From an uncultured Aquimarina sp. (GTDB lineage Bacteria; Bacteroidota; Bacteroidia; Flavobacteriales; Flavobacteriaceae): 64,000 nt of DNA. Below, in pieces: positions 1 to 64,000 of the stretch. Below the pieces are notes generated by a model. That model was not told the origin of the DNA. It was given only the letters and a program-made list of their open reading frames with translations, and searched no databases. The first letter of the stretch is position 1; every line of letters begins with the position of its first letter. The translations under genes and the position numbers were made by a program. Where the stretch lies: assembly GCA_947498785.1 (NCBI GenBank), contig CANMLS010000001.1, forward strand, positions 248,001 to 312,000, read 5' to 3'.

Positions 1-827
1 GCAATTGGCCAAACACCTGGACTAGGAACATTAATTCCTAAATTATCTCCTCTTTCGGTATCTTGCCCAAAGTAGTATAAAGGCCAACCTTTATAAGTTA
101 ACTGTGGGGTTCCAAAAACATCTATCGTACCAAAGTCATTAGGGTTAAGAATACTTGGAAGTTTATCTATATCAATATGAAAAACAGGCCATATAGCATT
201 GTTAGAAAAATCGGCTGCAGTGTAATTATTGGTATCTTTTGTATCATTCATAAAAATATACAAGGTTCTTCCTGTAGTCGCGTTTACAATGTAAAAGGTA
301 AGTTCATCACCAGGTGTATAGTCACTTTTAAAATTCACATTATTACCATCTGCATCTTTTCCAACTAACTGTGCTTCTACATACATCAAAGAATAATCTG
401 GTTTTGCGATATACCAATTATTACCAACTTTATCCCCATTGGTATCACCAGCTGCATTATCATTCACAAAATAATATAAAGGCCATCCTTTATACGTTGT
501 TTGTTTTTCACCATCTTCTCTTGTGATTTCTCCAAAATCTGATGCTTCTAACCCTTCATCAAGTGTTAAGTCACTGGTGTAAAATATTGGCCAATTACCA
601 ATGCATCCACCACTACAGGCAGAATTTCCTTTAGAATCTCTAGAGAAGAAATAAAGAGATTTACCATCGGCATCTGTCAGGATATTTCCGAATGTGGCAT
701 TATTTACCAATTGTACAGTATTAACTTCTGGTTCTGGTTCTGGATTTGATGGTGAATCTGAATCATCACTACTGCAACTGTACAAAATAGAGATAGAAAT
801 AAATAGTAAGAAAATTGAGTTTTTCAT
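1..827 (-). CDS. Secreted-repeat lipoprotein (PF03640 / COG4315-like), partial at window edge
   Basis: This minus-strand frame is open from ATG at 827 to the window edge, about 275 codons, and has no stop in the window, so the ORF track missed it. The N-terminus MKNSIFLLFISISILYSCSS is a lipoprotein signal with a Cys after ILYS, followed by an acidic Ser/Asp/Pro/Glu linker. The rest holds two successive units of the 'secreted repeat of unknown function' family. Each unit contains a YKGWPLYYF motif plus WPIF/WPVF and LYFF/LYIF strands. Known family members are exported proteins of unclear function, some near electron-transfer proteins. It lies 276 nt downstream of the same-strand LytTR regulator, which may control it. 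The 3' end is outside the window. Confidence 0.85.
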   Translation of the reverse strand, partial: MKNSIFLLFISISILYSCSSDDSDSPSNPEPEPEVNTVQLVNNATFGNILTDADGKSLYFFSRDSKGNSACSGGCIGNWPIFYTSDLTLDEGLEASDFGEITREDGEKQTTYKGWPLYYFVNDNAAGDTNGDKVGNNWYIAKPDYSLMYVEAQLVGKDADGNNVNFKSDYTPGDELTFYIVNATTGRTLYIFMNDTKDTNNYTAADFSNNAIWPVFHIDIDKLPSILNPNDFGTIDVFGTPQLTYKGWPLYYFGQDTERGDNLGINVPSPGVWPI

Positions 828-1102
828 TTTAAAAATTATTTATGGTTTACAAGGCAAATAACCGTCAATAGGGGCTTTACATTCAAATTAATGTATGCGA
901 AAGGGAAAAAAAGCGGTTAAAAAGGAAAAAATGGACTTGAATAAAAAGTCATTTTTTTGTTTTATGTATATAAATATCACATATCAATACCAACACCTGT
1001 AATTGAGAGGGTAGAAAATAGGATTTTAAACGTAAAAAGGAATTATATCACTTGAATGTGATATGTCAGGTTATCAAATACGACAAAAAAGTTAAAAGAG
1101 AA

Positions 1103-2209
1103 TTAAGTATTTAACCATTGCCTAAACTCTGCTGCTTTATTTTTGCTAATAATAATTTCGACGTCAGAATTATGAACCAAAATTTTGAGCTGACTATTAC
1201 CATATTTTATTATTTTTTCTATTGCAGCGATACTAATAATAAATTGTCTATTCGCTCTAAAAAACAAGGAAGAATCTAGGCTTATATACAAATCATCTAA
1301 ACTCACATTACTAGTGGATTTTTTTCCATTAAAACAATTCACATAGGTAATAGTATTTTCTGTATAGATGTAAGAAATTTCATGGATAGAAATTGGGATA
1401 AGTTCATTTCTTATATAGGTAAGAATTCTCTTTTTACCATGATCCGAAGTTAATTCTGATTGTTCTACATTTGTATTTTCTACAACTACCTTTTGTTGAT
1501 ATGCTACAAGATCAGTGTTTAGCTTAGAGAGACTTACCAATTCACTTTCTAAGTTTATATTTTTGATTTCTAATTGTTTCTCATAATAGCTACCTATAAT
1601 TCGAACAGCAAAAAAAGAGGATAAAATGATTAATCCTCCCATTAAAATAAATATAGTATAAAAACTTGTTTTTAAGTTTCTTATTTGAGAAGCTACTTTA
1701 TCCAAGTTAATATTTGCTGCTACGATTAAATCAGAATCTTTAACAGGTGATATGTATACTATTTCTGATACTATACTAATGCTATCATTTTCATTCTGTT
1801 GCTTTTGATTCATCAATAAATCATATAGCTTATCGGCACTATTTTCCTTATTTAAAGATTCTACTAAAGATTGATTAGAGTTAACTTTTTGTCCAACTTT
1901 GGTAATATCAGGATTACAAACTTCTTTTCCAGACCAATCAAACACACCCACAAATGAAGCGTCGGTATTTGTATTTTCAATCGTGTTTTGAATATTTTGT
2001 ATTATAGTCTTTTTCTCAATATTAGCAGCAAGTTGGTAATGAATAAGTTTTGATATCTCATTTGCCTCTCTTTTACTGGATTCTAATTGTATTTCAATGA
2101 GCTGATTAGCACTAACTTTAATAAAATATTTGACCCCAAAAGAAGCGATTATTAAAAAAATAACTGATATCGAAATAAAAGTTAAAAAATATAATTTATC
2201 TTTTCTCAT
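1103..2209 (-). CDS. Membrane-anchored LytTR-type transcriptional regulator with extracytoplasmic sensor region
   Basis: A one-component receptor of 368 residues. TM1 is at about 7-29, an extracytoplasmic sensor at about 30-183 (cache-like in layout, not proven), TM2 at about 184-205, a short coiled linker follows, and a LytTR DNA-binding domain occupies about 265-366 (IRNELIPISIHEISYIYTEN, then FFRANRQFIISIAAI). There is no receiver or kinase domain, so the signal is probably read directly across the membrane. It sits between the PF03640 lipoprotein downstream on the same strand and the divergent OB-fold/YceI/DUF5777 operon. Both are plausible targets, which is inference from position only. 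Confidence 0.85.
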   Translation of the reverse strand: MRKDKLYFLTFISISVIFLIIASFGVKYFIKVSANQLIEIQLESSKREANEISKLIHYQLAANIEKKTIIQNIQNTIENTNTDASFVGVFDWSGKEVCNPDITKVGQKVNSNQSLVESLNKENSADKLYDLLMNQKQQNENDSISIVSEIVYISPVKDSDLIVAANINLDKVASQIRNLKTSFYTIFILMGGLIILSSFFAVRIIGSYYEKQLEIKNINLESELVSLSKLNTDLVAYQQKVVVENTNVEQSELTSDHGKKRILTYIRNELIPISIHEISYIYTENTITYVNCFNGKKSTSNVSLDDLYISLDSSLFFRANRQFIISIAAIEKIIKYGNSQLKILVHNSDVEIIISKNKAAEFRQWLNT

Positions 2210-2670
2210 TATGCTACTAATACAATATCATTACTAAAATTAAACAATCAAGTATACTATAATAATGATTGTAAAGACGAAAATAATATATTTTTATAGC
2301 TATTTTTTTATTCAAGGAATAATTTACTGGTTCCTTTAATCGTTTTTTTTCTCTTTTCAATGCTATTTTTTCCTCTTGAAAAAGATTTTGTAGTATGAAA
2401 TGCTTAAATCATAGTTTATTTGTTGAAAGCAATAACGCATATATTGAAAAAGTAATATTAGTATAATGAGAACGAATGAAAAAGATTACAATTTATTTAC
2501 CGAAGTATTCCATTTAAAATCCCACACTCATAAGCCGTTATGGTTTCTTATTTTTAATAAGATTAACAAAAAACACTGTGCTTTTTATAGGCACAATACT
2601 CTACAAATTATTGTTTAGAATAAAATTCATAAATTCAGGACGATAATATTATGCTGCTTAAGAACTATAA
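2210..2670. promoter_or_regulatory. Divergent intergenic region between the LytTR regulator and the OB-fold/YceI operon
   Basis: There are 461 bp between two divergent starts, so promoters for both directions should lie here. I see long A/T runs but could not assign a promoter or LytTR operator with confidence. A 50-codon ORF (2466-2618) is open but has no supporting features. Confidence 0.4.
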
Positions 2671-3108
2671 ATGAATAACAGAAATAAAATAATATTCTTT
2701 TTTTTTTCCACAGTACTGGTTATAGGTGGGTATGCATATTTTGAGTTTAACAAACGTCCATATAAAGATATAGAAACAATGTATACAGACACCTTTATTA
2801 ATTCTTCAGAGTTAATATCATTATTCATGTTGAATGAAAACTCGGCAAATTCTGTATACAGAAATAAAGTTATAGAAGTAGAAGGTATTGTAAAGGAGGT
2901 TACTTTTTTAAATAATCGAAATACTGTATTATTGCAAGGCAGTAGTACATATTCTAGTGTATTGTGTGATATGAAAGATGATCAAGTTGAAGAAATTGAA
3001 AAACTCAGGAAAGGTCAAAAAGTAAAGATCAAAGGAGTTTGTAAAGGGTTTCTTAAAGACGTTATTCTATTACATTGCTTACTGATTAACACACCAATCA
3101 ATGAATAA
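2671..3108 (+). CDS. OB-fold (tRNA_anti-like) exported or membrane-anchored protein
   Basis: A protein of 145 residues with an N-terminal hydrophobic segment at about 8-25 (signal anchor), then a single small domain. The pattern VYRNKVIEVEGIVKEV ... KGQKVKIKGVCKGFLKDVIL resembles the tRNA_anti-like / OB-fold putative lipoprotein family of Bacteroidota, whose members end in V.G.C.G...DV.L..C. The molecular role of that family is unknown. It is the first gene of a compact three-gene operon: its stop overlaps the YceI start by 8 nt. Regulation by the divergent LytTR receptor is likely but unproven. Confidence 0.7.
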   Translation: MNNRNKIIFFFFSTVLVIGGYAYFEFNKRPYKDIETMYTDTFINSSELISLFMLNENSANSVYRNKVIEVEGIVKEVTFLNNRNTVLLQGSSTYSSVLCDMKDDQVEEIEKLRKGQKVKIKGVCKGFLKDVILLHCLLINTPINE

Positions 3109-3649
3109 AGTTATTATTCTGATATTTCTTTTGATAAATGTTACTGATTTTGAATCAAAACCAGATCAATTTATAGCACGACAGGGACAGGTTTCTTTCT
3201 TTTCTTATACTTCTGTCGAAAATATAGAAGCAAAAAATGATCAAGTTTTAAGTATCATAGATTTATCAAAAAATGAAATTGCAATAAGTATGCTCATGAA
3301 TGCTTTTAAATTTAAAAAGTCGTTGATGCATGAGCATTTTAATGAAAGTTATATCGAGTCTGACCTATACCCTAAAGCTACTTTTGAAGGAAAAATTAAA
3401 GACTTTGATATACTTACCGATGGGACACAAACTCGTATGATTGAAGGAGAACTTACCATTCATGGTATAACCAAAGAAGTAGAAATAAAAACAACCATAG
3501 AAAACATAGATGGAAGATATTTATTTACAGGCGATTTTGAAGTTGCTGTTAAAGATTTTGATATCAAAATCCCACCTATTTTGGTTCCCAATATTGCCAA
3601 AATTATATCGATAACATTTAGATTTGAATACCAGCCTTATGAAAAATAA
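3101..3649 (+). CDS. YceI-family protein
   Basis: A protein of 182 residues with a short hydrophobic N-terminus (VIILIFLLINVTDF), probably exported. The YceI lipocalin-like barrel is recognisable from FSYTSVENIEAKN, MHEHFNESYIESDLYPKATF and the closing GELTIHGITKEVEIKTTIEN. Known YceI proteins are periplasmic and bind long-chain isoprenoid or lipid molecules. It is the middle gene of the operon, overlapping the OB-fold gene upstream, and its stop overlaps the likely start of the DUF5777 gene (ATG 3639). A second YceI gene in this window (45903-46487) is only distantly similar by eye. Confidence 0.88.
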   Translation: MNKVIILIFLLINVTDFESKPDQFIARQGQVSFFSYTSVENIEAKNDQVLSIIDLSKNEIAISMLMNAFKFKKSLMHEHFNESYIESDLYPKATFEGKIKDFDILTDGTQTRMIEGELTIHGITKEVEIKTTIENIDGRYLFTGDFEVAVKDFDIKIPPILVPNIAKIISITFRFEYQPYEK

Positions 3650-4553
3650 TGTTCATTTTCTTATATACTTTTTTATATTGATGGGATTAAATAATTCTGT
3701 TACGAGTCAGGATTTACTCGATACATTAGAAAAAGAATACCCTGATACTCCACAATATGAAATTGCCACTTTTAAGTCTACGCGTATTTCTATAGGTCAT
3801 TCGATAGAAAATCGCAAAAAAGGGGTGTTAGAAATAAAGGCAATGAATCGATTTTGGAATATCCCTAATTATGGAGGTCAGAGTTTTGTTGCTGATAAAC
3901 TAAATGCAAGAATAGCAATAGAGTATGGTATTAATGATCGATTGACATTTGGAGCAGGAGGAAGTACATTGGATGGTATTTTTGATAGTTTTCTTAAATA
4001 TAAACTCTTACGACAAAGAAAAGGTAACAAGGGTTCATTTATAAGCATGACTCTATTTCAAAATGGCTCATATCGTAGTAGACGCAATAGACCTTTTGTG
4101 GATATTAATCGATTTGATGATTTTGCAGATCAATTAGCTTTTACCAGTCAGGTATTAATTGCCCGTAAATTTACTCCTCAATTTTCTATGCAACTTTCTC
4201 CAACATATATCCATAGGAGTTCTTCTGTATTTGATGAAGATCCAAATCATCATTTTGCAATTGGTATTGGTGGCCGCTATAAATTAGGAGGACATGTATC
4301 TATCGTTTCAGAATATTTTTATGTAATAAATCCCTTAAAATCTATAGATACTTATGATGCATTCTCATTAGGTGTCAATTGGGAGTTAAGTGATGTGATG
4401 TTACAATTTCAACTTACTAATACCAGAGGTATGGTAGAAGATGCTTTTATCACACAAACTCCAAATAATTTTAATTTTAAGGATGGAAATTTTGTTTTTG
4501 GATTTGACGCTACATTTGTATTACATTTAAATCAGAAACGGAAACAAAAATAG
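3639..4553 (+). CDS. DUF5777-family outer-membrane beta-barrel protein
   Basis: The ORF track starts at TTG 3624, but ATG 3639 gives a clean signal peptide (MKNNVHFLIYFFILMGLNNS) and overlaps the YceI stop, so I prefer it (304 residues). After the signal comes a beta-rich barrel with alternating strands (TRISIGHSIENRKKGVLEIK, RIAIEYGINDRLTFGAGGS, FAIGIGGRYKLGGHVSIVSE). This matches the DUF5777 family, whose members have no established function but often neighbour YceI and redox genes in Flavobacteriia. It is the last gene of the operon. No obvious terminator was found before the convergent DMT gene. Confidence 0.75.
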   Translation: MKNNVHFLIYFFILMGLNNSVTSQDLLDTLEKEYPDTPQYEIATFKSTRISIGHSIENRKKGVLEIKAMNRFWNIPNYGGQSFVADKLNARIAIEYGINDRLTFGAGGSTLDGIFDSFLKYKLLRQRKGNKGSFISMTLFQNGSYRSRRNRPFVDINRFDDFADQLAFTSQVLIARKFTPQFSMQLSPTYIHRSSSVFDEDPNHHFAIGIGGRYKLGGHVSIVSEYFYVINPLKSIDTYDAFSLGVNWELSDVMLQFQLTNTRGMVEDAFITQTPNNFNFKDGNFVFGFDATFVLHLNQKRKQK

Positions 4554-4699
4554 TAGTTCAAGCTAAATTTTCTATTATTCTAACCGTAAGTAAGATAGTA
4601 AATTGTATCTAAGACGAGTAAATTTTCAATCAAGTTCTTGTATTGAGGTCACGTTAGTTTAAAAAATATCGAATGAGAACATCTTATATTTTTACTATC

Positions 4700-5599
4700 T
4701 CAAGAATACAAAATTAAAAATACTCCTACCATAATCCCTACTAATGGCACAAGTTTCTTTCTCTTATTTTTTTCTTTAAAAACAAGACCACCAATTACAA
4801 CAGCTATAAGTATTTGACTACGTTTGATGGCTGATAGTAACATAATTAATGCATGTGGATCTTGTAAAGCTTTAAAATAAAAGTAATCTGCCAATTGTAA
4901 CAAAACGCCAACAGCAACAATAGACCATCTAAATGTAAATGCTTGTCGCTTCTCTGGGTATGGCAACCAAGTAATGGTTACAATCACTAGTAAAATGAGC
5001 ATTGTATATAAACAAAACCAAAATTGTAAGGTTTGTGGATTTAAATATAAATTCTGAATCAAAAACTTATCATACAAACCACTACTTGCTCCTAAAAAAG
5101 TAGCCCCAATAATGGCAAATATCCATTTGTTACGTTTAAAATGAATTCCTTCTTTTTTCCCTATTCTAGAATACAAGATCACAGAAAAAATAATTGCAAA
5201 AAAACCAACCCACTGGTACATATTGGGGTTTTCTTTATAAATTATAATAGCTCCAATAAAAGTAAAAAATGGTCCTGCAGAACGTATAGGAGTTACAATC
5301 GTAATCGGTAAATGCTTCAAAGCTTGGTAAGCCAAAATCCATGAACTTGCCATAATAGCGGACTTTATAAAAATAAAGCCATGTGTTTGCCAAGAAATTT
5401 CCTGAAAAGTATAACCATAAGTTCTTGCATAATCGGGAAAAAAAATAGTGAATATATAAAACATAGCTAGTACTAAAAACCCACTAGAAACAGTACTCAA
5501 TAATACCGGAAAAACTTCATTTCCCCGTACTGCATGTTTTTTACATAAATTGTGTAATCCTAAAAAAAGTGCTGCCAATAAGCCTAAATACATCCACAT
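4700..5599 (-). CDS. EamA/DMT-family transporter
   Basis: A protein of 299 residues with about ten hydrophobic segments spread over its length and no signal peptide. The inverted-repeat EamA architecture is visible: a first half ending near IGAIIIYKENPNMYQWVGF and a second near VVIGGLVFKEKNKRKKLVPL, each with the xxFKE/xxYKE loop before the last helix pair. Drug/metabolite transporters of this class export small metabolites, and the substrate cannot be read from sequence. It is monocistronic, convergent with the DUF5777 gene and divergent from the TRAP operon. Confidence 0.85.
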   Translation of the reverse strand: MWMYLGLLAALFLGLHNLCKKHAVRGNEVFPVLLSTVSSGFLVLAMFYIFTIFFPDYARTYGYTFQEISWQTHGFIFIKSAIMASSWILAYQALKHLPITIVTPIRSAGPFFTFIGAIIIYKENPNMYQWVGFFAIIFSVILYSRIGKKEGIHFKRNKWIFAIIGATFLGASSGLYDKFLIQNLYLNPQTLQFWFCLYTMLILLVIVTITWLPYPEKRQAFTFRWSIVAVGVLLQLADYFYFKALQDPHALIMLLSAIKRSQILIAVVIGGLVFKEKNKRKKLVPLVGIMVGVFLILYS

Positions 5600-5820
5600 G
5601 GCGCGAATATAGTTTTTTAAGTCATTTTGTGATTATAATAGCACATAGATTTTTAAGAATTTTGATTACAAAAAAAAGCTAAACGTTTTAGTAAAATCAT
5701 GAGAATAGTATGATTATCTACAAATAATCAGATTTGCAGTTTTTTGATCCTTGGAAAAATGTCTATTTATAATAAAAGTATTTTATTCTTAAAGTTTTTA
5801 TCGGGTACTTTTTTATAAAG

Positions 5821-5838
5821 GTGGTATATTGTAACCAC
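5821..5838. promoter_or_regulatory. Short inverted repeat upstream of the TRAP operon
   Basis: GTGGT and ACCAC arms face each other across 8 nt, about 30 nt upstream of the dctP start. This is a possible operator, but the arms are only 5 bp, so chance is a real alternative. Confidence 0.2.
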
Positions 5839-5867
5839 ATTATTCAGAGGTTTTATAAATTTTGCAA

Positions 5868-6869
5868 ATGTTGAATACTACATTTCTAAAACTATATTGT
5901 AAATGCTTGATTATAGCAGTTACTTTTTTATTATTCAGTGGTTGTACAACTAAGAAAGAACCTGAGTTTTTGATAAGAGCCAGCTTATTGGTAGGAGAAG
6001 ACCATTCTTGGTTTAAAGCCTTTAAATATTTTGAAAAAATTATTAAAGAAAGATCGGGTGGACGAATAGTAGTACATAGTTATCACTCAGAACAATTAGC
6101 CAAAGAGATTGAAGCTATAAGATTAATTCAATCCGGAGTAATCGACATGACTACTACAAGTTCCTTGCTTAGTAATTGGACAGAGATCATGACGTTTTGC
6201 GAGATGCCTTTTCTTCTAGAAAACCCCAATCAGGTTTCAAACTTGATTAATGGACCTTTAGGTAAGAGAATACATAAAGAAATGTTAGAAAAAACAGGGT
6301 TACGACCACTAGGTTATTTTCAGGCAGGGGCAAGGCACTTAACTTCTAATAAACCCATAAAGCATCCTGATCAATTAAAAGGTTTGATTCTTAGGATACC
6401 CAATGTACCTTCTTTTGTTACAGCTTGGGAAGCTCTGGGTGCCAAAACTACACCTATGGCATTCTCTGAGGTATTTACCTCACTGCAACAGGGTACTATA
6501 GATGCACAAGAAAACCCGTTAGCACTAATTAAAGTCTCTGGGTTTTATGAAGTTCAAAAGTATGTAAACCTTACAGGACATGTAGTGAGTTGGACATATC
6601 CAGTTATAGGAGAAAAACAGTTTCAAGAATTTCCTGATGACTTAAAAAAAATATTTCTTGAAGCTGCAAGTGATATGCAAGCCTATGAACGTAATCTGTT
6701 TTTAGAAAATGAAAAAAAGATCAAAGAAGAATTAGAAGCTTTGGGTATGACCTTTGTAACTGTCGATAACCCAGCTTTTATCGAGAAATGCGGTAATGCT
6801 ATATTTAATACTTTATCACCAGAAATGCAAAAAATATATACAACCATAAAGACCAATGAGTACAAATGA
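5868..6869 (+). CDS. dctP: TRAP transporter substrate-binding lipoprotein (DctP family)
   Basis: I prefer ATG 5868 over the upstream in-frame TTG at 5862, giving 333 residues. The N-terminus LIIAVTFLLFSGCTTKKE is a lipoprotein signal with lipobox Cys. The DctP fold is clear: LVGEDHSWFKAFKYFEKIIKERSGGRI, then KGLILRIPNVPSFVTAWEALGAK, then AFSEVFTSLQQGTIDAQENP. The Arg in LRIPN is the usual carboxylate clamp of this family, so the ligand is probably an organic acid or sugar acid. The stop overlaps the dctQ start by 4 nt, forming a dctPQM operon. No catabolic genes are attached, so the substrate is open. Confidence 0.92.
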   Translation: MLNTTFLKLYCKCLIIAVTFLLFSGCTTKKEPEFLIRASLLVGEDHSWFKAFKYFEKIIKERSGGRIVVHSYHSEQLAKEIEAIRLIQSGVIDMTTTSSLLSNWTEIMTFCEMPFLLENPNQVSNLINGPLGKRIHKEMLEKTGLRPLGYFQAGARHLTSNKPIKHPDQLKGLILRIPNVPSFVTAWEALGAKTTPMAFSEVFTSLQQGTIDAQENPLALIKVSGFYEVQKYVNLTGHVVSWTYPVIGEKQFQEFPDDLKKIFLEAASDMQAYERNLFLENEKKIKEELEALGMTFVTVDNPAFIEKCGNAIFNTLSPEMQKIYTTIKTNEYK

Positions 6870-7339
6870 TTAAAAAAATACAAAAAATAGTAGGAGTCTT
6901 TCTAAAAGCAGGAACAGTATTAAGCACATTAGGGTTTATAACCATTACTCTTATCCAGATTTATGGGCGTTTTTTTATGGAAAAAGCTCCTTCATGGACA
7001 GAAGAAGCTGCTCGTTTGTTTTTTGTTTTTGCCATAGCCTTTTCGTCTGGATTGGCTATGAAAAGTAATTTTTATGTGTCTTTTGATTTTATTTTTAATA
7101 AAATTTCCAAAGCATGGCAAAATCATATTCAAAAGATGACCTATATATCAATTCTTGTTTTATGTTTTATGTTTTCTTTTTATGGCATGTTATTCGTTTA
7201 TTCTGGATGGCAGGAACAATCACCTAGCATGAAATTCCCTATGGCAATTGCATTTATGAGCATGCCATTATTGGGGTTTGCGATTGCTTTTTATACTGTG
7301 CTTAAAATGATTAAGATGTTTAATACAAAAAAGAATTAG
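6866..7339 (+). CDS. dctQ: TRAP transporter small permease (DctQ)
   Basis: A protein of 157 residues with four predicted membrane helices. The DctQ signature region FFMEKAPSWTEEAARLFFVF is present after helix 1. DctQ pairs with the large subunit DctM to form the Na+-driven carrier and is thought to support docking of the binding protein. It overlaps dctP by 4 nt (ATGA-type coupling), and dctM starts 2 nt after its stop, so the three genes are surely co-translated. Confidence 0.92.
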   Translation: MIKKIQKIVGVFLKAGTVLSTLGFITITLIQIYGRFFMEKAPSWTEEAARLFFVFAIAFSSGLAMKSNFYVSFDFIFNKISKAWQNHIQKMTYISILVLCFMFSFYGMLFVYSGWQEQSPSMKFPMAIAFMSMPLLGFAIAFYTVLKMIKMFNTKKN

Positions 7340-7340
7340 G

Positions 7341-8615
7341 ATGATTTGGTTACTGATTGTATCATTTGTTATTTGTCTCGTGTTTCGATTTCCTATAGCC
7401 TTTTCATTAGGTATTTCGTGTTTAATATATCTTTTGGCTGCTGGAATTCCTCTAACAGTGATTCCAATGAAAATGTATTCGGGTATAGATGTTTTTGTAT
7501 TAATGAGTATTCCAGGATTTATTTTAACAGGTAACTTAATGAATCAAGGAGGCTTAACTGAAAGAATAATTACATTTTGCAATCATTTGATCGGACATGT
7601 AAGAGGTGGGTTAGCGTTGGCTAATATTGGAGCTTCTATGCTTTTTGCTGGAATTTCAGGTACTGCAATTTCTGATACAGCAAGTATTGGATCAGTAATG
7701 ATTCCTGCAATGAAAAAGGAAGGATATGATGCAGATTTTTCTTGTGCTGTTACTGCATCTTCATCAACTGTAGGACCTATTATTCCTCCAAGTGTACCAA
7801 TGATTATTGCAGCCACTTTAAGTGGATTATCTGTAGGTAAGTTGTTTTTGGCAGGTGCAATTCCAGGACTTTTATTAGGGGTTAGTCTTATGTTTGTTAC
7901 GTATTTTATCTCTGTGAAAAAAAATTACCCTAAACTTAAAAAAAGTAGCTTGAGACAGATTTTTGTTAGCTTTTTAGATACTTTTTGGTCGTTATTAATG
8001 ACATTTATTATTTTATTCGGAATTATAGGTGGTGTATTTACTCCAACAGAAGCTTCTATCATTGCTGTGTTATACGCTTTATTAGTTGGTATATTCATAT
8101 ATAAAAGATTAAACTTTAAAAAAATTTTAGTAATCATTTTGGATGCTATGAAAACCTCGGCATCACTTATGGTATTAATAGGTTTTGCTAATCTTTTTGG
8201 TTGGATTTTGATTGTAGAACAATTGCCACAATTCATTTCTAATGAAATCCTTCTTTTTTCACAAAACAAATATGTCGTATTATTATTGATTAATTTGTTA
8301 TTGATCTTTGTAGGTACATTTATGGAAACTATTGCTGCACTTTTGATATTGTTTCCAATTTTATTAAAAGTAGCATTAGCTGTAGAAGTAGACCCTATCC
8401 ATTTTGGGGTTATCGCACTTTTAAATTTAATGATAGGCCTCACCACACCACCTTTAGGGATATGCCTTTTTGTATCTTCAAGTATAGGAAAGGTTTCAAT
8501 TAGTAAGGTAAGTAAAGCTGGGATTCCGTTCTTAATGATCAGCCTTATTGTATTAATATTGGTAACCTTAATTCCTGAAATCTCATTGTTTTTACCAAGA
8601 TTATTTATGGACTAA
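7341..8615 (+). CDS. dctM: TRAP transporter large permease (DctM)
   Basis: A protein of 424 residues with about twelve membrane segments, a standard DctM length. Family landmarks include LIYLLAAGIPLTVIPMKMYSG, SGTAISDTASIGSVMIPAMK, SSSTVGPIIPPSVPMIIAA and ALLNLMIGLTTPPLGICLFV. DctM carries the Na+/substrate translocation pathway. It is the last gene of dctPQM and is followed by hairpins in the convergent gap. Bacteroidota rely mainly on TonB systems, so a stand-alone TRAP operon is less common here. Confidence 0.93.
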   Translation: MIWLLIVSFVICLVFRFPIAFSLGISCLIYLLAAGIPLTVIPMKMYSGIDVFVLMSIPGFILTGNLMNQGGLTERIITFCNHLIGHVRGGLALANIGASMLFAGISGTAISDTASIGSVMIPAMKKEGYDADFSCAVTASSSTVGPIIPPSVPMIIAATLSGLSVGKLFLAGAIPGLLLGVSLMFVTYFISVKKNYPKLKKSSLRQIFVSFLDTFWSLLMTFIILFGIIGGVFTPTEASIIAVLYALLVGIFIYKRLNFKKILVIILDAMKTSASLMVLIGFANLFGWILIVEQLPQFISNEILLFSQNKYVVLLLINLLLIFVGTFMETIAALLILFPILLKVALAVEVDPIHFGVIALLNLMIGLTTPPLGICLFVSSSIGKVSISKVSKAGIPFLMISLIVLILVTLIPEISLFLPRLFMD

Positions 8616-8665
8616 ATGATTCATATTATGTTTGGTATATAAGAGTGAAAATGTAGTGGAGTAGG

Positions 8666-8727
8666 TTTTAGCTTATACTTTTAGCTAAAAATCAAACTAT
8701 TACTAGCTTTGAAGCCTGTAGTAGTTT
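8666..8727. terminator. Two tandem hairpins between convergent dctM and S41 peptidase genes
   Basis: The first hairpin has arms TTTTAGCT and AGCTAAAA (8666-8690). The second, at 8694-8727, is an imperfect inverted repeat with outer arms AAACTA and TAGTTT and inner arms GCTT/AAGC. They lie in the 166-bp convergent gap, where a bidirectional terminator is expected. The string TTTTAGCTTATACT also occurs at the right edge of repeat E2 copy 2. Confidence 0.5.
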
Positions 8728-8781
8728 AATTTTAAAACCCTTAATAGGGGCTAGCTATGTTTATCACATTAATAATATTGA

Positions 8782-10191
8782 TTATTTTTGAAGTAATTCT
8801 AAAGCGCGTTCTATACCACTATCTTTTTCTTCTTGAAAATCTAGAGAAGACAAAAATGGCACTCGATTTTCTTGATTTTCAGGTCCAATTCCAACAGCTT
8901 CATAAACTGCACCTTGAGCATCACTATATACTTCATTAGATAAGCTTAGTACTGCTCCATTAGGTAATACATGTTCAAGAATAGTGGAAAAAGCCCCACT
9001 TGTATTTTCTCCTACTAGGGTTACATACGGTAAATCTTTTACACATAGCGCAAAAAGTTCTGCTGCACTTATAGTATAGGGACTTGTAAGTAATATGATA
9101 TCTTCTGTAAATTGAAAATCTCCGCCAGGTCCTACAGAAAAGGATTTATTTTCGGTAAAATCGTTACCTAGCCTGGATTTCTTAAAATATAATATTCGCT
9201 CCTGATCCATAAAACGGGATACGATATTTAAAGCTACCATATCATAGCCTCCACTGTTAAAACGTATGTCGATGATTAGTTTAGAAACTCCTGATGCTTT
9301 AAGGGCGTTCATCATTGCGTCTAATATCTCATTTAATGTTGTCAATTCATCACTAAAATTTGTTCCATACCCCTCCATATTTATAATATTAATATACCCA
9401 ATATTATTATTGATCAATCCCCATAGAATATTTCTATTCTCATCTATTTCATAATTTCCTCCTAAATATTTTGTTATTATTGTTGTCGCTTTTAGGTCTT
9501 CAAGAGTATGATAATCGTCTACATCCTCCATAATGAGATCTCCACTCAGGTTAGCATTCAGTTTTTCCAATCTTTTTTGCTCTCCAGATCTAATTTGAAT
9601 ATCATTCTCTTTATCGATGATACTTACATGTCCATCTTCAAACAACGGTAATAGCTCTTCTAAAACTTCATAGAAGTTATCAGTAGTAACTTGCTCTCTT
9701 AAGTTTTCATATTGAGACCAATCAACGTTTCTGGTTTCAAAAAAAGCATAATAGTCATTAAAAATATTCCAGAAATGGTCAAAATTTACCTTTGGATCTT
9801 CTGTAGTAGAAATCTGACCAGGTAGACAATATGGATTTTGATCTGATAACCGCGTAAATGTTACTTCTGAATCTGATAATTCTGAAGTTGCTACCAATTC
9901 ATTTTCATTTACCAAATCTATCTTAAATCCATAAAAATCTTCGAAATTAAAATCATCATCCTGAATTGAACATCCTACAGTATTTACATTATAAAAGACA
10001 TCTTTCTCGTCTGTAAATTCAAAAACCCATCCCTTGTCAGCTAATAGCCAAAAGCCATTTATTGAATCTTCTATTGGAGGAGGAGTATTATCATCAGATT
10101 GGCAGGCGGTTAAAAATAACACAAATAAGGGCAAAATTTTTTTAAGGTGCTTTATTGATTTTGCTTTATTATACAAATGTAAATTGATCAT
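8782..10191 (-). CDS. S41-family (C-terminal-processing-like) peptidase, lipoprotein
   Basis: A protein of 469 residues. The N-terminus ILPLFVLFLTACQSDD is a lipoprotein signal followed by an acidic linker. A small N-terminal domain precedes a domain with YDLLREQ-type helices (FWNIFNDYYAFFETRNVDWS). The S41 catalytic core is at the C-terminal half: LIIDIRFNSGGYDMVALNIV, LLTSPYTISAAELFALCVK (the Ser of SAAE is the expected nucleophile) and LVGENTSGAFS. No clear PDZ domain is visible. Members of this Bacteroidota lipoprotein subgroup are surface or periplasmic, and their targets are unknown. It appears monocistronic. Confidence 0.87.
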   Translation of the reverse strand: MINLHLYNKAKSIKHLKKILPLFVLFLTACQSDDNTPPPIEDSINGFWLLADKGWVFEFTDEKDVFYNVNTVGCSIQDDDFNFEDFYGFKIDLVNENELVATSELSDSEVTFTRLSDQNPYCLPGQISTTEDPKVNFDHFWNIFNDYYAFFETRNVDWSQYENLREQVTTDNFYEVLEELLPLFEDGHVSIIDKENDIQIRSGEQKRLEKLNANLSGDLIMEDVDDYHTLEDLKATTIITKYLGGNYEIDENRNILWGLINNNIGYINIINMEGYGTNFSDELTTLNEILDAMMNALKASGVSKLIIDIRFNSGGYDMVALNIVSRFMDQERILYFKKSRLGNDFTENKSFSVGPGGDFQFTEDIILLTSPYTISAAELFALCVKDLPYVTLVGENTSGAFSTILEHVLPNGAVLSLSNEVYSDAQGAVYEAVGIGPENQENRVPFLSSLDFQEEKDSGIERALELLQK

Positions 10192-10300
10192 AGTATTAAG
10201 TCTTTAGAATTGTTATTACAAAAATTAATATGTCACAGCAAAACTAAGATGCGTAAAAGAAAGCAGTGTTCTGTTTTGTTAAAAGTTAAGAAAACAGAAC

Positions 10301-11285
10301 TTATTTATATTTGTTTTTAAACTCCCTAGGCGTACAATTTGTTTCTTTTTTAAAGGAATTGTAGAATGTAGTTTTTGATTTAAAACCTGATTCAAATCCT
10401 ATGGCCAGTAAACTGTATTTATCGAATTGTTCATTCAAAATCATACGTTTTGCCTCTTCAATTCTATATGAATTTATGTATGCAGTAAATTTTTTTTGTG
10501 CTATAGCATTTATAATCCGTGAAAACCTTTAATATTTTCAGGATTTTTATTTAAAATTTCTAAAATTTCTTTTCGTTCATTTGCTAGTTTTAATTTATAG
10601 AGCCCAGTATATGCTACCCAGTAAACAAAAAAAGAAAGTTCGATCGCCAATATGTAAAGATAATTATCCAATTGGGGGTAACTTTTTAATATTATATCTT
10701 CTATAAAATTTAAAATGATCCAGCTTATTGTCATAAAGAATATGAAAAACCATAGTTTTTTAACCCATTTTACATTTGAAGTCTTATTTATTAAAGATTT
10801 TTTAATGGCTATATATGACCAAGCTAAAAGAATAATATTAAAGGTATAACAACCTAATTCTTCTATACCAAAGACCAAATCATATAAAAACTGTTTTGCT
10901 TTGACCGTAATTTTATATAAAGAATAATCTCTTTCTAAGTTCTCAATTAGATGCATAATTGTTGATAATACTATTGGAAGGTATAACCATTTTAGCTTTT
11001 TACTGTTTGCTAAATCATGATTAATGACTTTTAAAATGTAAAAGAAGAAAAAGACCGGGAAAAGTAAAATCCACTCCACTTTATTTATAATTCTCAATTT
11101 TGGAAACGTATCAAAAACCCCAACATTACTAAGAAAAATATTAAACATTAATAGTGAGAGGGTTATTATTGAATATCCTAAGTAATCATTAGTATTGTTT
11201 TTGAAAAAGGGAGAAAAAAAATCACTATGCCAAGAATAAGCCCTTGAAAAGAACTAATGAGTAAAAAAAGATTTATTGGATTCAA
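10301..11285 (-). pseudogene. Broken AraC-type regulator with N-terminal membrane domain
   Basis: Three pieces on the minus strand, in different frames, together make one AraC regulator with a 7TM-like N-terminus. Piece 1 (from TTG 11285) reads LNPINLFLLISSFQGLILG and runs out of frame near 11195-11215 in a poly-T/C tract. Piece 2 is the 212-residue ORF 10510-11148, whose frame extends upstream as NNTNDYLGYSIITLS. Piece 3 (10301 to about 10525) is the HTH end: FSRIINAIAQKKFTAYINSY ... FYNSFKKETNCTPREFKNKY. Between pieces 2 and 3 the first half of the HTH domain is missing. With at least two lesions plus a deletion, this looks like true decay rather than a read error. Confidence 0.75.
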
Positions 11286-11382
11286 TTTTTGCTTAATTTT
11301 TCTGAATACTATAACTATAAATACTGTAGGATATTTTAATAATATTTAATTTGTAGATACAAAATCATCTTGAGAATTACCG

Positions 11383-11496
11383 TTATGTATATTTTGCTTT
11401 AGTGAAAACGAAGCTTAAACTATTATTCTTTAAGTTATATCTTTTTAAAAGCTTCTTTAAAAGTGTAATAAAATAAACTTTACCCAAAACAAGGAT
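11383..11496 (+). repeat. Partial copy of the right part of intergenic repeat E2
   Basis: CGTTATGTA followed by TTTGCTTT.GTxAAAA and TTCTTTAAAAxTGTAATxxAATA, then CTTT.CCC, matches in order the right half of E2 copy 3 (39776-39892). It directly abuts the IS1595-like fragment. Identity is partial, so confidence is moderate. Confidence 0.4.
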
Positions 11497-11736
11497 ATGG
11501 ATTCAGTTGGGAATAATCCAATGGATAGTGATGTTCACGTTGACGAATTTATTTAAGGCGTTAGAAATCAAAATAAAACAGGCAAAAGCTTTGGTGATAA
11601 AAAAGCTGTAACAACGGTTCAGTATACAGAAGACGATAAAGTTAAGAGGATGTACGCTATGAAAATAAATGATTTTTCAGCGCAATTCCTACAATACATA
11701 TTTGTTAATCATATTAGCTACAAAATCATCTTTTAG
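11461..11736 (+). pseudogene. IS1595-family (ISXO2-like) transposase remnant
   Basis: The plus-strand frame reads MDSVGNNPMDSDVHVDEFI, a TAA stop, then GVRNQNKTGKSFGDKKAVTT and VKRMYAMKINDFSAQ before a final stop. The HVDEF motif with the first catalytic Asp, the basic run and the KRxYxxKINDFS segment match the ISXO2-like DDE domain of IS1595 transposases. The N-terminal zinc-ribbon part and the rest of the DDE domain are missing, and there is an internal stop, so it is non-functional. No terminal inverted repeats were identified. Confidence 0.7.
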
Positions 11737-11814
11737 TCTGACGGAATTATCATTTAAACATGTTTTATCGTTTTTAAGCCTGTATTTAGCCAAAAATTGA
11801 AAACAAAAGATAGT

Positions 11815-12921
11815 ATGTTTAAAAAGTATCGAATACTAAAATGGATATCCATTTTTATTATCAGTTTAATTATTGTGATCGTTTCTTTTGGAGTTTGGTT
11901 TAAAAGTTTAATTCCACCTAAAGATGATAAAATAGTATCTACTTTAATAGAGGACTTGCCATATTTATCAGAAAACAATATCCCTATTAGAGGTAAAATA
12001 CTAGCTGTAGTAACAAGTACAAATATTATGGGGGCTACTAATAAAAGTACAGGTTATGAATTAACAGAGTTAGCTCGAGCATATTGTACGTTTAAAGCAA
12101 ATGGTTTTGAAGTAGATATAGCAAGTCCAAAAGGAGGCAAGTCACCTGTAGTTATAGACTATGAAGATATGGGGCCATATGATTATGCATTTTTAAATGA
12201 TTCGATAGCACAGTATAAAACAAACCATACAATTATGATAGAAGATATTGTTTCAGAAAATTACCAAGCTATCTTTTTTGCAGGAGGAAAAGGAGCAATG
12301 TTTGATTTTCCCAATAATAAAACTATTCAATCTATAGTAAAAAATTATTATCAATCCAATAAAGTAATTGGTGCAGTTTGTCATGGTCCATCTGCTTTAG
12401 TCAATGTGACCTTAGATAATGGACATCTACTTTTAGAAAATAAAAAAGTAAGTGGATTTACAAATAAAGAGGAACTACTTTTAATAAATGATGCAAAATC
12501 AATATTTCCATTTCTTTTACAAGATAAAATGCTTGAGCAAGGAGCCAACTTTGATGAGGGTGATATGTATTTAGAAAAAATCAGTCACGACAAGAATTTG
12601 ATAACCGGACAAAACCCTTGGTCTACATGGAGTCTGGCCGAAAAGATGATTAAACAATTAGGGTATTCGCCAAAACCTAGAGAATTGACCGATGAAGAAA
12701 ATACAATAAAAGTTTTATCAACATACCGAACATATGGTAAAAAGAAAGCAAAAAAAATGATCGAGAACATGTTGTTAAAAAAGAAGAAACCTATAAATAG
12801 GGTGTTAATAGCACAACATAGCTTAGTTGCAGCTATGCAAGGCGAATTAAGCGACTTTTTCAATCTTATTGGACTAGTATCTTTTGAAAAAAAATGTGAA
12901 TCCAAAAGAGATGAAATTTAA
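11815..12921 (+). CDS. DJ-1/PfpI-family (type 1 glutamine amidotransferase-like) membrane-anchored protein
   Basis: The track starts at TTG 11797; ATG 11815 (MFKKYRILKW) is preferred, giving 368 residues. A signal anchor spans about 8-28, then a DJ-1/PfpI domain runs from about 55 to 290 with the nucleophile elbow GAVCHGPSALVN and NYQAIFFAGGKGAMFDF before it. Family members include glyoxalase-III/Hsp31-type stress proteins and amidases; the exact activity cannot be read. An extra C-terminal region of about 75 residues (TYRTYGKKKAKKMIENM) is lysine-rich and unassigned. The frameshifted AraC regulator begins 28 nt downstream on the same strand, a pairing often seen for DJ-1/PfpI genes. Confidence 0.8.
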   Translation: MFKKYRILKWISIFIISLIIVIVSFGVWFKSLIPPKDDKIVSTLIEDLPYLSENNIPIRGKILAVVTSTNIMGATNKSTGYELTELARAYCTFKANGFEVDIASPKGGKSPVVIDYEDMGPYDYAFLNDSIAQYKTNHTIMIEDIVSENYQAIFFAGGKGAMFDFPNNKTIQSIVKNYYQSNKVIGAVCHGPSALVNVTLDNGHLLLENKKVSGFTNKEELLLINDAKSIFPFLLQDKMLEQGANFDEGDMYLEKISHDKNLITGQNPWSTWSLAEKMIKQLGYSPKPRELTDEENTIKVLSTYRTYGKKKAKKMIENMLLKKKKPINRVLIAQHSLVAAMQGELSDFFNLIGLVSFEKKCESKRDEI

Positions 12922-12949
12922 TTACATTTGAGAAAAATATCGTGTCAGT

Positions 12950-14004
12950 TTGAGTTTTTTAGATATACTTCTTATCATCATTAGTAGTGCAGGACTTTTG
13001 CATGGAATTGCATCTGCCGTTTATTTATGTTTATTCAAAAAGAAAAAAACAATAACTAATTATCTTTTGGCTTTAATTTTAGTATTTACAGCTTTTAGAA
13101 TAGGAAAGTCTGTTATGCTAAATTTTGGTAACAATTTAGAACCATTATTCATATTTGCTGGATTATCCTTTTTATTAATAATAGGTCCTTTATTAAGATG
13201 GTATGTAGCGGGGATGACACAAGTTAATTTTAAATTGAGGCATTATTATTTTGTAGAATTAGCTCCTTTTATTGTACTGTTTTTTGCTAGTTTTTTTGTT
13301 AATAAGAATTGGTTTGATAGTAAAAATGAGGAAGTCATCATACTGTTTGCCAGTGTTCTTTTCTTCATTTATTTACATTTTGCATTTTATATTTTTATGG
13401 CCAATAGAGTCTTAAGAAGAATTAAAAAAAATATGCAAGAGAACTACAGACAAAATCGCAAAAAGCAATATCATCATGGTTAAAATTATTGATTATTGGT
13501 TTTATTATTATATGGATATCATATTTTTTGAATATTATAGAAGATACCGTCCCTTATATAATTGGTCCAATCATGTATTCTGTTGTAATATATTTTTTAA
13601 GCTTAAAAGCATTTCAGTTAAAAATAACAGATATAAACGGAAATACGTTTAAAAATGATAATGGTAACCAATTATTTAACCAAATAGACAAACTAATCGT
13701 AGATGATAAGTTATATCTTGAATCTAATATATCACTATCTAGTATAAGTAAGTTAGTGGGGAAAAGTACTCAAAAAACCTCTGAAATAATTAACCAATAC
13801 GCAAAACAAAACTTTAATGATTTTATAAATACTTACAGGATTCAAGAAGCTAAAATGAAACTTAGAGATGAGAAAAATAAAAACTATACAATATCTACCA
13901 TTGCTTTTGATGTTGGTTTTAATAGTTTATCATCATTCAATAGCGCATTTAAAAAACTTGAAGGAACAACTCCATCTGTATACAGAAAAAATGACATTGT
14001 CTGA
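12950..14004 (+). pseudogene. AraC-family regulator with membrane N-terminus, split by one frameshift
   Basis: ORFs 12950-13483 and 13489-14004 are two halves of one gene. The first half has about five membrane helices (MSFLDILLIIISSAGLLHGI ...) and loses frame after NMQENYRQ. Shifting frame in the A-rich stretch near 13445-13455 gives KSQKAISSWLKLLIIGFIII, which joins directly to the second half. That half ends in a good AraC HTH: LSSISKLVGKSTQKTSEIIN, then FINTYRIQEAKMKL ... TISTIAFDVGFNSLSSFNSA. The start codon is TTG. Unlike the 10.3-kb gene, a single indel separates the halves, so a sequencing error or recent mutation is possible. Confidence 0.75.
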
Positions 14005-14053
14005 TGGGGTTTTGTGTTTAGTAGGACAGTATTTCAAATAATCCAAAGCTATT

Positions 14054-14752
14054 TTAAAGCCACTTGGCCTTTACATCTTTGTATTTGGTTCTCCCGATAG
14101 GGATACGTTCTCCATTTTTGAGCTCGGCCATATATTTGCTTCCGGATGTCACACTGATTTTCGTTATCTCAGACATTTTTACTAAATATGATTTGTGGAT
14201 GCGTTCAAAAGAAAATGATAACAACTGTTCTAACTTTTCGAGTGATTTATCATGTAATTCTTTTTTTTTATCAGCTAGAAAGAGTTCTGTATAGGCACCA
14301 GCACCTTTAATATAAAGTACTTCTTCAATAGGTATGAGTTGTATTTTGTGTCGTTTTTTTACCGTTAAAAATTTAATCGCATTCGTTGCTGTTTTTTGTT
14401 TTATACTAGTTCGGTGTAAAGCTTGTTCCAATCGATCTTTATTAAATGGTTTAGGAACAAAATCTAAAACTCCATATTCAAAAGCAGTAATTGCTTGATC
14501 TTTATAGGCAGAAATAATTATGGTATGAAACGATTCAGAAACTGCGGTGGTAAGCAAGTCAAAACCACTGTCGCCGTTAAGGTTTAAGTCCAAAAGAACA
14601 AGATCTAATGTGTTATTCTCAATAAACTTTACTGCCTCTTGAAGCGTATTAATATGGGTTATCGATTGTAAAGCAACTCCGAGAATAGTACGAGTCATTC
14701 GTTCAATTCTTTTAGCTATTCTTGATTCATCTTCAACAATTAAAATGTTCAT
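14054..14752 (-). CDS. LytTR-family response regulator
   Basis: A protein of 232 residues. The receiver domain spans about 1-120 with MNILIVEDES at the acidic pocket, the phospho-acceptor Asp in LVLLDLNL, and Lys in FVPKPFN. The LytTR DNA-binding domain spans about 135-230 (KRHKIQLIPIEEVLYIKGAG, FERIHKSYLVKMSEI, RIPIGRTKYKDV). It lies 4 nt downstream of its sensor kinase gene on the same strand, so the pair is an operon. The likely regulated gene is the divergent serine hydrolase at 16768, which is inference from arrangement. Confidence 0.93.
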   Translation of the reverse strand: MNILIVEDESRIAKRIERMTRTILGVALQSITHINTLQEAVKFIENNTLDLVLLDLNLNGDSGFDLLTTAVSESFHTIIISAYKDQAITAFEYGVLDFVPKPFNKDRLEQALHRTSIKQKTATNAIKFLTVKKRHKIQLIPIEEVLYIKGAGAYTELFLADKKKELHDKSLEKLEQLLSFSFERIHKSYLVKMSEITKISVTSGSKYMAELKNGERIPIGRTKYKDVKAKWL

Positions 14753-14756
14753 CTCC

Positions 14757-16433
14757 TTAGTAATATATTTTTATGGTATTTTTCCAACCATGATTTGTTT
14801 GTACAGAGGTGAAATCCCATTGCTCATGATAACTCTCTGTAAGTCGAGCTTTGATATACTTCAATCCTGTACCTTCTTTTTTATAATTTGCTTCTTGTCT
14901 CATCGTAACAGCAAAGGTTAAAAAGGTATAGCATTTATAATCACTATATGATTCATAAACAAGTTTAAATGTAATACTATTGTCCTCTAGAGGTAAGCTA
15001 TGAGTAATTCCGTTTTCCAATAATGTATGAATAATTCCAGGCGGTATTTTTTGTTCAAAATCAATGTTTTCTTCTTGTAAAGAATAGTTGATTTCTTTTC
15101 GGTATTCCATAATTTCAAGATGTGTACGACAAAGCATTATTTCTTGATCAATAGGAATCAATGTTTGATTTTCTATCTGGTTAAAAAGATCAAATTCTTT
15201 AGCTAAAGCTTCTATAAACAAAACTCCTTTCTTAGGTGTTTCTTCTACCCAATCTATTAATGAGGTCAAGGTGTTCATTAAAAAATGAGGCTGAATATTC
15301 TTTTTTAGTAATTCTAGACGCAGGCGTGTGGATTGCACCAAGGATGTTTCATAAGCCAATCGTTGCTCTTTAATTCTCAGAGAAAGCAAATAAAACATAC
15401 CAAGAAGAATAAGGCTAAAACCTGCAAATAGACTTTTGTTAAACGGAGTGATAAAACCTATGGGGACGGATAGTAGGATGGTCAACAATACAAGACGAGC
15501 ACCTTTCATCTTTTTATAAACTCCAAACACCACAATTCCAAATGAAAACAACCACATACTTAAAACCATATTATTGGCTGTCAATTCGAAGACATATTTT
15601 GATAGGAAAATGAGTAATAGAATAACCGCATAAATAGTCAGTAGCAATTTTTGTTTGGGGAAAGGAAACTGCATGGAAAAATAAAACGGAATCAAAAAAG
15701 AAATACCAAGCATCAAAATGCCTATGATCTGTAAACGTATAACATGCATACTATAATGAATCGGCACATAGGCCTTGATGTACTCTGCCAATATCAGTAT
15801 AAAAAAGAGAAAACAACTAACACTGAAAATTAGTGTTGTATATTTCTTTTTGTCGCTTAGAAAGAGAAATAGAAAATAGAAAGAGGCAATAAGAAAGGCT
15901 CCTGCAAAGAGATGCATATAGGAAGATTCGATGAGTTGATCACTTAATAGATCGTCGTAATAGTCTATTTTTAATCCCCATATCCCTGAATGATCTGGAA
16001 AATAATAAAGACTTGAACGTATGGCCAATACATGTTGGCCCTCTTCTGTTAGATGAGCAGGGATACTAAATGTCGCCCACATTTTACCTTCAGGCGGTAG
16101 AGCTGATTCCTTACCTGGATTCCCATTTTTACCAATCAATACCCCATCCCAAAAAACCTCATACTCTCCATAAACATCCAATAGGATTCCATAGGGATGT
16201 AATGACTCGGGAGTTTTCAAAACATCAATTTTAGTCCGGGACCAATAAATCTGATCACCCACTACAATTGGTTTCCTTCTTTTCCAGGATTGATCATTCA
16301 GATCTTTGGCAGCCCATTCTTTTTGATCTCCAATCTGGAAAACTGCTTCGTACTCCTTAAAAACAGGATTTTGAGAACAAGATACCACAAGTAGCAATAC
16401 TAATAGGAGGTAAGGTGAAAATCTCAAGTTCAC
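14757..16433 (-). CDS. LytS-type sensor histidine kinase with extracytoplasmic beta-sandwich and membrane domain
   Basis: A protein of 558 residues. A lipoprotein-like signal (LLLVLLLVVSCSQNP) is followed by a beta-rich, galactose-binding-like domain at about 30-165 (YGEYEVFWDGVLIGKNG). Then come seven or eight membrane helices at about 170-360 and a His_kinase (PF06580) domain. The phospho-accepting His is in IQPHFLMNTLTSL, and the ATPase N-box is HTLLENGITHSL. This is the 7TMR-DISM-like layout common in Bacteroidota. Its response regulator follows after 4 nt. The ligand is unknown; the N-terminal fold suggests a carbohydrate or similar small molecule. Confidence 0.9.
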   Translation of the reverse strand: MNLRFSPYLLLVLLLVVSCSQNPVFKEYEAVFQIGDQKEWAAKDLNDQSWKRRKPIVVGDQIYWSRTKIDVLKTPESLHPYGILLDVYGEYEVFWDGVLIGKNGNPGKESALPPEGKMWATFSIPAHLTEEGQHVLAIRSSLYYFPDHSGIWGLKIDYYDDLLSDQLIESSYMHLFAGAFLIASFYFLFLFLSDKKKYTTLIFSVSCFLFFILILAEYIKAYVPIHYSMHVIRLQIIGILMLGISFLIPFYFSMQFPFPKQKLLLTIYAVILLLIFLSKYVFELTANNMVLSMWLFSFGIVVFGVYKKMKGARLVLLTILLSVPIGFITPFNKSLFAGFSLILLGMFYLLSLRIKEQRLAYETSLVQSTRLRLELLKKNIQPHFLMNTLTSLIDWVEETPKKGVLFIEALAKEFDLFNQIENQTLIPIDQEIMLCRTHLEIMEYRKEINYSLQEENIDFEQKIPPGIIHTLLENGITHSLPLEDNSITFKLVYESYSDYKCYTFLTFAVTMRQEANYKKEGTGLKYIKARLTESYHEQWDFTSVQTNHGWKNTIKIYY

Positions 16434-16767
16434 TTTAGCGATTTTTGACGTAAGATAACCATTATTGACGGCTTCTTAGAGCAGTTCATTAAAGTATAGA
16501 GCAGTTGGTAAAATTTAGATGAGATAAATGAGATAAAAAAACATTCTTTGTTAAGATGAAAAACTAATAATTTGAAACAAGCTAGAATCTTATTCATTTT
16601 AACTTTCCCATTTGGTGTTATTGCTTATAGCTAGGAAAGTAAAAAATCTGAATCAACATTCTATATAATTGCCTATACCCATTCTGGTTCCATGATGGTT
16701 CTTTAGTAAAAAAGTTATAACTCATGGTTCACAAGCTGCATGGTAAAAACTATTAAATATTAAAATA
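16434..16767. promoter_or_regulatory. Divergent intergenic region between LytS kinase and serine hydrolase
   Basis: There are 334 bp without a gene. Promoters for both directions are expected here. I see a near repeat, GAGATAAATGAGATAAA, but no firm promoter or operator. Confidence 0.35.
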
Positions 16768-17964
16768 ATGAAAAACAAAACAGGACTACTACTTTTAATA
16801 CTTCTCATATTAACAAATAATAGCTTTGCTCAACAAAGAGATAGCCGCGCTCCAGAGGCTACAGCCAACGAATTGAAACTCTCATACAATGAAATTCCAA
16901 ATCTCAAAAAAGCTTTTATAGATGCTATTCCAACAGATAGAAAAGACGGTATTTTGATAGGTGAATTAGGCACTGGTGGAGGCAATAAAGACATGATTAT
17001 AAAGTTGGCACAGGAGATTTCTAACAATAAGCATGACCGTTTCGATAGCTTTCTTATTGTCTATAAAAACAAGCTCCTTTTTGAATCCTATTATAGAAAA
17101 GGTCGTATTAACCTACCTCATTACCAAGCATCAGCAACTAAAGCCTACACTGGTTTAGCAATTGGCCGTGCTATTCAATTAGGGTATCTAACCATGTCCG
17201 ATTTAAATAAGCCATTGATTAGTTTTCTGAAAGACTTAGACTCCACAAAATTTGTTGAAGGAGCAGAGAAGATCACACTGCACCACGCACTGACTATGAG
17301 TTCTGGTATTCGCATTACTAAAGAACAGAGAGAAAAATTCAAAAAAAAACCAAATAAGCTAAAAGGCCAAGGGCTAGTTCAAGCAATACTTGAGAATAGC
17401 ACACCTATTACTTCAGATTCTCAAAGCTTTAAGTATGGAGGTGGTGCTCAATTGATGATGCAAATTATTGAAGCTGTAGTACCAGGGACAGCCAAAGATT
17501 TTATTAAAAAAGAGCTCCTAGACAAAATGGGTATAACCAATTACCGCTGGCAGACAAATGATCTTACTGGTCTTCCTGAAGCAGGTTGGCGTTCAAGTAT
17601 GACATCACGTGATATGGTTAAATGGGGAACAATAGCCATGAACAATGGTAAATGGAATGGAGAACAGCTAATTCCAGAAGCATTTATCACCAAAGCAACC
17701 AGCAGAATACTTTATACTGGTGATGATGAAGTCTACGGCGGTGGCAAAAATGTATCTAATCAAGGCTATGGTTATTTTTGGTGGAATGCAGATTTAAAAG
17801 TTGACAATAAAAGTTATTTCAGCACATCTGCTCAGGGAGGTAACGGTCAATATATAATTCTAATCCGGGAACTGGATTTGATGGTTGTGTTTACTTCTAA
17901 TGATAACGATAACAAAACCTTGCAAATAACAGCAGACAGGATTTTACCTGCTTTTATTAAATAA
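16768..17964 (+). CDS. Exported serine hydrolase (beta-lactamase class C / penicillin-binding-protein-like)
   Basis: A protein of 398 residues. A Sec signal (LLLLILLILTNNSFAQ) with an SFA-Q cleavage site is followed by a beta-lactamase-related domain. The SxxK nucleophile motif is in QASATKAYTG (about residue 122), the Tyr motif is in FKYGGGAQLMMQ, and the third motif is probably in AQGGNGQYIIL. Such proteins are usually periplasmic esterases or D-amino-acid peptidases rather than antibiotic-resistance enzymes. It is divergent from the LytS/LytTR pair, suggesting that pair controls it. It is followed by a long gene-poor stretch with a large inverted repeat. Confidence 0.87.
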   Translation: MKNKTGLLLLILLILTNNSFAQQRDSRAPEATANELKLSYNEIPNLKKAFIDAIPTDRKDGILIGELGTGGGNKDMIIKLAQEISNNKHDRFDSFLIVYKNKLLFESYYRKGRINLPHYQASATKAYTGLAIGRAIQLGYLTMSDLNKPLISFLKDLDSTKFVEGAEKITLHHALTMSSGIRITKEQREKFKKKPNKLKGQGLVQAILENSTPITSDSQSFKYGGGAQLMMQIIEAVVPGTAKDFIKKELLDKMGITNYRWQTNDLTGLPEAGWRSSMTSRDMVKWGTIAMNNGKWNGEQLIPEAFITKATSRILYTGDDEVYGGGKNVSNQGYGYFWWNADLKVDNKSYFSTSAQGGNGQYIILIRELDLMVVFTSNDNDNKTLQITADRILPAFIK

Positions 17965-18151
17965 TAACAAAATAACAAACCTTATGAAATTCTAAATAAT
18001 GAGAAAAACGTATTTTATTCTGATCCATACAGAACGCTTTTTTAAATACTTTTAATACTAAAATAGAACACTAAAGACAGTGATTCACATCTATAAAAGG
18101 TCTTTATTTGGGGCTAAATCCTCTATACATCATAGCACATTGTTTCCATAG

Positions 18152-18201
18152 TTTTATACAATCATGATTTTTGTGTTTAACTAGTTAACAATTGTATAAA
18201 A
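18152..18201. terminator. Long inverted repeat downstream of the serine hydrolase
   Basis: Arms TTTTATACAAT and ATTGTATAAAA are separated by 28 nt that contain an inner palindrome TTAACTAGTTAA. It lies between the plus-strand hydrolase and the minus-strand LytTR fragment, so it could be a bidirectional terminator, though it is 190 nt from the hydrolase stop. Confidence 0.4.
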
Positions 18202-18244
18202 ATTTTTGTTTTGGAGGCTGTAGGCCGAAAATTTTAAATCTATT

Positions 18245-18440
18245 TTAAAAGCCTATTACCTTGATTTTATATAATTTACCAATAGGAATGGTATCATTTC
18301 TAATATAAATTCTATTACCTTCAATACTTTTAATATGCAAAGTTGTAACAGCAAAAGATTTGTGTACTTGCAGAAATTCATTTTTGGGTAGCATTTCTAT
18401 GATATCCGAAATTTTCCCACGAACAGTAGAGTTTATTTCT
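18245..18440 (-). pseudogene. C-terminal fragment of a LytTR response regulator
   Basis: The minus strand reads STVRGKISDIIEMLPKNEFL, then QVHKSFAVTTLHIKSIEGNR and DTIPIGKLYKIKV before a stop at 18245. This matches the LytTR end of the regulator at 29500-30198 (FTQVHKSFAVAKIHIKSIEG and TIPIGKLYK) very closely. A stop lies just upstream and no receiver domain is nearby. About 60 residues remain of a gene that was deleted or moved. An overlapping 52-codon minus-strand ORF (18377-18535, MKLQNELIKNVNKKLKDEII) is not recognised. Confidence 0.7.
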
Positions 18441-18700
18441 TAACTGTTGAATAATTAATTCTATTTTTTTAAATCAATAATCTCATCTTTTAATTTCTTA
18501 TTTACATTTTTAATGAGTTCGTTTTGAAGTTTCATAACTCTAAATAAATTGTGAATTGCGTTTAACTCAATAGGTAATAATAATTTATAAAAAATGATGT
18601 AAAAAAATAAAAAAAGTTTTTAATATCATTTTTTTACTACATTTGATTTATTCAATAATGAGTCCATTAAGGACGCATTGCCTATATAAATGAAAACATT

Positions 18701-18840
18701 TTTCAGATTCGGGCTTAGAAGCATAAAGAAGTCTGCTTCAAAAGCTGCCTCAGGGATGAGGAACCGAATTCTCAGGCTGACTTCCAAAAAGTATACAATT
18801 GCACTTCAATTTTTTGAACGAATATCATTCGTTCCATATA
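18701..18840 (+). promoter_or_regulatory. Candidate structured 5' leader (possible riboswitch or attenuator) of the polyamine operon
   Basis: The leader is long and locally less AT-rich than its surroundings. ATTCGG (18707-18712) can pair with CCGAAT (18764-18769) and encloses two hairpins: GAAGC/GCTTC (18718-18722 with 18735-18739) and CCTCA/TGAGG (18748-18752 with 18757-18761). GAAGTC (18728-18733) can also pair with GACTTC (18779-18784) outside the enclosing stem, giving a pseudoknot or an alternative fold. A perfect hairpin with 8-bp arms GAACGAAT/ATTCGTTC follows at 18816-18834. I do not recognise a known riboswitch class. Confidence 0.45.
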
Positions 18841-19009
18841 CTATTTCTATTATTCGAATATGAAATAATTTATGTAAATGATTAAATCATTTATTCTATT
18901 TATTTCTAATTTTTTAAATCCCGTATAATGGAATGATCCATTGGTCGCAAGGCTATTCTGGTCTGTGTTTGCAATGGTGATTTTTATCTGCAAATCAAAA
19001 ACAAAACAG

Positions 19010-20464
19010 ATGAAAACAAAATATATCGATCTTATCGACCAAACCTTTCATTTCCCTCAAGAGGAATTTAAACTAGAGGATAATCAACTACAATTTCATG
19101 GCATTAACCTTATGGAGTTGATCTCTCAATATGGTGTGCCTCTAAAATTCACCTACCTCCCTAAAATATCTGAAAACATTAACCGAGCAAAAAACTGGTT
19201 TAACAATGCAATCAAAACAAATAATTATGCTGGTAATTATAACTATTGTTATTGTACCAAAAGCTCTCACTTTCAACACGTATTAAATGAGGCACTAAAA
19301 AATGATATCCATATAGAAACGTCTTCGGCTTTTGATATTGATATTGTAGAAAACTTAAAGAGGCAAGGTAAAATCAATGACGATACCTATGTTATTAGTA
19401 ACGGCTTCAAACGTGATCAATACGTTCAAAATATCGCCCGACTGATTAATAACGGACATCATAATTGTATTCCTATTATTGATAATTACGAAGAATTAGA
19501 TCTATTAAGCGATGTGATTAATGACGATTTTAAGGTTGGTATCCGTATTGCTTCTGAAGAAGGCCCAAAATTTGAATTTTATACTTCTAGATTAGGAATT
19601 GGGTATCGAAATATTGTGTCTTTTTATAATAATCAAATCAAAAATAATCCAAAAGTTAAGCTAAAAATGCTTCACTTCTTTATTAATACGGGTATTCGTG
19701 ATACCGCTTACTATTGGAATGAGTTATTAAAATGCTTAAAAGTATATATCAGTCTTAAGAAAATATGTCCATCCTTGGATAGCTTAAATATTGGAGGTGG
19801 TTTCCCTATAAAAAACTCTTTGGCATTCGATTATGACTATCAATATATGATTAATGAAATCGTAAATCAAATCCAGATTGCCTGTGAAGAAGCACGGGTA
19901 GATGTTCCTAATATCTTTACAGAGTTTGGAAGTTTTACGGTTGGCGAAAGTGGTGGTGCTATTTATGAGGTACTATACCAAAAACAGCAAAATGATCGTG
20001 AAAAATGGAATATGATCAATTCATCTTTTATCACGACAATGCCAGACACTTGGGCAATAAATAAGCGTTTTGTGATGCTTCCGATAAATAGATGGCAAGA
20101 AGAATATGAACGCGTATTACTTGGAGGTCTTACCTGTGATAGTGATGATTATTACAATTCCGAACAACATATGAATGCCATTTATCTACCAAAATATAAA
20201 AAAGGCAAACCGTTATACATCGGATTTTTTAATACAGGAGCATATCAAGAAACCATTAGTGGTTTTGGCGGATTACAACATTGCCTGATCCCACAACCTA
20301 AGCATATTTTGATAGATCGTAACGAGAATGGAAAGGTAACTACAGAAGTTTTTGCGCAACAACAAACCTCAGAACAGTTATTATCGATTCTTGGATATCA
20401 AAAAACAGCAAAAGAGAAAGTCTTAGAATATTCACAAAAAGAAACATTTATACATTCTAATTAA
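19010..20464 (+). CDS. speA: Arginine decarboxylase (PLP-dependent, alanine-racemase-fold type)
   Basis: The ORF opens at 18941, but the family N-terminus MKTKYIDLIDQTFHFPQEEF begins at ATG 19010 (484 residues). It belongs to the fold III PLP decarboxylases and converts arginine to agmatine and CO2. The expected PLP lysine is in YNYCYCTKSSHFQHV, near the N-terminus of the barrel, and glycine-rich phosphate-binding segments include LNIGGGFPIKN and EFGSFTVGESG. It is shorter than enterobacterial SpeA, as usual for the Bacteroidota type. It heads the operon: agmatinase starts 25 nt later. The long structured leader suggests RNA-level control. Confidence 0.9.
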   Translation: MKTKYIDLIDQTFHFPQEEFKLEDNQLQFHGINLMELISQYGVPLKFTYLPKISENINRAKNWFNNAIKTNNYAGNYNYCYCTKSSHFQHVLNEALKNDIHIETSSAFDIDIVENLKRQGKINDDTYVISNGFKRDQYVQNIARLINNGHHNCIPIIDNYEELDLLSDVINDDFKVGIRIASEEGPKFEFYTSRLGIGYRNIVSFYNNQIKNNPKVKLKMLHFFINTGIRDTAYYWNELLKCLKVYISLKKICPSLDSLNIGGGFPIKNSLAFDYDYQYMINEIVNQIQIACEEARVDVPNIFTEFGSFTVGESGGAIYEVLYQKQQNDREKWNMINSSFITTMPDTWAINKRFVMLPINRWQEEYERVLLGGLTCDSDDYYNSEQHMNAIYLPKYKKGKPLYIGFFNTGAYQETISGFGGLQHCLIPQPKHILIDRNENGKVTTEVFAQQQTSEQLLSILGYQKTAKEKVLEYSQKETFIHSN

Positions 20465-20489
20465 TTTATTAAATCCAAACATTTTAAAA

Positions 20490-21437
20490 ATGGAAACTAA
20501 GAAAACATATGCCGGAATTCCAGAAGAATATACTAGCTATGACAAATCAAAAGTAGTATTAATTCCTGTGGCTTATGATGGAACCAGCACTTGGGGAAAG
20601 GGAGCAGATAAAGGTCCTGAAGCATTTTTACACGCTTCAGAAAATATGGAGCTATATGATATAGAAACCAATAGCGAAGTGTATAAGCAAGGAATACATT
20701 TGACCGAACCGGTGGATGAAGTTTCCTCTCCAGAAACTATGGTTACAGCCGTACATAATGTTGTTAAATCTAACATAAAACGTAACAAATTTGTGACTCT
20801 TTTTGGAGGAGAACATTCTATTTCTATAGGGGCCATACGTGCTTTTGATGAGTGTTTCGATGATTTAACAGTAGTGCAAATCGATGCCCATGCCGACCTA
20901 AGAAAAGAGTATGAAGGTTCTAAGTACAATCACGCTTGTACATTGTATGAAGCCAATCAAAACACCAACCTTATTCAAGTAGGGATAAGAAGTATGGACG
21001 CTTCAGAAAAATTAGTGATGAATGAAGAAAACGTTTTTTTTGCACACGAAATGGCAACTGATGATTATTGGATGGACAATGCCATCGAACTAATGACAGA
21101 TAATGTCTATATCACTTTTGACCTGGACGCTTTAGATCCTTCCATTTTGCCTTCAACAGGTACTCCAGAACCAGGAGGGCTATTATGGTATGAAACCCTT
21201 GAATTTCTTAAGAAAATATTTGAAGAGAAAAATGTAGTAGGATTTGATATTGTAGAATTATGTCCAAATAAATATGATAAATCCTCTGATTTTGCTGCTG
21301 CCAAATTATACTATAAAATGTTGAGTTACAAATTTGCAAAACAAGATGTTGATGATGAGAATGAAAATCTATATGCCTTTAAAGGAAATGATAAAACTAA
21401 CCACCTAAAATTTGATGACGATGAGTACGAAGGATAA
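20490..21437 (+). CDS. speB: Agmatinase (arginase/ureohydrolase family)
   Basis: A protein of 315 residues. It hydrolyses agmatine to putrescine and urea, directly using the product of the upstream enzyme. The three Mn-binding signatures are all present: GGEHSISIG, QIDAHADLR and TFDLDALDPSILPSTGTPEP. The N-terminal segment YAGIPEEYTSYDKSKVVLIP is typical of the Bacteroidota agmatinase that travels with the decarboxylase. The acidic C-terminus (KFDDDEYEG) overlaps the next gene's start region, so translation is probably coupled. Confidence 0.94.
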   Translation: METKKTYAGIPEEYTSYDKSKVVLIPVAYDGTSTWGKGADKGPEAFLHASENMELYDIETNSEVYKQGIHLTEPVDEVSSPETMVTAVHNVVKSNIKRNKFVTLFGGEHSISIGAIRAFDECFDDLTVVQIDAHADLRKEYEGSKYNHACTLYEANQNTNLIQVGIRSMDASEKLVMNEENVFFAHEMATDDYWMDNAIELMTDNVYITFDLDALDPSILPSTGTPEPGGLLWYETLEFLKKIFEEKNVVGFDIVELCPNKYDKSSDFAAAKLYYKMLSYKFAKQDVDDENENLYAFKGNDKTNHLKFDDDEYEG

Positions 21438-22401
21438 AGGAGCTATATCACAATTTATAGAAAAGTATTATCTACATTTTAATGCAGCTTCTGTAGTAGA
21501 TGCAGCCAAAGCATATGAAACCCAAATTGATAAGGGTTCAAAAATGTTGGTATCTCTTGCTGGAGCAATGAGCACTGCCGAATTAGGTAAAATTTTTGCA
21601 GAAATGATTCGTCAGGACAAAATACACATTGTTTCTTGTACCGGAGCTAATCTCGAAGAAGATATTATGAATCTGGTGGCGCATAGCCATTATAAAAGAG
21701 TACCGAATTATCGAGATTTAACCCCACAACAGGAATGGGAATTATTAGAAAAAGGACTTAATCGAGTTACAGACACCTGTATTCCAGAAGAAGAAGCTTT
21801 TAGAAGATTACAACAACATATTTTTAAGATTTGGAAAGATGCTGAAGAAGCAGGAGAACGCTTTTTCCCACATGAGTTTATGTATAAGATGTTATTGTCT
21901 GGAGTTTTAGAACAATATTATGAGATAGACATTAAAGATAGCTGGATGTATGCTGCGGCCAAAGCCAATTTACCAATGGTAGTACCAGGATGGGAAGATA
22001 GTACAATGGGTAACATATTTGCCAGCTATGTACTGAAAGGAGAGCTCAAAGCCAGGACTATGAAATCTGGAATCGAGTATATGACATTTTTGGCTGATTG
22101 GTATACCGCTAATTCAAGTAATGGTATTGGATTCTTCCAAATTGGTGGTGGTATCGCAGGGGACTTTCCTATTTGTGTGGTACCCATGTTATATCAGGAT
22201 ATGGAGCGAACGGATACCCCGTTCTGGAATTATTTCTGCCAGATAAGTGACTCAACCACAAGCTATGGGTCTTATAGCGGAGCAGTACCTAATGAAAAGA
22301 TCACTTGGGGTAAACTGGATATAGATACTCCAAAGTTTGTCATAGAAAGCGATGCAACCATTGTGGCACCATTAATATTTGCCTATTTATTAGATATGTG
22401 A
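21412..22401 (+). CDS. Deoxyhypusine synthase-like protein (probable polyamine aminobutyltransferase)
   Basis: A protein of 329 residues, clearly in the deoxyhypusine synthase family: KMLVSLAGAMSTAELGKIFA, CTGANLEEDIMNLVAH, GFFQIGGGIAGDFPICVVP and DSTTSYGSYSGAVPNEKITW followed by GKL. The Lys of TWGKL corresponds to the lysine that forms the enzyme-aminobutyl intermediate in eukaryotic enzymes, so catalysis is likely intact. Bacteria lack eIF5A, so the acceptor must be something else; conversion of putrescine or spermidine to homospermidine is one suggestion for such homologues. It overlaps agmatinase and precedes a small unknown gene, forming a polyamine operon. ATG 21424 (MSTKDKGAISQF) is an alternative start. 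Confidence 0.88.
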   Translation: MMTMSTKDKGAISQFIEKYYLHFNAASVVDAAKAYETQIDKGSKMLVSLAGAMSTAELGKIFAEMIRQDKIHIVSCTGANLEEDIMNLVAHSHYKRVPNYRDLTPQQEWELLEKGLNRVTDTCIPEEEAFRRLQQHIFKIWKDAEEAGERFFPHEFMYKMLLSGVLEQYYEIDIKDSWMYAAAKANLPMVVPGWEDSTMGNIFASYVLKGELKARTMKSGIEYMTFLADWYTANSSNGIGFFQIGGGIAGDFPICVVPMLYQDMERTDTPFWNYFCQISDSTTSYGSYSGAVPNEKITWGKLDIDTPKFVIESDATIVAPLIFAYLLDM

Positions 22402-22406
22402 ACAAA

Positions 22407-22649
22407 ATGAAAACAGAACGAAACGCAAATTTGAAAAGAATTATTGTTGATTATAAAAAACTAAACAATACCATTCTGGATCTATTAGTGAATGAATATC
22501 CTGATGGGTATAATGATGAAAATATCATTACGTTTAGAAATGCACAAAACGAAATCGTAGAATGTGTAGAAGTAAAAACAGACGACACTTTATATCTGGT
22601 TAAAGTTAGTAAACGCTTGGTTAGTGCAATGAAAAGCCACGATGATTAA
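22407..22649 (+). CDS. Small unknown protein of the polyamine operon
   Basis: The track starts at GTG 22398, overlapping the upstream stop; ATG 22407 (MKTERNANLKRIIVDYKKLN) gives 80 residues. It is a soluble alpha/beta protein with a charged surface and no signal peptide. After the TAA stop, the same frame continues with DDQDKETGLPEELEKD and then TAG. That acidic tail looks like natural protein sequence, so the stop may be a recent nonsense mutation removing an acidic C-terminus. The family is not recognised. Its position suggests a link to the deoxyhypusine-synthase-like enzyme. Confidence 0.65.
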   Translation: MKTERNANLKRIIVDYKKLNNTILDLLVNEYPDGYNDENIITFRNAQNEIVECVEVKTDDTLYLVKVSKRLVSAMKSHDD

Positions 22650-22700
22650 GATGACCAAGACAAAGAAACCGGTTTGCCAGAAGAGTTAGAAAAGGATTAG

Positions 22701-22889
22701 TTGTATGATAAAGTTAAAAGCTTTAAAGACAGCTATCGAAGTATTCATGATCAAATTGAAATTATAAAAGAAAATCTAGAGCTATTTAAGGACATTATAT
22801 TTCATAAAGAAAGTAGTAAGCTAGAATGGATCATTATCATTTTGATTTTGGTCGAAGTTATAGATATGTTCATTATAAAATTAATATAA
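22701..22889 (+). pseudogene. C-terminal fragment of an RMND1/YagE (DUF155) family protein
   Basis: The frame reads YDKVKSFKDSYRSIHDQIEI, then [20 protein letters not shown]. That is the conserved C-terminal coiled coil plus membrane anchor ([12 protein letters not shown]) of the RMND1/YagE family. A stop immediately upstream and the absence of any N-terminal domain show that roughly the first 200 residues of a normal protein are gone. Its end overlaps the ORF of the RimK-like gene. It is unlikely to be translated usefully. Confidence 0.65.
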
Positions 22890-22903
22890 ACACAAACAAG
22901 ACA

Positions 22904-24280
22904 TTGGAAATAAAAGACCTAAAAATAATAGGAAGTGAAGAATGGTGCGTATTCGAGGAATTCGGGATTCCGGCTATCAAAGCACGTGTAGATTCTGGAG
23001 CAAAAACCTCTTCTATACAAGCAAATAATATTAAACTTATTCATAAAGAAACCGAAGAATGGGTGCGTTTTGAAGTCAACCCTATCCAAGATAATAGAAG
23101 TATCGTGATTCGATGTGAAATCAAACTACACGATAAACGTGTAGTAAAAAGTTCTTCTGGTATTTCAGAACAGCGTTTTGTGATCAAAACACCCGTGACT
23201 CTGGGTGATGCAACCTTTGATATTGAACTTACGCTTGCGAATCGTGACGCGATGGAATTTAGAATGTTATTAGGACGTGAAGCTCTTATGAATCGATACA
23301 TTGTAAACCCATCTATTAGTTTTGCACAGCAAAATTTCACAAATGAAGAAATTCTAATAAAGTATAGACCCTTTTTTAAAGAAAAATCAGGATTAAAGAT
23401 TGCCTTATTAGCTAGTAACCCAGAATTGTATAGTAATAAACGTATCGTTGAAGCAGGTATGGCCAGAGGTCACGAAATGGTATTTCTAAACGTAGAGCAG
23501 GCTTATATGAAATTGGATGCAACGGAGCCCGAAATAAGATATCGCGGGGGAAATATTATTGATGAATTTGATGCAATTATTCCTAGAATAAAGCCTTCAA
23601 TGACTTTCTATGCTTGCGCTCTGATAAGACAATTTGACTCTATGGGAGCCTTTTGCTTGAATACAGCAGAAGCGATTACCCAATCCAGAGATAAGCTATT
23701 GGCAACCCAACTTTTTGCCAAACACGATATTCATATTCCGATTACTGGATTTGCAAAATCACCTTTAGATACCAAGGATTTAATAAAAATGGTAAATGGT
23801 GCTCCGTTAATCATTAAACTTTTAGAAAGTACTCAAGGAAAAGGTGTGGTGCTGGCAGAAACAAACAAAGCTGCAGAAAGTGTTATCAATGCCTTTAAAA
23901 GTGTACAAACTAACATTTTAGTGCAGGAATTTATTAAAGAAGCTAATGGACAGGATATTCGTTGTTTTGTAGTGAACGGAAAAGTAGTAGCCTCAATGCA
24001 AAGACAAGCTGCAAAAGGAGAATTTAGAGCTAACATTCATCAAGGTGGATCAGCTTCTAAAATTAAAATAACTGCTGAAGAACGAAAATTAGCAATCAAA
24101 GCAGCAAAAATTCTAAGCCTTCCTGTAGCAGGAGTTGACATTATTCGATCTAACAAAGGCCCTCTTTTATTAGAAGTGAATTCTTCTCCAGGACTAGAAG
24201 GAATAGAAAATGCTACTGGATTGGATATTGCCAATATTATGATTGAAGCAATAGAAAAGAAGTTAAAATTTAAAAGATAA
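22904..24280 (+). CDS. RimB-like (retropepsin-fold) and RimK-like ATP-grasp fusion protein
   Basis: The ORF opens at ATG 22826 but that part overlaps the YagE fragment; TTG 22904 ([20 protein letters not shown]) is the better start, giving 458 residues. Residues about 5-140 resemble the RimB/'ATP-dependent zinc protease' retropepsin-like family: [19 protein letters not shown] with the DSGA motif, and [20 protein letters not shown]. Residues about 155-455 are a RimK ATP-grasp ligase: [55 protein letters not shown] and [20 protein letters not shown]. RimK adds glutamates to ribosomal protein S6 or related peptides and RimB can trim them, so this fusion would both write and erase. Confidence 0.85.
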
Positions 24281-24592
24281 TATCTAAGATCACTATAAAA
24301 TTGAATTATCCTAGGATTATTTTACACGAGTTTTTAGAATTGATTTTGTGATCAATTCTAAAAACTCGTGTAAAATACTACGTATTCGCCAATTTGCTAC
24401 AATATAATATTTGTACTATAATGTTCTGCGTTATGTAACTTTTCTTTGGTAAGACAAAATTTTGAAGATTCTCAATTTTTAAAATTATGAGCGAGGAGGT
24501 GTAACGAAATGTTTCATTAAAAAAAGCTAATGAAACACTTATTATGCGAGCCTACAGTAGGAGGGGAGTGTAATGTGTGTGGAATAGGATTA
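24281..24592. repeat. Intergenic repeat E2, copy 1
   Basis: This copy fills the convergent gap between the RimK-like and LytTR genes. Left edge: TAAGATxACTAT ... AATTATCCT. Centre (24319-24376): a perfect 58-nt hairpin with 26-bp arms containing GAGTTTTTAGAATTGAT and a 6-nt loop. Then ACTACGTATTCGCCAATTTG, TTTGTACTATAATGTTCTGC and GTTATGTAACTTT. Right edge: GTAGGAG.GGAGTG.AATGTGT. The same parts recur in the same order in copies 2-4. The hairpin with flanking A/T runs could terminate transcription from both sides. Confidence 0.8.
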
Positions 24593-24595
24593 TTA

Positions 24596-25297
24596 TTAAA
24601 ACATTATAGCTATCATACCTTTTCTATAGTTATCTCCTATAGGAATCTCTATTTCACCTATCTCAATATCATTTTTTGTGTAAGCAGTAATCTTATTTTT
24701 ATTCACAATATAAGAACGATGAATTCGAATAAAACGCGCATCTAATTCTTTCTCAAAAGCTGAAATACTAAATTTTATAGTATGAGATTCATTATCTAAA
24801 TGAATTTTGATATAATCTTTTAGGCTTTCTACATATAGTATTTCATCAAAAATCATTTTTACTTTTTTACGATTTTTAGACACAAAAATAAAGTCATCTT
24901 CTGTGGTTGTCAAACTAGATTGAGTGTCATTTACAACGATAGAACTTTGCTCTTTAAATTTTTCAATAGCATTAAAAAATCTAGAAAAAGTTATGGGTTT
25001 GAGTAAATAATCAATAGCATTTAACTCAAAACCATCTAGAGCATAGTCACGATACGCAGTAGTAAAAATGACTTTAGGTTTTTGAAGTAGATTTTTAAAA
25101 AAATCGGTTCCTTTTAATACAGGCATTTCAATATCTAGAAAAAGCAAATCTACAGGTTGTTGTTGTAAAATAGTACTCGCTTTAATAGAACTTGCACAAG
25201 AAGCCACTAACTCAAAATCATCTAATTGCTTTAAATGCGTTTCTATTAGCTCTCTAGCTAATTCTTCGTCATCAATAATTAAACATTTGTAAATCAT
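24596..25297 (-). CDS. LytTR-family response regulator
   Basis: A protein of 233 residues. The receiver (about 1-120) starts MIYKCLIIDDEELARE, with phospho-acceptor Asp in LLFLDIEMPVLKG and Lys in YLLKPITFSRF. The LytTR domain (about 135-232) contains FIFVSKNRKKVKMIFDEILY, FIRIHRSYIVNKNKIT and IEIPIGDNYRKGM. Its start overlaps the kinase stop by 1 nt, so the two are co-translated. The divergent NTF2-like and DUF5916 genes are the natural candidate targets. Confidence 0.93.
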   Translation of the reverse strand: MIYKCLIIDDEELARELIETHLKQLDDFELVASCASSIKASTILQQQPVDLLFLDIEMPVLKGTDFFKNLLQKPKVIFTTAYRDYALDGFELNAIDYLLKPITFSRFFNAIEKFKEQSSIVVNDTQSSLTTTEDDFIFVSKNRKKVKMIFDEILYVESLKDYIKIHLDNESHTIKFSISAFEKELDARFIRIHRSYIVNKNKITAYTKNDIEIGEIEIPIGDNYRKGMIAIMF

Positions 25298-26364
25298 TAT
25301 TTAACTAGTAATTTTAAAGTTACTGTATAAGAATCTTTAGTATTTTCAATATCTAAAAAATAATTGTCTCCATATAACAATTCTAGTTGTTTTTTTATGT
25401 TTTTTAAACCAATGCGATGCTCTGTGTTATTCTCTATACTAACATTAGGTTTTGAGTTTTCTATATTAAAAATAATCTCATCGCTTTCAAGGTTAATTTT
25501 TATCATAATAAATGCCTCATTTAGTTCTTGACTTACACCATGTTTGAACGCGTTTTCTATAAAAGTTAACAATAATAAAGGGGCTATTTTTACATCCCTA
25601 TTTATGTCTCTGTCAAATGTAATTTGAATACGTTTTCCATATCTAACTTTTTCTAATGAAAGATAATTTTCAATTAACTCAATCTCTTTTTGAAGAGATA
25701 CAAAGGTGTCATTACATCTGTACAACATGTAATCTAAAATGTCTGATAATTTTTCAATTACCGCTGGTGTTTCATCTGCCTTTTTTAATGCCAATGCATA
25801 AAGATTATTTAGAGTGTTAAATAAAAAATGTGGATTTAATTGATGTTTTAAAGCGTTAAGTTCTGTAGTTTTTTTCTGATCGCTAAGCTTCAAATATTTT
25901 TGTTGGTTTTTATAAAAACGAGCCATTAGCAATAATGCAGTAGGTGTTAAAAGTTTAATGGATTTACTTAAAAAAACAGAAATGTTTGTAAGCCTTTTCC
26001 AAAATGGTAATTCTGAGTACTTCTTTGTAATGTCATTATAAAATTCATAATATTTTGGTTCATAAAAATAGATATGTAGAACATTATAAAGAGTAAACAT
26101 TGCTATTAACAGAACGGCTATCCAAACCAAAAATAAAATTGTTTTTTTTGTATTTAAAAACTTTGGAACCAATACAAATAAACAAACGTAAGCAGTGATC
26201 ATTTGTGGGATTACAATCTTACATGTAGAATGAAATAATTGAATATATCCTGCTTCAAAATAAGTTAGATCTGAAGTGAACATAAAGTATAAGAACACAC
26301 ACAACCAAAACAATCCATGTTTGAAAAAGGTAACAGTATTGTATTTACTTTTTAAAATAGTCAT
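25297..26364 (-). CDS. LytS-type sensor histidine kinase (PF06580)
   Basis: A protein of 355 residues. Four membrane helices occupy about 10-155, with no sizeable outside domain, so it probably senses something in the membrane. The His_kinase domain has HQLNPHFLFNTLNNLYALAL with the conserved His and the ATP-binding N-box LLTFIENAFKHGVSQEL, followed by a C-terminal G-region (EHRIGLKNIKKQLELLYGDN). It overlaps its response regulator by 1 nt. The layout closely parallels the pair at 29.5-31.0 kb. Confidence 0.92.
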   Translation of the reverse strand: MTILKSKYNTVTFFKHGLFWLCVFLYFMFTSDLTYFEAGYIQLFHSTCKIVIPQMITAYVCLFVLVPKFLNTKKTILFLVWIAVLLIAMFTLYNVLHIYFYEPKYYEFYNDITKKYSELPFWKRLTNISVFLSKSIKLLTPTALLLMARFYKNQQKYLKLSDQKKTTELNALKHQLNPHFLFNTLNNLYALALKKADETPAVIEKLSDILDYMLYRCNDTFVSLQKEIELIENYLSLEKVRYGKRIQITFDRDINRDVKIAPLLLLTFIENAFKHGVSQELNEAFIMIKINLESDEIIFNIENSKPNVSIENNTEHRIGLKNIKKQLELLYGDNYFLDIENTKDSYTVTLKLLVK

Positions 26365-26574
26365 ATAGACTTGCTAAATTACAATTATGCCTTCTAATAT
26401 TATGTGAAAGTTGATAAAACAGATCTTTAAGATGTCGGATAGAAGTTTTAAGTAGACAAAAATCGAATATGCTAATAATGTACTTTCTGTTTGCTAAAAC
26501 ATAGGATTGGTATATTAATTTTTTATTCCATTACCCATAGTTTTAGTTTTGAATCGAACTAAAACAATTAATAC

Positions 26575-26988
26575 ATGAAAAAATTAATTTTCACTTTACT
26601 ATTAAGTGTTATTTCTGCAAATGCTTTTGCGTATGAAACAGATATAGAGTTAATAACCAAAACACCGACAAGCTATATTGATGACTCTTCCAACATGCAA
26701 TCTAATAGGTTAAAAACTGCTTTTTATGAAAATTTAAACTTGTACTATGTAAAAAATGATAGTATAAAAATTTGGTCTGGAAAAGCATATATAAAGAACA
26801 CAAAAGAAGGAGAACCAACAGGAGAAATAGGTAAAATTATTTCTATAGATTATAAAAACAATGAAACAGTAGCAAATGTAGAAACCTCGCATCCTAAAAA
26901 TAAAAAATCGTATGTCGATTATTTTCTTTTACTCAAAACAGAGAGTAAATGGACTTTTATTAATAAAATATATACCAAAAGAAAATAA
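26575..26988 (+). CDS. Exported NTF2-like / lumazine-binding-like protein
   Basis: A protein of 137 residues with a Sec signal (LIFTLLLSVISANAFA-Y). The mature part resembles the putative lumazine-binding (NTF2-fold) family of Bacteroidota: LKTAFYENLNLYYVKNDSIK ... VANVETSHPKNKKSYVDYFL ... KTESKWTFINKIYTK, the C-terminal DYxxLxKxxxxWxIxxKxY being characteristic. The function of the family is unknown. It lies 3 nt upstream of the DUF5916 gene in an operon and is divergent from the LytS/LytTR pair. Confidence 0.75.
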   Translation: MKKLIFTLLLSVISANAFAYETDIELITKTPTSYIDDSSNMQSNRLKTAFYENLNLYYVKNDSIKIWSGKAYIKNTKEGEPTGEIGKIISIDYKNNETVANVETSHPKNKKSYVDYFLLLKTESKWTFINKIYTKRK

Positions 26989-26991
26989 GTC

Positions 26992-29166
26992 ATGCAAAAA
27001 ATTATACATCTAGTTGCATTATCATTTTTTATTTCAAATTGTAGCTTTGGTGTTTATGCTCAAGAACCTTCTATTAAATACATAGATGCTAAAATTGAAG
27101 TAGATGGCAAGTTGAATGAAACTGTTTGGCAACAATTACAAAAACATACTGGTTTTTATAATTATTCACCAAATGATAAAGGTTTAGCTGAAAATCAAAC
27201 CCTAGTTAAATTATTTCATAATAAAGAATTTTTGTATGTAAGTGTTGTCTATTTTGATACTGAAGAGAAATCTCAAGTAAGTTCTTTAAAAAGGGATATC
27301 CCTATAGGCTTAAGCGATGGCTTTGTAATGGTTTTAGATACGCAGAATCAAGAACAAAATGGCTATTATTTTTCCGTTAATGCTTATGGAACTCTCATAG
27401 ATGGCATTGTTGAGAAAATTAATGGAGGTTACAATTTTACAACAAGTTGGAATACCGTTTGGTACGCAAAAACGAGTAACAAGATTAATGATAAGGTTTA
27501 TGAGCTTGCAATTCCGCTGAAAGCATTAAATTTTAATACTGAAAATACAATTTTTGGAATTCAGTTTTACACACGAGATATAAAGAAGAATTCTTGGACA
27601 ATTCTTAAAAATGTAAAAAGAAATTATAGATTATTTGATTTACGCTTTACCGAAAAATTTTCTGTAGATAATTTACCAAACAAATCAATATCTAAGTTTG
27701 CTATAACACCATCTGTTACGGCAAATTATCAAAATGATGTCATTGAAAATACAGATGTAACCACTTTTAAACCAAGTTTAGACATGCAATATAATCTAAC
27801 ATCATCCTTAAAATTAGATGCGACTATAAATCCAGATTTTTCACAGATTGATGTAGATCAGCAGGTTACAAACTTGACACGTTTTTCTATATTTTTCCCA
27901 GAACGCAGGAATTTCTTTTTAGAAAATTCTGATTTGTTTTCTAATCTAGGAGTAGCTGGAGTTAATCCGTTTTATTCTAGACGAATTGGAGCAAATAGTG
28001 ATATTCAATTTGGATTAAAATTATCTGGAAATATAGCTTCAAAAACCAGAATAGGTGTTTTAAATGTGCAGACAGATAAACAGAAAGATATTGCTTCACA
28101 AAACTTTGGAGCATTGGTTGCTGAACAGCAATTGACAAAGAACTTTACCACAACAGGATATTTTATAAATAGACAGGAAACAGATAAATTCGAGTTTATA
28201 GATAATTATAATCGTGTTTCAGGATTAAATCTTAATTATAAATCGAAAAATAATAAATGGATAGGTTTAGCAAATTTTGGAAAGAGTTTTAATGATGATA
28301 CCTCTAAAGACAATTATTTTTATAACGCTGGAATTTGGTATAACAAAAGAGGTTTAGAGTGGAATGCAGCCATTAAAAGCATAGGGAAAAATTTTATTAC
28401 AGATGTTGGTTTTGTGCCAAGATTAAATAATTACGATGCTATAAATGATATTGTTGTAAGAGAAGGATATACACAAACAACAGTTAGAATAGAATATGAA
28501 AAATTTTATGAAAACCATAAAAATTTAAACTCTTTCAAAATATTAAATTATAATCATAATATGTACTTTGATGAGAATAGGAAGTTGAATCAATCGTCTC
28601 ATTTTTTAAATTCAGTATTATTTTTTAAAAACTTATCAGCAATTTATTATGCATACACACATGATTTTATAGATTTAAAATATGGATTTGACCCTTTAGG
28701 AAATGGAAACGCATTACAACCAGAAAAATATCATTTTGGACATTTAAAAGTGGGGTATAATTCGGCAAATAATCAAAAGGTTCGTTATCAATTAAATATT
28801 CAAAGAGGGAATTATTATAGTGGAGTAAGAACTACAGCTGGTGCATATTTAAACTATCAAATGTTGCCTTTTGCAAATTTCGATCTGTCTTATGATGTTA
28901 ATGTAATAGATTTAAAGGCATTAGGGAAAGACACATTTCATCTAGCGAGTTTCACAGGAGAAGTTTTTTTTAATAATCGTTTAAATTGGACAACTTATGT
29001 ACAATATAACACACAGCGAGATAACTTTAATATTAACAGTCGTTTGCAATGGGAATACAAGCCCCTATCGTATATCTATTTAGTAGTTTCTGATAATTAT
29101 ATTCAAGATATAGCTCGTCAAAATTGGGGAGTTTCTTTTAAGATGAATTATAGAATGGATTTTTAA
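26992..29166 (+). CDS. DUF5916 outer-membrane beta-barrel protein with CBM9-like N-terminus
   Basis: A protein of 724 residues with a signal peptide (ALSFFISNCSFGVYAQ). Residues about 30-215 form a CBM9-like sugar-binding module (YIDAKIEVDGKLNETVWQQL; GLSDGFVMVLDTQNQEQNGY). The rest is a DUF5916 beta-barrel (SSLKLDATINPDFSQIDVDQ; RFSIFFPERRNFFLENSDLF) ending in an aromatic residue (NYRMDF), as expected for BAM-assembled barrels. The family's job is unknown; the CBM9-like part suggests surface binding of a glycan or similar ligand. It is in an operon with the NTF2-like gene and is followed by E2 copy 2. Confidence 0.88.
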   Translation: MQKIIHLVALSFFISNCSFGVYAQEPSIKYIDAKIEVDGKLNETVWQQLQKHTGFYNYSPNDKGLAENQTLVKLFHNKEFLYVSVVYFDTEEKSQVSSLKRDIPIGLSDGFVMVLDTQNQEQNGYYFSVNAYGTLIDGIVEKINGGYNFTTSWNTVWYAKTSNKINDKVYELAIPLKALNFNTENTIFGIQFYTRDIKKNSWTILKNVKRNYRLFDLRFTEKFSVDNLPNKSISKFAITPSVTANYQNDVIENTDVTTFKPSLDMQYNLTSSLKLDATINPDFSQIDVDQQVTNLTRFSIFFPERRNFFLENSDLFSNLGVAGVNPFYSRRIGANSDIQFGLKLSGNIASKTRIGVLNVQTDKQKDIASQNFGALVAEQQLTKNFTTTGYFINRQETDKFEFIDNYNRVSGLNLNYKSKNNKWIGLANFGKSFNDDTSKDNYFYNAGIWYNKRGLEWNAAIKSIGKNFITDVGFVPRLNNYDAINDIVVREGYTQTTVRIEYEKFYENHKNLNSFKILNYNHNMYFDENRKLNQSSHFLNSVLFFKNLSAIYYAYTHDFIDLKYGFDPLGNGNALQPEKYHFGHLKVGYNSANNQKVRYQLNIQRGNYYSGVRTTAGAYLNYQMLPFANFDLSYDVNVIDLKALGKDTFHLASFTGEVFFNNRLNWTTYVQYNTQRDNFNINSRLQWEYKPLSYIYLVVSDNYIQDIARQNWGVSFKMNYRMDF

Positions 29167-29224
29167 ATTTGGCCGAAATAGGGCAGAACGTTAAGAAAAG
29201 ATACAGTTTGGAAATCATACATAA

Positions 29225-29490
29225 TGCTACACATATGACCCAAATAGCTAAGATTACTATTAAATAAATTATCCTGGGATATTTTACACGAGTTTTTAGA
29301 ATTGATCACAAAATCAATTCTAAAAATCTACGGGTTGTAGGTGATAATGATATAGCTTACGAATATTAATGAAACTCAGGTCATAAAACGACTGTTATGT
29401 AACTTTTTTTGGTATGACACAATTTTGAAGATTCTCAATCTTCAAAATTGTGGACAAGGAGGTGTATATATAATGGATTTTAGCTTATAC
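29225..29490. repeat. Intergenic repeat E2, copy 2
   Basis: It lies between convergent DUF5916 and LytTR genes. It starts ATGACCCAAATAGCTAAGAT, then ATTATCCTGGGATATTTTAC and the hairpin arm GAGTTTTTAGAATTGAT. The returning arm is intact only for its inner 14 bp. The middle is diverged from copies 1 and 3, but GTTATGTAACTTT and TTTGGTA return. The right-hand hairpin is perfect here: arms CACAATTTTGAAGATT and its complement with a 3-nt loop (29418-29452), followed by AGGAGGTGTA as in copy 1. Confidence 0.75.
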
Positions 29491-29499
29491 TAATTAAAT

Positions 29500-30198
29500 C
29501 TAGAGCAATAGTTCATTAATATTGGCTTTATATAATTTACCAATAGGTATTGTATTGTCATCTAAATGAATTCTGTTTCCTTCAATACTTTTTATATGTA
29601 TTTTGGCAACAGCAAATGATTTATGTACTTGTGTAAAACCATCAGAAGCTAATGATTCCAATATATTCGAGAATTTATCTCTAACCGTGATGGTTTCATT
29701 TAGGGTAATAATTTCAGTATAATTTCCTGCAGCTTCTATGTATAAAATGGTATCAACTTCTACTTGTATGTGAGACTTTTTTTTACGAAAAAAGATACGC
29801 TTTGTTGAAGTATTAGTTTCTTGCGAAACGACATTTTTTATGACTGTTTTGGAGTCAATTACTTTATTAACTGCTTTTAAAAAACGCTCAAAACTAAATG
29901 GTTTTAATAAATAATCAGATACATTAAACTCATAACTTTCTATTGCAAACTCACTATATGCTGTGGTTACAATAACTTTTGGTGGGGATGGTAATGTTTT
30001 TAAAAATTCAAAACCTTTAAGTTTTGGCATATTTAAATCTAAGAAGATTAAATCTACTTGATTTGCATTCATATATTCAAGAGCCTCTAAAGCATTATAG
30101 CAGTTTTTTTGCAATTTCATATGAGGTAGCATTTCACAATATTCCATTATAATTTTGTGAGCTATAGGTTCATCATCTATGATTATATATCGTATCAT
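29500..30198 (-). CDS. LytTR-family response regulator
   Basis: A protein of 232 residues. The receiver (about 1-120) has MIRYIIIDDEPIAHK, Asp in LIFLDLNMPKLKG and Lys in YLLKPFSFERF. The LytTR domain (about 140-230) has FFRKKKSHIQVEVDTILYIE, FTQVHKSFAVAKIHIKSIEG and TIPIGKLYKANI. The start overlaps the kinase stop by 4 nt. A close relative of its DNA-binding domain survives as a fragment at 18245-18440, so this regulator type has been duplicated or moved within the region. The likely targets are the divergent ABC and ABC/M1 genes. Confidence 0.93.
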   Translation of the reverse strand: MIRYIIIDDEPIAHKIIMEYCEMLPHMKLQKNCYNALEALEYMNANQVDLIFLDLNMPKLKGFEFLKTLPSPPKVIVTTAYSEFAIESYEFNVSDYLLKPFSFERFLKAVNKVIDSKTVIKNVVSQETNTSTKRIFFRKKKSHIQVEVDTILYIEAAGNYTEIITLNETITVRDKFSNILESLASDGFTQVHKSFAVAKIHIKSIEGNRIHLDDNTIPIGKLYKANINELLL

Positions 30199-30992
30199 TT
30201 TAATAGTAAAGATAATTTAGCTTTATACGTATTAGTATCGACATCAAAGGAAAGCGTATGCTTATTTGGGTATACCAGTTCTAACCTTCGTTTTAAGTTT
30301 TTTAAACCAATACTATACTGATTTTCTGATTTTTGCAATTCAAAATTATTTTCAATTACAAAATCAACCTTATTTTTATCTGCTATAAAGTCTATATGGA
30401 TGTATGCATTTTTTTCCATGTTTTCTAAGCCATGCTTAAAGGCATTTTCTAATAGAATAATGAACAATAAAGGCATAATTTTACTATCATGGTTACCCAT
30501 TTGATAGTTGAATTTTATATCAGATTTTTTATGATAACGAATTTCTTGAAGCTCAATATAGTTTTTTAAGTATTCTAATTCATCTTTAAGAGTTACCCAA
30601 TCTTTTTGCCCTTCATAAATACTATACCGCATCATATCAGAAAGTTTTAAAACCATCTGTCTTTCTTTGGAGTTTTTTTCCATTAATCCATATAAATTAT
30701 TAAGCGTATTGAAAAAAAAGTGTGGATTTACCTGATTTTTTAAATGTAACAATTCTGTTTTTGTTTTCTCATGTTTTAATTTAATGACCAACTTAATTTG
30801 TTTCAGTATCCACTGTACCAATAAAAAAAATACAAAAACAAAATATAGAAAAGCAAGAATACCAAAGAGTTCGCTACTTCCAAAAAAATCATTAAACAAT
30901 AAAATACAAATCCCTATTCCTATAAGCAATGACCAAACTAACCATTTAGGAATCCATTTCATACTTTTTTCTATAAGCCATTTCATATTCAA
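30195..30992 (-). CDS. LytS-type sensor histidine kinase, minimal membrane form (PF06580)
   Basis: A protein of 265 residues, short for the family. Two membrane helices at about 15-62 are followed directly by the kinase region: NQVNPHFFFNTLNNLYGLME with the conserved His, IILLENAFKHGLENMEKN as N-box, and YSIGLKNLKRRLELVYPNK. With almost no external sensor it may read the state of a partner membrane protein. The adjacent divergent ABC transporter would fit such a role, as in peptide-sensing Bce-type modules; this is inference. It overlaps its regulator by 4 nt. Confidence 0.91.
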   Translation of the reverse strand: MNMKWLIEKSMKWIPKWLVWSLLIGIGICILLFNDFFGSSELFGILAFLYFVFVFFLLVQWILKQIKLVIKLKHEKTKTELLHLKNQVNPHFFFNTLNNLYGLMEKNSKERQMVLKLSDMMRYSIYEGQKDWVTLKDELEYLKNYIELQEIRYHKKSDIKFNYQMGNHDSKIMPLLFIILLENAFKHGLENMEKNAYIHIDFIADKNKVDFVIENNFELQKSENQYSIGLKNLKRRLELVYPNKHTLSFDVDTNTYKAKLSLLLK

Positions 30993-31195
30993 TGATAGTT
31001 AAATGGAATGCTTAAAACAAATTAGTTGATGAACATATTAAGATGAGGGATGAATCTTTATATAATAGTGATAAAGATTCTTTAAACCATTCATTCGTAT
31101 TTGTATCACGTTTATAACGCTGTATATCACTTTTTGTTTTTTACCATAAAGATGCTGTATAAGTTTGTTTTAACAATCAACAAAAGGCGAACAAT

Positions 31196-32089
31196 ATGGA
31201 ACTCATTATTGATGATTTATCAAAAACCTACTCAAATGGCGTTAAAGCACTTCAAAATATTTCTTTAGAAATTCCACAAGGCATGTTTGGATTGCTAGGA
31301 CCAAATGGAGCAGGAAAATCGACTTTAATGCGAACCATTGCAACATTACAAGAAGCAGATAAAGGAACTATCTCTCTTGGCGATTTAAATGTTTTAAAAC
31401 AAAAGAAAAAAGTTATGCAGGTTTTAGGGTACTTACCCCAACAATTTGGTTTATATCCTAAAATACCTGCGATGGTTCTACTAAATCATTTAGCGGTTTT
31501 AAAAGGCATTACGAATGGTTCTGAACGTAAAGAAGTCGTAGCTTCACTTTTGCATAAAACAAATTTGTATGACGTAAGAAAGCAAAACTTAGGTGGATAT
31601 TCTGGTGGAATGAAGCAACGTTTTGGTATAGCACAAGCATTACTTAATAATCCTAAACTCCTTATTGTTGATGAGCCTACAGCAGGTTTGGATCCCGTGG
31701 AAAAAAACCGATTCTATAATTTGCTATGTGAAATTGGCGAAAACACGGTTGTTATACTTTCTACTCATATTGTAGAAGATGTTAAAGAATTATGTACAAA
31801 TATGGCTGTAATCAATCAAGGTCAAGTATTACTTAAGGGAAATCCTCTTAAAATTATAGAAGACTTAGAAGGGAAGGTATATCAAAAAACAATTCATAAA
31901 GATGATTTAGAAGGGTATAAACTAGAATACAAAGTGATAAGTGAAAAGCTATTTCTTGGCAAGCCAGTTATTCAAATTATTAGTGATTCTGACCCAGGAG
32001 ATGGTTTTTCTTCGGTTAAAACTGATTTAGAAGACGTGTATTTATCACAAATTTATAGTGCAAATAATAATCTTAAATCAATTTCATAA
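31196..32089 (+). CDS. ABC transporter ATP-binding protein
   Basis: A protein of 297 residues. All nucleotide-binding motifs are present: Walker A in LLGPNGAGKSTLMRT, Q-loop in LGYLPQQFGLYPK, signature GGYSGGMKQRFGIAQAL and Walker B in LLIVDEPTAGLDP, with the H-loop at ILSTHIVEDV. The C-terminal 60 residues form an accessory domain ending in DLEDVYLSQIY. Its stop touches the start of the ABC/M1 permease (shared base 32089), so the two form one transporter. Control by the divergent LytS/LytTR pair is likely. Confidence 0.95.
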   Translation: MELIIDDLSKTYSNGVKALQNISLEIPQGMFGLLGPNGAGKSTLMRTIATLQEADKGTISLGDLNVLKQKKKVMQVLGYLPQQFGLYPKIPAMVLLNHLAVLKGITNGSERKEVVASLLHKTNLYDVRKQNLGGYSGGMKQRFGIAQALLNNPKLLIVDEPTAGLDPVEKNRFYNLLCEIGENTVVILSTHIVEDVKELCTNMAVINQGQVLLKGNPLKIIEDLEGKVYQKTIHKDDLEGYKLEYKVISEKLFLGKPVIQIISDSDPGDGFSSVKTDLEDVYLSQIYSANNNLKSIS

Positions 32090-35000
32090 TGGTGTGGTTA
32101 GAGGTATTCAAGTTTGAAATAATATACCGTTTAAAACGAGTAGATACGTACATTTTCTTTGTTATTCTGTTGTTATTTTCTATGGTTGCAACCGATTTTA
32201 TTTTTCAAGGAGAAAATTTAGGAGCCATTAAATTAAACGCACCATTGATGGTCGCTAAAACCATGGGAGCGATTACAGGAACTTTCATGATACTTGCCTC
32301 CATGATTATGGGTGTTTCTGTTTTACGTGATTTTGAATATCAAATAGAATCTTTGATGTTCATAAACCCAATTAAAAAAAAAGACTATTTAATGGGGCGC
32401 TTTTTAGGCGCTTTTATAGTGCTACTTTTTATTTTCAGTAGCGTTATAATCGGAATGATTTTGGGAGACCAAATGCCATGGCCATGGCGCGATGCTAATG
32501 ATTTACTTCCCTTCAATCTTCTAACTTATTTTCAATCTTTTATAACCATCGTTTTACCCATTCTATTTTTTGGAGCTTCTTTGTTTTTCGTAACCGGTGC
32601 GCTAAGTAGAAATTTAATCGTAGTATATACGCAAGGCATTGTTTTCTTTGTAATATTCATTATATCGAAATCTATACCTAATAAATTTCTACAGGCCTTA
32701 ATTGACCCTTTTTCATTTACCACCTTGTCTAAGCATGTAGAATCATGGACGGTAGCTAAAAGAAATGCTCAAAACATTCCATTTACAGATGTACTACTAT
32801 ACAATAAACTCTTTTGGTTAATCCTAGCTGTTTTAATACTGATATTAGGGTATAAAAAATTCAATTTTAATGTTGTCAAAAGTAAAAAAAACACAACAAA
32901 AAGAACACCCGCTTTTGATACTAAAAAGTATCACAAATTAATTAATAAGTCTCCTGAATTTCAATTACACTATAGCCTTAAGTCAAAATGGAATCAAGTT
33001 ATACATACTGCATGGTTTCATTTTATAGGTATTTGCAAACAGCCATCATTTTGGGGTATTGTTATTTCTGGGATGGTTATCATTCTAATAAATTCTGTTA
33101 GTTTAGGAACTGTTTATGGCGTAGATAGTTACCCTGCAACTTATTTTATTGTAGAAGAACTTCAGGAAATGTCCATTTTCTTTTTTCTTATCATTCTTGT
33201 TTTTTATTCGGGGGAACTTATTTGGAAGGAACGACAGGCAGAATTGAATATGATATATGATGCTAGCTCTATGTCTGACTTTGCCAATCTTATTGGTAAA
33301 TATCTTGGGCTAATGCTGGTTAATAGTGTAATTCTAATGTCTTTGATTATTTCTGGAATTATTTTCCAAACCATTAAAGGATATTATAACTATGAGCTTC
33401 ACGTTTATTTTTATGGTTTTTTTCTAGAAATACTGCCATTTATTGCCTTGTATACCTGTGTAGCATTTTTTATTCATACCATAACCAATCAGAAATTTGT
33501 AGGACACATGATTATTTTGGTGTTCTTTATTTTTACGAATGCTTTAAAGTTTCTTGGATTTGACCATGATTTATATCTGTTTGGAGGGAGCTCCTTAGGT
33601 ATATATTCTGATATGAATGGGTATGGTCATTTTTTAAAACCTTATCTTTTTTTTAAAACCTATTGGTTGTTATTTGGTATGCTTTTACTCATTATTGGAG
33701 CAGTTCTTTCTGTTAGAGGTAATGAACCCAGTTTAATAAAACGATTTAAAACAAGCACATACAGATTAAGTAAGCCTCTAATAGTATTAGGGATTTCTAT
33801 AATAGCTGGATTTATTATGTTGGGAGGTTATATATATTACAACACAAATGTTTTAAACACCTATTGGACTAATTCAGAGCAGACTACATTTAGAGTCAAT
33901 TATGAAAAAACATTAAAAAAATTCCAGTATACGCTGCAACCTAAAATTGTAGCTGTTAATTTAAAATTAGAATTATATCCAAAGACCAGAGCTTATAGTG
34001 TTGAAGGGGATTATATTTTAAAAAACAATGATACTACTGCTATCGATGAAATTCATATTCAAAAACTTATAGATTCTCAAGTTGCTTTAGAGTATGTTAC
34101 TTTTAATGAAGAAGCAACAGTAAATAATCAATATAATGCATTTAATTATTCAATTTATAAACTATCTAAAGCATTAGAGCCTGGAGATTCAATTAGAATG
34201 AATTTTAAACAAACCTACACCACAAAGGGATTTAAGGTAAATAAGACTAATACAAATATTGTAAATAACGGTACATTTTTTAAAAACAGCGATTTTCCAA
34301 CATTAGGATACAACCAAAAATATGAAGTCAGAAATGAAGGAGATAGAGTAGATTATAACTTAGTACCAAGAGCCAATATGGCTAAAATAGAGGATGCTGT
34401 TGAACAATTGAATGCAAGGAATGGAAGTGACTCTAACGGAATTAATCTTGATATTATTATCGGAACAGATGAAGGTCAAACCGCTATTGCTCCTGGTAAT
34501 CTATTAAAAACATGGAAAGAAAGCAATCGTAATTATTTTCATTACAAAACAGATCAACCCATTATAAATTTCTATGGCCTGGTTTCAGCAGATTATGAAA
34601 TTAAAAAAGACGTTTGGATTCCAAAACGAGACACCATATCAAAATCTATAAACTTAGAAATTTACCATCATAAAGGGCACACCTATAATTTGGATAGAAT
34701 GATGGTGTCTATGAAAGCATCTTTTGACTATTACAGTAAAAACTTTAGTCAGTACCAATATGACCATATGCGTATTATGGAGTTTCCTCGTTATTCAGAA
34801 TTTGCGCAATCATTTGCTGGCACGGTTCCTTTTTCAGAATCTATAGGATTTGTATTGGATATTAATGACGAAAAAGATGTAGATATGGCGTTTTTTGTTA
34901 CAGCACATGAGGTGGCTCACCAATGGTGGGGCATGCAGTTAGAAGCAGCAAATGTTAAGGGAAGGTATTTCATTTTGGAAACCTTATCACAATACTCTGC

Positions 35001-35397
35001 TTTAATGGTGTTAAAACAGAAATATTCAGAAGAAAAAATAAAGCAGTTTTTGCAAATAGAAAATTACAATTACTCAAATGAAAGACTCAAGGAAGTAGGG
35101 CCAGAACCTCCATTAGCCTTGGTGGAAAACCAAAACTATATCTATTACTCAAAAGGTGTTATTAATATGTATGCGTTACAAAAACAAATAGGAGAGAACA
35201 ATGTCAATTTAGCATTAAGACGATTCTTGGACGATTGGAATAGTGCCACTGGAAAACTTAAAAGTAAAATGAATCGGTATGCAACTTCAAATGACTTATT
35301 AGAATATTTTAAAGCTGTTACTCCAGATGCTTCACAACATATTATTCATGATTTGTTTGAATCGGTTACACCATTGGTTATTTCTGATAAATTTTAG
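32089..35397 (+). CDS. ABC-2 type permease fused to an M1-family zinc aminopeptidase
   Basis: A protein of 1102 residues. The first half (about 1-600) holds two sets of roughly six membrane helices of ABC-2 permease type (YQIESLMFINPIKKKDYLMG and LIWKERQAELNMIYDASSM mark the cytosolic loops). After a last helix near 565-585 comes an extracytoplasmic M1 peptidase region (about 620-1100). The zinc site is HEVAHQWWG, about residue 940, with the third ligand in FILETLSQYSALMVL, and PFSESIGFVLDI stands before it. This fusion is known in Bacteroidota and other bacteria, but its substrate is not. Peptide cleavage coupled to export or sensing is plausible. Confidence 0.92.
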   Translation: MVWLEVFKFEIIYRLKRVDTYIFFVILLLFSMVATDFIFQGENLGAIKLNAPLMVAKTMGAITGTFMILASMIMGVSVLRDFEYQIESLMFINPIKKKDYLMGRFLGAFIVLLFIFSSVIIGMILGDQMPWPWRDANDLLPFNLLTYFQSFITIVLPILFFGASLFFVTGALSRNLIVVYTQGIVFFVIFIISKSIPNKFLQALIDPFSFTTLSKHVESWTVAKRNAQNIPFTDVLLYNKLFWLILAVLILILGYKKFNFNVVKSKKNTTKRTPAFDTKKYHKLINKSPEFQLHYSLKSKWNQVIHTAWFHFIGICKQPSFWGIVISGMVIILINSVSLGTVYGVDSYPATYFIVEELQEMSIFFFLIILVFYSGELIWKERQAELNMIYDASSMSDFANLIGKYLGLMLVNSVILMSLIISGIIFQTIKGYYNYELHVYFYGFFLEILPFIALYTCVAFFIHTITNQKFVGHMIILVFFIFTNALKFLGFDHDLYLFGGSSLGIYSDMNGYGHFLKPYLFFKTYWLLFGMLLLIIGAVLSVRGNEPSLIKRFKTSTYRLSKPLIVLGISIIAGFIMLGGYIYYNTNVLNTYWTNSEQTTFRVNYEKTLKKFQYTLQPKIVAVNLKLELYPKTRAYSVEGDYILKNNDTTAIDEIHIQKLIDSQVALEYVTFNEEATVNNQYNAFNYSIYKLSKALEPGDSIRMNFKQTYTTKGFKVNKTNTNIVNNGTFFKNSDFPTLGYNQKYEVRNEGDRVDYNLVPRANMAKIEDAVEQLNARNGSDSNGINLDIIIGTDEGQTAIAPGNLLKTWKESNRNYFHYKTDQPIINFYGLVSADYEIKKDVWIPKRDTISKSINLEIYHHKGHTYNLDRMMVSMKASFDYYSKNFSQYQYDHMRIMEFPRYSEFAQSFAGTVPFSESIGFVLDINDEKDVDMAFFVTAHEVAHQWWGMQLEAANVKGRYFILETLSQYSALMVLKQKYSEEKIKQFLQIENYNYSNERLKEVGPEPPLALVENQNYIYYSKGVINMYALQKQIGENNVNLALRRFLDDWNSATGKLKSKMNRYATSNDLLEYFKAVTPDASQHIIHDLFESVTPLVISDKF

Positions 35398-35498
35398 TAC
35401 TAAACCCAAAAAGCCAAATGTTTAATGACCAAGTACATAATCACTAACTATTTTTAATGTCTTTTATTGATACTAACCGAGTGTTAAATGTTTATATT

Positions 35499-37859
35499 TT
35501 AATTACCTAACTTATAGGAAATACTAATACTTGCTCTTCTACTATCCCAATTACCATGACCTCTGGAGTAGAGACCGTTGAATTCTGAATAACCACTCCA
35601 TCCACTCTGGTAAAAAATATCGGAGACACTTAACTTTACATTCATTCTTTCTTTGAAGAATTTTCGTTGCAAGCCTAAATTCAGGCTATATGTAGGTTCG
35701 TATAAAAAAACACCTTCCCAAATACCAGGACCATTAAAATATCCTGATATTTCACCTGTAATTTTATAGGGCAGTTTTAAAGTGTTTTGATAGTAAATAT
35801 TATAGGAAAAGCTTTCGATATCAACGGTAACACCATCACCATAATCCGCTTGATTCCGAGAGTGACCTCCATTTAAGTTAAGGTAAGTATCCCACCAGTT
35901 ATTCAGAGTAATACGAGTATTAAAGTTAACATTGAATACTTTTTGTTTACCTAGATTTTGCCATGAGTACCCTCTTATTCTTGGGTCAATATCATCTGGA
36001 CCAATGAACTGTACAATTCGGTTTTTAGTTTCACTGTATGCTAATTTTAGGTTATATTTATAGTTATATGTGTAACTGACTTCTATATTATTAACAACCT
36101 CTGGTCGTAAGCTCGGATTCCCTTTTTGAAAAGACAATTGACTTAACTGAAAATTAAAAGGATTTAATACTTTATAATCTGGACGGTTAATTCGGCGACC
36201 GTAATTAAAGGCAATCAAATTTTGAGAGTTGGCTTGCCAGGTTAATCCCATACTTGGAAACCAATCTAAATAGTTTAAATCTACAGTTGGTTCCTCTAAA
36301 TCTTGAGAAAAAACTTGCAAAACTCCTTTTGCCTCAGTTTTTTCAGCACGTATTCCTAGAGAAAAGTTTAATTGTGAACCCAAAGATCTTGCAAAATTAA
36401 GGTAACCCGCATATACATTTTCTTTGTAATTGAATTGATTAGATTGACGATTGTTTTGTGTGAATACACCATCAATTTCATCAAAAAACAGAAAGGAGTT
36501 ATCAGAATTTACGAGATTTAATTTCATTCCTATGCTAATTTGCCCTCCAAAAATACTATCCTTAGTGTCTAAGGTGAGCGTATAAATTTCAATATCAGTT
36601 GGTGTATCAAATTGGTTGATTAATTCTGATAATAATTCCTCATTTTGATTATAATACTTATTAGGTAGAAACCGAATACTTTCATTTTTATAACGGCCAT
36701 AATCTAAATCTAAATTTAAGCTACGCCCTTTTTTATTGTTAAATCCATAACTAATGCTATAAGACTGTTGCTGCATTTTTTCTTTAGTATGGCTATCAGC
36801 AATCAAAGTGCTATCCAATTCATTTGTTATGGCGTTATAAATTTCAATGGTGTTTAATACGTTTTCGTCATTGTTGCTAATTTGCCCATTTACTAAAAAA
36901 CCTAACAAATGTTTTTCTGATAAGTAGATATCAGAGCCAAGTCTATAGTCGTAGCCTTTGTTCTCTGAACTATGTTGATTAGCTTCCTTTGAGTTTAAAT
37001 TGTTTTGGAAACTATTAAAATATTCATTGCCAAAAGATTGTCGATTAAACCCTCCAAAAGTTCCAAAAGCATTCACTTTTTTATTTCTGTAATTTCCATT
37101 AACACTTGAATTTGTTTGCGGGTATCTGCCTGGGCTAAAACCACTGTTTACAGTTGCATTGGCTCCTAACTTTTTATCTTTTTTAATGCGAATATCAATA
37201 ATACCTGCGTTTCCCTCTGCTTCGTATTGTGCACCGGGGTTCGTAATAATTTCTATGCGGTCAATTTGTTCAGAAGTTAGGTTTTGCAAATAGTTACTTA
37301 AATCTTGTCCTTTTAGCGGTAATCGTTTACCATTAACATACACAAGTACTCCAGATCTTCCTAAAACATTAATATTGTTATTGTTGTCAATCGTAATTCC
37401 AGGCGCTTTTCTTAGTAAGTTAATGGCATCTGACCCCACGCTGTTAATTGTTTTTTCTACATTAAAAATGGTTCGGTCTGGTTTGGTTTCTACCATTGGT
37501 CTGCTGACCATAATAATGGTTTCTTGTAATTCTGTTGGGGAGTTTTTGAAAGTAAGAATGCCTAAATCTAGCGGTTTTTTAGTCAATAGGATATTATCTT
37601 TTCTAAAATCTAAATAACCTATATATGAAGCAATTAAAAAATAGGATCCTTCTGGTATATTTTTTATGTGAAACATGCCTAGTTCATCACTAATTCCACC
37701 CTTAACTAAGCGGCCATTTATAGAATTATAGATGGCAACATTCGCGAAGACAATGGGTTGTTCAGAATCATCTAATAACTGGCCTTTGATACTAGCTGAT
37801 TGACCTATAAGTTGAAAAAGGTTTATTAATAATAATGTAATAGTTAATGATAACTTCAT
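35499..37859 (-). CDS. Outer-membrane beta-barrel protein with CarboxypepD_reg and TonB-plug-like domains (OMP_b-brl_3 type)
   Basis: The track starts at 37898; ATG 37859 gives a clean signal peptide (MKLSLTITLLLINLFQLIGQ), 786 residues. Residues about 22-105 are a CarboxypepD_reg/Cna-like fold (SASIKGQLLDDSEQPIVFAN). Residues about 120-225 are a plug-like domain (INLLRKAPGITIDNNNNINV; IDRIEIITNPGAQYEAEGNA). The rest is a large barrel typical of OMP_b-brl_3 (PF14905). It is TonB-receptor-like, but a TonB box is not obvious. It is divergent from the MocR regulator with about 90 bp between starts, so joint control is likely. The ligand is unknown. Confidence 0.88.
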   Translation of the reverse strand: MKLSLTITLLLINLFQLIGQSASIKGQLLDDSEQPIVFANVAIYNSINGRLVKGGISDELGMFHIKNIPEGSYFLIASYIGYLDFRKDNILLTKKPLDLGILTFKNSPTELQETIIMVSRPMVETKPDRTIFNVEKTINSVGSDAINLLRKAPGITIDNNNNINVLGRSGVLVYVNGKRLPLKGQDLSNYLQNLTSEQIDRIEIITNPGAQYEAEGNAGIIDIRIKKDKKLGANATVNSGFSPGRYPQTNSSVNGNYRNKKVNAFGTFGGFNRQSFGNEYFNSFQNNLNSKEANQHSSENKGYDYRLGSDIYLSEKHLLGFLVNGQISNNDENVLNTIEIYNAITNELDSTLIADSHTKEKMQQQSYSISYGFNNKKGRSLNLDLDYGRYKNESIRFLPNKYYNQNEELLSELINQFDTPTDIEIYTLTLDTKDSIFGGQISIGMKLNLVNSDNSFLFFDEIDGVFTQNNRQSNQFNYKENVYAGYLNFARSLGSQLNFSLGIRAEKTEAKGVLQVFSQDLEEPTVDLNYLDWFPSMGLTWQANSQNLIAFNYGRRINRPDYKVLNPFNFQLSQLSFQKGNPSLRPEVVNNIEVSYTYNYKYNLKLAYSETKNRIVQFIGPDDIDPRIRGYSWQNLGKQKVFNVNFNTRITLNNWWDTYLNLNGGHSRNQADYGDGVTVDIESFSYNIYYQNTLKLPYKITGEISGYFNGPGIWEGVFLYEPTYSLNLGLQRKFFKERMNVKLSVSDIFYQSGWSGYSEFNGLYSRGHGNWDSRRASISISYKLGN

Positions 37860-37895
37860 AAAACCCTGATTTCTAGATCTGTGGTTGTTTTGAAG

Positions 37896-37929
37896 CAAAA
37901 ATAGCGTATATTTAACCCATTAATATGGG
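37896..37929. promoter_or_regulatory. Candidate promoter and operator in the MocR / OMP divergent gap
   Basis: On the minus strand, TATTTTTG (plus coordinates 37896-37903) fits the Bacteroidota -7 element TAnnTTTG for the outer-membrane gene. About 13 nt away, arms CCCAT and ATGGG with a 4-nt centre (37916-37929) form an inverted repeat about 18 nt upstream of the MocR start. A regulator bound there would sit near the -33 region of the outer-membrane gene promoter. Confidence 0.4.
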
Positions 37930-37947
37930 ATAGAATAGATAATTTAA

Positions 37948-39396
37948 ATGGGTCAGAATTCATTATATAATACTATTAAAATTGAAAGAGAAAGAGCAAT
38001 ACCAGTATACCTGCAAATTGTCAATACCCTAATAAAAGAAATACAATCTGGTAGGTTGCGACCAGGAACTAAAATGATGGGAATAAAGTCATTGTCTACT
38101 TTGTTAGATGTTAATAAAAAGACCATTGAAAAGGTTTATATAGAGCTGGAATTGCAGCAATGGATAAAAAGTGTTCCAAGAAAAGGAACTTTTGTTTCTG
38201 AAAAATTACCTGAATTTCAACCCAAAAATTGGAATAACCAACCAAAAACAAAAGTTAAAAAAGGGATTAAAATCGATCCAATAAATTCATCATCATACAT
38301 CATTAAAAATAAAAAGGTATTAATTTTCGATGGAGGATTACCAGATCCTAGAGTTATAGATAATCAAGCTATTGGGAGAGCTCATAGGAATATTTTTAAA
38401 TCAGACCGCTATTTAAACTTGTTTTCATACACAAGTGCTTATGGTGATGAAGTACTTCGTAAAGAATTGGTGAAATATTTAAACGATACGCGTGGAATAC
38501 CTTGTAATGAAGAAAACATATTAATTACCAGAGGAAGTCAAATGGCTATATTTTTAAGTATGAAAATCTTGCTTAAAAAAAATGAAGCAGCTATTGTTGG
38601 TATGCCAGGTTACTTTGGAACCAATGATGTTTTAGAATATTTAGGCGCTAAAGTATTCAATGTTTCTGTTGATGAAGATGGATTGGTTGTAGATGAAATA
38701 GAAGAGATATGTAAAAAAAATAAGATTAAAGTTGTATATGTAACTCCCCATCACCATCATCCAACCACAGTAAGTTTAAGTCCAGCTAGAAGAATGAATT
38801 TGTTAAGGTTGGCAGAGACTTATGGGTTTCATATTATTGAAGATGATTACGAATACGATTTTCACTATGGTAATGCCCCTATACTTCCATTATCTAGTTT
38901 AGATGGTCTTACAAATACAATTTACACAGGTTCATTTTCTAAAACTATTAGCCCTGGATTAAGAATAGGTTATTTACTGGCAGATGAAAAAATAATTGAG
39001 AAAGCTGTTGAAATACGAAAAGCGATTGATTGTCAAGGAAATCCGATAATGGAAAGAGCTATGGGTGTTTTGTTGCAGCAAGGAGAGATAGATAGAATGA
39101 TTAGAAGATCGCGCAATATTTATATGCAACGTAGAGATTATTTTTGTGAGGCACTAAACGCTCATTTTTCAAACGATATTGCATTTAAAGTACCAGAAGG
39201 AGGATTAGCAGTTTGGGCTAAATTTGATTCATCTATAGATTTAATGGAAGTATACAAAAAAGCCTTAGACAAAAACCTCAATTTAATTTTAGCCCCTTAT
39301 TTTGGTCCATCACTTAATGCTACCCGCTTAGGCTTTGCATCTCTTACTTTTTCTGAAATAGATGAGTATATGGGTATTTTGAAGAAAGTAATATAA
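37948..39396 (+). CDS. MocR-type regulator (GntR winged helix plus PLP aminotransferase-like domain)
   Basis: A protein of 482 residues. A GntR winged helix at about 8-75 (IPVYLQIVNTLIKEIQSGRL; LDVNKKTIEKVYIELELQQW) is followed by a fold-I aminotransferase-like domain from about 105 to 480. The PLP lysine is in TGSFSKTISPGLRIGYL and the cofactor-contacting Asp in IIEDDYEYDFHYG. MocR proteins use PLP or an amino-acid adduct as effector and commonly regulate a divergent gene, here the outer-membrane barrel protein. The effector cannot be deduced. It is followed by repeats E1 and E2. Confidence 0.92.
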   Translation: MGQNSLYNTIKIERERAIPVYLQIVNTLIKEIQSGRLRPGTKMMGIKSLSTLLDVNKKTIEKVYIELELQQWIKSVPRKGTFVSEKLPEFQPKNWNNQPKTKVKKGIKIDPINSSSYIIKNKKVLIFDGGLPDPRVIDNQAIGRAHRNIFKSDRYLNLFSYTSAYGDEVLRKELVKYLNDTRGIPCNEENILITRGSQMAIFLSMKILLKKNEAAIVGMPGYFGTNDVLEYLGAKVFNVSVDEDGLVVDEIEEICKKNKIKVVYVTPHHHHPTTVSLSPARRMNLLRLAETYGFHIIEDDYEYDFHYGNAPILPLSSLDGLTNTIYTGSFSKTISPGLRIGYLLADEKIIEKAVEIRKAIDCQGNPIMERAMGVLLQQGEIDRMIRRSRNIYMQRRDYFCEALNAHFSNDIAFKVPEGGLAVWAKFDSSIDLMEVYKKALDKNLNLILAPYFGPSLNATRLGFASLTFSEIDEYMGILKKVI

Positions 39397-39454
39397 ACTT
39401 AGTAATCTACCTTGGGAACCAATTTCCGAACATTTTTTAATTCTTATCGAAATC

Positions 39455-39545
39455 TATCGAATACGCGATTTTTAATATAGCGCAAAAAGGTTAGCAATTA
39501 TTTTGGCGTTGGCAAGCGTTGGATAATTGTGTGTAAAATAAATTA
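39455..39545. repeat. Intergenic repeat E1, left copy
   Basis: TATCGAATACGCGA ... TTGGCAAGCGTTGG, then AATTGTGTGTAAAATAAATT. The same three blocks occur in order and orientation at 42730-42820 on the other side of the PHP-ATPase/HNH cassette. Between the blocks the two copies differ. Confidence 0.65.
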
Positions 39546-39616
39546 TCCAGTGAATGATTTGTTTTGACGGCGAGATGATGCGGCTGCGAATGTTTCAGCA
39601 ATAGTTTTTAGAAATT

Positions 39617-39935
39617 ATGATGACCCCAGTAGCTAAGATTACTATGAAATAGAATTATCCTGAGATATTTTACACGAGTTTTTAGAATTGATCGCAAAAT
39701 CAATTCTAAAAACTCGTATAAAATACTACGTATTCGCCAATTTGCTAAACTATACATTTGTACTATAATGTTCTGCGTTATGTAACTTTGCTTTGGTAAA
39801 AAGCTTTTACCAAAGACAAATCTTCTTTGATTTTTTTCTTCTCAAATGTTTCTTTAAAAATTGTAATGGAATACGCTTTGCCCGAAGCGACGGTAGGAGT
39901 GAAGTGGGAATGTGTATGGAATGGGAATATTCTCT
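39617..39935. repeat. Intergenic repeat E2, copy 3
   Basis: It starts ATGACCCCAGTAGCTAAGAT, then AATTATCCTGAGATATTTTA and a 58-nt hairpin (39667-39724) of the same size as copy 1. It continues with ACTACGTATTCGCCAATTTG and GTTCTGCGTTATGTAACTTT. The right hairpin has different sequence from copy 2: arms CTTTGGTAAAA and TTTTACCAAAG with a 3-nt loop (39791-39815). The right edge GACGGTAGGAG.GAAGTG.GAATGTGTxTGGAAT matches copy 1. It is the only copy just upstream of a gene start rather than between convergent genes. Confidence 0.8.
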
Positions 39936-40030
39936 CTAATTTTCAATCAATTACGGAATTCCGTAAATAGTTACTTGCTAAAATTTGGTATATTTAAAAC
40001 TCCCTTTTTAACAAAAAATAAATTAAAAGA

Positions 40031-41908
40031 ATGACAGAAAATAACAGAGGCTCAGAATGGAAAAGATGGGATTTACATACACATACGAAGGGAACAGCAA
40101 AGAATGACCAATTTACAAGCCAAACATTTGAAGATTATTGTAAAACGCTTTTCATTAGTGCAATTGATAACAATATAGCGGTCATAGGTATAACAGATTA
40201 TTTTAATATTGATAATTACTTAAAAGTTAAAGATTATAAAGAAAATATTGATTCAGTTTCTGGATTAACAGCTGAGCAAAAAACTCAAATCAAAAAGATA
40301 TATTTAATCCCAAACGTAGAGCTAAGAGTACTTCCTGTTACCGATAGAGGTAAACTAGTAAATTTACATTGCCTTTTTAATCCTGATTATGTGAATAAAT
40401 TAGAAGATGATTTTTTTAGTTCGATTGAAATGTCCGTTGGTGATGAAGTCTATAAAATGAATAAATCAGGGTTTATAAGGCTTGGTAAATCAAAAGAACC
40501 ACAACTTGATGATATAGAAGCGTATAAATTAGGATTAAATAATTTTGTTGTTACTAATGAAAGTTTAAGAAATTTATTTAAGAAAAAACCAGTTCTAAGA
40601 GATAATACGATTACGATTGTTAGTAATTCAAATAATGATGGTGCTAGTGCTTTTCAAAAGCATTATGATATGTTTGAAGGAAATGACCAAAGCTCTTTGG
40701 ATGAAATTAGAAAATCAATATACTATCTATCAGATTTAATATTTTCAGGAAACCCAAAGGATAGGGAATATTTTTTAGGTATTAAGAAAAATCAAAAAGG
40801 GGAAATTATTGATGATAAAAAATCTATAATTCAAAAATGTGGTTCATTAAAAGCTTGTGTTCACGGTTGTGATGCTCACATTGAAACAAAACTATTTAAG
40901 CCTGATGAAAATAGATATTGTTGGATTAAATCTATGCCAACTTTTGAAGGTTTAAAACAAGTAATATATGAACCAGAGCAAAGAGTGAAAATACAGCCCA
41001 ATGAACCTGATTTTAAAGAAGACAAGTTAATTATTGATGAAGTACAATATTATTCATCCAATAATTTGTTTACACCTGAGAAAATCAAGTTTAATAAAAA
41101 TTTGAATGTTATAATTGGAGGAAAGTCATCTGGTAAATCAATATTGTTATATAATATTGCTGCAACTTTAGAGACTAATAAAGAAGTGACATCTATCACA
41201 GATAGAAAATACAATTTTAGAAAAGATGATGAAAATTTTAATTTTGAAGTTAAATCATTATCTGGTATTTCTCAAAAATTATATGATGAGAAAGAAAATT
41301 CAATTATACCTAAAATCAAATATATACCTCAAAACTACCTTACCAAATTAGCTGAACCAGAAGCTAACAAAAAAGGGGAAGAGCTTTTAAAATATGTAAG
41401 AGGCTTGCTCTTAGAAGATGAAACATACAAAACCAATTATCAAGATTTTTTGAGTGTTGTAAAATCAAATGATAAAAAAAGAGAAGATTTAATTGATAGT
41501 TATTTTGAAACAGAAGATACTATTAAATCAAAAGATAAACAGTTAAAAGAAAAAGGAAATGAAGAAGTATTAAATAAGAGTATTGAATCTAATTTGATAA
41601 AAATTGGAGAGTTAAAAAAGAGCATTGGATTAACCCAGGAGCAGATTGCTGAGTATAACAATGAAAAGTTGAAACTAGAAAAGGTTGAATCTGATAGAAT
41701 AAAAATAAATAGTGATTACAGAAAAGTGTCAACTTTTAATAGAGATATTTTAAATTCTTTAAAGGAGTTAAAAAACAAGAAAGATTTAATAGAGAATTCT
41801 TTAGAAACAGAATCCATTAAAACACTATTCACTCAAAATTTCAATTTTCTAGATATAGCAATTGAAGAACAATTCAACAACATTCTTCTGATTCGGAATC
41901 TTTTTTGA
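40031..41908 (+). CDS. PHP-domain AAA/SMC-like ATPase (TrlF-like), probably truncated at its C-terminus
   Basis: A protein of 625 residues. The N-terminal PHP phosphoesterase domain has WDLHTHTKGTA, NVELRVLPV, LHCLFNPDY and CVHGCDAHIE. The ABC/SMC-type ATPase starts at about 350 with Walker A IIGGKSSGKSILLY, then a coiled coil (LIDSYFETEDTIKSKDKQLK). No second coiled arm, signature or Walker B follows, so the nucleotide site is incomplete. The last 15 or so residues look random and are the wrong-frame reading of the adjoining HNH gene. TrlF-like PHP-ATPases are considered defence-associated. This copy is probably a deletion product. The start ATG has AAATTAAAAGA upstream. Confidence 0.8.
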   Translation: MTENNRGSEWKRWDLHTHTKGTAKNDQFTSQTFEDYCKTLFISAIDNNIAVIGITDYFNIDNYLKVKDYKENIDSVSGLTAEQKTQIKKIYLIPNVELRVLPVTDRGKLVNLHCLFNPDYVNKLEDDFFSSIEMSVGDEVYKMNKSGFIRLGKSKEPQLDDIEAYKLGLNNFVVTNESLRNLFKKKPVLRDNTITIVSNSNNDGASAFQKHYDMFEGNDQSSLDEIRKSIYYLSDLIFSGNPKDREYFLGIKKNQKGEIIDDKKSIIQKCGSLKACVHGCDAHIETKLFKPDENRYCWIKSMPTFEGLKQVIYEPEQRVKIQPNEPDFKEDKLIIDEVQYYSSNNLFTPEKIKFNKNLNVIIGGKSSGKSILLYNIAATLETNKEVTSITDRKYNFRKDDENFNFEVKSLSGISQKLYDEKENSIIPKIKYIPQNYLTKLAEPEANKKGEELLKYVRGLLLEDETYKTNYQDFLSVVKSNDKKREDLIDSYFETEDTIKSKDKQLKEKGNEEVLNKSIESNLIKIGELKKSIGLTQEQIAEYNNEKLKLEKVESDRIKINSDYRKVSTFNRDILNSLKELKNKKDLIENSLETESIKTLFTQNFNFLDIAIEEQFNNILLIRNLF

Positions 41909-42339
41909 ACAAAGATGACCTTTTTTATACTATTGATGGAATAGGCTCTGGAGTTTGGGGATTAAGAAATTATATTCCACAAGAAAAAAATGTAGATTTA
42001 ACTGAAGATGATATTGCATTTCCAGAAGGAAAGAAAGTATTACGAAAGCATATTCTATATGAAAGAGACCCTAAACTAATTATTGAAGCAAAGAGACGCT
42101 TTAAAGAACTAAATGGGAAATTATATTGTGAAATATGTGATTTTGATTTTGAAAAAAAATATGGAAAAATAGGCGAGGACTTCATAGAAGGTCATCATAC
42201 TATACCAGTTTCAGAAATGAAAGAAGGAGATAAAACCAAAATTGAAGATATTGTTATGGTATGTTCTAATTGCCATAAAATGATTCACAGAAAAAGACCT
42301 TGGTTAACACAAGAAAAAATTAAACAATTGATTAAATAA
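41905..42339 (+). CDS. HNH endonuclease domain protein, N-terminally truncated
   Basis: An ORF of 144 residues with no ATG; it opens at TTG overlapping the ATPase stop by 4 nt. The zinc-containing HNH motif is intact: YCEICDFDF, then EGHHTIPVSEM, then VMVCSNCHKMIHRKRP. Upstream of the TTG the same frame reads RTIQQHSSDSESFLNKDDLF, natural-looking sequence that normally lies inside such HNH proteins, back to a TGA near 41869. The gene thus seems to have lost its 5' half when it was joined to the ATPase gene. The HNH nuclease domain itself could still fold. Confidence 0.75.
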   Translation: MNKDDLFYTIDGIGSGVWGLRNYIPQEKNVDLTEDDIAFPEGKKVLRKHILYERDPKLIIEAKRRFKELNGKLYCEICDFDFEKKYGKIGEDFIEGHHTIPVSEMKEGDKTKIEDIVMVCSNCHKMIHRKRPWLTQEKIKQLIK

Positions 42340-42729
42340 AATATCAACTATTATGTAAAATAGAATTTTAATGTTAGGCTTGGCCTCATAAAATTTTGGT
42401 TAAAACAATAGGCGAATGTAACGACCATATTTTAGGGGTTTAGTAATACAGTTTCTTAAACATTTCTATTTTAAATAATTTTTCTACATATTCTTAATAG
42501 TTCTGATGTTTCCTAAAATATAGTGGAGCGAGACGTTAATTGTTTCCAAAATTAAATACATCCTTGATTTTTTGTTTCTTTTGCATCAAGGCAAAAGATA
42601 ATGCACAAAAAGATAACTTGAATTAGAGTTCTATATATAGCAAGTGTATAGAAATTTGCTCGCAGAGAAATTTTATACTCTTGTGGCAAGTCTGTGAGAA
42701 TAGCGTAAAATTTTTTGTGACGTATATTT
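42340..42729. other. Gene-free stretch after the HNH gene
   Basis: No supported gene on either strand. It contains an inverted repeat (CTTGAT ... ATCAAG near 42563-42588) and scattered short matches to the neighbouring repeats such as ATGTAAAATAGAATT. It appears to be old mobile or repeat-derived sequence. Confidence 0.4.
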
Positions 42730-42820
42730 TATCGAATACGCGAATTTTAAAACAAGACGAAAAGCAGAGCTTTTATAATGCGCTGGCAAGCGGCTGGAAA
42801 TTGTGTTTAAAATAAATTGC
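42730..42820. repeat. Intergenic repeat E1, right copy
   Basis: TATCGAATACGCGA ... CTGGCAAGCGGCTGG, then AATTGTGTTTAAAATAAATT. Blocks and order are the same as at 39455-39545, about 3.28 kb away, in direct orientation. It is followed by a diverged E2 copy, as on the left side. Confidence 0.65.
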
Positions 42821-42929
42821 AAAGCAATTTGATTTTATAAAGCAATCAACGTTGGCAGCGGATATTTTACATAACGACAAATTATAGATACAAATGAATT
42901 AACGCTGCGTAGCAGACCGATTCTTGTTT

Positions 42930-43090
42930 AATGACCCAAGTTACAATGTTGCAATAGCAACGTGATGTTCCTGGGATATTTTACATAATATCATTATAGC
43001 TATCAAATGGAATACTTATTTACTCTTTGAGCTTAAAGCCATAAATGAATATTTGTACTATAATTTATATTATGTAAAATAGAATAATTA
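42930..43090. repeat. Intergenic repeat E2, diverged copy 4
   Basis: ATGACCCAAGT ... TTCCTGGGATATTTTACA, then later ATATTTGTACTATAATTT and ATTATGTAAAATAGAAT. The blocks match the edges of E2 in order, but the palindromic centre is absent and replaced by an unrelated AT-rich segment. It lies between the convergent HNH and DUF4251 genes. Confidence 0.5.
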
Positions 43091-43214
43091 ATGCTACCCG
43101 ATGTCTTACTCAATTAATGTTTGGTTCTATAATTAAATCATTCTATTTTCTTGCTGCTATGTTATTTTTAAATTTTATAACTTTTGTAATAAAATAACAA
43201 GATTCCATATATGT

Positions 43215-43784
43215 TTATTCTCTAGTAACCGTAGCTGTATTTTTCTTGGTCAGTTTGGATATAGTACCTCTGTAGCTAATTGTCGTTCGGTAATTACTAT
43301 TTATAGAAATATCACTCTTCATATTTGCAGATAATCTCAAGATGACTCTATATGATTCTTCGCTACCTTCTACATCAAATTTGATTAGATATCGTTTCTT
43401 TTTTTCATTAAACTCCGACTTATACTTTTTATAAACCCCTTTAAATTTTATACCTGTATCTATACCATACCTTCCTGATAATCTACGCTCTCCAAAATAT
43501 GGTAAATACATATCAATACTATCACCATCTATTCTAAAATGATTACTATTCCCTATTAAACTAATATTGTTTACCGTACTTCCTGGAGGTAACAATCCAC
43601 TATTAGTTAAAGCATTAATACTTGTTGTTGTTAATGGCGAAGCCCAATCAGAAATAATCTCAAACTTTTTTTGAGTAACCAACTCATCTAAAGCTTGAAG
43701 TTGTGCTGTATCTGCCTCAATACTTTGAGAACTTCCACAGCCTACCAATAAACCACCTATAAGTATTAAAAAAAGAGTTTTCAT
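43215..43784 (-). CDS. DUF4251-family lipoprotein
   Basis: The track starts at 43877, but ATG 43784 gives a lipoprotein signal MKTLFLILIGGLLVGCGSSQ, 189 residues. The mature part (KKFEIISDWASPLTTTSINA; NHFRIDGDSIDMYLPYFGER) matches the DUF4251 family, which is confined mainly to Bacteroidota and has no assigned function. It is a small beta-rich periplasmic protein. It is divergent from the MFS gene with about 220 bp between starts and convergent with the repeat-filled region. Confidence 0.85.
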   Translation of the reverse strand: MKTLFLILIGGLLVGCGSSQSIEADTAQLQALDELVTQKKFEIISDWASPLTTTSINALTNSGLLPPGSTVNNISLIGNSNHFRIDGDSIDMYLPYFGERRLSGRYGIDTGIKFKGVYKKYKSEFNEKKKRYLIKFDVEGSEESYRVILRLSANMKSDISINSNYRTTISYRGTISKLTKKNTATVTRE

Positions 43785-43990
43785 AACATCTGGATTTGTA
43801 TAACTACATCTATCAATTTTTATACCAAATATACGATTTTTACGCGTCATGTATAATTCTAAAGCACACTGAATCAAGGACTAAATCTTAATTAAAACTT
43901 AAATTTTTCCCTTTACCTATTACCAAAAGCATAATGTTCTTTACAAATCATAAATAACAATCCTTTATGATATTATAATAGTAAAACAGT

Positions 43991-43998
43991 TACTTTTG
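43991..43998 (+). promoter_or_regulatory. TAnnTTTG -7 element directly upstream of the MFS start (possible leaderless mRNA)
   Basis: TACTTTTG ends 4 nt before the ATG at 44003. In Bacteroidota, transcription starts about 4-7 nt after this element, which would place the first base on or next to the start codon. No Shine-Dalgarno would then be transcribed. The -33 box is weak (TTTAT around 43964). Confidence 0.45.
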
Positions 43999-44002
43999 CG
44001 GG

Positions 44003-45205
44003 ATGTTAAAAAATAAATTGGCTCAATTTGAATTTGTTGCCCTTATGGCATCTCTTATGTCTATTGTTGCTTTGGCCATAGATGCTCTTCTACCAGCATT
44101 AGATATAATCGGAGCTACCATTGGTGTCAAAGAAATTGCAGATAATCAATTATTGATTACTATGATTTTTTTGGGATTGGGTATTGGTCCATTGTTTTTT
44201 GGCCCTATATCAGATAGTTTTGGTAGAAAACCTGTAGTCTATATGGGGTTTTTACTCTTTATCATTGCCAGTTTTATATGCATCTTTGCAACTAGTATAG
44301 AAATGATGGTAATCGGTAGAATTTTACAAGGAATCGGACTTTCTGCACCAAGAACTATTGCTATAGCTATGGTAAGAGATATGTATAGTGGAGATTATAT
44401 GGCTCGCATCATGTCATTTGTTACTGTAGTATTTCTTCTCGTGCCTATTATTGCTCCTGCTTTGGGCAAATTCATATTGGATCATTACAATTGGCAAGCA
44501 ATTTTCTATGTACAACTTGTTTTTGGTCTTTTGGTTTCACTATGGTTTTGGAAACGACAAGCAGAAACACTAGAGGTTTCAAAACGTATACAATTTACTT
44601 CTAATATACTTGTTGATGGTACAAAAGAACTACTAAAACATAAAACAACTATAGGATATACACTCATTTCTGGTTTTATTGCAGGTTCTTTTATGGTGTA
44701 TTTAAGTACTTCTCAACAAATTTTTGAGCAACAATATGACTTAAAAGAAGAATTCCCTTATATATTTGGTCTTCTGGCAATATCTATTGGCTTCGCTATT
44801 TTTCTTAATGGAACTCTAGTATTAAAATATGGAATGGAAAGACTGGTTACCACTTCCCTATTCCTTTTTTTTGTTGTTTCTCTTCTTTATATAATTTTGT
44901 TTTATAATTCACCTAATCCAAATGTTGTTATCTTATTGATTTTCTTCGGAATACAATTTTTTGCTATTGGATTTTTATTCGGAAACTTAAGAGCCCTTGC
45001 TATGGAACCTATTGGTCATATTGCAGGAATAGGTGCTGCTATAACAGGTTTTTTATCTACGATAATGGCCGTTCCCATTAGTACATATATCGGAAAGTTT
45101 GTAATCAACTCTGCCCTACCTCTATTTATAGGGTTTTTGGTGTGTTCGATAGTATCTATTGCAATTCTTCTTATATATATAAAGGTACCTGTAAAAAGAA
45201 CATAA
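44003..45205 (+). CDS. Bcr/CflA-type multidrug MFS transporter
   Basis: A protein of 400 residues with twelve predicted membrane helices. The MFS A-motif is in GPISDSFGRKPVVYMG, and LPALDIIGATIGVKEIADNQ at the first loop is typical of the Bcr/CflA drug:H+ antiporter subfamily. Expected role: proton-driven efflux of small molecules across the inner membrane. It is monocistronic, with a promoter element almost touching the start codon and a perfect palindrome 26 nt after the stop. Confidence 0.92.
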   Translation: MLKNKLAQFEFVALMASLMSIVALAIDALLPALDIIGATIGVKEIADNQLLITMIFLGLGIGPLFFGPISDSFGRKPVVYMGFLLFIIASFICIFATSIEMMVIGRILQGIGLSAPRTIAIAMVRDMYSGDYMARIMSFVTVVFLLVPIIAPALGKFILDHYNWQAIFYVQLVFGLLVSLWFWKRQAETLEVSKRIQFTSNILVDGTKELLKHKTTIGYTLISGFIAGSFMVYLSTSQQIFEQQYDLKEEFPYIFGLLAISIGFAIFLNGTLVLKYGMERLVTTSLFLFFVVSLLYIILFYNSPNPNVVILLIFFGIQFFAIGFLFGNLRALAMEPIGHIAGIGAAITGFLSTIMAVPISTYIGKFVINSALPLFIGFLVCSIVSIAILLIYIKVPVKRT

Positions 45206-45231
45206 AATGTATATGTATAGTTCATTTACTT

Positions 45232-45263
45232 TTTTACATTTTATATCTAGATATAAAATGTAA
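45232..45263. terminator. Perfect 32-bp palindrome downstream of the MFS gene
   Basis: Arms TTTACATTTTATATCT and its exact complement meet without a spacer. It lies 26 nt after the MFS stop and is the best candidate terminator. The tail after it is not T-rich, so termination efficiency is uncertain; a protein-binding palindrome is an alternative. Confidence 0.5.
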
Positions 45264-45494
45264 AGCTGTCAAAAAAGTACATTTTGTTGCAGTATTAAGC
45301 TCTGAAATACAAAAAAAAACAAAACATTTTGACAAATGTGTTTTAATAAGATTCAATTTGATAATACAGAAGTTTTATACTTTCAAGACAGCTTCCTAAT
45401 TAATTTAGTATTTTTTATAACAATAAGATTCTATCACAGTATAATTGCAATAAACATCCTCGAGACATTCAAAGGAAAATAGTTTTTTAGAATT

Positions 45495-45662
45495 TTAAGA
45501 CTTATAATTTTTATCTTTTTCATCTTCTGATACAAATAACTCGCCATTTCCTGCAATAGCAAACTGATCTCTCTTTGATCCATATCCAAAATTTGAAGAC
45601 CTACGATATTTTGTCTGAAAATTTGCAAAACGTCTTTTTTTTACAGATTTTTCTTTACTCAT
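45495..45662 (-). CDS. Small basic protein of unknown function (55 residues)
   Basis: Below the ORF-track cut-off. It reads MSKEKSVKKRRFANFQTKYR, continues with RSSNFGYGSKRDQFAIAGNG and ends in an acidic tail (SEDEKDKNYKS). There is a strongly basic N-terminal half, a Gly/Phe-rich middle and an acidic C-terminus, with natural codon use for this genome. The overlapping track ORF 45434-45628 has a less natural composition and is taken as its shadow. The composition suggests a nucleic-acid or ribosome-associated small protein, but no family is recognised. It stands alone. Confidence 0.55.
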   Translation of the reverse strand: MSKEKSVKKRRFANFQTKYRRSSNFGYGSKRDQFAIAGNGELFVSEDEKDKNYKS

Positions 45663-45902
45663 AATTCAACTTTTTAGGTTTATGAATTGACTAACAATCA
45701 ATGGTCTTTCTAATTTATCACTTTTTTACTTTTAATCCATTCATTTTTATTAATTTATGTTTATTTTAAGAGCTCTTGTAATTCAAAATCCTACAAATAG
45801 CATATATTTCTATGGTTTACTTGTAGGATGATAGATGTAATCTGATATATCTTGGAATGATTCTCGATTCTTGCTATATTTAAAAATTATTATGATACTC
45901 CC

Positions 45903-46487
45903 ATGAAAATTTTAATAAGTATTTTACTCGCTGTTTTTATTTCACAAGGGTTTGCTCAAACCAATTTCCCGAATGAAATTAATGCTTCTAATATTGCAAG
46001 CGAATATGCTTTGATTAATGACTATCAAAAATTGATTGTTGATAAAGAAAAATCAAAAATCTCTTTTGATTTTATTTCAGAGGAAACATCAGGAACAATT
46101 TCTGGATTAGATTTTAAAATAGATTTTAATCCTACAGATCCAGAAAATGCTTCTTTCGGTGGTACTGCCCTTATTAAAACGTTGGATACTGATAATTTTT
46201 TGCGTGACGGGCATCTTATGTGGGAAAAATTCTTTTACAAGAAAAAATATCCAAAAATCAAATTTGAAAGCAAACAAGTCGTTTCTTTTGGTACAAATAC
46301 CTATAAAGTAATCGGTATGCTTACCATCAAAGAAACAAAAAAGGAGGTGATTATTACCTTTTCTCTTGATGATAAAAAGTTATTAGGTAAAACCACAATT
46401 TACACTAGCGATTTTGGCGTTAACATACATGATGAGCGAGAAAAGAATAAGCTCGATATTCGTTTTTACTTTCCGATTATTCAATAA
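45903..46487 (+). CDS. YceI-family exported protein
   Basis: A protein of 194 residues with a signal peptide (ILISILLAVFISQGFAQ). The YceI barrel is visible in LIVDKEKSKISFDFISEETS, ENASFGGTALIKTLDTDNFL, RDGHLMWEKFFYKKKYPKIK and IGMLTIKETKKEVIITFSLD. Relatives bind isoprenoid lipids in the periplasm. It lies next to the polyketide cluster but in convergent orientation to its last gene, so operon membership is excluded; a role in lipid handling near the cluster is speculative. Confidence 0.86.
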   Translation: MKILISILLAVFISQGFAQTNFPNEINASNIASEYALINDYQKLIVDKEKSKISFDFISEETSGTISGLDFKIDFNPTDPENASFGGTALIKTLDTDNFLRDGHLMWEKFFYKKKYPKIKFESKQVVSFGTNTYKVIGMLTIKETKKEVIITFSLDDKKLLGKTTIYTSDFGVNIHDEREKNKLDIRFYFPIIQ

Positions 46488-46534
46488 ATATTTAGGTTGT
46501 TGTTTTCAAAATCCATCCGACGCACGACAAATTG

Positions 46535-47077
46535 TTAATTAGAAACGACAAATGCTGAATATTGACCATGATGGGTAATGGATAAAAGAATATTACTTGG
46601 TCTTTGATTTATGTAAACAATAGGTATTTGGTTATCATTTTTTTTAATAGTAAGCACCGAAGAATCTATATCATACTTTTCTGCAATTTTTTGTAATAAG
46701 AAAGGTTGTATTTTAGGTATGTCGTTAAATATCTGAGAAGTATAGTTTGTAGTAGATTCTTTTGCAATACTATAAATATAATTATCTGCTATTTTGGTAA
46801 AAACCTTATAGATATATTGATCAATGGCTACCTTTCCTCCTAAAATGCAATTAAAATCTATTGGATTATACTTTGGTGGATGTTCAAATCGTCTCTGATG
46901 GGCCTTATAAGCAGCTTCTTTCATACTCCAAAATTTCCAAATCTGTATTTCAGGACGATCTGCTTCAAAAATATAGTGCTGCTCGATCGTAGTAAAAATC
47001 TTTTCTATCCACCCCTTTCTTTTCCAATTGCTTTCTTTTCTGGAAAGCCTAAGATCTACGATATCATTACCAATCAC
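46535..47077 (-). CDS. 4'-phosphopantetheinyl transferase superfamily protein
   Basis: A protein of 180 residues. The two family signatures are present: MIGNDIVDLRLSR near the N-terminus (Mg-binding Asp) and IWKFWSMKEAAYKAHQRRFE (WxxKEA motif). It transfers the phosphopantetheine arm from CoA to a serine of a carrier protein. The obvious client is the ACP encoded immediately upstream, whose stop overlaps this start by 4 nt. It is the last gene of the biosynthetic cluster on the minus strand. A dedicated transferase suggests that the housekeeping AcpS does not serve this ACP well. Confidence 0.9.
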   Translation of the reverse strand: MIGNDIVDLRLSRKESNWKRKGWIEKIFTTIEQHYIFEADRPEIQIWKFWSMKEAAYKAHQRRFEHPPKYNPIDFNCILGGKVAIDQYIYKVFTKIADNYIYSIAKESTTNYTSQIFNDIPKIQPFLLQKIAEKYDIDSSVLTIKKNDNQIPIVYINQRPSNILLSITHHGQYSAFVVSN

Positions 47078-47328
47078 TTTATTGCCAGTTTATTTTCTAT
47101 TACTTCTATTGAAGCTTTAACTGTTAGCATTTTTTCCATTGCTTCATTATCAATTTCAATATCAAATTCGTCTTCTACATCTAATATTACATCTACCAGA
47201 TTTGCAGAATTAATCTCCAGATCTTTTATAAAATCAGTATTTTCTGTAAGATTTTTAAGTGCTTCCTGATTTTGAACATATGGTGCTATAATAGTTTTCA
47301 ATTTGGATAACAATTCTTCTTTATTCAT
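47074..47328 (-). CDS. Acyl carrier protein
   Basis: A protein of 84 residues, acidic and helical as expected. The phosphopantetheine site is the Ser of KDLEINSANLVDVILDVEDE (replacing the usual DSL), followed by the conserved helix III region EFDIEIDNEAMEKMLTVKAS. It carries acyl intermediates for the neighbouring ketosynthase, dehydratase and reductase. It overlaps the PPTase by 4 nt and lies about 100 nt downstream of the ketosynthase gene with a small hairpin between. Confidence 0.92.
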   Translation of the reverse strand: MNKEELLSKLKTIIAPYVQNQEALKNLTENTDFIKDLEINSANLVDVILDVEDEFDIEIDNEAMEKMLTVKASIEVIENKLAIK

Positions 47329-47367
47329 AAATTATTTTAGGTATTAGTCAATATCCCTTTTATTATT

Positions 47368-47385
47368 GAAGTGTTTTTACACTTC
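47368..47385. other. Small hairpin between ketosynthase and ACP genes
   Basis: GAAGTGT and ACACTTC arms with a 4-nt loop. There is no T-run on the minus strand, so it is more likely a processing or attenuation site inside the operon than a full terminator. Confidence 0.35.
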
Positions 47386-47428
47386 AGCGTTTACAATGTA
47401 AGAAAAAGACAAAACTCAACATTCTTTT

Positions 47429-48712
47429 TTAATATTTTTTAAAAATAACGCAAGCATTTACATCTCCAAATCCAAAGCTTGCTTTTGCTATTATATTTGC
47501 AGAAAAATCAAGTGTTTTGGTAGGTATTTTATCACGATCAACCAAAGATTGGATTTCTGGGTGTAAATCTTCACAATTAATATTTCCGAAAATAAAGTTT
47601 TCCTTTAATTGTAATATAGTAGCTACACTTTCGATACTTCCAGATGCCGCAAGACAATGTCCAACAAGGCTTTTTAGTGAATTAATATAAGGAAAATCTG
47701 TTCCTTGTCTACCTAACGCTTTACACCAATTCTGTATTTCTGCACTATCCTTTATCGTTGCAGTAAGATGTCCATTAATGGCGTCTATATCATTTGACTG
47801 TATCCCAGAATTTTCTATAGCTCTTATTATACATTGCTGTACTGCTTCGTTATTGGGGGCAGTCATACTTCCTCCATTACGTTGACCACCACTATTTACA
47901 TGTCCGCCTAATATTTCGGCATAAATAGTAGTTCCTCTCTTTTGAGCATTTTCCAAACTTTCAATAACAAGAGCTCCTGCTCCACTGCCAGGAACAAATC
48001 CACTAGCACTTGCACTCATTGGTCGAGAAGCCTTTGTAGGGCAATCATTATATTTATAGGGAAGAATACGCATAGCATCAAATCCTCCCCAAACATATGG
48101 TCCGCTATCACTAGTACTGCCTGCAAGTATAATTTCTGCAGAACCACTTGCTATACGATCATATGCCATCAAAATAGCTTCTGTACCTGTACTACAGGCA
48201 GAGGAATTTGTCGTTACCACATTACCACATCCTAACATACCTCCCAAAAAAGCACTTATGCCACTAGCCATAGTTTGAGTAACTGTCGTACTACCAAGTC
48301 GCCGTACATTTCCTTCATCAACTTTATAAATAGCTTCTCTAAATTTATCAACACCCAATATTCCTGTTCCAAAAATAACACCTGCATCCCATAATGGAGT
48401 ATCAGAATCACTAATCGATAACCCTGCATCTTTCCATGCATCGATACCTGCAATGACACCATATTCCATCCCAGATGCTTGTAATCCTCTTAATTGAATT
48501 GAATTAAAGTAATTGTTTAAATGGTCCAATTTATATATAGGTAAACCAGCTATTTGACATGAAAATTTTAATTGTTTTAATTTTTCAATTGATCGTATGC
48601 CGCTAGTCCCGTCTTGTATAGCTTTATTAAAATCTGAAACGTTCGTTCCGTTAGGAGATACTACACCTAATCCAGTAATAACAACCCTTCGCTTACTCAT
48701 TTTTATTGCCAA
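47429..48712 (-). CDS. Beta-ketoacyl-ACP synthase (FabF/KAS II-like) of the biosynthetic cluster
   Basis: An ORF of 427 residues; the more usual start is MSKRRVVITGLGVVSPNGTN, four codons in. The condensing triad is intact: Cys in TNSSACSTGTEAILMA, His in NGHLTATIKDSAEI and His in LVGHCLAASGSIESVA, with the C-terminal ASFGFGDVNACVIF loop. It performs decarboxylative Claisen condensation on ACP-bound acyl chains. It lies outside a primary fab operon and inside a cluster with ACP, PPTase, dehydratase, reductase and type III PKS, so it probably builds a specialised acyl chain. Confidence 0.93.
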   Translation of the reverse strand: MAIKMSKRRVVITGLGVVSPNGTNVSDFNKAIQDGTSGIRSIEKLKQLKFSCQIAGLPIYKLDHLNNYFNSIQLRGLQASGMEYGVIAGIDAWKDAGLSISDSDTPLWDAGVIFGTGILGVDKFREAIYKVDEGNVRRLGSTTVTQTMASGISAFLGGMLGCGNVVTTNSSACSTGTEAILMAYDRIASGSAEIILAGSTSDSGPYVWGGFDAMRILPYKYNDCPTKASRPMSASASGFVPGSGAGALVIESLENAQKRGTTIYAEILGGHVNSGGQRNGGSMTAPNNEAVQQCIIRAIENSGIQSNDIDAINGHLTATIKDSAEIQNWCKALGRQGTDFPYINSLKSLVGHCLAASGSIESVATILQLKENFIFGNINCEDLHPEIQSLVDRDKIPTKTLDFSANIIAKASFGFGDVNACVIFKKY

Positions 48713-48828
48713 ATTAACAATAGTTATAATTCATTAATCTAGTTAATTGAATCCTAAAGCTCAATTTTTACTCCTTTTAAATTCAAATTCCAAACTTTAT
48801 TGAAATACCTTAAATTTATCTCGTTATT

Positions 48829-49293
48829 TTACTTTTGAAATGCTATACCAGCCACAATTCCTTTTGCTACCAAAATATGATCTGTATTATACATGGATAC
48901 ATTACATTTTAGTTTATTAAATCTAAAATATACCTTATCTGCGACCACCATTACTTTTTCTTCTGGAAAAACAGGTTTATTAAAATTCATCTCATTACTG
49001 GTCATTGCGACACTCCATTCTCCTTGATCCCATTTACCTTTTAAAAGGTAGATACCAAAACAAGCCAATCCTATTTGAGCCATGCATTCTGTAAGAATAA
49101 CTCCAGGAGTAATAGGATTATCTTTAAAATGACCATTATAAAAATATTCATCACTCAAAAAAGTATAACTTCCTTTGATATGGTCTTCATCAATTTCTAT
49201 AATCTCATCAACAAACAAAAAAGGTTTGCTATATGGTAATTTTTGTATAATATCCTCTTTTTTCAACACCCTACTTTTAAAATGCACAACCAT
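48829..49293 (-). CDS. FabZ/FabA-like 3-hydroxyacyl-ACP dehydratase (hotdog fold)
   Basis: An ORF of 154 residues. Its ATG lies inside the lipoprotein's extended frame; an internal TTG before KKEDIIQKLPYSKPFLFVDE is an alternative start. The hotdog active site is present: His in YNGHFKDNPITPGVI and the acidic residue in LTECMAQIG. It removes water from 3-hydroxyacyl-ACP, the step between ketoreduction and enoyl reduction. It belongs with the ketosynthase and ACP downstream. No separate ketoreductase is seen in the cluster unless the SDR does this job. Confidence 0.88.
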   Translation of the reverse strand: MVVHFKSRVLKKEDIIQKLPYSKPFLFVDEIIEIDEDHIKGSYTFLSDEYFYNGHFKDNPITPGVILTECMAQIGLACFGIYLLKGKWDQGEWSVAMTSNEMNFNKPVFPEEKVMVVADKVYFRFNKLKCNVSMYNTDHILVAKGIVAGIAFQK

Positions 49294-49400
49294 CAGGAAG
49301 TGGTTGCACTGTTTCTAATTCTATTGCAAAAGCCTTATCTAAAGTATTTTCTTCAAATCCTTGATTCACATTTCCTTTAAACACTTTAACTCCATATCCA

Positions 49401-49787
49401 TTAGTATTCTGCCCGAATATAAACAGTTTGTTCTTTGGTAACAGCGACAGGTCCTCCAGACCTTACAAAAGGTTGCTCATCAACATGACTATGCGCTAAA
49501 ACTCTACGGTATACCAAGTTACCATCTTCTGAAATGATTTCCCACCAATCTGCATACTGATCACATCCTGTATCGGGGCTTTTTATTCCCACACTAAAAG
49601 AATAACCGTTTTCGTTTCCAGAAACGACAACACTTACAATTTCTGCTTTAGCATTTACATTAATATCTGGTGTGGTTATATCTTGCATTGTATCTGAAGT
49701 TCTATCATCATTTTTACAAGACATCGTATTTGCAACCAACGGCAAACATAATAGAATAAGTACGTATCTGATTGTTTCTTTAATCAT
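49401..49787 (-). CDS. Lipoprotein of unknown function with an apparent C-terminal frameshift (extends to 49277)
   Basis: An ORF of 128 residues. The signal YVLILLCLPLVANTMSCKND has a Cys near position 24. The mature part has a conserved-looking core: DTGCDQYADWWEIISEDGNL, RRVLAHSHVDEQPFVRSGGP and KEQTVYIRAE. The ORF stops right after RAEY, but the next frame continues without a stop as NTNGYGVKVFKGNVNQGFEE ... ETVQPLPDGCAF to a TAA at 49277, which overlaps the dehydratase start. That reading looks like the natural end of the protein. The family is not assigned. Confidence 0.65.
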   Translation of the reverse strand: MIKETIRYVLILLCLPLVANTMSCKNDDRTSDTMQDITTPDINVNAKAEIVSVVVSGNENGYSFSVGIKSPDTGCDQYADWWEIISEDGNLVYRRVLAHSHVDEQPFVRSGGPVAVTKEQTVYIRAEY

Positions 49788-49896
49788 AATTCATTAATAT
49801 TAATTTTCAATGTATGTTATAACTCTCTTTTTTACTCCTTGTTAAAAACTCAGAAAAACAAAAACTCATATAGTAGATTTCATATACATCATATCT

Positions 49897-50688
49897 TTAC
49901 AAAAGATGTTCCCCTCCATTTACAGGAATAACACATCCATTAATCCAAAAAGCTTCATCCTTACATAACAAATATACAGCATTAGCTACATCATTTGGTT
50001 CTGTAAGTCTGTTATGCGGGTTTCTCAACACGCTGTTCTCGACAATTTTTTCATGCCCTGGTATCATCCTCAAGGATTGTGTATCTACCGCACCTGGTTG
50101 TAAACAATTAGCTTTAATACCATAAGGAGCAAACTCCAAAGCAATACTTCTAGTAATTGCTTCTAGAGCCACCTTAGCCGCAGAAACTGCAGCATAATTT
50201 TTCCATGCTTTTGTGTTTCCTTCACTAGTAAAAGAAATCACCCTTGTATCTTTTCCAAATAATTGTACATTAAAAATAGCAGTTACCCAATCATAAAGGC
50301 TAATAGCCATTGCTTCTATAGTAAGATGAAAATCATCATTTTTCAATATTTGATCTGCATTAACCATGGGTTTCAAATTTCCTTTGGCGACACTATGAAT
50401 TAACGCTTTTATACTACCCTGACCTATATGATTTTTAATCTCTATTACTGTCGTATCTCGTTTTTTAGTATTTAACAAATCGATATTAAAAGAGATCAAA
50501 TCCACTCCTAAATTTCTTATATTATTGAAATTTTCCTCAATCTGACCAATTTCACTCTTACGATTGCGATGAACTATGATAACATTCATACCATGTAGCG
50601 CAAGCTTTTGAGCAGATGCAAGACCAAGACCAGTACTTCCTCCCAATACGAGTACCCATTCATTTTTATTTATAAATTCTTTATTCAT
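49897..50688 (-). CDS. SDR oxidoreductase, enoyl-ACP reductase-like (FabI/FabL type)
   Basis: A protein of 263 residues. Rossmann N-terminus WVLVLGGSTGLGLASAQKLA. The catalytic pair is spaced as Y-x6-K (YAAVSAAKVALEAITRSIAL), as in FabI/FabL enoyl reductases, rather than the YxxxK of classical SDRs. The C-terminus WINGCVIPVNGGEHLL is standard. It probably reduces enoyl-ACP in the acyl-chain branch of the cluster, with ketoreduction as an alternative. The gene lies 42 nt downstream of the type III PKS on the same strand. Confidence 0.88.
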   Translation of the reverse strand: MNKEFINKNEWVLVLGGSTGLGLASAQKLALHGMNVIIVHRNRKSEIGQIEENFNNIRNLGVDLISFNIDLLNTKKRDTTVIEIKNHIGQGSIKALIHSVAKGNLKPMVNADQILKNDDFHLTIEAMAISLYDWVTAIFNVQLFGKDTRVISFTSEGNTKAWKNYAAVSAAKVALEAITRSIALEFAPYGIKANCLQPGAVDTQSLRMIPGHEKIVENSVLRNPHNRLTEPNDVANAVYLLCKDEAFWINGCVIPVNGGEHLL

Positions 50689-50730
50689 AGTAAAGATTTC
50701 AGCATAGACTGAAATAAAAATAATGTATTA

Positions 50731-51783
50731 TTACCATTCTAATAGTATTCTTTGTGCTGAAAATCCCGGACCGAAACTCAACATAAGCCCTGTTTCTCCT
50801 GGTGATGGTTTTTTTTCTAGAAACCGTTCTAAAACATATAAAACAGTAGCACTACTCATATTACCATATTCTAGCAGCACCGCTTTTGTATCATCTATGT
50901 TTTTACCCAGATGTTCAAAAAGTTCTTCTACGGTTTGCACTATTTTTTTACCTCCAGGGTGAAAAACAAGATGATCAACATCTTCAATGGTTTTATTATA
51001 TTTTTTTAAAAAAGGATGAATCACATTCGGAAAGTGCTTTGCGATGGTTTCAGGAACTTTTGGATCCAATATCATTTGCAACCCTCCATTAGTTAATTTA
51101 AAGCCCATCATGGTCGTTGCATCATAAAAATGGTACATTTCATCTCCCAGGATTTTTGGCCCTACTGCGTCCTCTTCTGAGGATAATAAGGTACATGCTG
51201 CTCCGTCACCAAAAATAGCAGCACTTACCATATTCGTCATACTATAATCATCTAACTGAAATGTTGCTGTTGGTGATTCTATAGCAATTACCGCCGCACG
51301 CTTACCGGGATTTGCCTGAAGAAAATTTCTGGCATAAATAATTCCTGAAACTCCAGCTGCGCATCCCATTTCAGTAACAGGTAATCGCACAATATCTTGT
51401 TTGAGATTAAGATCATTAATAATATATGCATCTATCGACGGAATCATAATACCAGTACAACTTACCGTAATAATATAATCCAAAGATTTAGGATCCCAAT
51501 CTACTTTATCTAATGCTTTCTTTAATACGGATACCCCAAGTCTCTTGACTTCTCTAATATAAATATCATTTTTATCTTCAAAAGTGGTAGCATTAAAAAC
51601 TTCCTCAATACTCATAATACCATAGCGTCGATCTACCGCAGAATTCTCAAAGATTTTGATTGCTTTTCTTCTGAAACGATCATTCTGACCAGACAACCAT
51701 TCTGAAACAAAAGGTAAAATTTCTTTGGTTTCACGCATATATGCTGGTAATTGTTTTGCAACAGTAGTAATTCTTACATCCAA
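50731..51783 (-). CDS. Type III polyketide synthase (chalcone/alkylresorcylic synthase-like)
   Basis: A protein of 350 residues. The Cys-His-Asn triad is complete: Cys in LPVTEMGCAAGVSGIIYA, His in HLVFHPGGKKIV and Asn in EYGNMSSATVLYVL, with the C-terminal MLSFGPGFSAQRILL loop. It condenses an acyl-CoA or acyl-ACP starter with malonyl-CoA units and cyclises the chain to a resorcinol, phloroglucinol or pyrone. It lies 19 nt after the methyltransferase, which overlaps the FAD oxidoreductase, so the three form a tailoring operon. The acyl starter is probably supplied by the adjacent ketosynthase/ACP set. Confidence 0.95.
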   Translation of the reverse strand: MDVRITTVAKQLPAYMRETKEILPFVSEWLSGQNDRFRRKAIKIFENSAVDRRYGIMSIEEVFNATTFEDKNDIYIREVKRLGVSVLKKALDKVDWDPKSLDYIITVSCTGIMIPSIDAYIINDLNLKQDIVRLPVTEMGCAAGVSGIIYARNFLQANPGKRAAVIAIESPTATFQLDDYSMTNMVSAAIFGDGAACTLLSSEEDAVGPKILGDEMYHFYDATTMMGFKLTNGGLQMILDPKVPETIAKHFPNVIHPFLKKYNKTIEDVDHLVFHPGGKKIVQTVEELFEHLGKNIDDTKAVLLEYGNMSSATVLYVLERFLEKKPSPGETGLMLSFGPGFSAQRILLEW

Positions 51784-51802
51784 TTTTTCTTACTTTTTAA
51801 TG

Positions 51803-52522
51803 TTAACTTATCTTTTTCATGACAACCCATCGAAACCTGAAAGCCCATTTCCATTGTATTTTAGAGTTTTGTATACCTAGTGATTTTGCATACTGTACTA
51901 ATTCTTTCTTTTTAAAACCTCTTTTTATTGACACCAGCCCATCATTTTTTGCGACATGTCCTTTAATAAAAAAGAAACTGAATATCTTAAACAAATAATA
52001 TGCAATACCACTACGATGAAGATCATTTACCACCACACCTATTGTGGCTAATTCGATCATTTTTTTCATTACAAGTCTTATTTCATTGCTTTTTAAATGA
52101 TGTAATGTTAATGTACATATAACAATGTCATAAGAAAAATTTGAAGCTTGGAGATCTAGTATGTTTTGTTTTTGATATGATATTTCTGGATAAGATGCAC
52201 TAAGTTTTTTAGCATAAGTCAAACATTTTTCACTTACATCTATTCCAAATAATTTTATATCTCTCTCTTTTTTTCTAAATGACTTTGCAATAGATCGTAA
52301 CATTTCGCCATCGCCGCATCCTATATCAAGAATGGTTAGCTGTTGTGAACATTCTGCGTCTTCAATCAATTTATGAATTGCCTGAATTGTAATACTATTA
52401 CCTCCTAATAACCTATTCACTCTCGAAATATCAGATAAAGCTACCTCTAGGGCTTCCCCTTCGACTTTTGGGTCATCCATGAGTTCTAACTCATCACTTC
52501 GATGTTTTAAGTTGATTAGCAT
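51803..52522 (-). CDS. Class I SAM-dependent methyltransferase
   Basis: A protein of 239 residues. SAM-binding motif I is LTILDIGCGDGEMLRSI, followed by an acidic motif II region (KLFGIDVSEKCLTYAKKLS) and ICTLTLHHLKSNEIR at motif III/IV, a UbiE-like layout. A hydrophobic stretch near 165-185 (YYLFKIFSFFFIKG) suggests membrane association or a lipid-like substrate. It overlaps the oxidoreductase by 7 nt and precedes the type III PKS by 19 nt. Expected role: O- or C-methylation of the polyketide ring. Confidence 0.92.
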   Translation of the reverse strand: MLINLKHRSDELELMDDPKVEGEALEVALSDISRVNRLLGGNSITIQAIHKLIEDAECSQQLTILDIGCGDGEMLRSIAKSFRKKERDIKLFGIDVSEKCLTYAKKLSASYPEISYQKQNILDLQASNFSYDIVICTLTLHHLKSNEIRLVMKKMIELATIGVVVNDLHRSGIAYYLFKIFSFFFIKGHVAKNDGLVSIKRGFKKKELVQYAKSLGIQNSKIQWKWAFRFRWVVMKKIS

Positions 52523-53646
52523 ACTAAAGGCTCTCCATGAGTTTGTTTTATGATTTTTGGCACTATTGAAGGAACTGCATTGGCTACGGCATAAGATATT
52601 TGTTGTAAATTACCATTCAATAATATTTTTTGTAAAACTCTACTCATATATAACCTTTTAGAAAAAGTACTATTCCATTTTTGAATATACAACCCTTCTA
52701 TTTTTTTTCTTGATCGTACAATCGTCGTATGATGATTTTCTATTAACAGCTCACATAATAATTGCGCACTTTGGATAGCCATAGCCATACCATTACCACA
52801 TAATGGATGAATGAGTCCTGCGGCATCCCCTGTCATAAAAATATGGTTTTCTACAGGTTTTTTCTTATCAAAATTAATCTGGCTTATAGTAATTGGTTTA
52901 TCAAATAAAAGCTCTGCTGTATTAAAAAAAGTATCCAAATATGGATTTTGCCTCATGATTTTATTCTGAAAAGCATCAATGTTTTTATATTTTTTAAAAC
53001 TGTCATAGGTTACTAGATAGCAAACATTTACTTTTTGATCTTCTACCATAGAAAGTCCGCAATACCCTCCTCTAAAATTATGTAATGAAACGGTATCATC
53101 ATCAAAATCTGCTCTATAATGAGCTTTTACAGCTAACCATGGAGATTTTTTAAGAATAAAATCTCTTTTGAGTGTTTTGTCCAATGTTGTTCGTTTTCCA
53201 TGTGCTCCAATAACATAATTACTAGTATGTACAGCATTATTATTTGTTTTTATAAAAAAAATATCATTTTGATATTGCACATCTATGACTTCGTCATTTA
53301 ACAGCCTTACTCCTAATTCTTTTGCTTTTTCCCATAGGTAATAATCCAGAGTATATCTACTTATCCCAAAACCACCTAGTGGTAATGTACTTTGAATACA
53401 ATTACCTTTTTGAGTTGTTATAATAAAATTTGAAATGTTAACAGGCCGTATTTGTTCAAGATTTATATCTAAAAAATCTAAATACGGGAGTACTTCATTA
53501 GATATATATTCACCACATACTTTATGCTTGGGATACGTATCTTTTTCTATGAGCGTGACTAGTACACCAGCTTTAGCTAAATGAATAGCACTGGTTAATC
53601 CAGCTAGCCCACCACCAATGATTAGTACGTGTAAATTCTCATTCAT
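52516..53646 (-). CDS. FAD-dependent oxidoreductase (geranylgeranyl-reductase / aromatic hydroxylase-like)
   Basis: A protein of 376 residues. FAD-binding GxGxxG region VLIIGGGLAGLTSAIHLAKA, the KVCGEYIS motif typical of geranylgeranyl-reductase-like flavoproteins, and the second FAD motif FMTGDAAGLIHPLCGNGMAM. It could hydroxylate the ring or reduce a double bond. It is the first gene of the methyltransferase/type III PKS operon. In Streptomyces, a type III PKS, a methyltransferase and a flavoprotein together make phenolic lipids (srs operon), a useful though distant parallel. A hairpin terminator of the next gene lies just upstream of its start. Confidence 0.92.
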   Translation of the reverse strand: MNENLHVLIIGGGLAGLTSAIHLAKAGVLVTLIEKDTYPKHKVCGEYISNEVLPYLDFLDINLEQIRPVNISNFIITTQKGNCIQSTLPLGGFGISRYTLDYYLWEKAKELGVRLLNDEVIDVQYQNDIFFIKTNNNAVHTSNYVIGAHGKRTTLDKTLKRDFILKKSPWLAVKAHYRADFDDDTVSLHNFRGGYCGLSMVEDQKVNVCYLVTYDSFKKYKNIDAFQNKIMRQNPYLDTFFNTAELLFDKPITISQINFDKKKPVENHIFMTGDAAGLIHPLCGNGMAMAIQSAQLLCELLIENHHTTIVRSRKKIEGLYIQKWNSTFSKRLYMSRVLQKILLNGNLQQISYAVANAVPSIVPKIIKQTHGEPLVC

Positions 53647-53676
53647 TTATTGAATATACATAAATTTTGAGCATAA

Positions 53677-53707
53677 AAAAATCCCGACCAAAATAGTCGA
53701 GATTTTT
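53677..53707 (-). terminator. Hairpin terminator of the OmpA-family gene
   Basis: Twelve-base arms AAAAATCCCGAC and GTCGAGATTTTT pair with one mismatch around a 7-nt loop. On the minus strand the stem is followed by further T residues. It lies 20 nt after the OmpA stop and separates that gene from the polyketide cluster. It can act in both directions. Confidence 0.75.
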
Positions 53708-53727
53708 AACGATTTCTTACAAATAAA

Positions 53728-54420
53728 TTATTGTTTAACTTCGTTTTGTGCATCTCTCTTCATTTTTTCATTAGCCACAATTCCAAGTTCAACTCTTCTA
53801 TTCTTAGCTCTTCCCTCGGCAGTACCATTATCATATTTTGGAAGCGTTTCTCCATGAGCATAGGTTGTTAAACGACTTTTGCTTATTCCTTGAGACACCA
53901 AATAATTGGTCACAGCATTTGCTCGTTTTTGAGATAATGACATATTATAACTATCATCACCTGTACTATCAGTATGCCCTTCTACAATAATATTAGTATC
54001 AGGATATTCTTTAAAAATACCAGCTAATTTATTAAGGTTTGCTTTAGATTTAGCATTAATAGTTGACTGATTAGTTGCGAAATAAACTCCACTATTCTCA
54101 TCAAAAACTACATCAATACCTTCTCCAACACGTGTGACTTCTGCACCTGGTATTTCTGATTCGATTTTCTGAGCTTGTTTATCCATTTTTTTACCAATAA
54201 CACCACCAGCAACACCACCAACTACACCTCCAATAACGGCACCAAGGGCAGAATTTTTCTTTTTTACATTGTTTCCGATAATACCTCCGAGAACAGCTCC
54301 AGCTGCAGTACCAATTACCGCACCCCTCTGTGTATTGTTTGAGTTTTTAACCGCTTCACAACTTGTCAAAAACGCAACTGTCATTAAGGCAACTCCTATT
54401 TTTTTTAGATTTGTCTTCAT
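53728..54420 (-). CDS. OmpA-family lipoprotein with glycine-zipper segment
   Basis: A protein of 230 residues. Lipoprotein signal IGVALMTVAFLTSCEAVKN, then a glycine-zipper hydrophobic segment at about 35-80 (GTAAGAVLGGIIGNNVKKKN; GGVAGGVIGKKMDKQ). The OmpA peptidoglycan-binding domain occupies about 110-220 with IIVEGHTDSTGDDSYNMSLS, KRANAVTNYLVSQGISKSRL and GRAKNRRVEL. It tethers the envelope to the cell wall. It lies 18 nt downstream of the lipocalin-like gene, probably in the same transcript, and ends at a good terminator. Confidence 0.93.
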   Translation of the reverse strand: MKTNLKKIGVALMTVAFLTSCEAVKNSNNTQRGAVIGTAAGAVLGGIIGNNVKKKNSALGAVIGGVVGGVAGGVIGKKMDKQAQKIESEIPGAEVTRVGEGIDVVFDENSGVYFATNQSTINAKSKANLNKLAGIFKEYPDTNIIVEGHTDSTGDDSYNMSLSQKRANAVTNYLVSQGISKSRLTTYAHGETLPKYDNGTAEGRAKNRRVELGIVANEKMKRDAQNEVKQ

Positions 54421-54438
54421 TTTATGTAAAGATTTGAT

Positions 54439-54918
54439 TTATTGTATTTTATTAAAATTCATAGTAATCACAAATGGCTTTCCTTCTAAACTCACTGTCA
54501 TAGCCCATGTCATTGTAGCGTCATCAAGATGTTGTAAAAGCATCCTGTAACCAGCGTTATTATTGGTGCTTTTTTTCTTTTCGTTTATCGGTTTAAACAA
54601 AAAGCTATAATCTCCATTTCCTTCTGGTTTAGGAATTGTAAATCTAAAATTTCTTGCTCCTGTAGAAACACAACTACTCTGATTTACTTCATATTTCCCC
54701 GTATTATTATTAGGTATAAATTTCCAAACACTTCCTGTAAAGCATTCGGCTGAAGCGTCATTATAAAGGTTAACATCAAATATACCAGAACGATCATAGG
54801 ATATTTTATCTAGTGACCATTCTCCTTTAAGTGTTTTTTTTGCTGCAATAACAGTCTGTTGAGTGGTATTACAAGAAGCTAGTATTACTACTACCAGCAT
54901 TAACATGAGTTTTTTCAT
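54439..54918 (-). CDS. Lipocalin-like lipoprotein
   Basis: The track starts at 54984; ATG 54918 gives the lipoprotein signal MKKLMLMLVVVILASCNTTQ, 159 residues. The mature part starts with LKGEWSLDKISYDRSGIFDV, the GxW hallmark of lipocalin-like domains (PF13648 type), and contains Cys pairs in SAECFTGSVWKF and QSSCVSTGARNF that may form a disulphide. It probably binds a small hydrophobic ligand in the periplasm or outer membrane. It lies upstream of and is co-directional with the OmpA gene. Confidence 0.85.
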   Translation of the reverse strand: MKKLMLMLVVVILASCNTTQQTVIAAKKTLKGEWSLDKISYDRSGIFDVNLYNDASAECFTGSVWKFIPNNNTGKYEVNQSSCVSTGARNFRFTIPKPEGNGDYSFLFKPINEKKKSTNNNAGYRMLLQHLDDATMTWAMTVSLEGKPFVITMNFNKIQ

Positions 54919-55102
54919 TATTGTGGGTTTTATTATATAAAAGTAGCTAATAACGTTAACGTTTCCAATATTATTATATTTCAAAATTAAACTTATAATA
55001 TACGAAATAATAAGTAGTTAAAATTGGATGAAATACATAAAAAAAGGATGAAAATATTTCACTTATCTGTGATCCACATATCAAATCTTAAGTTAAGTAA
55101 TA

Positions 55103-56440
55103 TCATGGATTTTTTCTGGGCACTCTAAATAATAAGATAAGACCAACGACAAAAAATAAGATCAAGAATAGTATAGAATAACGTACACTTCCTGTTACTT
55201 GAGCTATAATTCCGTATGAGAACATTCCTATTACAATACCTATTTTTTCAGATACATCATAAAAACTAAAGTAAGAAGCTGTATCTACGGCATTTTCTGG
55301 TAAGAATTTTGAATATGTAGATCTCGATAAAGCTTGAATTCCTCCCATAACTAAGCCAACGATCGCCGCTGTAATATAAAACTGCATTGGTGTGGTGATA
55401 GTATATGCAAATACACAAATCCCAATCCATATAAAATTAATTACAATCAATGTATTTATATTTCCAAATTTAGAAGAAGCTTTAGAAGTAAGATAAGCTC
55501 CAAACACAGCAACTAATTGAATCAGTAAAATACTAATAATCAAACCTGTGGTAGCATTTTGCTCTCCCCAGTCCAATTCTTCTATACCAAAATAGGTTGC
55601 AATAAGCATAATGGTCTGCACAGCCATACTATACACAAAGAATGCGCTTAGATATCGACGTAGCCTTATATCACTCTTAAGCGCTTTCCATATTATCTTT
55701 AACTCTTTAAAGCCATTAAAAACTACAGCTTTGGTTAACACATCTTTCTTATTTCCTTTTGGAAGATAATAATAGGTGTATTGACTAAATCCAATCCACC
55801 AAATACCTACCATGGCAAAGGAAATTTTCATGGGCATCCATTCGTTTTTAAAACCAAACCAGTCAAATTTCATTATCATAATTAAATTTATGATTAACAA
55901 AATAACACTTCCAATATATCCCAGAGAATACCCTTTGGCACTTATAGCATCTTGTTGTTCGGGAAAAGCAATATCTGGTAAATAGGAATTATAAAATACT
56001 AAGCTTGACCAGAATCCTATTAAAGCCAGAAAGTAACATAACAACCCGAACCATAAATAATCTGGAGCTTCATTAAGATTAAGATCAAAAAAGAAAAGGC
56101 CTATACAAGATAATGCTCCTAAATAACAAAAGAATTTTAAAAAGTTCTTCTTATTCCCCACATAGTCTGCTATACCAGAGAGTAACGGGCTTATAAAAGA
56201 AACTACTAAAAAAGCTAAGGCAGTCACATAACTTATTAGGGAATCGTTATTAAAGTCAAATCCTAAAAATCTTACTGTATCATTTGTGATAACACCATTA
56301 ACTTTTGTTATGGTCAATGCTCCCCAGAAAATTGGAAAAACTGCAGAAGAAATGGTTAGATTATATACAGAATTAGCCCAATCATAAAAAGCCCAGGCAT
56401 TCAAAAGTTTCTTATGTCCTTTAGGTAGTATTTTACTCAT
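55103..56440 (-). CDS. UMF1/Atg22-type MFS transporter
   Basis: A protein of 445 residues with twelve membrane helices. The N-terminal LLNAWAFYDWANSVYNLTIS is the hallmark of the UMF1 (Atg22-like) branch of the major facilitator superfamily, followed by SPLLSGIADYVGNKKNFLKF as the A-motif loop. The C-terminal half has GGIQALSRSTYSKFLPENAV, also typical. The substrate is unknown; amino-acid or peptide efflux is proposed for Atg22 relatives. It follows the M48 gene after its terminator, so it is likely transcribed alone. Confidence 0.9.
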   Translation of the reverse strand: MSKILPKGHKKLLNAWAFYDWANSVYNLTISSAVFPIFWGALTITKVNGVITNDTVRFLGFDFNNDSLISYVTALAFLVVSFISPLLSGIADYVGNKKNFLKFFCYLGALSCIGLFFFDLNLNEAPDYLWFGLLCYFLALIGFWSSLVFYNSYLPDIAFPEQQDAISAKGYSLGYIGSVILLIINLIMIMKFDWFGFKNEWMPMKISFAMVGIWWIGFSQYTYYYLPKGNKKDVLTKAVVFNGFKELKIIWKALKSDIRLRRYLSAFFVYSMAVQTIMLIATYFGIEELDWGEQNATTGLIISILLIQLVAVFGAYLTSKASSKFGNINTLIVINFIWIGICVFAYTITTPMQFYITAAIVGLVMGGIQALSRSTYSKFLPENAVDTASYFSFYDVSEKIGIVIGMFSYGIIAQVTGSVRYSILFLILFFVVGLILLFRVPRKNP

Positions 56441-56526
56441 GTAAGTAGTGTGAAATTAAAAATATAAATCCTGTAAGATATTGTAAAATATCCTGCAAGA
56501 ATTGAGATTGATGAAACTAAACTAAA

Positions 56527-56556
56527 AAGCTGCTCTGATTTTTCTCAGAACAGCTT
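56527..56556 (-). terminator. Hairpin terminator of the M48 peptidase gene
   Basis: Arms AAGCTG-TCTGA and TCAGA-CAGCTT pair with one mismatch around a 6-nt loop. On the minus strand the stem is followed directly by a run of T (GCTTTTTTAG), a standard intrinsic terminator about 40 nt after the M48 stop. Confidence 0.8.
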
Positions 56557-56598
56557 CTAAAATAAGTATAATCTTTTTAAGAATATAAACTTTACAAA

Positions 56599-57417
56599 TT
56601 ATTTAAAGGTTGTAACTCCAAATTTCTTTGCTTCAGCTTTTGCTCCTGGAGCCCATGCTGTAAGATTTGCTATACGCGTATCGCTTGATGGATGAGTACT
56701 CATAAACTCTGGCGGTGCTTGACCACCACTATTTGCTTTCATACGTTTCCATAATTCAGCGGCTTCAGTGGGGTTATATCCAGCAATTGCCATTAATAAT
56801 ATTCCTATTTCATCTGCTTCTGTTTCATGACTTCTACTAAAGGGTAGCATAACTCCAAATTGAGAGCCAAGTCCGAATGCTGTTCCTACAATTTGTTGTG
56901 TCTGTTCATTTTTACCACTTACCGCAACGGCTGTTGCTGCTCCTGCTACTTGTTGAATCTGTCCCGCACTCATTCGTTGTTGACCATGATTAGCAAGTGC
57001 ATGTGCAACTTCATGCCCCATAATAGCTGCAATTCCAGTTTCATTTTTTGCTATTGGTAAAATCCCTGTATAGAAAACAATCTTTCCCCCTGGCATGCAC
57101 CATGCATTTACTGTTTTATCATCAACAAGATTATATTCCCATTTATAGTCCTTAAGATAACCTGCATACCCTCTTGCATTTAAGTATCTTTCTGAAGCCT
57201 TAGCTATTTTCTGACCTACTCGTTTAATCATTTCTGCATCAGAAGTTCCTTTTACAACCTTATTTTCTCCAAGAAATTGGTTATACTGCTGAAAAGCCAT
57301 TGGCAATATTTGTGAATTTGGTACTAATGCTAATGTTTTTTTACCAGTAAACGGATTCGTTCCACAAGATATAATTAATAAGATTGCTAATGACCCTAAA
57401 ATTTTTCTAATTTTCAT
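56599..57417 (-). CDS. M48-family metallopeptidase, lipoprotein
   Basis: The track starts at 57462; ATG 57417 gives a lipoprotein signal MKIRKILGSLAILLIISCGT, 272 residues. The zinc site is HEVAHALANHG with the third ligand in HETEADEIGILLMAIAGYNP, and the C-terminal FMSTHPSSDTRIANL is also characteristic. It is of the small LoiP/BepA-like class without TPR repeats, probably acting in outer-membrane protein quality control. It has its own terminator; 588 bp without a gene lie upstream. Confidence 0.93.
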   Translation of the reverse strand: MKIRKILGSLAILLIISCGTNPFTGKKTLALVPNSQILPMAFQQYNQFLGENKVVKGTSDAEMIKRVGQKIAKASERYLNARGYAGYLKDYKWEYNLVDDKTVNAWCMPGGKIVFYTGILPIAKNETGIAAIMGHEVAHALANHGQQRMSAGQIQQVAGAATAVAVSGKNEQTQQIVGTAFGLGSQFGVMLPFSRSHETEADEIGILLMAIAGYNPTEAAELWKRMKANSGGQAPPEFMSTHPSSDTRIANLTAWAPGAKAEAKKFGVTTFK

Positions 57418-58005
57418 GATAGATATACTATAATAATTATTTTGTAAGTTAAAAATAATCAAAAATCTTGGTTAATATAATTCATTTGACCTTTTTGTAT
57501 CACCTTTTTTTCGATGAAAGTATAATTTTATCGATGATAAGCTTTTTAAATTCAATTATTATTATGAAAAGAGATTCCTTTTTGTTTTAGGATGTTATTC
57601 CATTTTAAGAAATAATAAATATTTTTATAAGTATGCATAGTAATGAAATATGGAATCAATAATATTATTACCAAATACTTACAAAAAAAAATAATTACCC
57701 CAATATTACCTTATTCAAGAAACACTTACTTATTAGGATAAACAAATATTAGATAAAAAAGATGGGTTTAAACACTCGTATCTAATGCAGCATATGAGTT
57801 ACATTATCCAAAATTAATTATAATGCATCTTCTTTCTTTATAAAAACAAAACGTATTTACTAGAGTCTCTAAGTAAAGAAATACAGGTCTATCATCATCA
57901 GTTTTTTTGATGAAACAAGTATTATTTCAAAAGATGAAATTATCCTTCTTTTGATTCTATTGTTAAATCAAGAGCTTATCAAAACCTCCCTGAGTCTTTA
58001 AAACT
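57418..58005. other. Long gene-free stretch between M48 and GH31 genes
   Basis: 588 bp with no supported gene on either strand. It is very AT-rich. It should contain the M48 promoter (minus strand) and the end of the GH31 transcript. A 26-codon plus-strand run (57913-57993) reads DETSIISKDEIILLLILLLN but has no convincing start or family. No repeat copy was seen. Confidence 0.4.
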
Positions 58006-60408
58006 TTAGGCAACAATATGAAGTTCTGTAAAATTCTTTGGAACGATTAATACATTCTTTTTTTTATCAAAGCTTATACTTTTTAAAGAAACCACTACAT
58101 TATCTATTTCTATTTCTTTAATCTTAAAAGGCAAACCAATTAATTCAAACTGCATCGTTTCATAATCGGTGACATAAGTACCATCCTTGTGTTGTTGAAT
58201 AATGATTTCATTTTCTTTACCTGTAAAAGAGAAACTTCTTAAGCTAAATCTTCCTTTGGCATAATCATAACCATCCTGAGCATCTTCATACACCTTAGAA
58301 ATTTCTTTATTTCCTAGCTTATAGTATACGTCAAGTTTTAGTTCTTCGATTTTCTTTTCTCCTACATATTGTTGAATTGGGTATCTTGGAATAATAGCTC
58401 CTTCTTTTACGAACAATGGTATAATATCTAAATCAGCATCTACCCATTGCTCCATTCCACCTTTTACATATTCTTTAGTCCAGTAATTATACCAGTTTCC
58501 TCTAGGAATATACATTCTTCTTCCTTTTGCGTTTGGTTCGAGTATAGGACATACCAAAATCTGATTTCCAAAAATAAATTCATCTGTTCTGTAATGTGTC
58601 TGTAAATCTTCCTGATCATAAAGAACTAATGATTTTAGCATTGGAATACCTGCTTCTGCATATTCCCAAAACATAGAATATAAATACGGTAGTAACTGAT
58701 ATCGTAGTTCAACATATTTTCTAGTTACGTCTACAACTTCATCTCCAAAAGTCCACGGTTCTTGATTACCATGATCTCCAGAAGAATGAGTACGACAAAA
58801 TGGGTGAAAAACCCCTAACTGAATCCATCTTGCATAGAGTTCACCTGTTGGGTGTTCTGCAAAGCCTCCAATATCACTACCTGTAAAAGACATTCCACTC
58901 ATGCTCATACGCTGAGCCTGAATATTAGCAATCCATAGATGTTCCCAAGTTGCGATATTATCTCCTGTCCAGGAAGATGTATAACGTTGTGCTCCAGAAT
59001 ATGCTGACCTGGTAATGATAAAAGGACGTTTTGGATATGCAAAACGCTTTACTCCCTCATATGTTGCTCTGGCCATCTGAGTTCCATATATATTATGTGC
59101 TTTTCTATGACTGCAATAATTACCATCATAACTATGACGCACATCATTGGGGAATGTTTTACCAGGAACTTCCATTACAGCAGGTTCATTCATATCATTC
59201 CAGACCCCTTTTACTCCAATCTCATCGATAATTTCTTTAAATAATCCTGCCCACCATTCTCTAACTTCTGGTTTTGTAAAGTCGGGGAAATAGCACTCTC
59301 CGGGCCATACTTTTCCTCTCATATAAGGGCCATCTGCTCTTTTACAGAAATAATCGTTCTCCATTGCTTCCTGATACACACTATATTCATCGTCAATCTT
59401 AATTCCGGGATCAATAATGACGACTGTTTTAAATCCATCTTCTGCCAGTTCGGCTACCATTCTTTTTGGATCAGGAAAATATTCTTTATTCCAAGTAAAA
59501 CATCTAAAACCTTCCATGTAATCAATATCCAAGTAAATGGCATCACACGGAATTTGAAGTTTTCTAAATTTACTTGTAATTTCTTTTACATTACTTTCTG
59601 GATAATAACTCCATTTACATTGATGATATCCCAATGCCCATAAAGGAGGTAATTCTGGTTTACCTGTAAGATCTGTATATCGGGTAACTACATCTTGCAT
59701 ATCTGGACCATAAAAGAAGTAATAATTCATTTCTCCTCCTTGTGCCCAAAAACTGGTTACATTACGTCTTTCTTGACAAAAATCAAAAAAAGTTCTAAAG
59801 GTGTTATCAAAAAAGATTCCATATGCTCTTTGTTCATGTAAACCTATATAGAAAGGAACACTCTTATATAAAGGGTCTTGATCTTTACCAAAAGCATATT
59901 GATCAGTCGCCCAATTCTCTACACGTTTTCCTTTTAGATTAAGATGCATTGGTTTATCACCCAAGCCATAGTAACATTCTCCTTGAGGAGCTGATTTACT
60001 CATTTTTACAATGTTACCACCAAATTCATAGCTTTGTTCCCAATGAAAACCCCAATCATCTTTACAGATTACATTTCCTTTCTTATCACAGATGGTAACA
60101 TGAATATTAGCTTTGGCAATTCTTATTTCAATTTTTGAAGTTATTATCGTATATACTTCATCTGTTTCTTCAACCTCAAGTATGCTATATCCTCTGGCTC
60201 CTGTTTCACTTATTGCATAGGAAAAATCTTTTTCAAAATTGCTATCGGTAGCATATCTAAATCGGATTACACTTCCTCGTAGAATCGTAATCTGTAGAAT
60301 TACACCATTTTCTGTAGTAAAATTTAATTTATCTACATTTTGTGAAAAGGAAATAATCTTCCCTGGAAACATATTTCCTTTTTGTTCGAGTTCTGTGCTA
60401 ACAATCAT
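58006..60408 (-). CDS. Glycoside hydrolase family 31 (alpha-glucosidase type)
   Basis: A protein of 800 residues with no signal peptide, so cytosolic. An N-terminal beta-sandwich at about 20-230 precedes a (beta/alpha)8 barrel: WALGYHQCKWSYYPESNVKE, AIYLDIDYMEGFRCFTWNKE and GVKGVWNDMNEPAVMEVPGK with the nucleophile Asp of WNDMNEP. The acid/base Asp lies probably near SSWTGDNIATWEHLW. C-terminal beta domains follow. It likely hydrolyses alpha-1,4-glucans or maltooligosaccharides. It lies downstream of glgA-glgC-glgB on the same strand (189-nt gap), linking it to glycogen turnover. Confidence 0.95.
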   Translation of the reverse strand: MIVSTELEQKGNMFPGKIISFSQNVDKLNFTTENGVILQITILRGSVIRFRYATDSNFEKDFSYAISETGARGYSILEVEETDEVYTIITSKIEIRIAKANIHVTICDKKGNVICKDDWGFHWEQSYEFGGNIVKMSKSAPQGECYYGLGDKPMHLNLKGKRVENWATDQYAFGKDQDPLYKSVPFYIGLHEQRAYGIFFDNTFRTFFDFCQERRNVTSFWAQGGEMNYYFFYGPDMQDVVTRYTDLTGKPELPPLWALGYHQCKWSYYPESNVKEITSKFRKLQIPCDAIYLDIDYMEGFRCFTWNKEYFPDPKRMVAELAEDGFKTVVIIDPGIKIDDEYSVYQEAMENDYFCKRADGPYMRGKVWPGECYFPDFTKPEVREWWAGLFKEIIDEIGVKGVWNDMNEPAVMEVPGKTFPNDVRHSYDGNYCSHRKAHNIYGTQMARATYEGVKRFAYPKRPFIITRSAYSGAQRYTSSWTGDNIATWEHLWIANIQAQRMSMSGMSFTGSDIGGFAEHPTGELYARWIQLGVFHPFCRTHSSGDHGNQEPWTFGDEVVDVTRKYVELRYQLLPYLYSMFWEYAEAGIPMLKSLVLYDQEDLQTHYRTDEFIFGNQILVCPILEPNAKGRRMYIPRGNWYNYWTKEYVKGGMEQWVDADLDIIPLFVKEGAIIPRYPIQQYVGEKKIEELKLDVYYKLGNKEISKVYEDAQDGYDYAKGRFSLRSFSFTGKENEIIIQQHKDGTYVTDYETMQFELIGLPFKIKEIEIDNVVVSLKSISFDKKKNVLIVPKNFTELHIVA

Positions 60409-60597
60409 ATGGATCTGTTTTTCATTAGATGTTGGAATTATAAAAGAACAACATCTAAGTTATATTTGGAATCATTTTTACTACTATTTATTAAGAAAAA
60501 ACTACGAAAACGTTTGAAGTATCTCTTAATTAACATTTGTTTGAAAATCAACATTTCAAAACTTATATATTAATACTTTTATCTATTCATATTTATA

Positions 60598-62511
60598 CTA
60601 TTTAATACTAAAAACAACAGCTCCCAACGGTGGGATAGTAATTTCTACAGAATATGGTCTATAGTGCCAATCTTTCTTTTGAATTACAAGTTTTTTCTTA
60701 TTAGAAATACCACTTCCTCCATATTTTACATTATCACTATTAAACATTTCTATTAGTTTTCCTTGCTTAGGCAATCCAATACGGTAATTAGTTCTTGGGA
60801 CTGGAGTAAAATTACAGGCAATGATAAGTGAATTTTCTTCTTTATTACCTTTTCGTATATATACAATAGCAGAATTATCATGATCATCATAACTGATCCA
60901 TTCAAAACCAGAAGCACTAAATTGTTGTTCGTATAATGCCGGAGTCTTTTTATATAAAATATTTAAATCTGTAATGATGTCTTTTACTCCTTTATGAAAA
61001 TCATACTGAAGCAAATGCCAATCCAAACTATTCTGAAAATCCCATTCATCGTGTTGCCCAAATTCTGCACCCATAAAAAGGAAATTAGTTCCTGGGTGAG
61101 TAAACATATAGGTGTATAATAATCTTAGATTAGCAAACCGTTGCCATTCATCACCTGGCATTCGACCAAGAATACTACGTTTACCATATACTACTTCATC
61201 ATGTGACAAAGGCAGCATAAAATTTTCGGTAAAAGCGTAAGTCATACTAAACGTAAGATCATTTTGATGATGTTTTCTATAGATAGGTTCTTTAGCAAAA
61301 TATTGCAATGTATCATGCATCCATCCCATCATCCATTTCATACCAAACCCTAATCCACCAAAATGTATCGGTTTAGAAACCATAGGGTAAGATGTTGATT
61401 CTTCGGCAATTGTCTGAACATCAGGAAAACTGCTATATATTTCAGTATTCAGTTCTTTCATAAATGCAATAGCAGCAAGGTTTTCTCTACCACCATATAT
61501 GTTAGGCTCCCATTCTCCTTCATTTCTTGAATAATCAAGAAAAAGCATAGAAGCTACTGCATCTACACGTAATCCATCAGCATGATATTGATCTAACCAA
61601 AAAATAGCATTACTAATAAGAAAACTTTTTACCTCATTACGTTCATAATTAAAAATCAAACTCTTCCAATCGGGATGATATCCTTTTCTTCTGTCTGGAT
61701 GTTCATATAGGCAAGTCCCATCAAAAAAACCAAGTCCGTGAGCATCTTCTGGAAAATGTGATGGTACCCAATCCAAAATAATTCCAATATCATTTTGGTG
61801 CAGTTTATCTACAAGTAATTTAAACTCTTCTGGGTAACCAAAACGTGCTGTAGGAGCAAAATACCCTGTAAGTTGATATCCCCAAGATGGATCATAAGGA
61901 TATTCCATAATAGGCATAAGTTCTACATGAGTAAACTGCATTTCTTTTACATAAGCTACTAATTCGTCAGATAATTCTGTATAAGAAAGAGAACGATTTT
62001 CTTCTATTCTTTTCTTCCAAGAGCCCAGATGTACTTCGTAAACAGAATAGGGAGCATCAATTGCATTATGTTTTTTACGTTTTTTCATCCACTTGGTATC
62101 CTTCCAAACATATTCATCATCCCATACCACTGAAGCTGTTTTGGGTGGGTGTTCACACCTTCTCGCATAAGGATCAGCTTTTTCAGTTATAATATTGTCA
62201 TGATTAGAATGAATTTTATACTTATAAATGTTTCCTTTTCCAACATCAGGTATAAAACCTTCCCATATACCTGATTTATCCCATCTTACATTAAGTTTAT
62301 GCACACTTTCGTCCCAAAAATTAAAATCGCCAATGACAGAAACATATTTTGCTGTTGGTGCCCAAACAGCAAAATATGTCCCTTCTACTCCATCTACTGT
62401 AGTAATATGGGATCCAAATTTTTCGTATAAACGATAATGATTACCTCCTTTAAAAAGGTTAATATCAAATTCTGAAAAAAAACTCAAAGAAGTTACTCTA
62501 CTCATATACAA
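60598..62511 (-). CDS. glgB: 1,4-alpha-glucan branching enzyme
   Basis: An ORF of 637 residues; MSRVTSLSFFSEFD two codons in is the likely start. An N-terminal CBM48 module at about 25-110 (GTYFAVWAPTAKYVSVIGDF) is followed by a GH13 barrel with the usual signatures: VELMPIMEYPYDPSWGYQ, DGLRVDAVASMLFLDYSRNE (nucleophile Asp), TIAEESTSYPMVSK (acid Glu) and MLPLSHDEVVYGK. It creates alpha-1,6 branches in glycogen. GlgC ends 3 nt upstream, so the genes are one operon. Confidence 0.97.
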   Translation of the reverse strand: MYMSRVTSLSFFSEFDINLFKGGNHYRLYEKFGSHITTVDGVEGTYFAVWAPTAKYVSVIGDFNFWDESVHKLNVRWDKSGIWEGFIPDVGKGNIYKYKIHSNHDNIITEKADPYARRCEHPPKTASVVWDDEYVWKDTKWMKKRKKHNAIDAPYSVYEVHLGSWKKRIEENRSLSYTELSDELVAYVKEMQFTHVELMPIMEYPYDPSWGYQLTGYFAPTARFGYPEEFKLLVDKLHQNDIGIILDWVPSHFPEDAHGLGFFDGTCLYEHPDRRKGYHPDWKSLIFNYERNEVKSFLISNAIFWLDQYHADGLRVDAVASMLFLDYSRNEGEWEPNIYGGRENLAAIAFMKELNTEIYSSFPDVQTIAEESTSYPMVSKPIHFGGLGFGMKWMMGWMHDTLQYFAKEPIYRKHHQNDLTFSMTYAFTENFMLPLSHDEVVYGKRSILGRMPGDEWQRFANLRLLYTYMFTHPGTNFLFMGAEFGQHDEWDFQNSLDWHLLQYDFHKGVKDIITDLNILYKKTPALYEQQFSASGFEWISYDDHDNSAIVYIRKGNKEENSLIIACNFTPVPRTNYRIGLPKQGKLIEMFNSDNVKYGGSGISNKKKLVIQKKDWHYRPYSVEITIPPLGAVVFSIK

Positions 62512-62514
62512 GTA

Positions 62515-63786
62515 TTATAATTTAAAATTATTAGGAATGACACAACGGCTTTTAATCACTACTACTCCGTCTTTTATTGCGTATGAGTCTTGTTCTGTAT
62601 TTTCTAAATGTGCCCCCCCTTCTATACTTACATCATTACCAATTCTGGCTCCTTTGTCTATTATAGTATTTTTAATATAACACCTATCACCTACTCCTAT
62701 AGGTGGTAATTCATTTTGTTTATCTTCTTCTAATTCATTTATATCCTGATATGAATTACTTCCTATCATATAGGTATCTTTTATAACGGTATCTTTTCCG
62801 ATTCTAGAACGAATGCCAATTACAGAACGTTCTATTTCTTTTGCGTTGATAATACAACCTTCTGCTATCATTGATCTATTAAGTAGAGTTCCCGAAATTT
62901 TTGAAGGAGGCAAAATACGAGGTCTTGTTAATACGGTACTGCTCTTATTAAATAAATCAAACTGAGGAATTTCATCTGTTAAATTAATATTGGCTTCAAA
63001 AAAAGCTGAAACATTTCCTATATCCGTCCAATATCCTTCATATTGATATGCTAATACTTTTTGCTTATCAATCGACTGCGGAATGATTTCCTTTCCAAAA
63101 TCAATAGTATCAGGGTTTGATAAAATATCAATTAATAATTGTTTATTAAAGATATAAATTCCCATTGAAGCAAGGTAATTTCTATTTTCTTTTTCCATTT
63201 CCTCACTTACTTCAGATTCCCATCCTGGTAACTTATCTGAGGCGGGTTTTTCGACAAAAGATGTAATAAAACTTTCATCATCTGTTTTAAGAATTCCAAA
63301 TTCTGTTGCCTCTTTTGCAACAACTGGTATTGTAGCTACAGAGATATCTGCTCCTTTATCAACATGAGAATCCAGCATTTCATTAAAATCCATCTGATAT
63401 AGTTGATCTCCCGAAAGGATTAGCGCATATTCGAATTCATGGTTTAACAAATGATGCATCGATTGCCTTACGGCATCAGCTGTTCCCTGATACCATGTTT
63501 TATTATCTGGAGTTTGCTCTGCCGCCAAAATATCAACAAAAGCATCACTAAAACTACTAAAAACATAAGTGTTCTTGATATGTCTGTTTAATGAAGCAGA
63601 ATTAAATTGGGTAAGCACAAACATCCTTTTTATATCACAATGGATACAATTTGAAATAGGAATATCAACTAATCTATATTTTCCTGCAATAGAAACTGCA
63701 GGTTTAGAACGTTGATCAGTAAGAGGAGATAATCGAGTGCCTTGGCCTCCGCCCAAAATAATAGCAAGAACTTTTTTGTTGATCAT
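62515..63786 (-). CDS. glgC: Glucose-1-phosphate adenylyltransferase (ADP-glucose pyrophosphorylase)
   Basis: A protein of 423 residues. The nucleotidyltransferase N-terminus is LAIILGGGQGTRLSPLTDQR with SKPAVSIAGKYRLVDIPISN. The substrate loop YQGTADAVRQSMHHLL and SGDQLYQMDF follow, then the sugar-phosphate site FVEKP. The C-terminal left-handed beta-helix (IEGGAHLENTEQDSYAIKDG) completes the enzyme. It makes ADP-glucose, the committed step of glycogen synthesis. Its ATG overlaps the glgA stop (ATGA), and glgB follows after 3 nt. Confidence 0.97.
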   Translation of the reverse strand: MINKKVLAIILGGGQGTRLSPLTDQRSKPAVSIAGKYRLVDIPISNCIHCDIKRMFVLTQFNSASLNRHIKNTYVFSSFSDAFVDILAAEQTPDNKTWYQGTADAVRQSMHHLLNHEFEYALILSGDQLYQMDFNEMLDSHVDKGADISVATIPVVAKEATEFGILKTDDESFITSFVEKPASDKLPGWESEVSEEMEKENRNYLASMGIYIFNKQLLIDILSNPDTIDFGKEIIPQSIDKQKVLAYQYEGYWTDIGNVSAFFEANINLTDEIPQFDLFNKSSTVLTRPRILPPSKISGTLLNRSMIAEGCIINAKEIERSVIGIRSRIGKDTVIKDTYMIGSNSYQDINELEEDKQNELPPIGVGDRCYIKNTIIDKGARIGNDVSIEGGAHLENTEQDSYAIKDGVVVIKSRCVIPNNFKL

Positions 63787-64000
63787 TTGTATTGTATTAG
63801 TGATTCATATATGGTTTTATATTGATTTGCAGATCGATCCCATGAATGATCGATCTGCATAATTTTTTTTTGTATTGCTTTATATTTTTTTTGATCCTCA
63901 TAAAGCATAACTCCTCGTTGTATAGAATAACAGACGTCCCACACCAAAGCACTATCATGGCAGATTCCAAAACCTCCATCTCCAATATCAACTACAGTAT
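63783..64000 (-). CDS. glgA: Glycogen synthase, C-terminal part only (runs off the window)
   Basis: The minus-strand frame is open from the window edge to TGA at 63783, 71 codons plus a partial codon. It reads TVVDIGDGGFGICHDSALVW, then KKIMQIDHSWDRSANQYKTI, the usual GT5 C-terminal helices of ADP-glucose-dependent glycogen synthase. The track line 63797-63991 is a shadow in another frame. The stop overlaps the glgC start, placing glgA first of the visible genes in a glgA-glgC-glgB-GH31 operon. Confidence 0.9.
   Translation of the reverse strand, partial: TVVDIGDGGFGICHDSALVWDVCYSIQRGVMLYEDQKKYKAIQKKIMQIDHSWDRSANQYKTIYESLIQYK

Follow-up and report, generated by a model that had tools for sequence, protein, structure and literature searches.

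The locus lies in a 64,000-nucleotide stretch of Aquimarina DNA (hereafter the window) and comprises nine open reading frames, all on the minus strand, with outer limits exactly at 46535-53646 (Table 1), as placed by the first-pass annotation. Neighboring genes are tightly packed: the MT and FAD genes overlap by 7 nt, and the GTG start of the PPTase overlaps the ACP stop by 4 nt. Gaps of 100-116 nt separate the ER, the lipoprotein reading frame, the DH, the KS and the ACP from one another. The true start of the KS is likely an ATG 12 nt inside its annotated reading frame. Four PPTase matches were found in the whole genome, one of which is the cassette PPTase. A promoter/terminator scan returned 36 promoter-like sites versus 39.5 in shuffles and thus no excess.

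Table 1. Genes of the minus-strand cassette, from the first gene of the operon onward (positions are those of the window)
Feature	Position	Strand	Remarks
FAD-dependent oxidoreductase/hydroxylase (FAD), 376 aa	52516..53646	-	first gene of the operon; TIGR02032 geranylgeranyl-reductase superfamily, PF01494 FAD_binding_3
SAM-dependent methyltransferase (MT), 239 aa	51803..52522	-	PF13649/PF08242; top NCBIfam model PRK06202
Type III polyketide synthase (T3PKS), 350 aa, TTG start	50731..51783	-	PF00195/PF02797, above cut-off
SDR, FabL-like enoyl-ACP reductase (ER), 263 aa	49897..50688	-	top NCBIfam model FabL; top PDB match FabL 3oic
Truncated reading frame of a lipoprotein gene (~160 aa) that carries a frameshift in this genome	49401..49787	-	outside the core pathway
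Hotdog-fold 3-hydroxyacyl-ACP dehydratase (DH), FabZ-like, FabA/FabZ family, 154 aa	48829..49293	-	PF07977; FabZ models
Ketosynthase (KS), distinct FabF-like subfamily, 427 aa	47429..48712	-	TIGR03150, PF00109/PF02801
Dedicated acyl carrier protein (ACP), 84 aa, Ser41 in EINSANLV	47074..47328	-	PF00550; ACP models
4'-phosphopantetheinyl transferase (PPTase), 180 aa, GTG start	46535..47077	-	PF01648, 40 bits

Eight of the nine genes encode enzymes or carriers. Profile matches bore out the families originally proposed for the KS, ACP, PPTase, hotdog dehydratase, methyltransferase and FAD oxidoreductase, and all catalytic residues checked were intact and invariant over about 50-80 relatives. These included C173/H315/H352 of the KS (76/76), H55/E69 of the DH (79/79), Ser41 of the ACP (65/65) and D5/D8/E54/K58 of the PPTase (53/53), while the GxGxxG and GD motifs of the FAD enzyme were invariant or nearly so across 80 rows. 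The top PDB matches of the DH were FabZ dehydratases. The KS was only 32-34% identical to both FabF proteins of the same genome and formed its own clade (support 98/99).

The T3PKS carries the complete triad ascribed to it (C141/H275/N308) which, along with a second thiol (C109), was invariant in 81 of 81 sequences. It is predicted to adopt the chalcone/stilbene-synthase fold with a Cys-His-Asn triad. By both sequence and fold, its closest solved structures were Mycobacterium tuberculosis PKS11 (alkylpyrone; TM 0.90 to the T3PKS model) and CylI (alkylresorcinol; TM 0.84), which are both long-chain-acyl enzymes. The top NCBIfam model was DpgA, far under its cut-off (169 of 425 bits).

The SDR can be distinguished by its active-site spacing. 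Y-X6-K is the spacing of the enoyl reductases FabI and FabL, while FabG has YxxxK. The SDR contained Y165-X6-K172 in 62 of 62 sequences and scored 150.7 bits against FabL (below the equivalog cut-off of 328 bits) versus 107 against FabG. It is predicted to be a FabL-type enoyl-ACP reductase, in agreement with its earlier description as enoyl-reductase-like. A ketoreductase is less likely given the invariant spacing and FabL as both top model and top structure. As this is the only SDR present, no ketoreductase (KR) was found in the cassette.

To assess conservation of the locus, we used two genome panels, one of 143 relatives and one of 396 genomes across the phylum (about 540 in total, with two genomes in both). 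The first-pass annotation had proposed a single pathway, vulnerable to independent occurrence of its two halves in relatives. The orthologous halves were never apart: T3PKS and KS orthologues occurred in the identical 64 of 143 relatives and the identical 34 of 396 phylum genomes, with no genome containing only one. Across these 98 positive entries they adjoined wherever found, save at contig ends, while all negatives lacked both. FAD orthologues shared this distribution, and ACP and DH accompanied the KS in the loci read. Every locus with T3PKS and KS (75/75) preserved the order FAD-MT-T3PKS-[ER]-DH-KS-ACP-[PPTase] on one strand, with genes overlapping or nearly so. Recurrence of the same genes, identically ordered and co-directional, indicates that the grouping is not due to chance, and strict co-occurrence in both panels led us to reject chance adjacency. 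Genomes of other families (L143-L145) contained the whole cassette rather than parts. From gene content and order, this is a set kept across marine flavobacteria that joins a predicted fatty-acid assembly module to a predicted enzyme of the phenol- or pyrone-lipid type.

The ER (absent in 18/75 loci) and the PPTase (absent in 23/75, two of which stop at contig ends) were optional, so the cassette is not self-sufficient. The fatty-acid-synthase-like set initially attributed to the cluster therefore stands as a dedicated KS, ACP, DH, ER and PPTase, but as an incomplete FAS which lacks a KR and, in many relatives, the ER or PPTase.

Parts of the cassette recur with other partners. Elsewhere in Bacteroidota, in L208 and L209, an ER-DH-KS-ACP-PPTase block of the same order adjoins darB instead of a T3PKS (NF053539, 615 and 635 bits; cut-off 550). 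The KS of this block is a paralogue, 50-51% identical to the cassette KS. DarB was found only by the paralogous block in L208 and L209, and no DarB-like gene was present in the window cassette. The dar loci (darA/darB, dialkylresorcinol synthesis, flexirubin head group) contained no visible MT-FAD pair, and their blocks also lacked a KR. There the KASIII-like enzyme DarB closes the ring, whereas the predicted ring enzyme of the cassette is a type III PKS. In L168, a related DH-KS pair lies beside an AONS/serine-palmitoyltransferase-like enzyme.

Conversely, T3PKS-MT-FAD triads were also found bare elsewhere in Bacteroidota. The cassette MT and FAD are related to those of the bare triads (36-43% identity for FAD). 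The cassette T3PKS formed its own clade and did not group with the bare-triad T3PKSs, although the AU test neither supported nor rejected such a grouping (p-AU 0.29).

Similar assemblies occur in Proteobacteria, with the arrangement T3PKS-MT-FAD-ACP-KS in Caballeronia sp. SBC2 and ACP-KS-T3PKS-FAD, with a divergent MT, in two Novosphingobium. These resemble the cassette in pairing T3PKS-MT-FAD with an adjacent ACP-KS, but no DH, ER or PPTase was annotated alongside. Their T3PKSs were only 26-27% identical to that of the cassette. Their KSs, also at 26-27% identity, belong to another clade. A common origin of the proteobacterial and flavobacterial ACP-KS was rejected, since their KSs resolve into two distinct clades, each with support. 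By this phylogenetic evidence, a putative KS-ACP pair joined T3PKS-MT-FAD independently in Proteobacteria.

These comparisons bear on whether the locus is simply two unrelated operons side by side, such as a lipid-modifying FAS branch and an alkylpyrone operon. Elsewhere in Bacteroidota, KS blocks of the paralogous kind do stand alone, as do bare triads with a T3PKS. However, the orthologues were unseparated in all positive entries and missing from all negatives, the set remains whole outside the family, and an analogous pairing arose independently. We regard mere juxtaposition as highly improbable.

We instead favor, as the probable reading, a single biosynthetic operon of eight genes. The PPTase would activate the ACP, on which the KS, FabZ-like DH and FabL-like ER would assemble an acyl chain, with the missing KR borrowed from primary metabolism (presumably FabG). 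The T3PKS would take this chain as starter directly from acyl-ACP, add malonyl-CoA units and cyclize to an alkylresorcinol or alkylpyrone, with ring type and chain length both presumed. The MT and FAD enzyme could then C- or O-methylate and hydroxylate or oxidize the ring, in a presumed order, so that the end product would be a methylated lipid of phenolic or quinone type, like those of the hid and srs pathways. The product is best read as a methylated, oxidized alkylresorcinol-, alkylquinone- or pyrone-type lipid, with phloroglucinol also among the candidate classes.

Two findings lend support to the earlier proposal of a custom acyl chain for the PKS: the acyl block adjoins another ring-former, DarB, and in Proteobacteria T3PKS-MT-FAD acquired a KS-ACP pair of another kind. 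The hand-over of acyl-ACP to the T3PKS itself is presumed. More tentatively, and somewhat short of an even chance, Bacteroidota may possess a portable five-gene acyl-ACP block which loads interchangeable enzymes (DarB, the T3PKS here, the AONS-like enzyme in L168). The flavobacterial type II FAS-like system would then pass acyl-ACP straight to the T3PKS. Most Aquimarina, along with many other Flavobacteriaceae, would thereby make methylated lipids of quinone or pyrone type that constitute a new class. We know of no characterized example of an interface between type II FAS-like acyl-ACP and a type III PKS.

Alternatively, the T3PKS could first act on malonyl-CoA alone, forming a phloroglucinol- or dihydroxyphenylacetate-type core, with the KS/ACP/DH/ER chain later attached to or extending that core. 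The DpgA match, though weak, and the occurrence of the KS block with non-T3PKS partners are consistent with this order, and the Zobellia orthologue of the T3PKS is reportedly claimed as a phloroglucinol synthase using malonyl-CoA alone. Zobellia probably holds such an orthologue, as a published T3PKS from Aequorivita shares 69% identity with the Zobellia galactanivorans enzyme (PMC6139392). Yet the nearest T3PKS structures are long-chain-acyl enzymes, the cassette has no conserved acyltransferase or ligase to join both parts, and the proteobacterial assemblies likewise have no evident joining enzyme, which makes this order unlikely.

We consider it less likely still that the KS, ACP, DH and ER merely tune the chain (branching, unsaturation, length), which would leave the ACP in the form of acyl-CoA or free acid before reaching the T3PKS, with no contact between ACP and T3PKS. 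Most type III PKSs do use acyl-CoA, and ArsB, ArsC and the planctomycete enzymes accept it (PMC6274091, PMC10896814). Compared by eye, T3PKS residues at the CoA-contact positions of CHS were partly basic, so CoA use is possible. Against release, the conserved genes of the cassette include neither a thioesterase nor an acyl-CoA ligase. An alpha/beta hydrolase lies between DH and KS in only 23/75 loci and is absent from the window; we rejected it as a required thioesterase.

Among known systems, srsABC of Streptomyces griseus encodes a T3PKS, a methyltransferase and a flavoprotein hydroxylase. These are the same three roles as in the cassette, in another phylum, and we know of no dedicated acyl-building set for srsABC. 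Its products are methylated phenolic lipids or alkylquinones, the latter cited in PMC10896814. MT-FAD-T3PKS operons produce alkylresorcinols and hierridins (PMC10896814). By described gene content, hidABC (hierridin, Cyanobium) and planctomycetal operons share the core of MT, oxidoreductase and type III PKS, and yield a methylated, hydroxylated alkylresorcinol lipid (PMC10896814). All three hid/srs-type genes lie in one operon in the cassette, which also contains the dedicated KS, ACP, DH, ER and PPTase not described for the hid and planctomycetal operons. The ring product may nevertheless differ from those of hid and srs, given the separate placement of the flavobacterial T3PKS from bare-triad enzymes (at the p-AU above).

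For arsABCD of Azotobacter vinelandii (cyst phenolic lipids), PMC6274091 and PMC3098273 describe type III PKSs that draw on the ACP-bound chains of a dedicated FAS, with the ArsA ACP passing acyl chains to ArsB and ArsC. A dedicated carrier-protein FAS likewise clusters with the T3PKS here (KS beside T3PKS in 98/98 positive entries). However, the ars FAS is of type I, with multidomain ArsA/ArsD homologous to PUFA synthases, while discrete single-domain type II proteins are encoded here, and ars has two T3PKSs to the single one of the cassette. Between those two, a Trp281 (ArsB)/Gly284 (ArsC) switch bears on resorcinol versus pyrone formation. The initial impression was that no characterized pathway has exactly this set, but the hid, srs and ars operons are closely similar.

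Surveys with antiSMASH ranked T3PKS as the second commonest cluster type in Flavobacteriaceae (PMC7440613), and a study of Aquimarina found a T3PKS cluster in every genome examined, calling the products likely novel (PMC9323603). While such surveys count the cluster as 'T3PKS', we found no product assigned to it. Given this frequency, current catalogues may lack an abundant class of marine lipids. The gene anatomy makes a precise claim, that of a discrete type II acyl-ACP system feeding a type III PKS. Re-use of the block with DarB and independent KS-ACP recruitment in Proteobacteria offer a rule for reading such clusters, namely an acyl block plus a swappable ring enzyme.

The remaining reading frame, 49401-49787, was rejected as a pathway enzyme, being restricted to Aquimarina, without a family match and frameshifted here. 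By tblastn, its C-terminal ~50 residues lie in another frame, while relatives contain intact copies of 158-167 aa.

Nine ORFs were found at the positions proposed by the first-pass annotation, and Pfam and NCBIfam models bore out the claimed families: type III polyketide synthase (T3PKS), methyltransferase (MT), FAD oxidoreductase (FAD), FabF-type ketosynthase (KS), acyl carrier protein (ACP), 4'-phosphopantetheinyl transferase (PPTase), FabZ-like hotdog dehydratase (DH) and an SDR, with one ORF unmatched. Alignments of 53-81 orthologues per family confirmed the complete T3PKS catalytic triad (C141/H275/N308 invariant). Also invariant were KS C173/H315/H352, DH H55/E69, ACP Ser41, PPTase D5/D8/E54/K58, and SDR Y165/K172. 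The Y-X6-K spacing of the SDR active site is that of FabI/FabL, and FabL was both its top NCBIfam model and its top solved structure, in keeping with the proposed enoyl reductase (ER). The suggested fatty-acid-synthase-like set was upheld for KS, DH, ER, ACP and PPTase. However, the cassette genes encode no ketoreductase, and the acyl set is therefore not a complete FAS. The genes overlap at FAD-MT (-7 nt) and ACP-PPTase (-4 nt) and are closely spaced at MT-T3PKS (19 nt) and T3PKS-ER (42 nt), while gaps of 100-116 nt separate ER, the unmatched lipoprotein ORF, DH, KS and ACP.

This lipoprotein ORF was ruled out as a pathway member, as it is limited to Aquimarina and frameshifted in the window, where its C-terminal ~50 residues lie in a different frame. 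About 30 other Aquimarina loci, among them that of A. algiphila (163 aa), carry intact versions (158-167 aa), and the gene is absent from the compared loci outside Aquimarina.

Besides having intact catalytic residues, the genes are co-inherited. The T3PKS, 95% identical to that of A. algiphila, had an orthologue (at least 63% identity; one partial) in 64 of 143 relatives, and KS orthologues occurred in the identical 64 genomes. FAD was present in 62 of these; the two exceptions are less complete genomes with T3PKS at a contig end. All three genes were missing from 12 of 69 Aquimarina. In the second panel, drawn from across Bacteroidota (396 genomes), T3PKS and KS occurred in the same 34. The panels overlap (the window's own genome and one other, G069, are positive in both), and relatedness among the genomes means that the counts cannot be read as independent events. 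The first-pass annotation had stated that separate occurrence of the PKS/MT/FAD and KS/ACP/DH halves would refute its one-pathway model; neither panel contained such a case at the orthologue level.

Across 80 loci from Flavobacteriaceae, Weeksellaceae and one Saprospiraceae MAG, the order FAD-MT-T3PKS-(ER)-DH-KS-ACP-(PPTase) was conserved, parentheses marking variable genes. All 75 loci holding both T3PKS and KS had their genes on one strand, with DH in 74, ER in 57 and PPTase in 52 (two PPTase-negative loci run into a contig end). On the T3PKS tree, ER presence switches at least four times and PPTase at least five; both are therefore replaceable, presumably by housekeeping enzymes. No ER was found in the Flavobacterium cassette loci compared, where the acyl chain may remain unsaturated or rely on housekeeping FabI for its reduction. 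Loci L143-L145, from genomes placed in other families within the class, also hold the cassette, and their T3PKSs nest within the flavobacterial clade. An Abhydrolase_3-type alpha/beta hydrolase (~299 aa) lies between DH and KS in 23 Aquimarina loci (L033-L056), switching at least six times on the T3PKS tree; none was found in the window cassette or in compared loci outside Aquimarina. Immediately upstream, an OmpA-like protein and small lipoprotein accompany the cassette in 60/80 loci, in many Flavobacteriaceae and not in Flavobacterium or Kaistella.

Coordinates of features in the window and in compared loci
Feature	Locus	Position	Strand	Remark
Broken lipoprotein gene, 5' part	window	49401-49787	-	frame break near 49400; remainder to about 49280
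OmpA-like protein and small lipoprotein	window	53728-54984	-	
darB with paralogous acyl block	L208	7155-13335		
darB with paralogous acyl block	L209	7776-14110		
DH-KS with AONS/serine-palmitoyltransferase-like gene	L168	902-9338		
Bare T3PKS-MT-FAD triads, Bacteroidota	L158, L160-L162, L180, L181			

A structure model of the T3PKS (pLDDT 84.9) was nearest to two enzymes that act on long acyl chains, M. tuberculosis PKS11 (alkylpyrone, TM 0.90) and CylI (alkylresorcinol, 0.84). Azotobacter ArsA passes acyl-ACP to ArsB/ArsC (PMC6274091; PMC3098273), an acyl-ACP starter has been proposed for HidC (PMC8086630), and MT-oxidoreductase-T3PKS operons form alkylresorcinols (PMC10896814). Most likely, the cassette follows one scheme: KS, DH and ER, with a borrowed ketoreductase, would build an acyl chain on the ACP, the acyl-ACP would go to the T3PKS, and MT and FAD would tailor the product. 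Within it, acyl-ACP transfer, ring type and chain are predictions. That the T3PKS instead acts first, making a short aromatic core, seems unlikely, but keeps some weight because a Zobellia homologue has been claimed to be a phloroglucinol synthase. This homologue is 69% identical to an Aequorivita T3PKS (PMC6139392).

T3PKS clusters of Flavobacteriaceae and Aquimarina have been tallied by antiSMASH (PMC7440613, PMC9323603), with the Aquimarina products judged likely novel (PMC9323603). The literature searched, with subscription papers mostly outside it, assigned no product to the cluster and did not mention the linked KS-ACP-DH-ER set. Phenolic-lipid T3PKS pathways, with or without dedicated FAS, are already known; the joining of a type II acyl block to a T3PKS, and the modular re-use of that block, set this cluster apart from them.

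The strongest comparative argument linking acyl-ACP supply with this type of triad is recurrent recruitment of a KS-ACP pair to it. A Caballeronia sp. SBC2 plasmid carries T3PKS-MT-FAD-ACP-KS, and plasmids of Novosphingobium pentaromativorans US6-1 and Novosphingobium sp. PP1Y carry ACP-KS-T3PKS-FAD with MT divergent; Paracoccus and Falsirhodobacter hold the bare triad. The Caballeronia and Novosphingobium KSs cluster together, apart from the flavobacterial KS (98/93; 26-27% identity), which indicates, from phylogeny, that KS-ACP and the triad were united at least two separate times. Other Bacteroidota T3PKSs (about 30% identity) occur in bare triads or beside a small protein (~165-190 aa); in Phyllobacterium, the gene at that position is annotated as isoprenylcysteine carboxyl methyltransferase. 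Relatives of the cassette MT and FAD occur in the nearer bare triads (FAD 36-43%), whereas the T3PKS forms its own clade, of tentative placement. A UbiA-like membrane protein, recognized by eye, adjoins the triads of L158 and L181, which possibly make prenylated phenolic lipids. In a few Aquimarina (L163-L166) there is a second T3PKS gene (product 29-32% identical); an ORF of ~97-113 aa follows it, and MT, FAD and KS are absent there.

The KS subfamily is clearly distinct from FabF and FabB (100/100), with 32-34% identity to this genome's two FabF proteins. T3PKS-linked KSs form one clade (98/99) within it, and the remaining members occur without an adjoining T3PKS. In L208 and L209, ER-DH-KS-ACP-PPTase, in cassette order, adjoins darB, which encodes the ring-forming enzyme of dialkylresorcinol synthesis (NF053539 resorcinol_DarB, 615 and 635 bits; cut-off 550). 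There, the 299-300-aa gene at the darA position had no profile match and a 166-167-aa protein no Pfam match. In deeper Bacteroidota (L210-L212), KS, DH and ACP, plus ER in L210, are flanked by a GT2 glycosyltransferase on one side and an unassigned protein of ~378 aa on the other, perhaps for another lipid pathway. DH-KS also lies near an AONS/serine-palmitoyltransferase-like enzyme in Aquimarina L168. Judging by these neighbors, the block seems to be a portable module that supplies acyl-ACP and whose downstream condensing partner can be exchanged; its paralogues occurring apart suggest its role and do not split the pathway. L168 also encodes DUF3089, AIRS-like and NodU-like proteins and a UbiA-like membrane protein, and looks like an uncharacterised natural-product locus.
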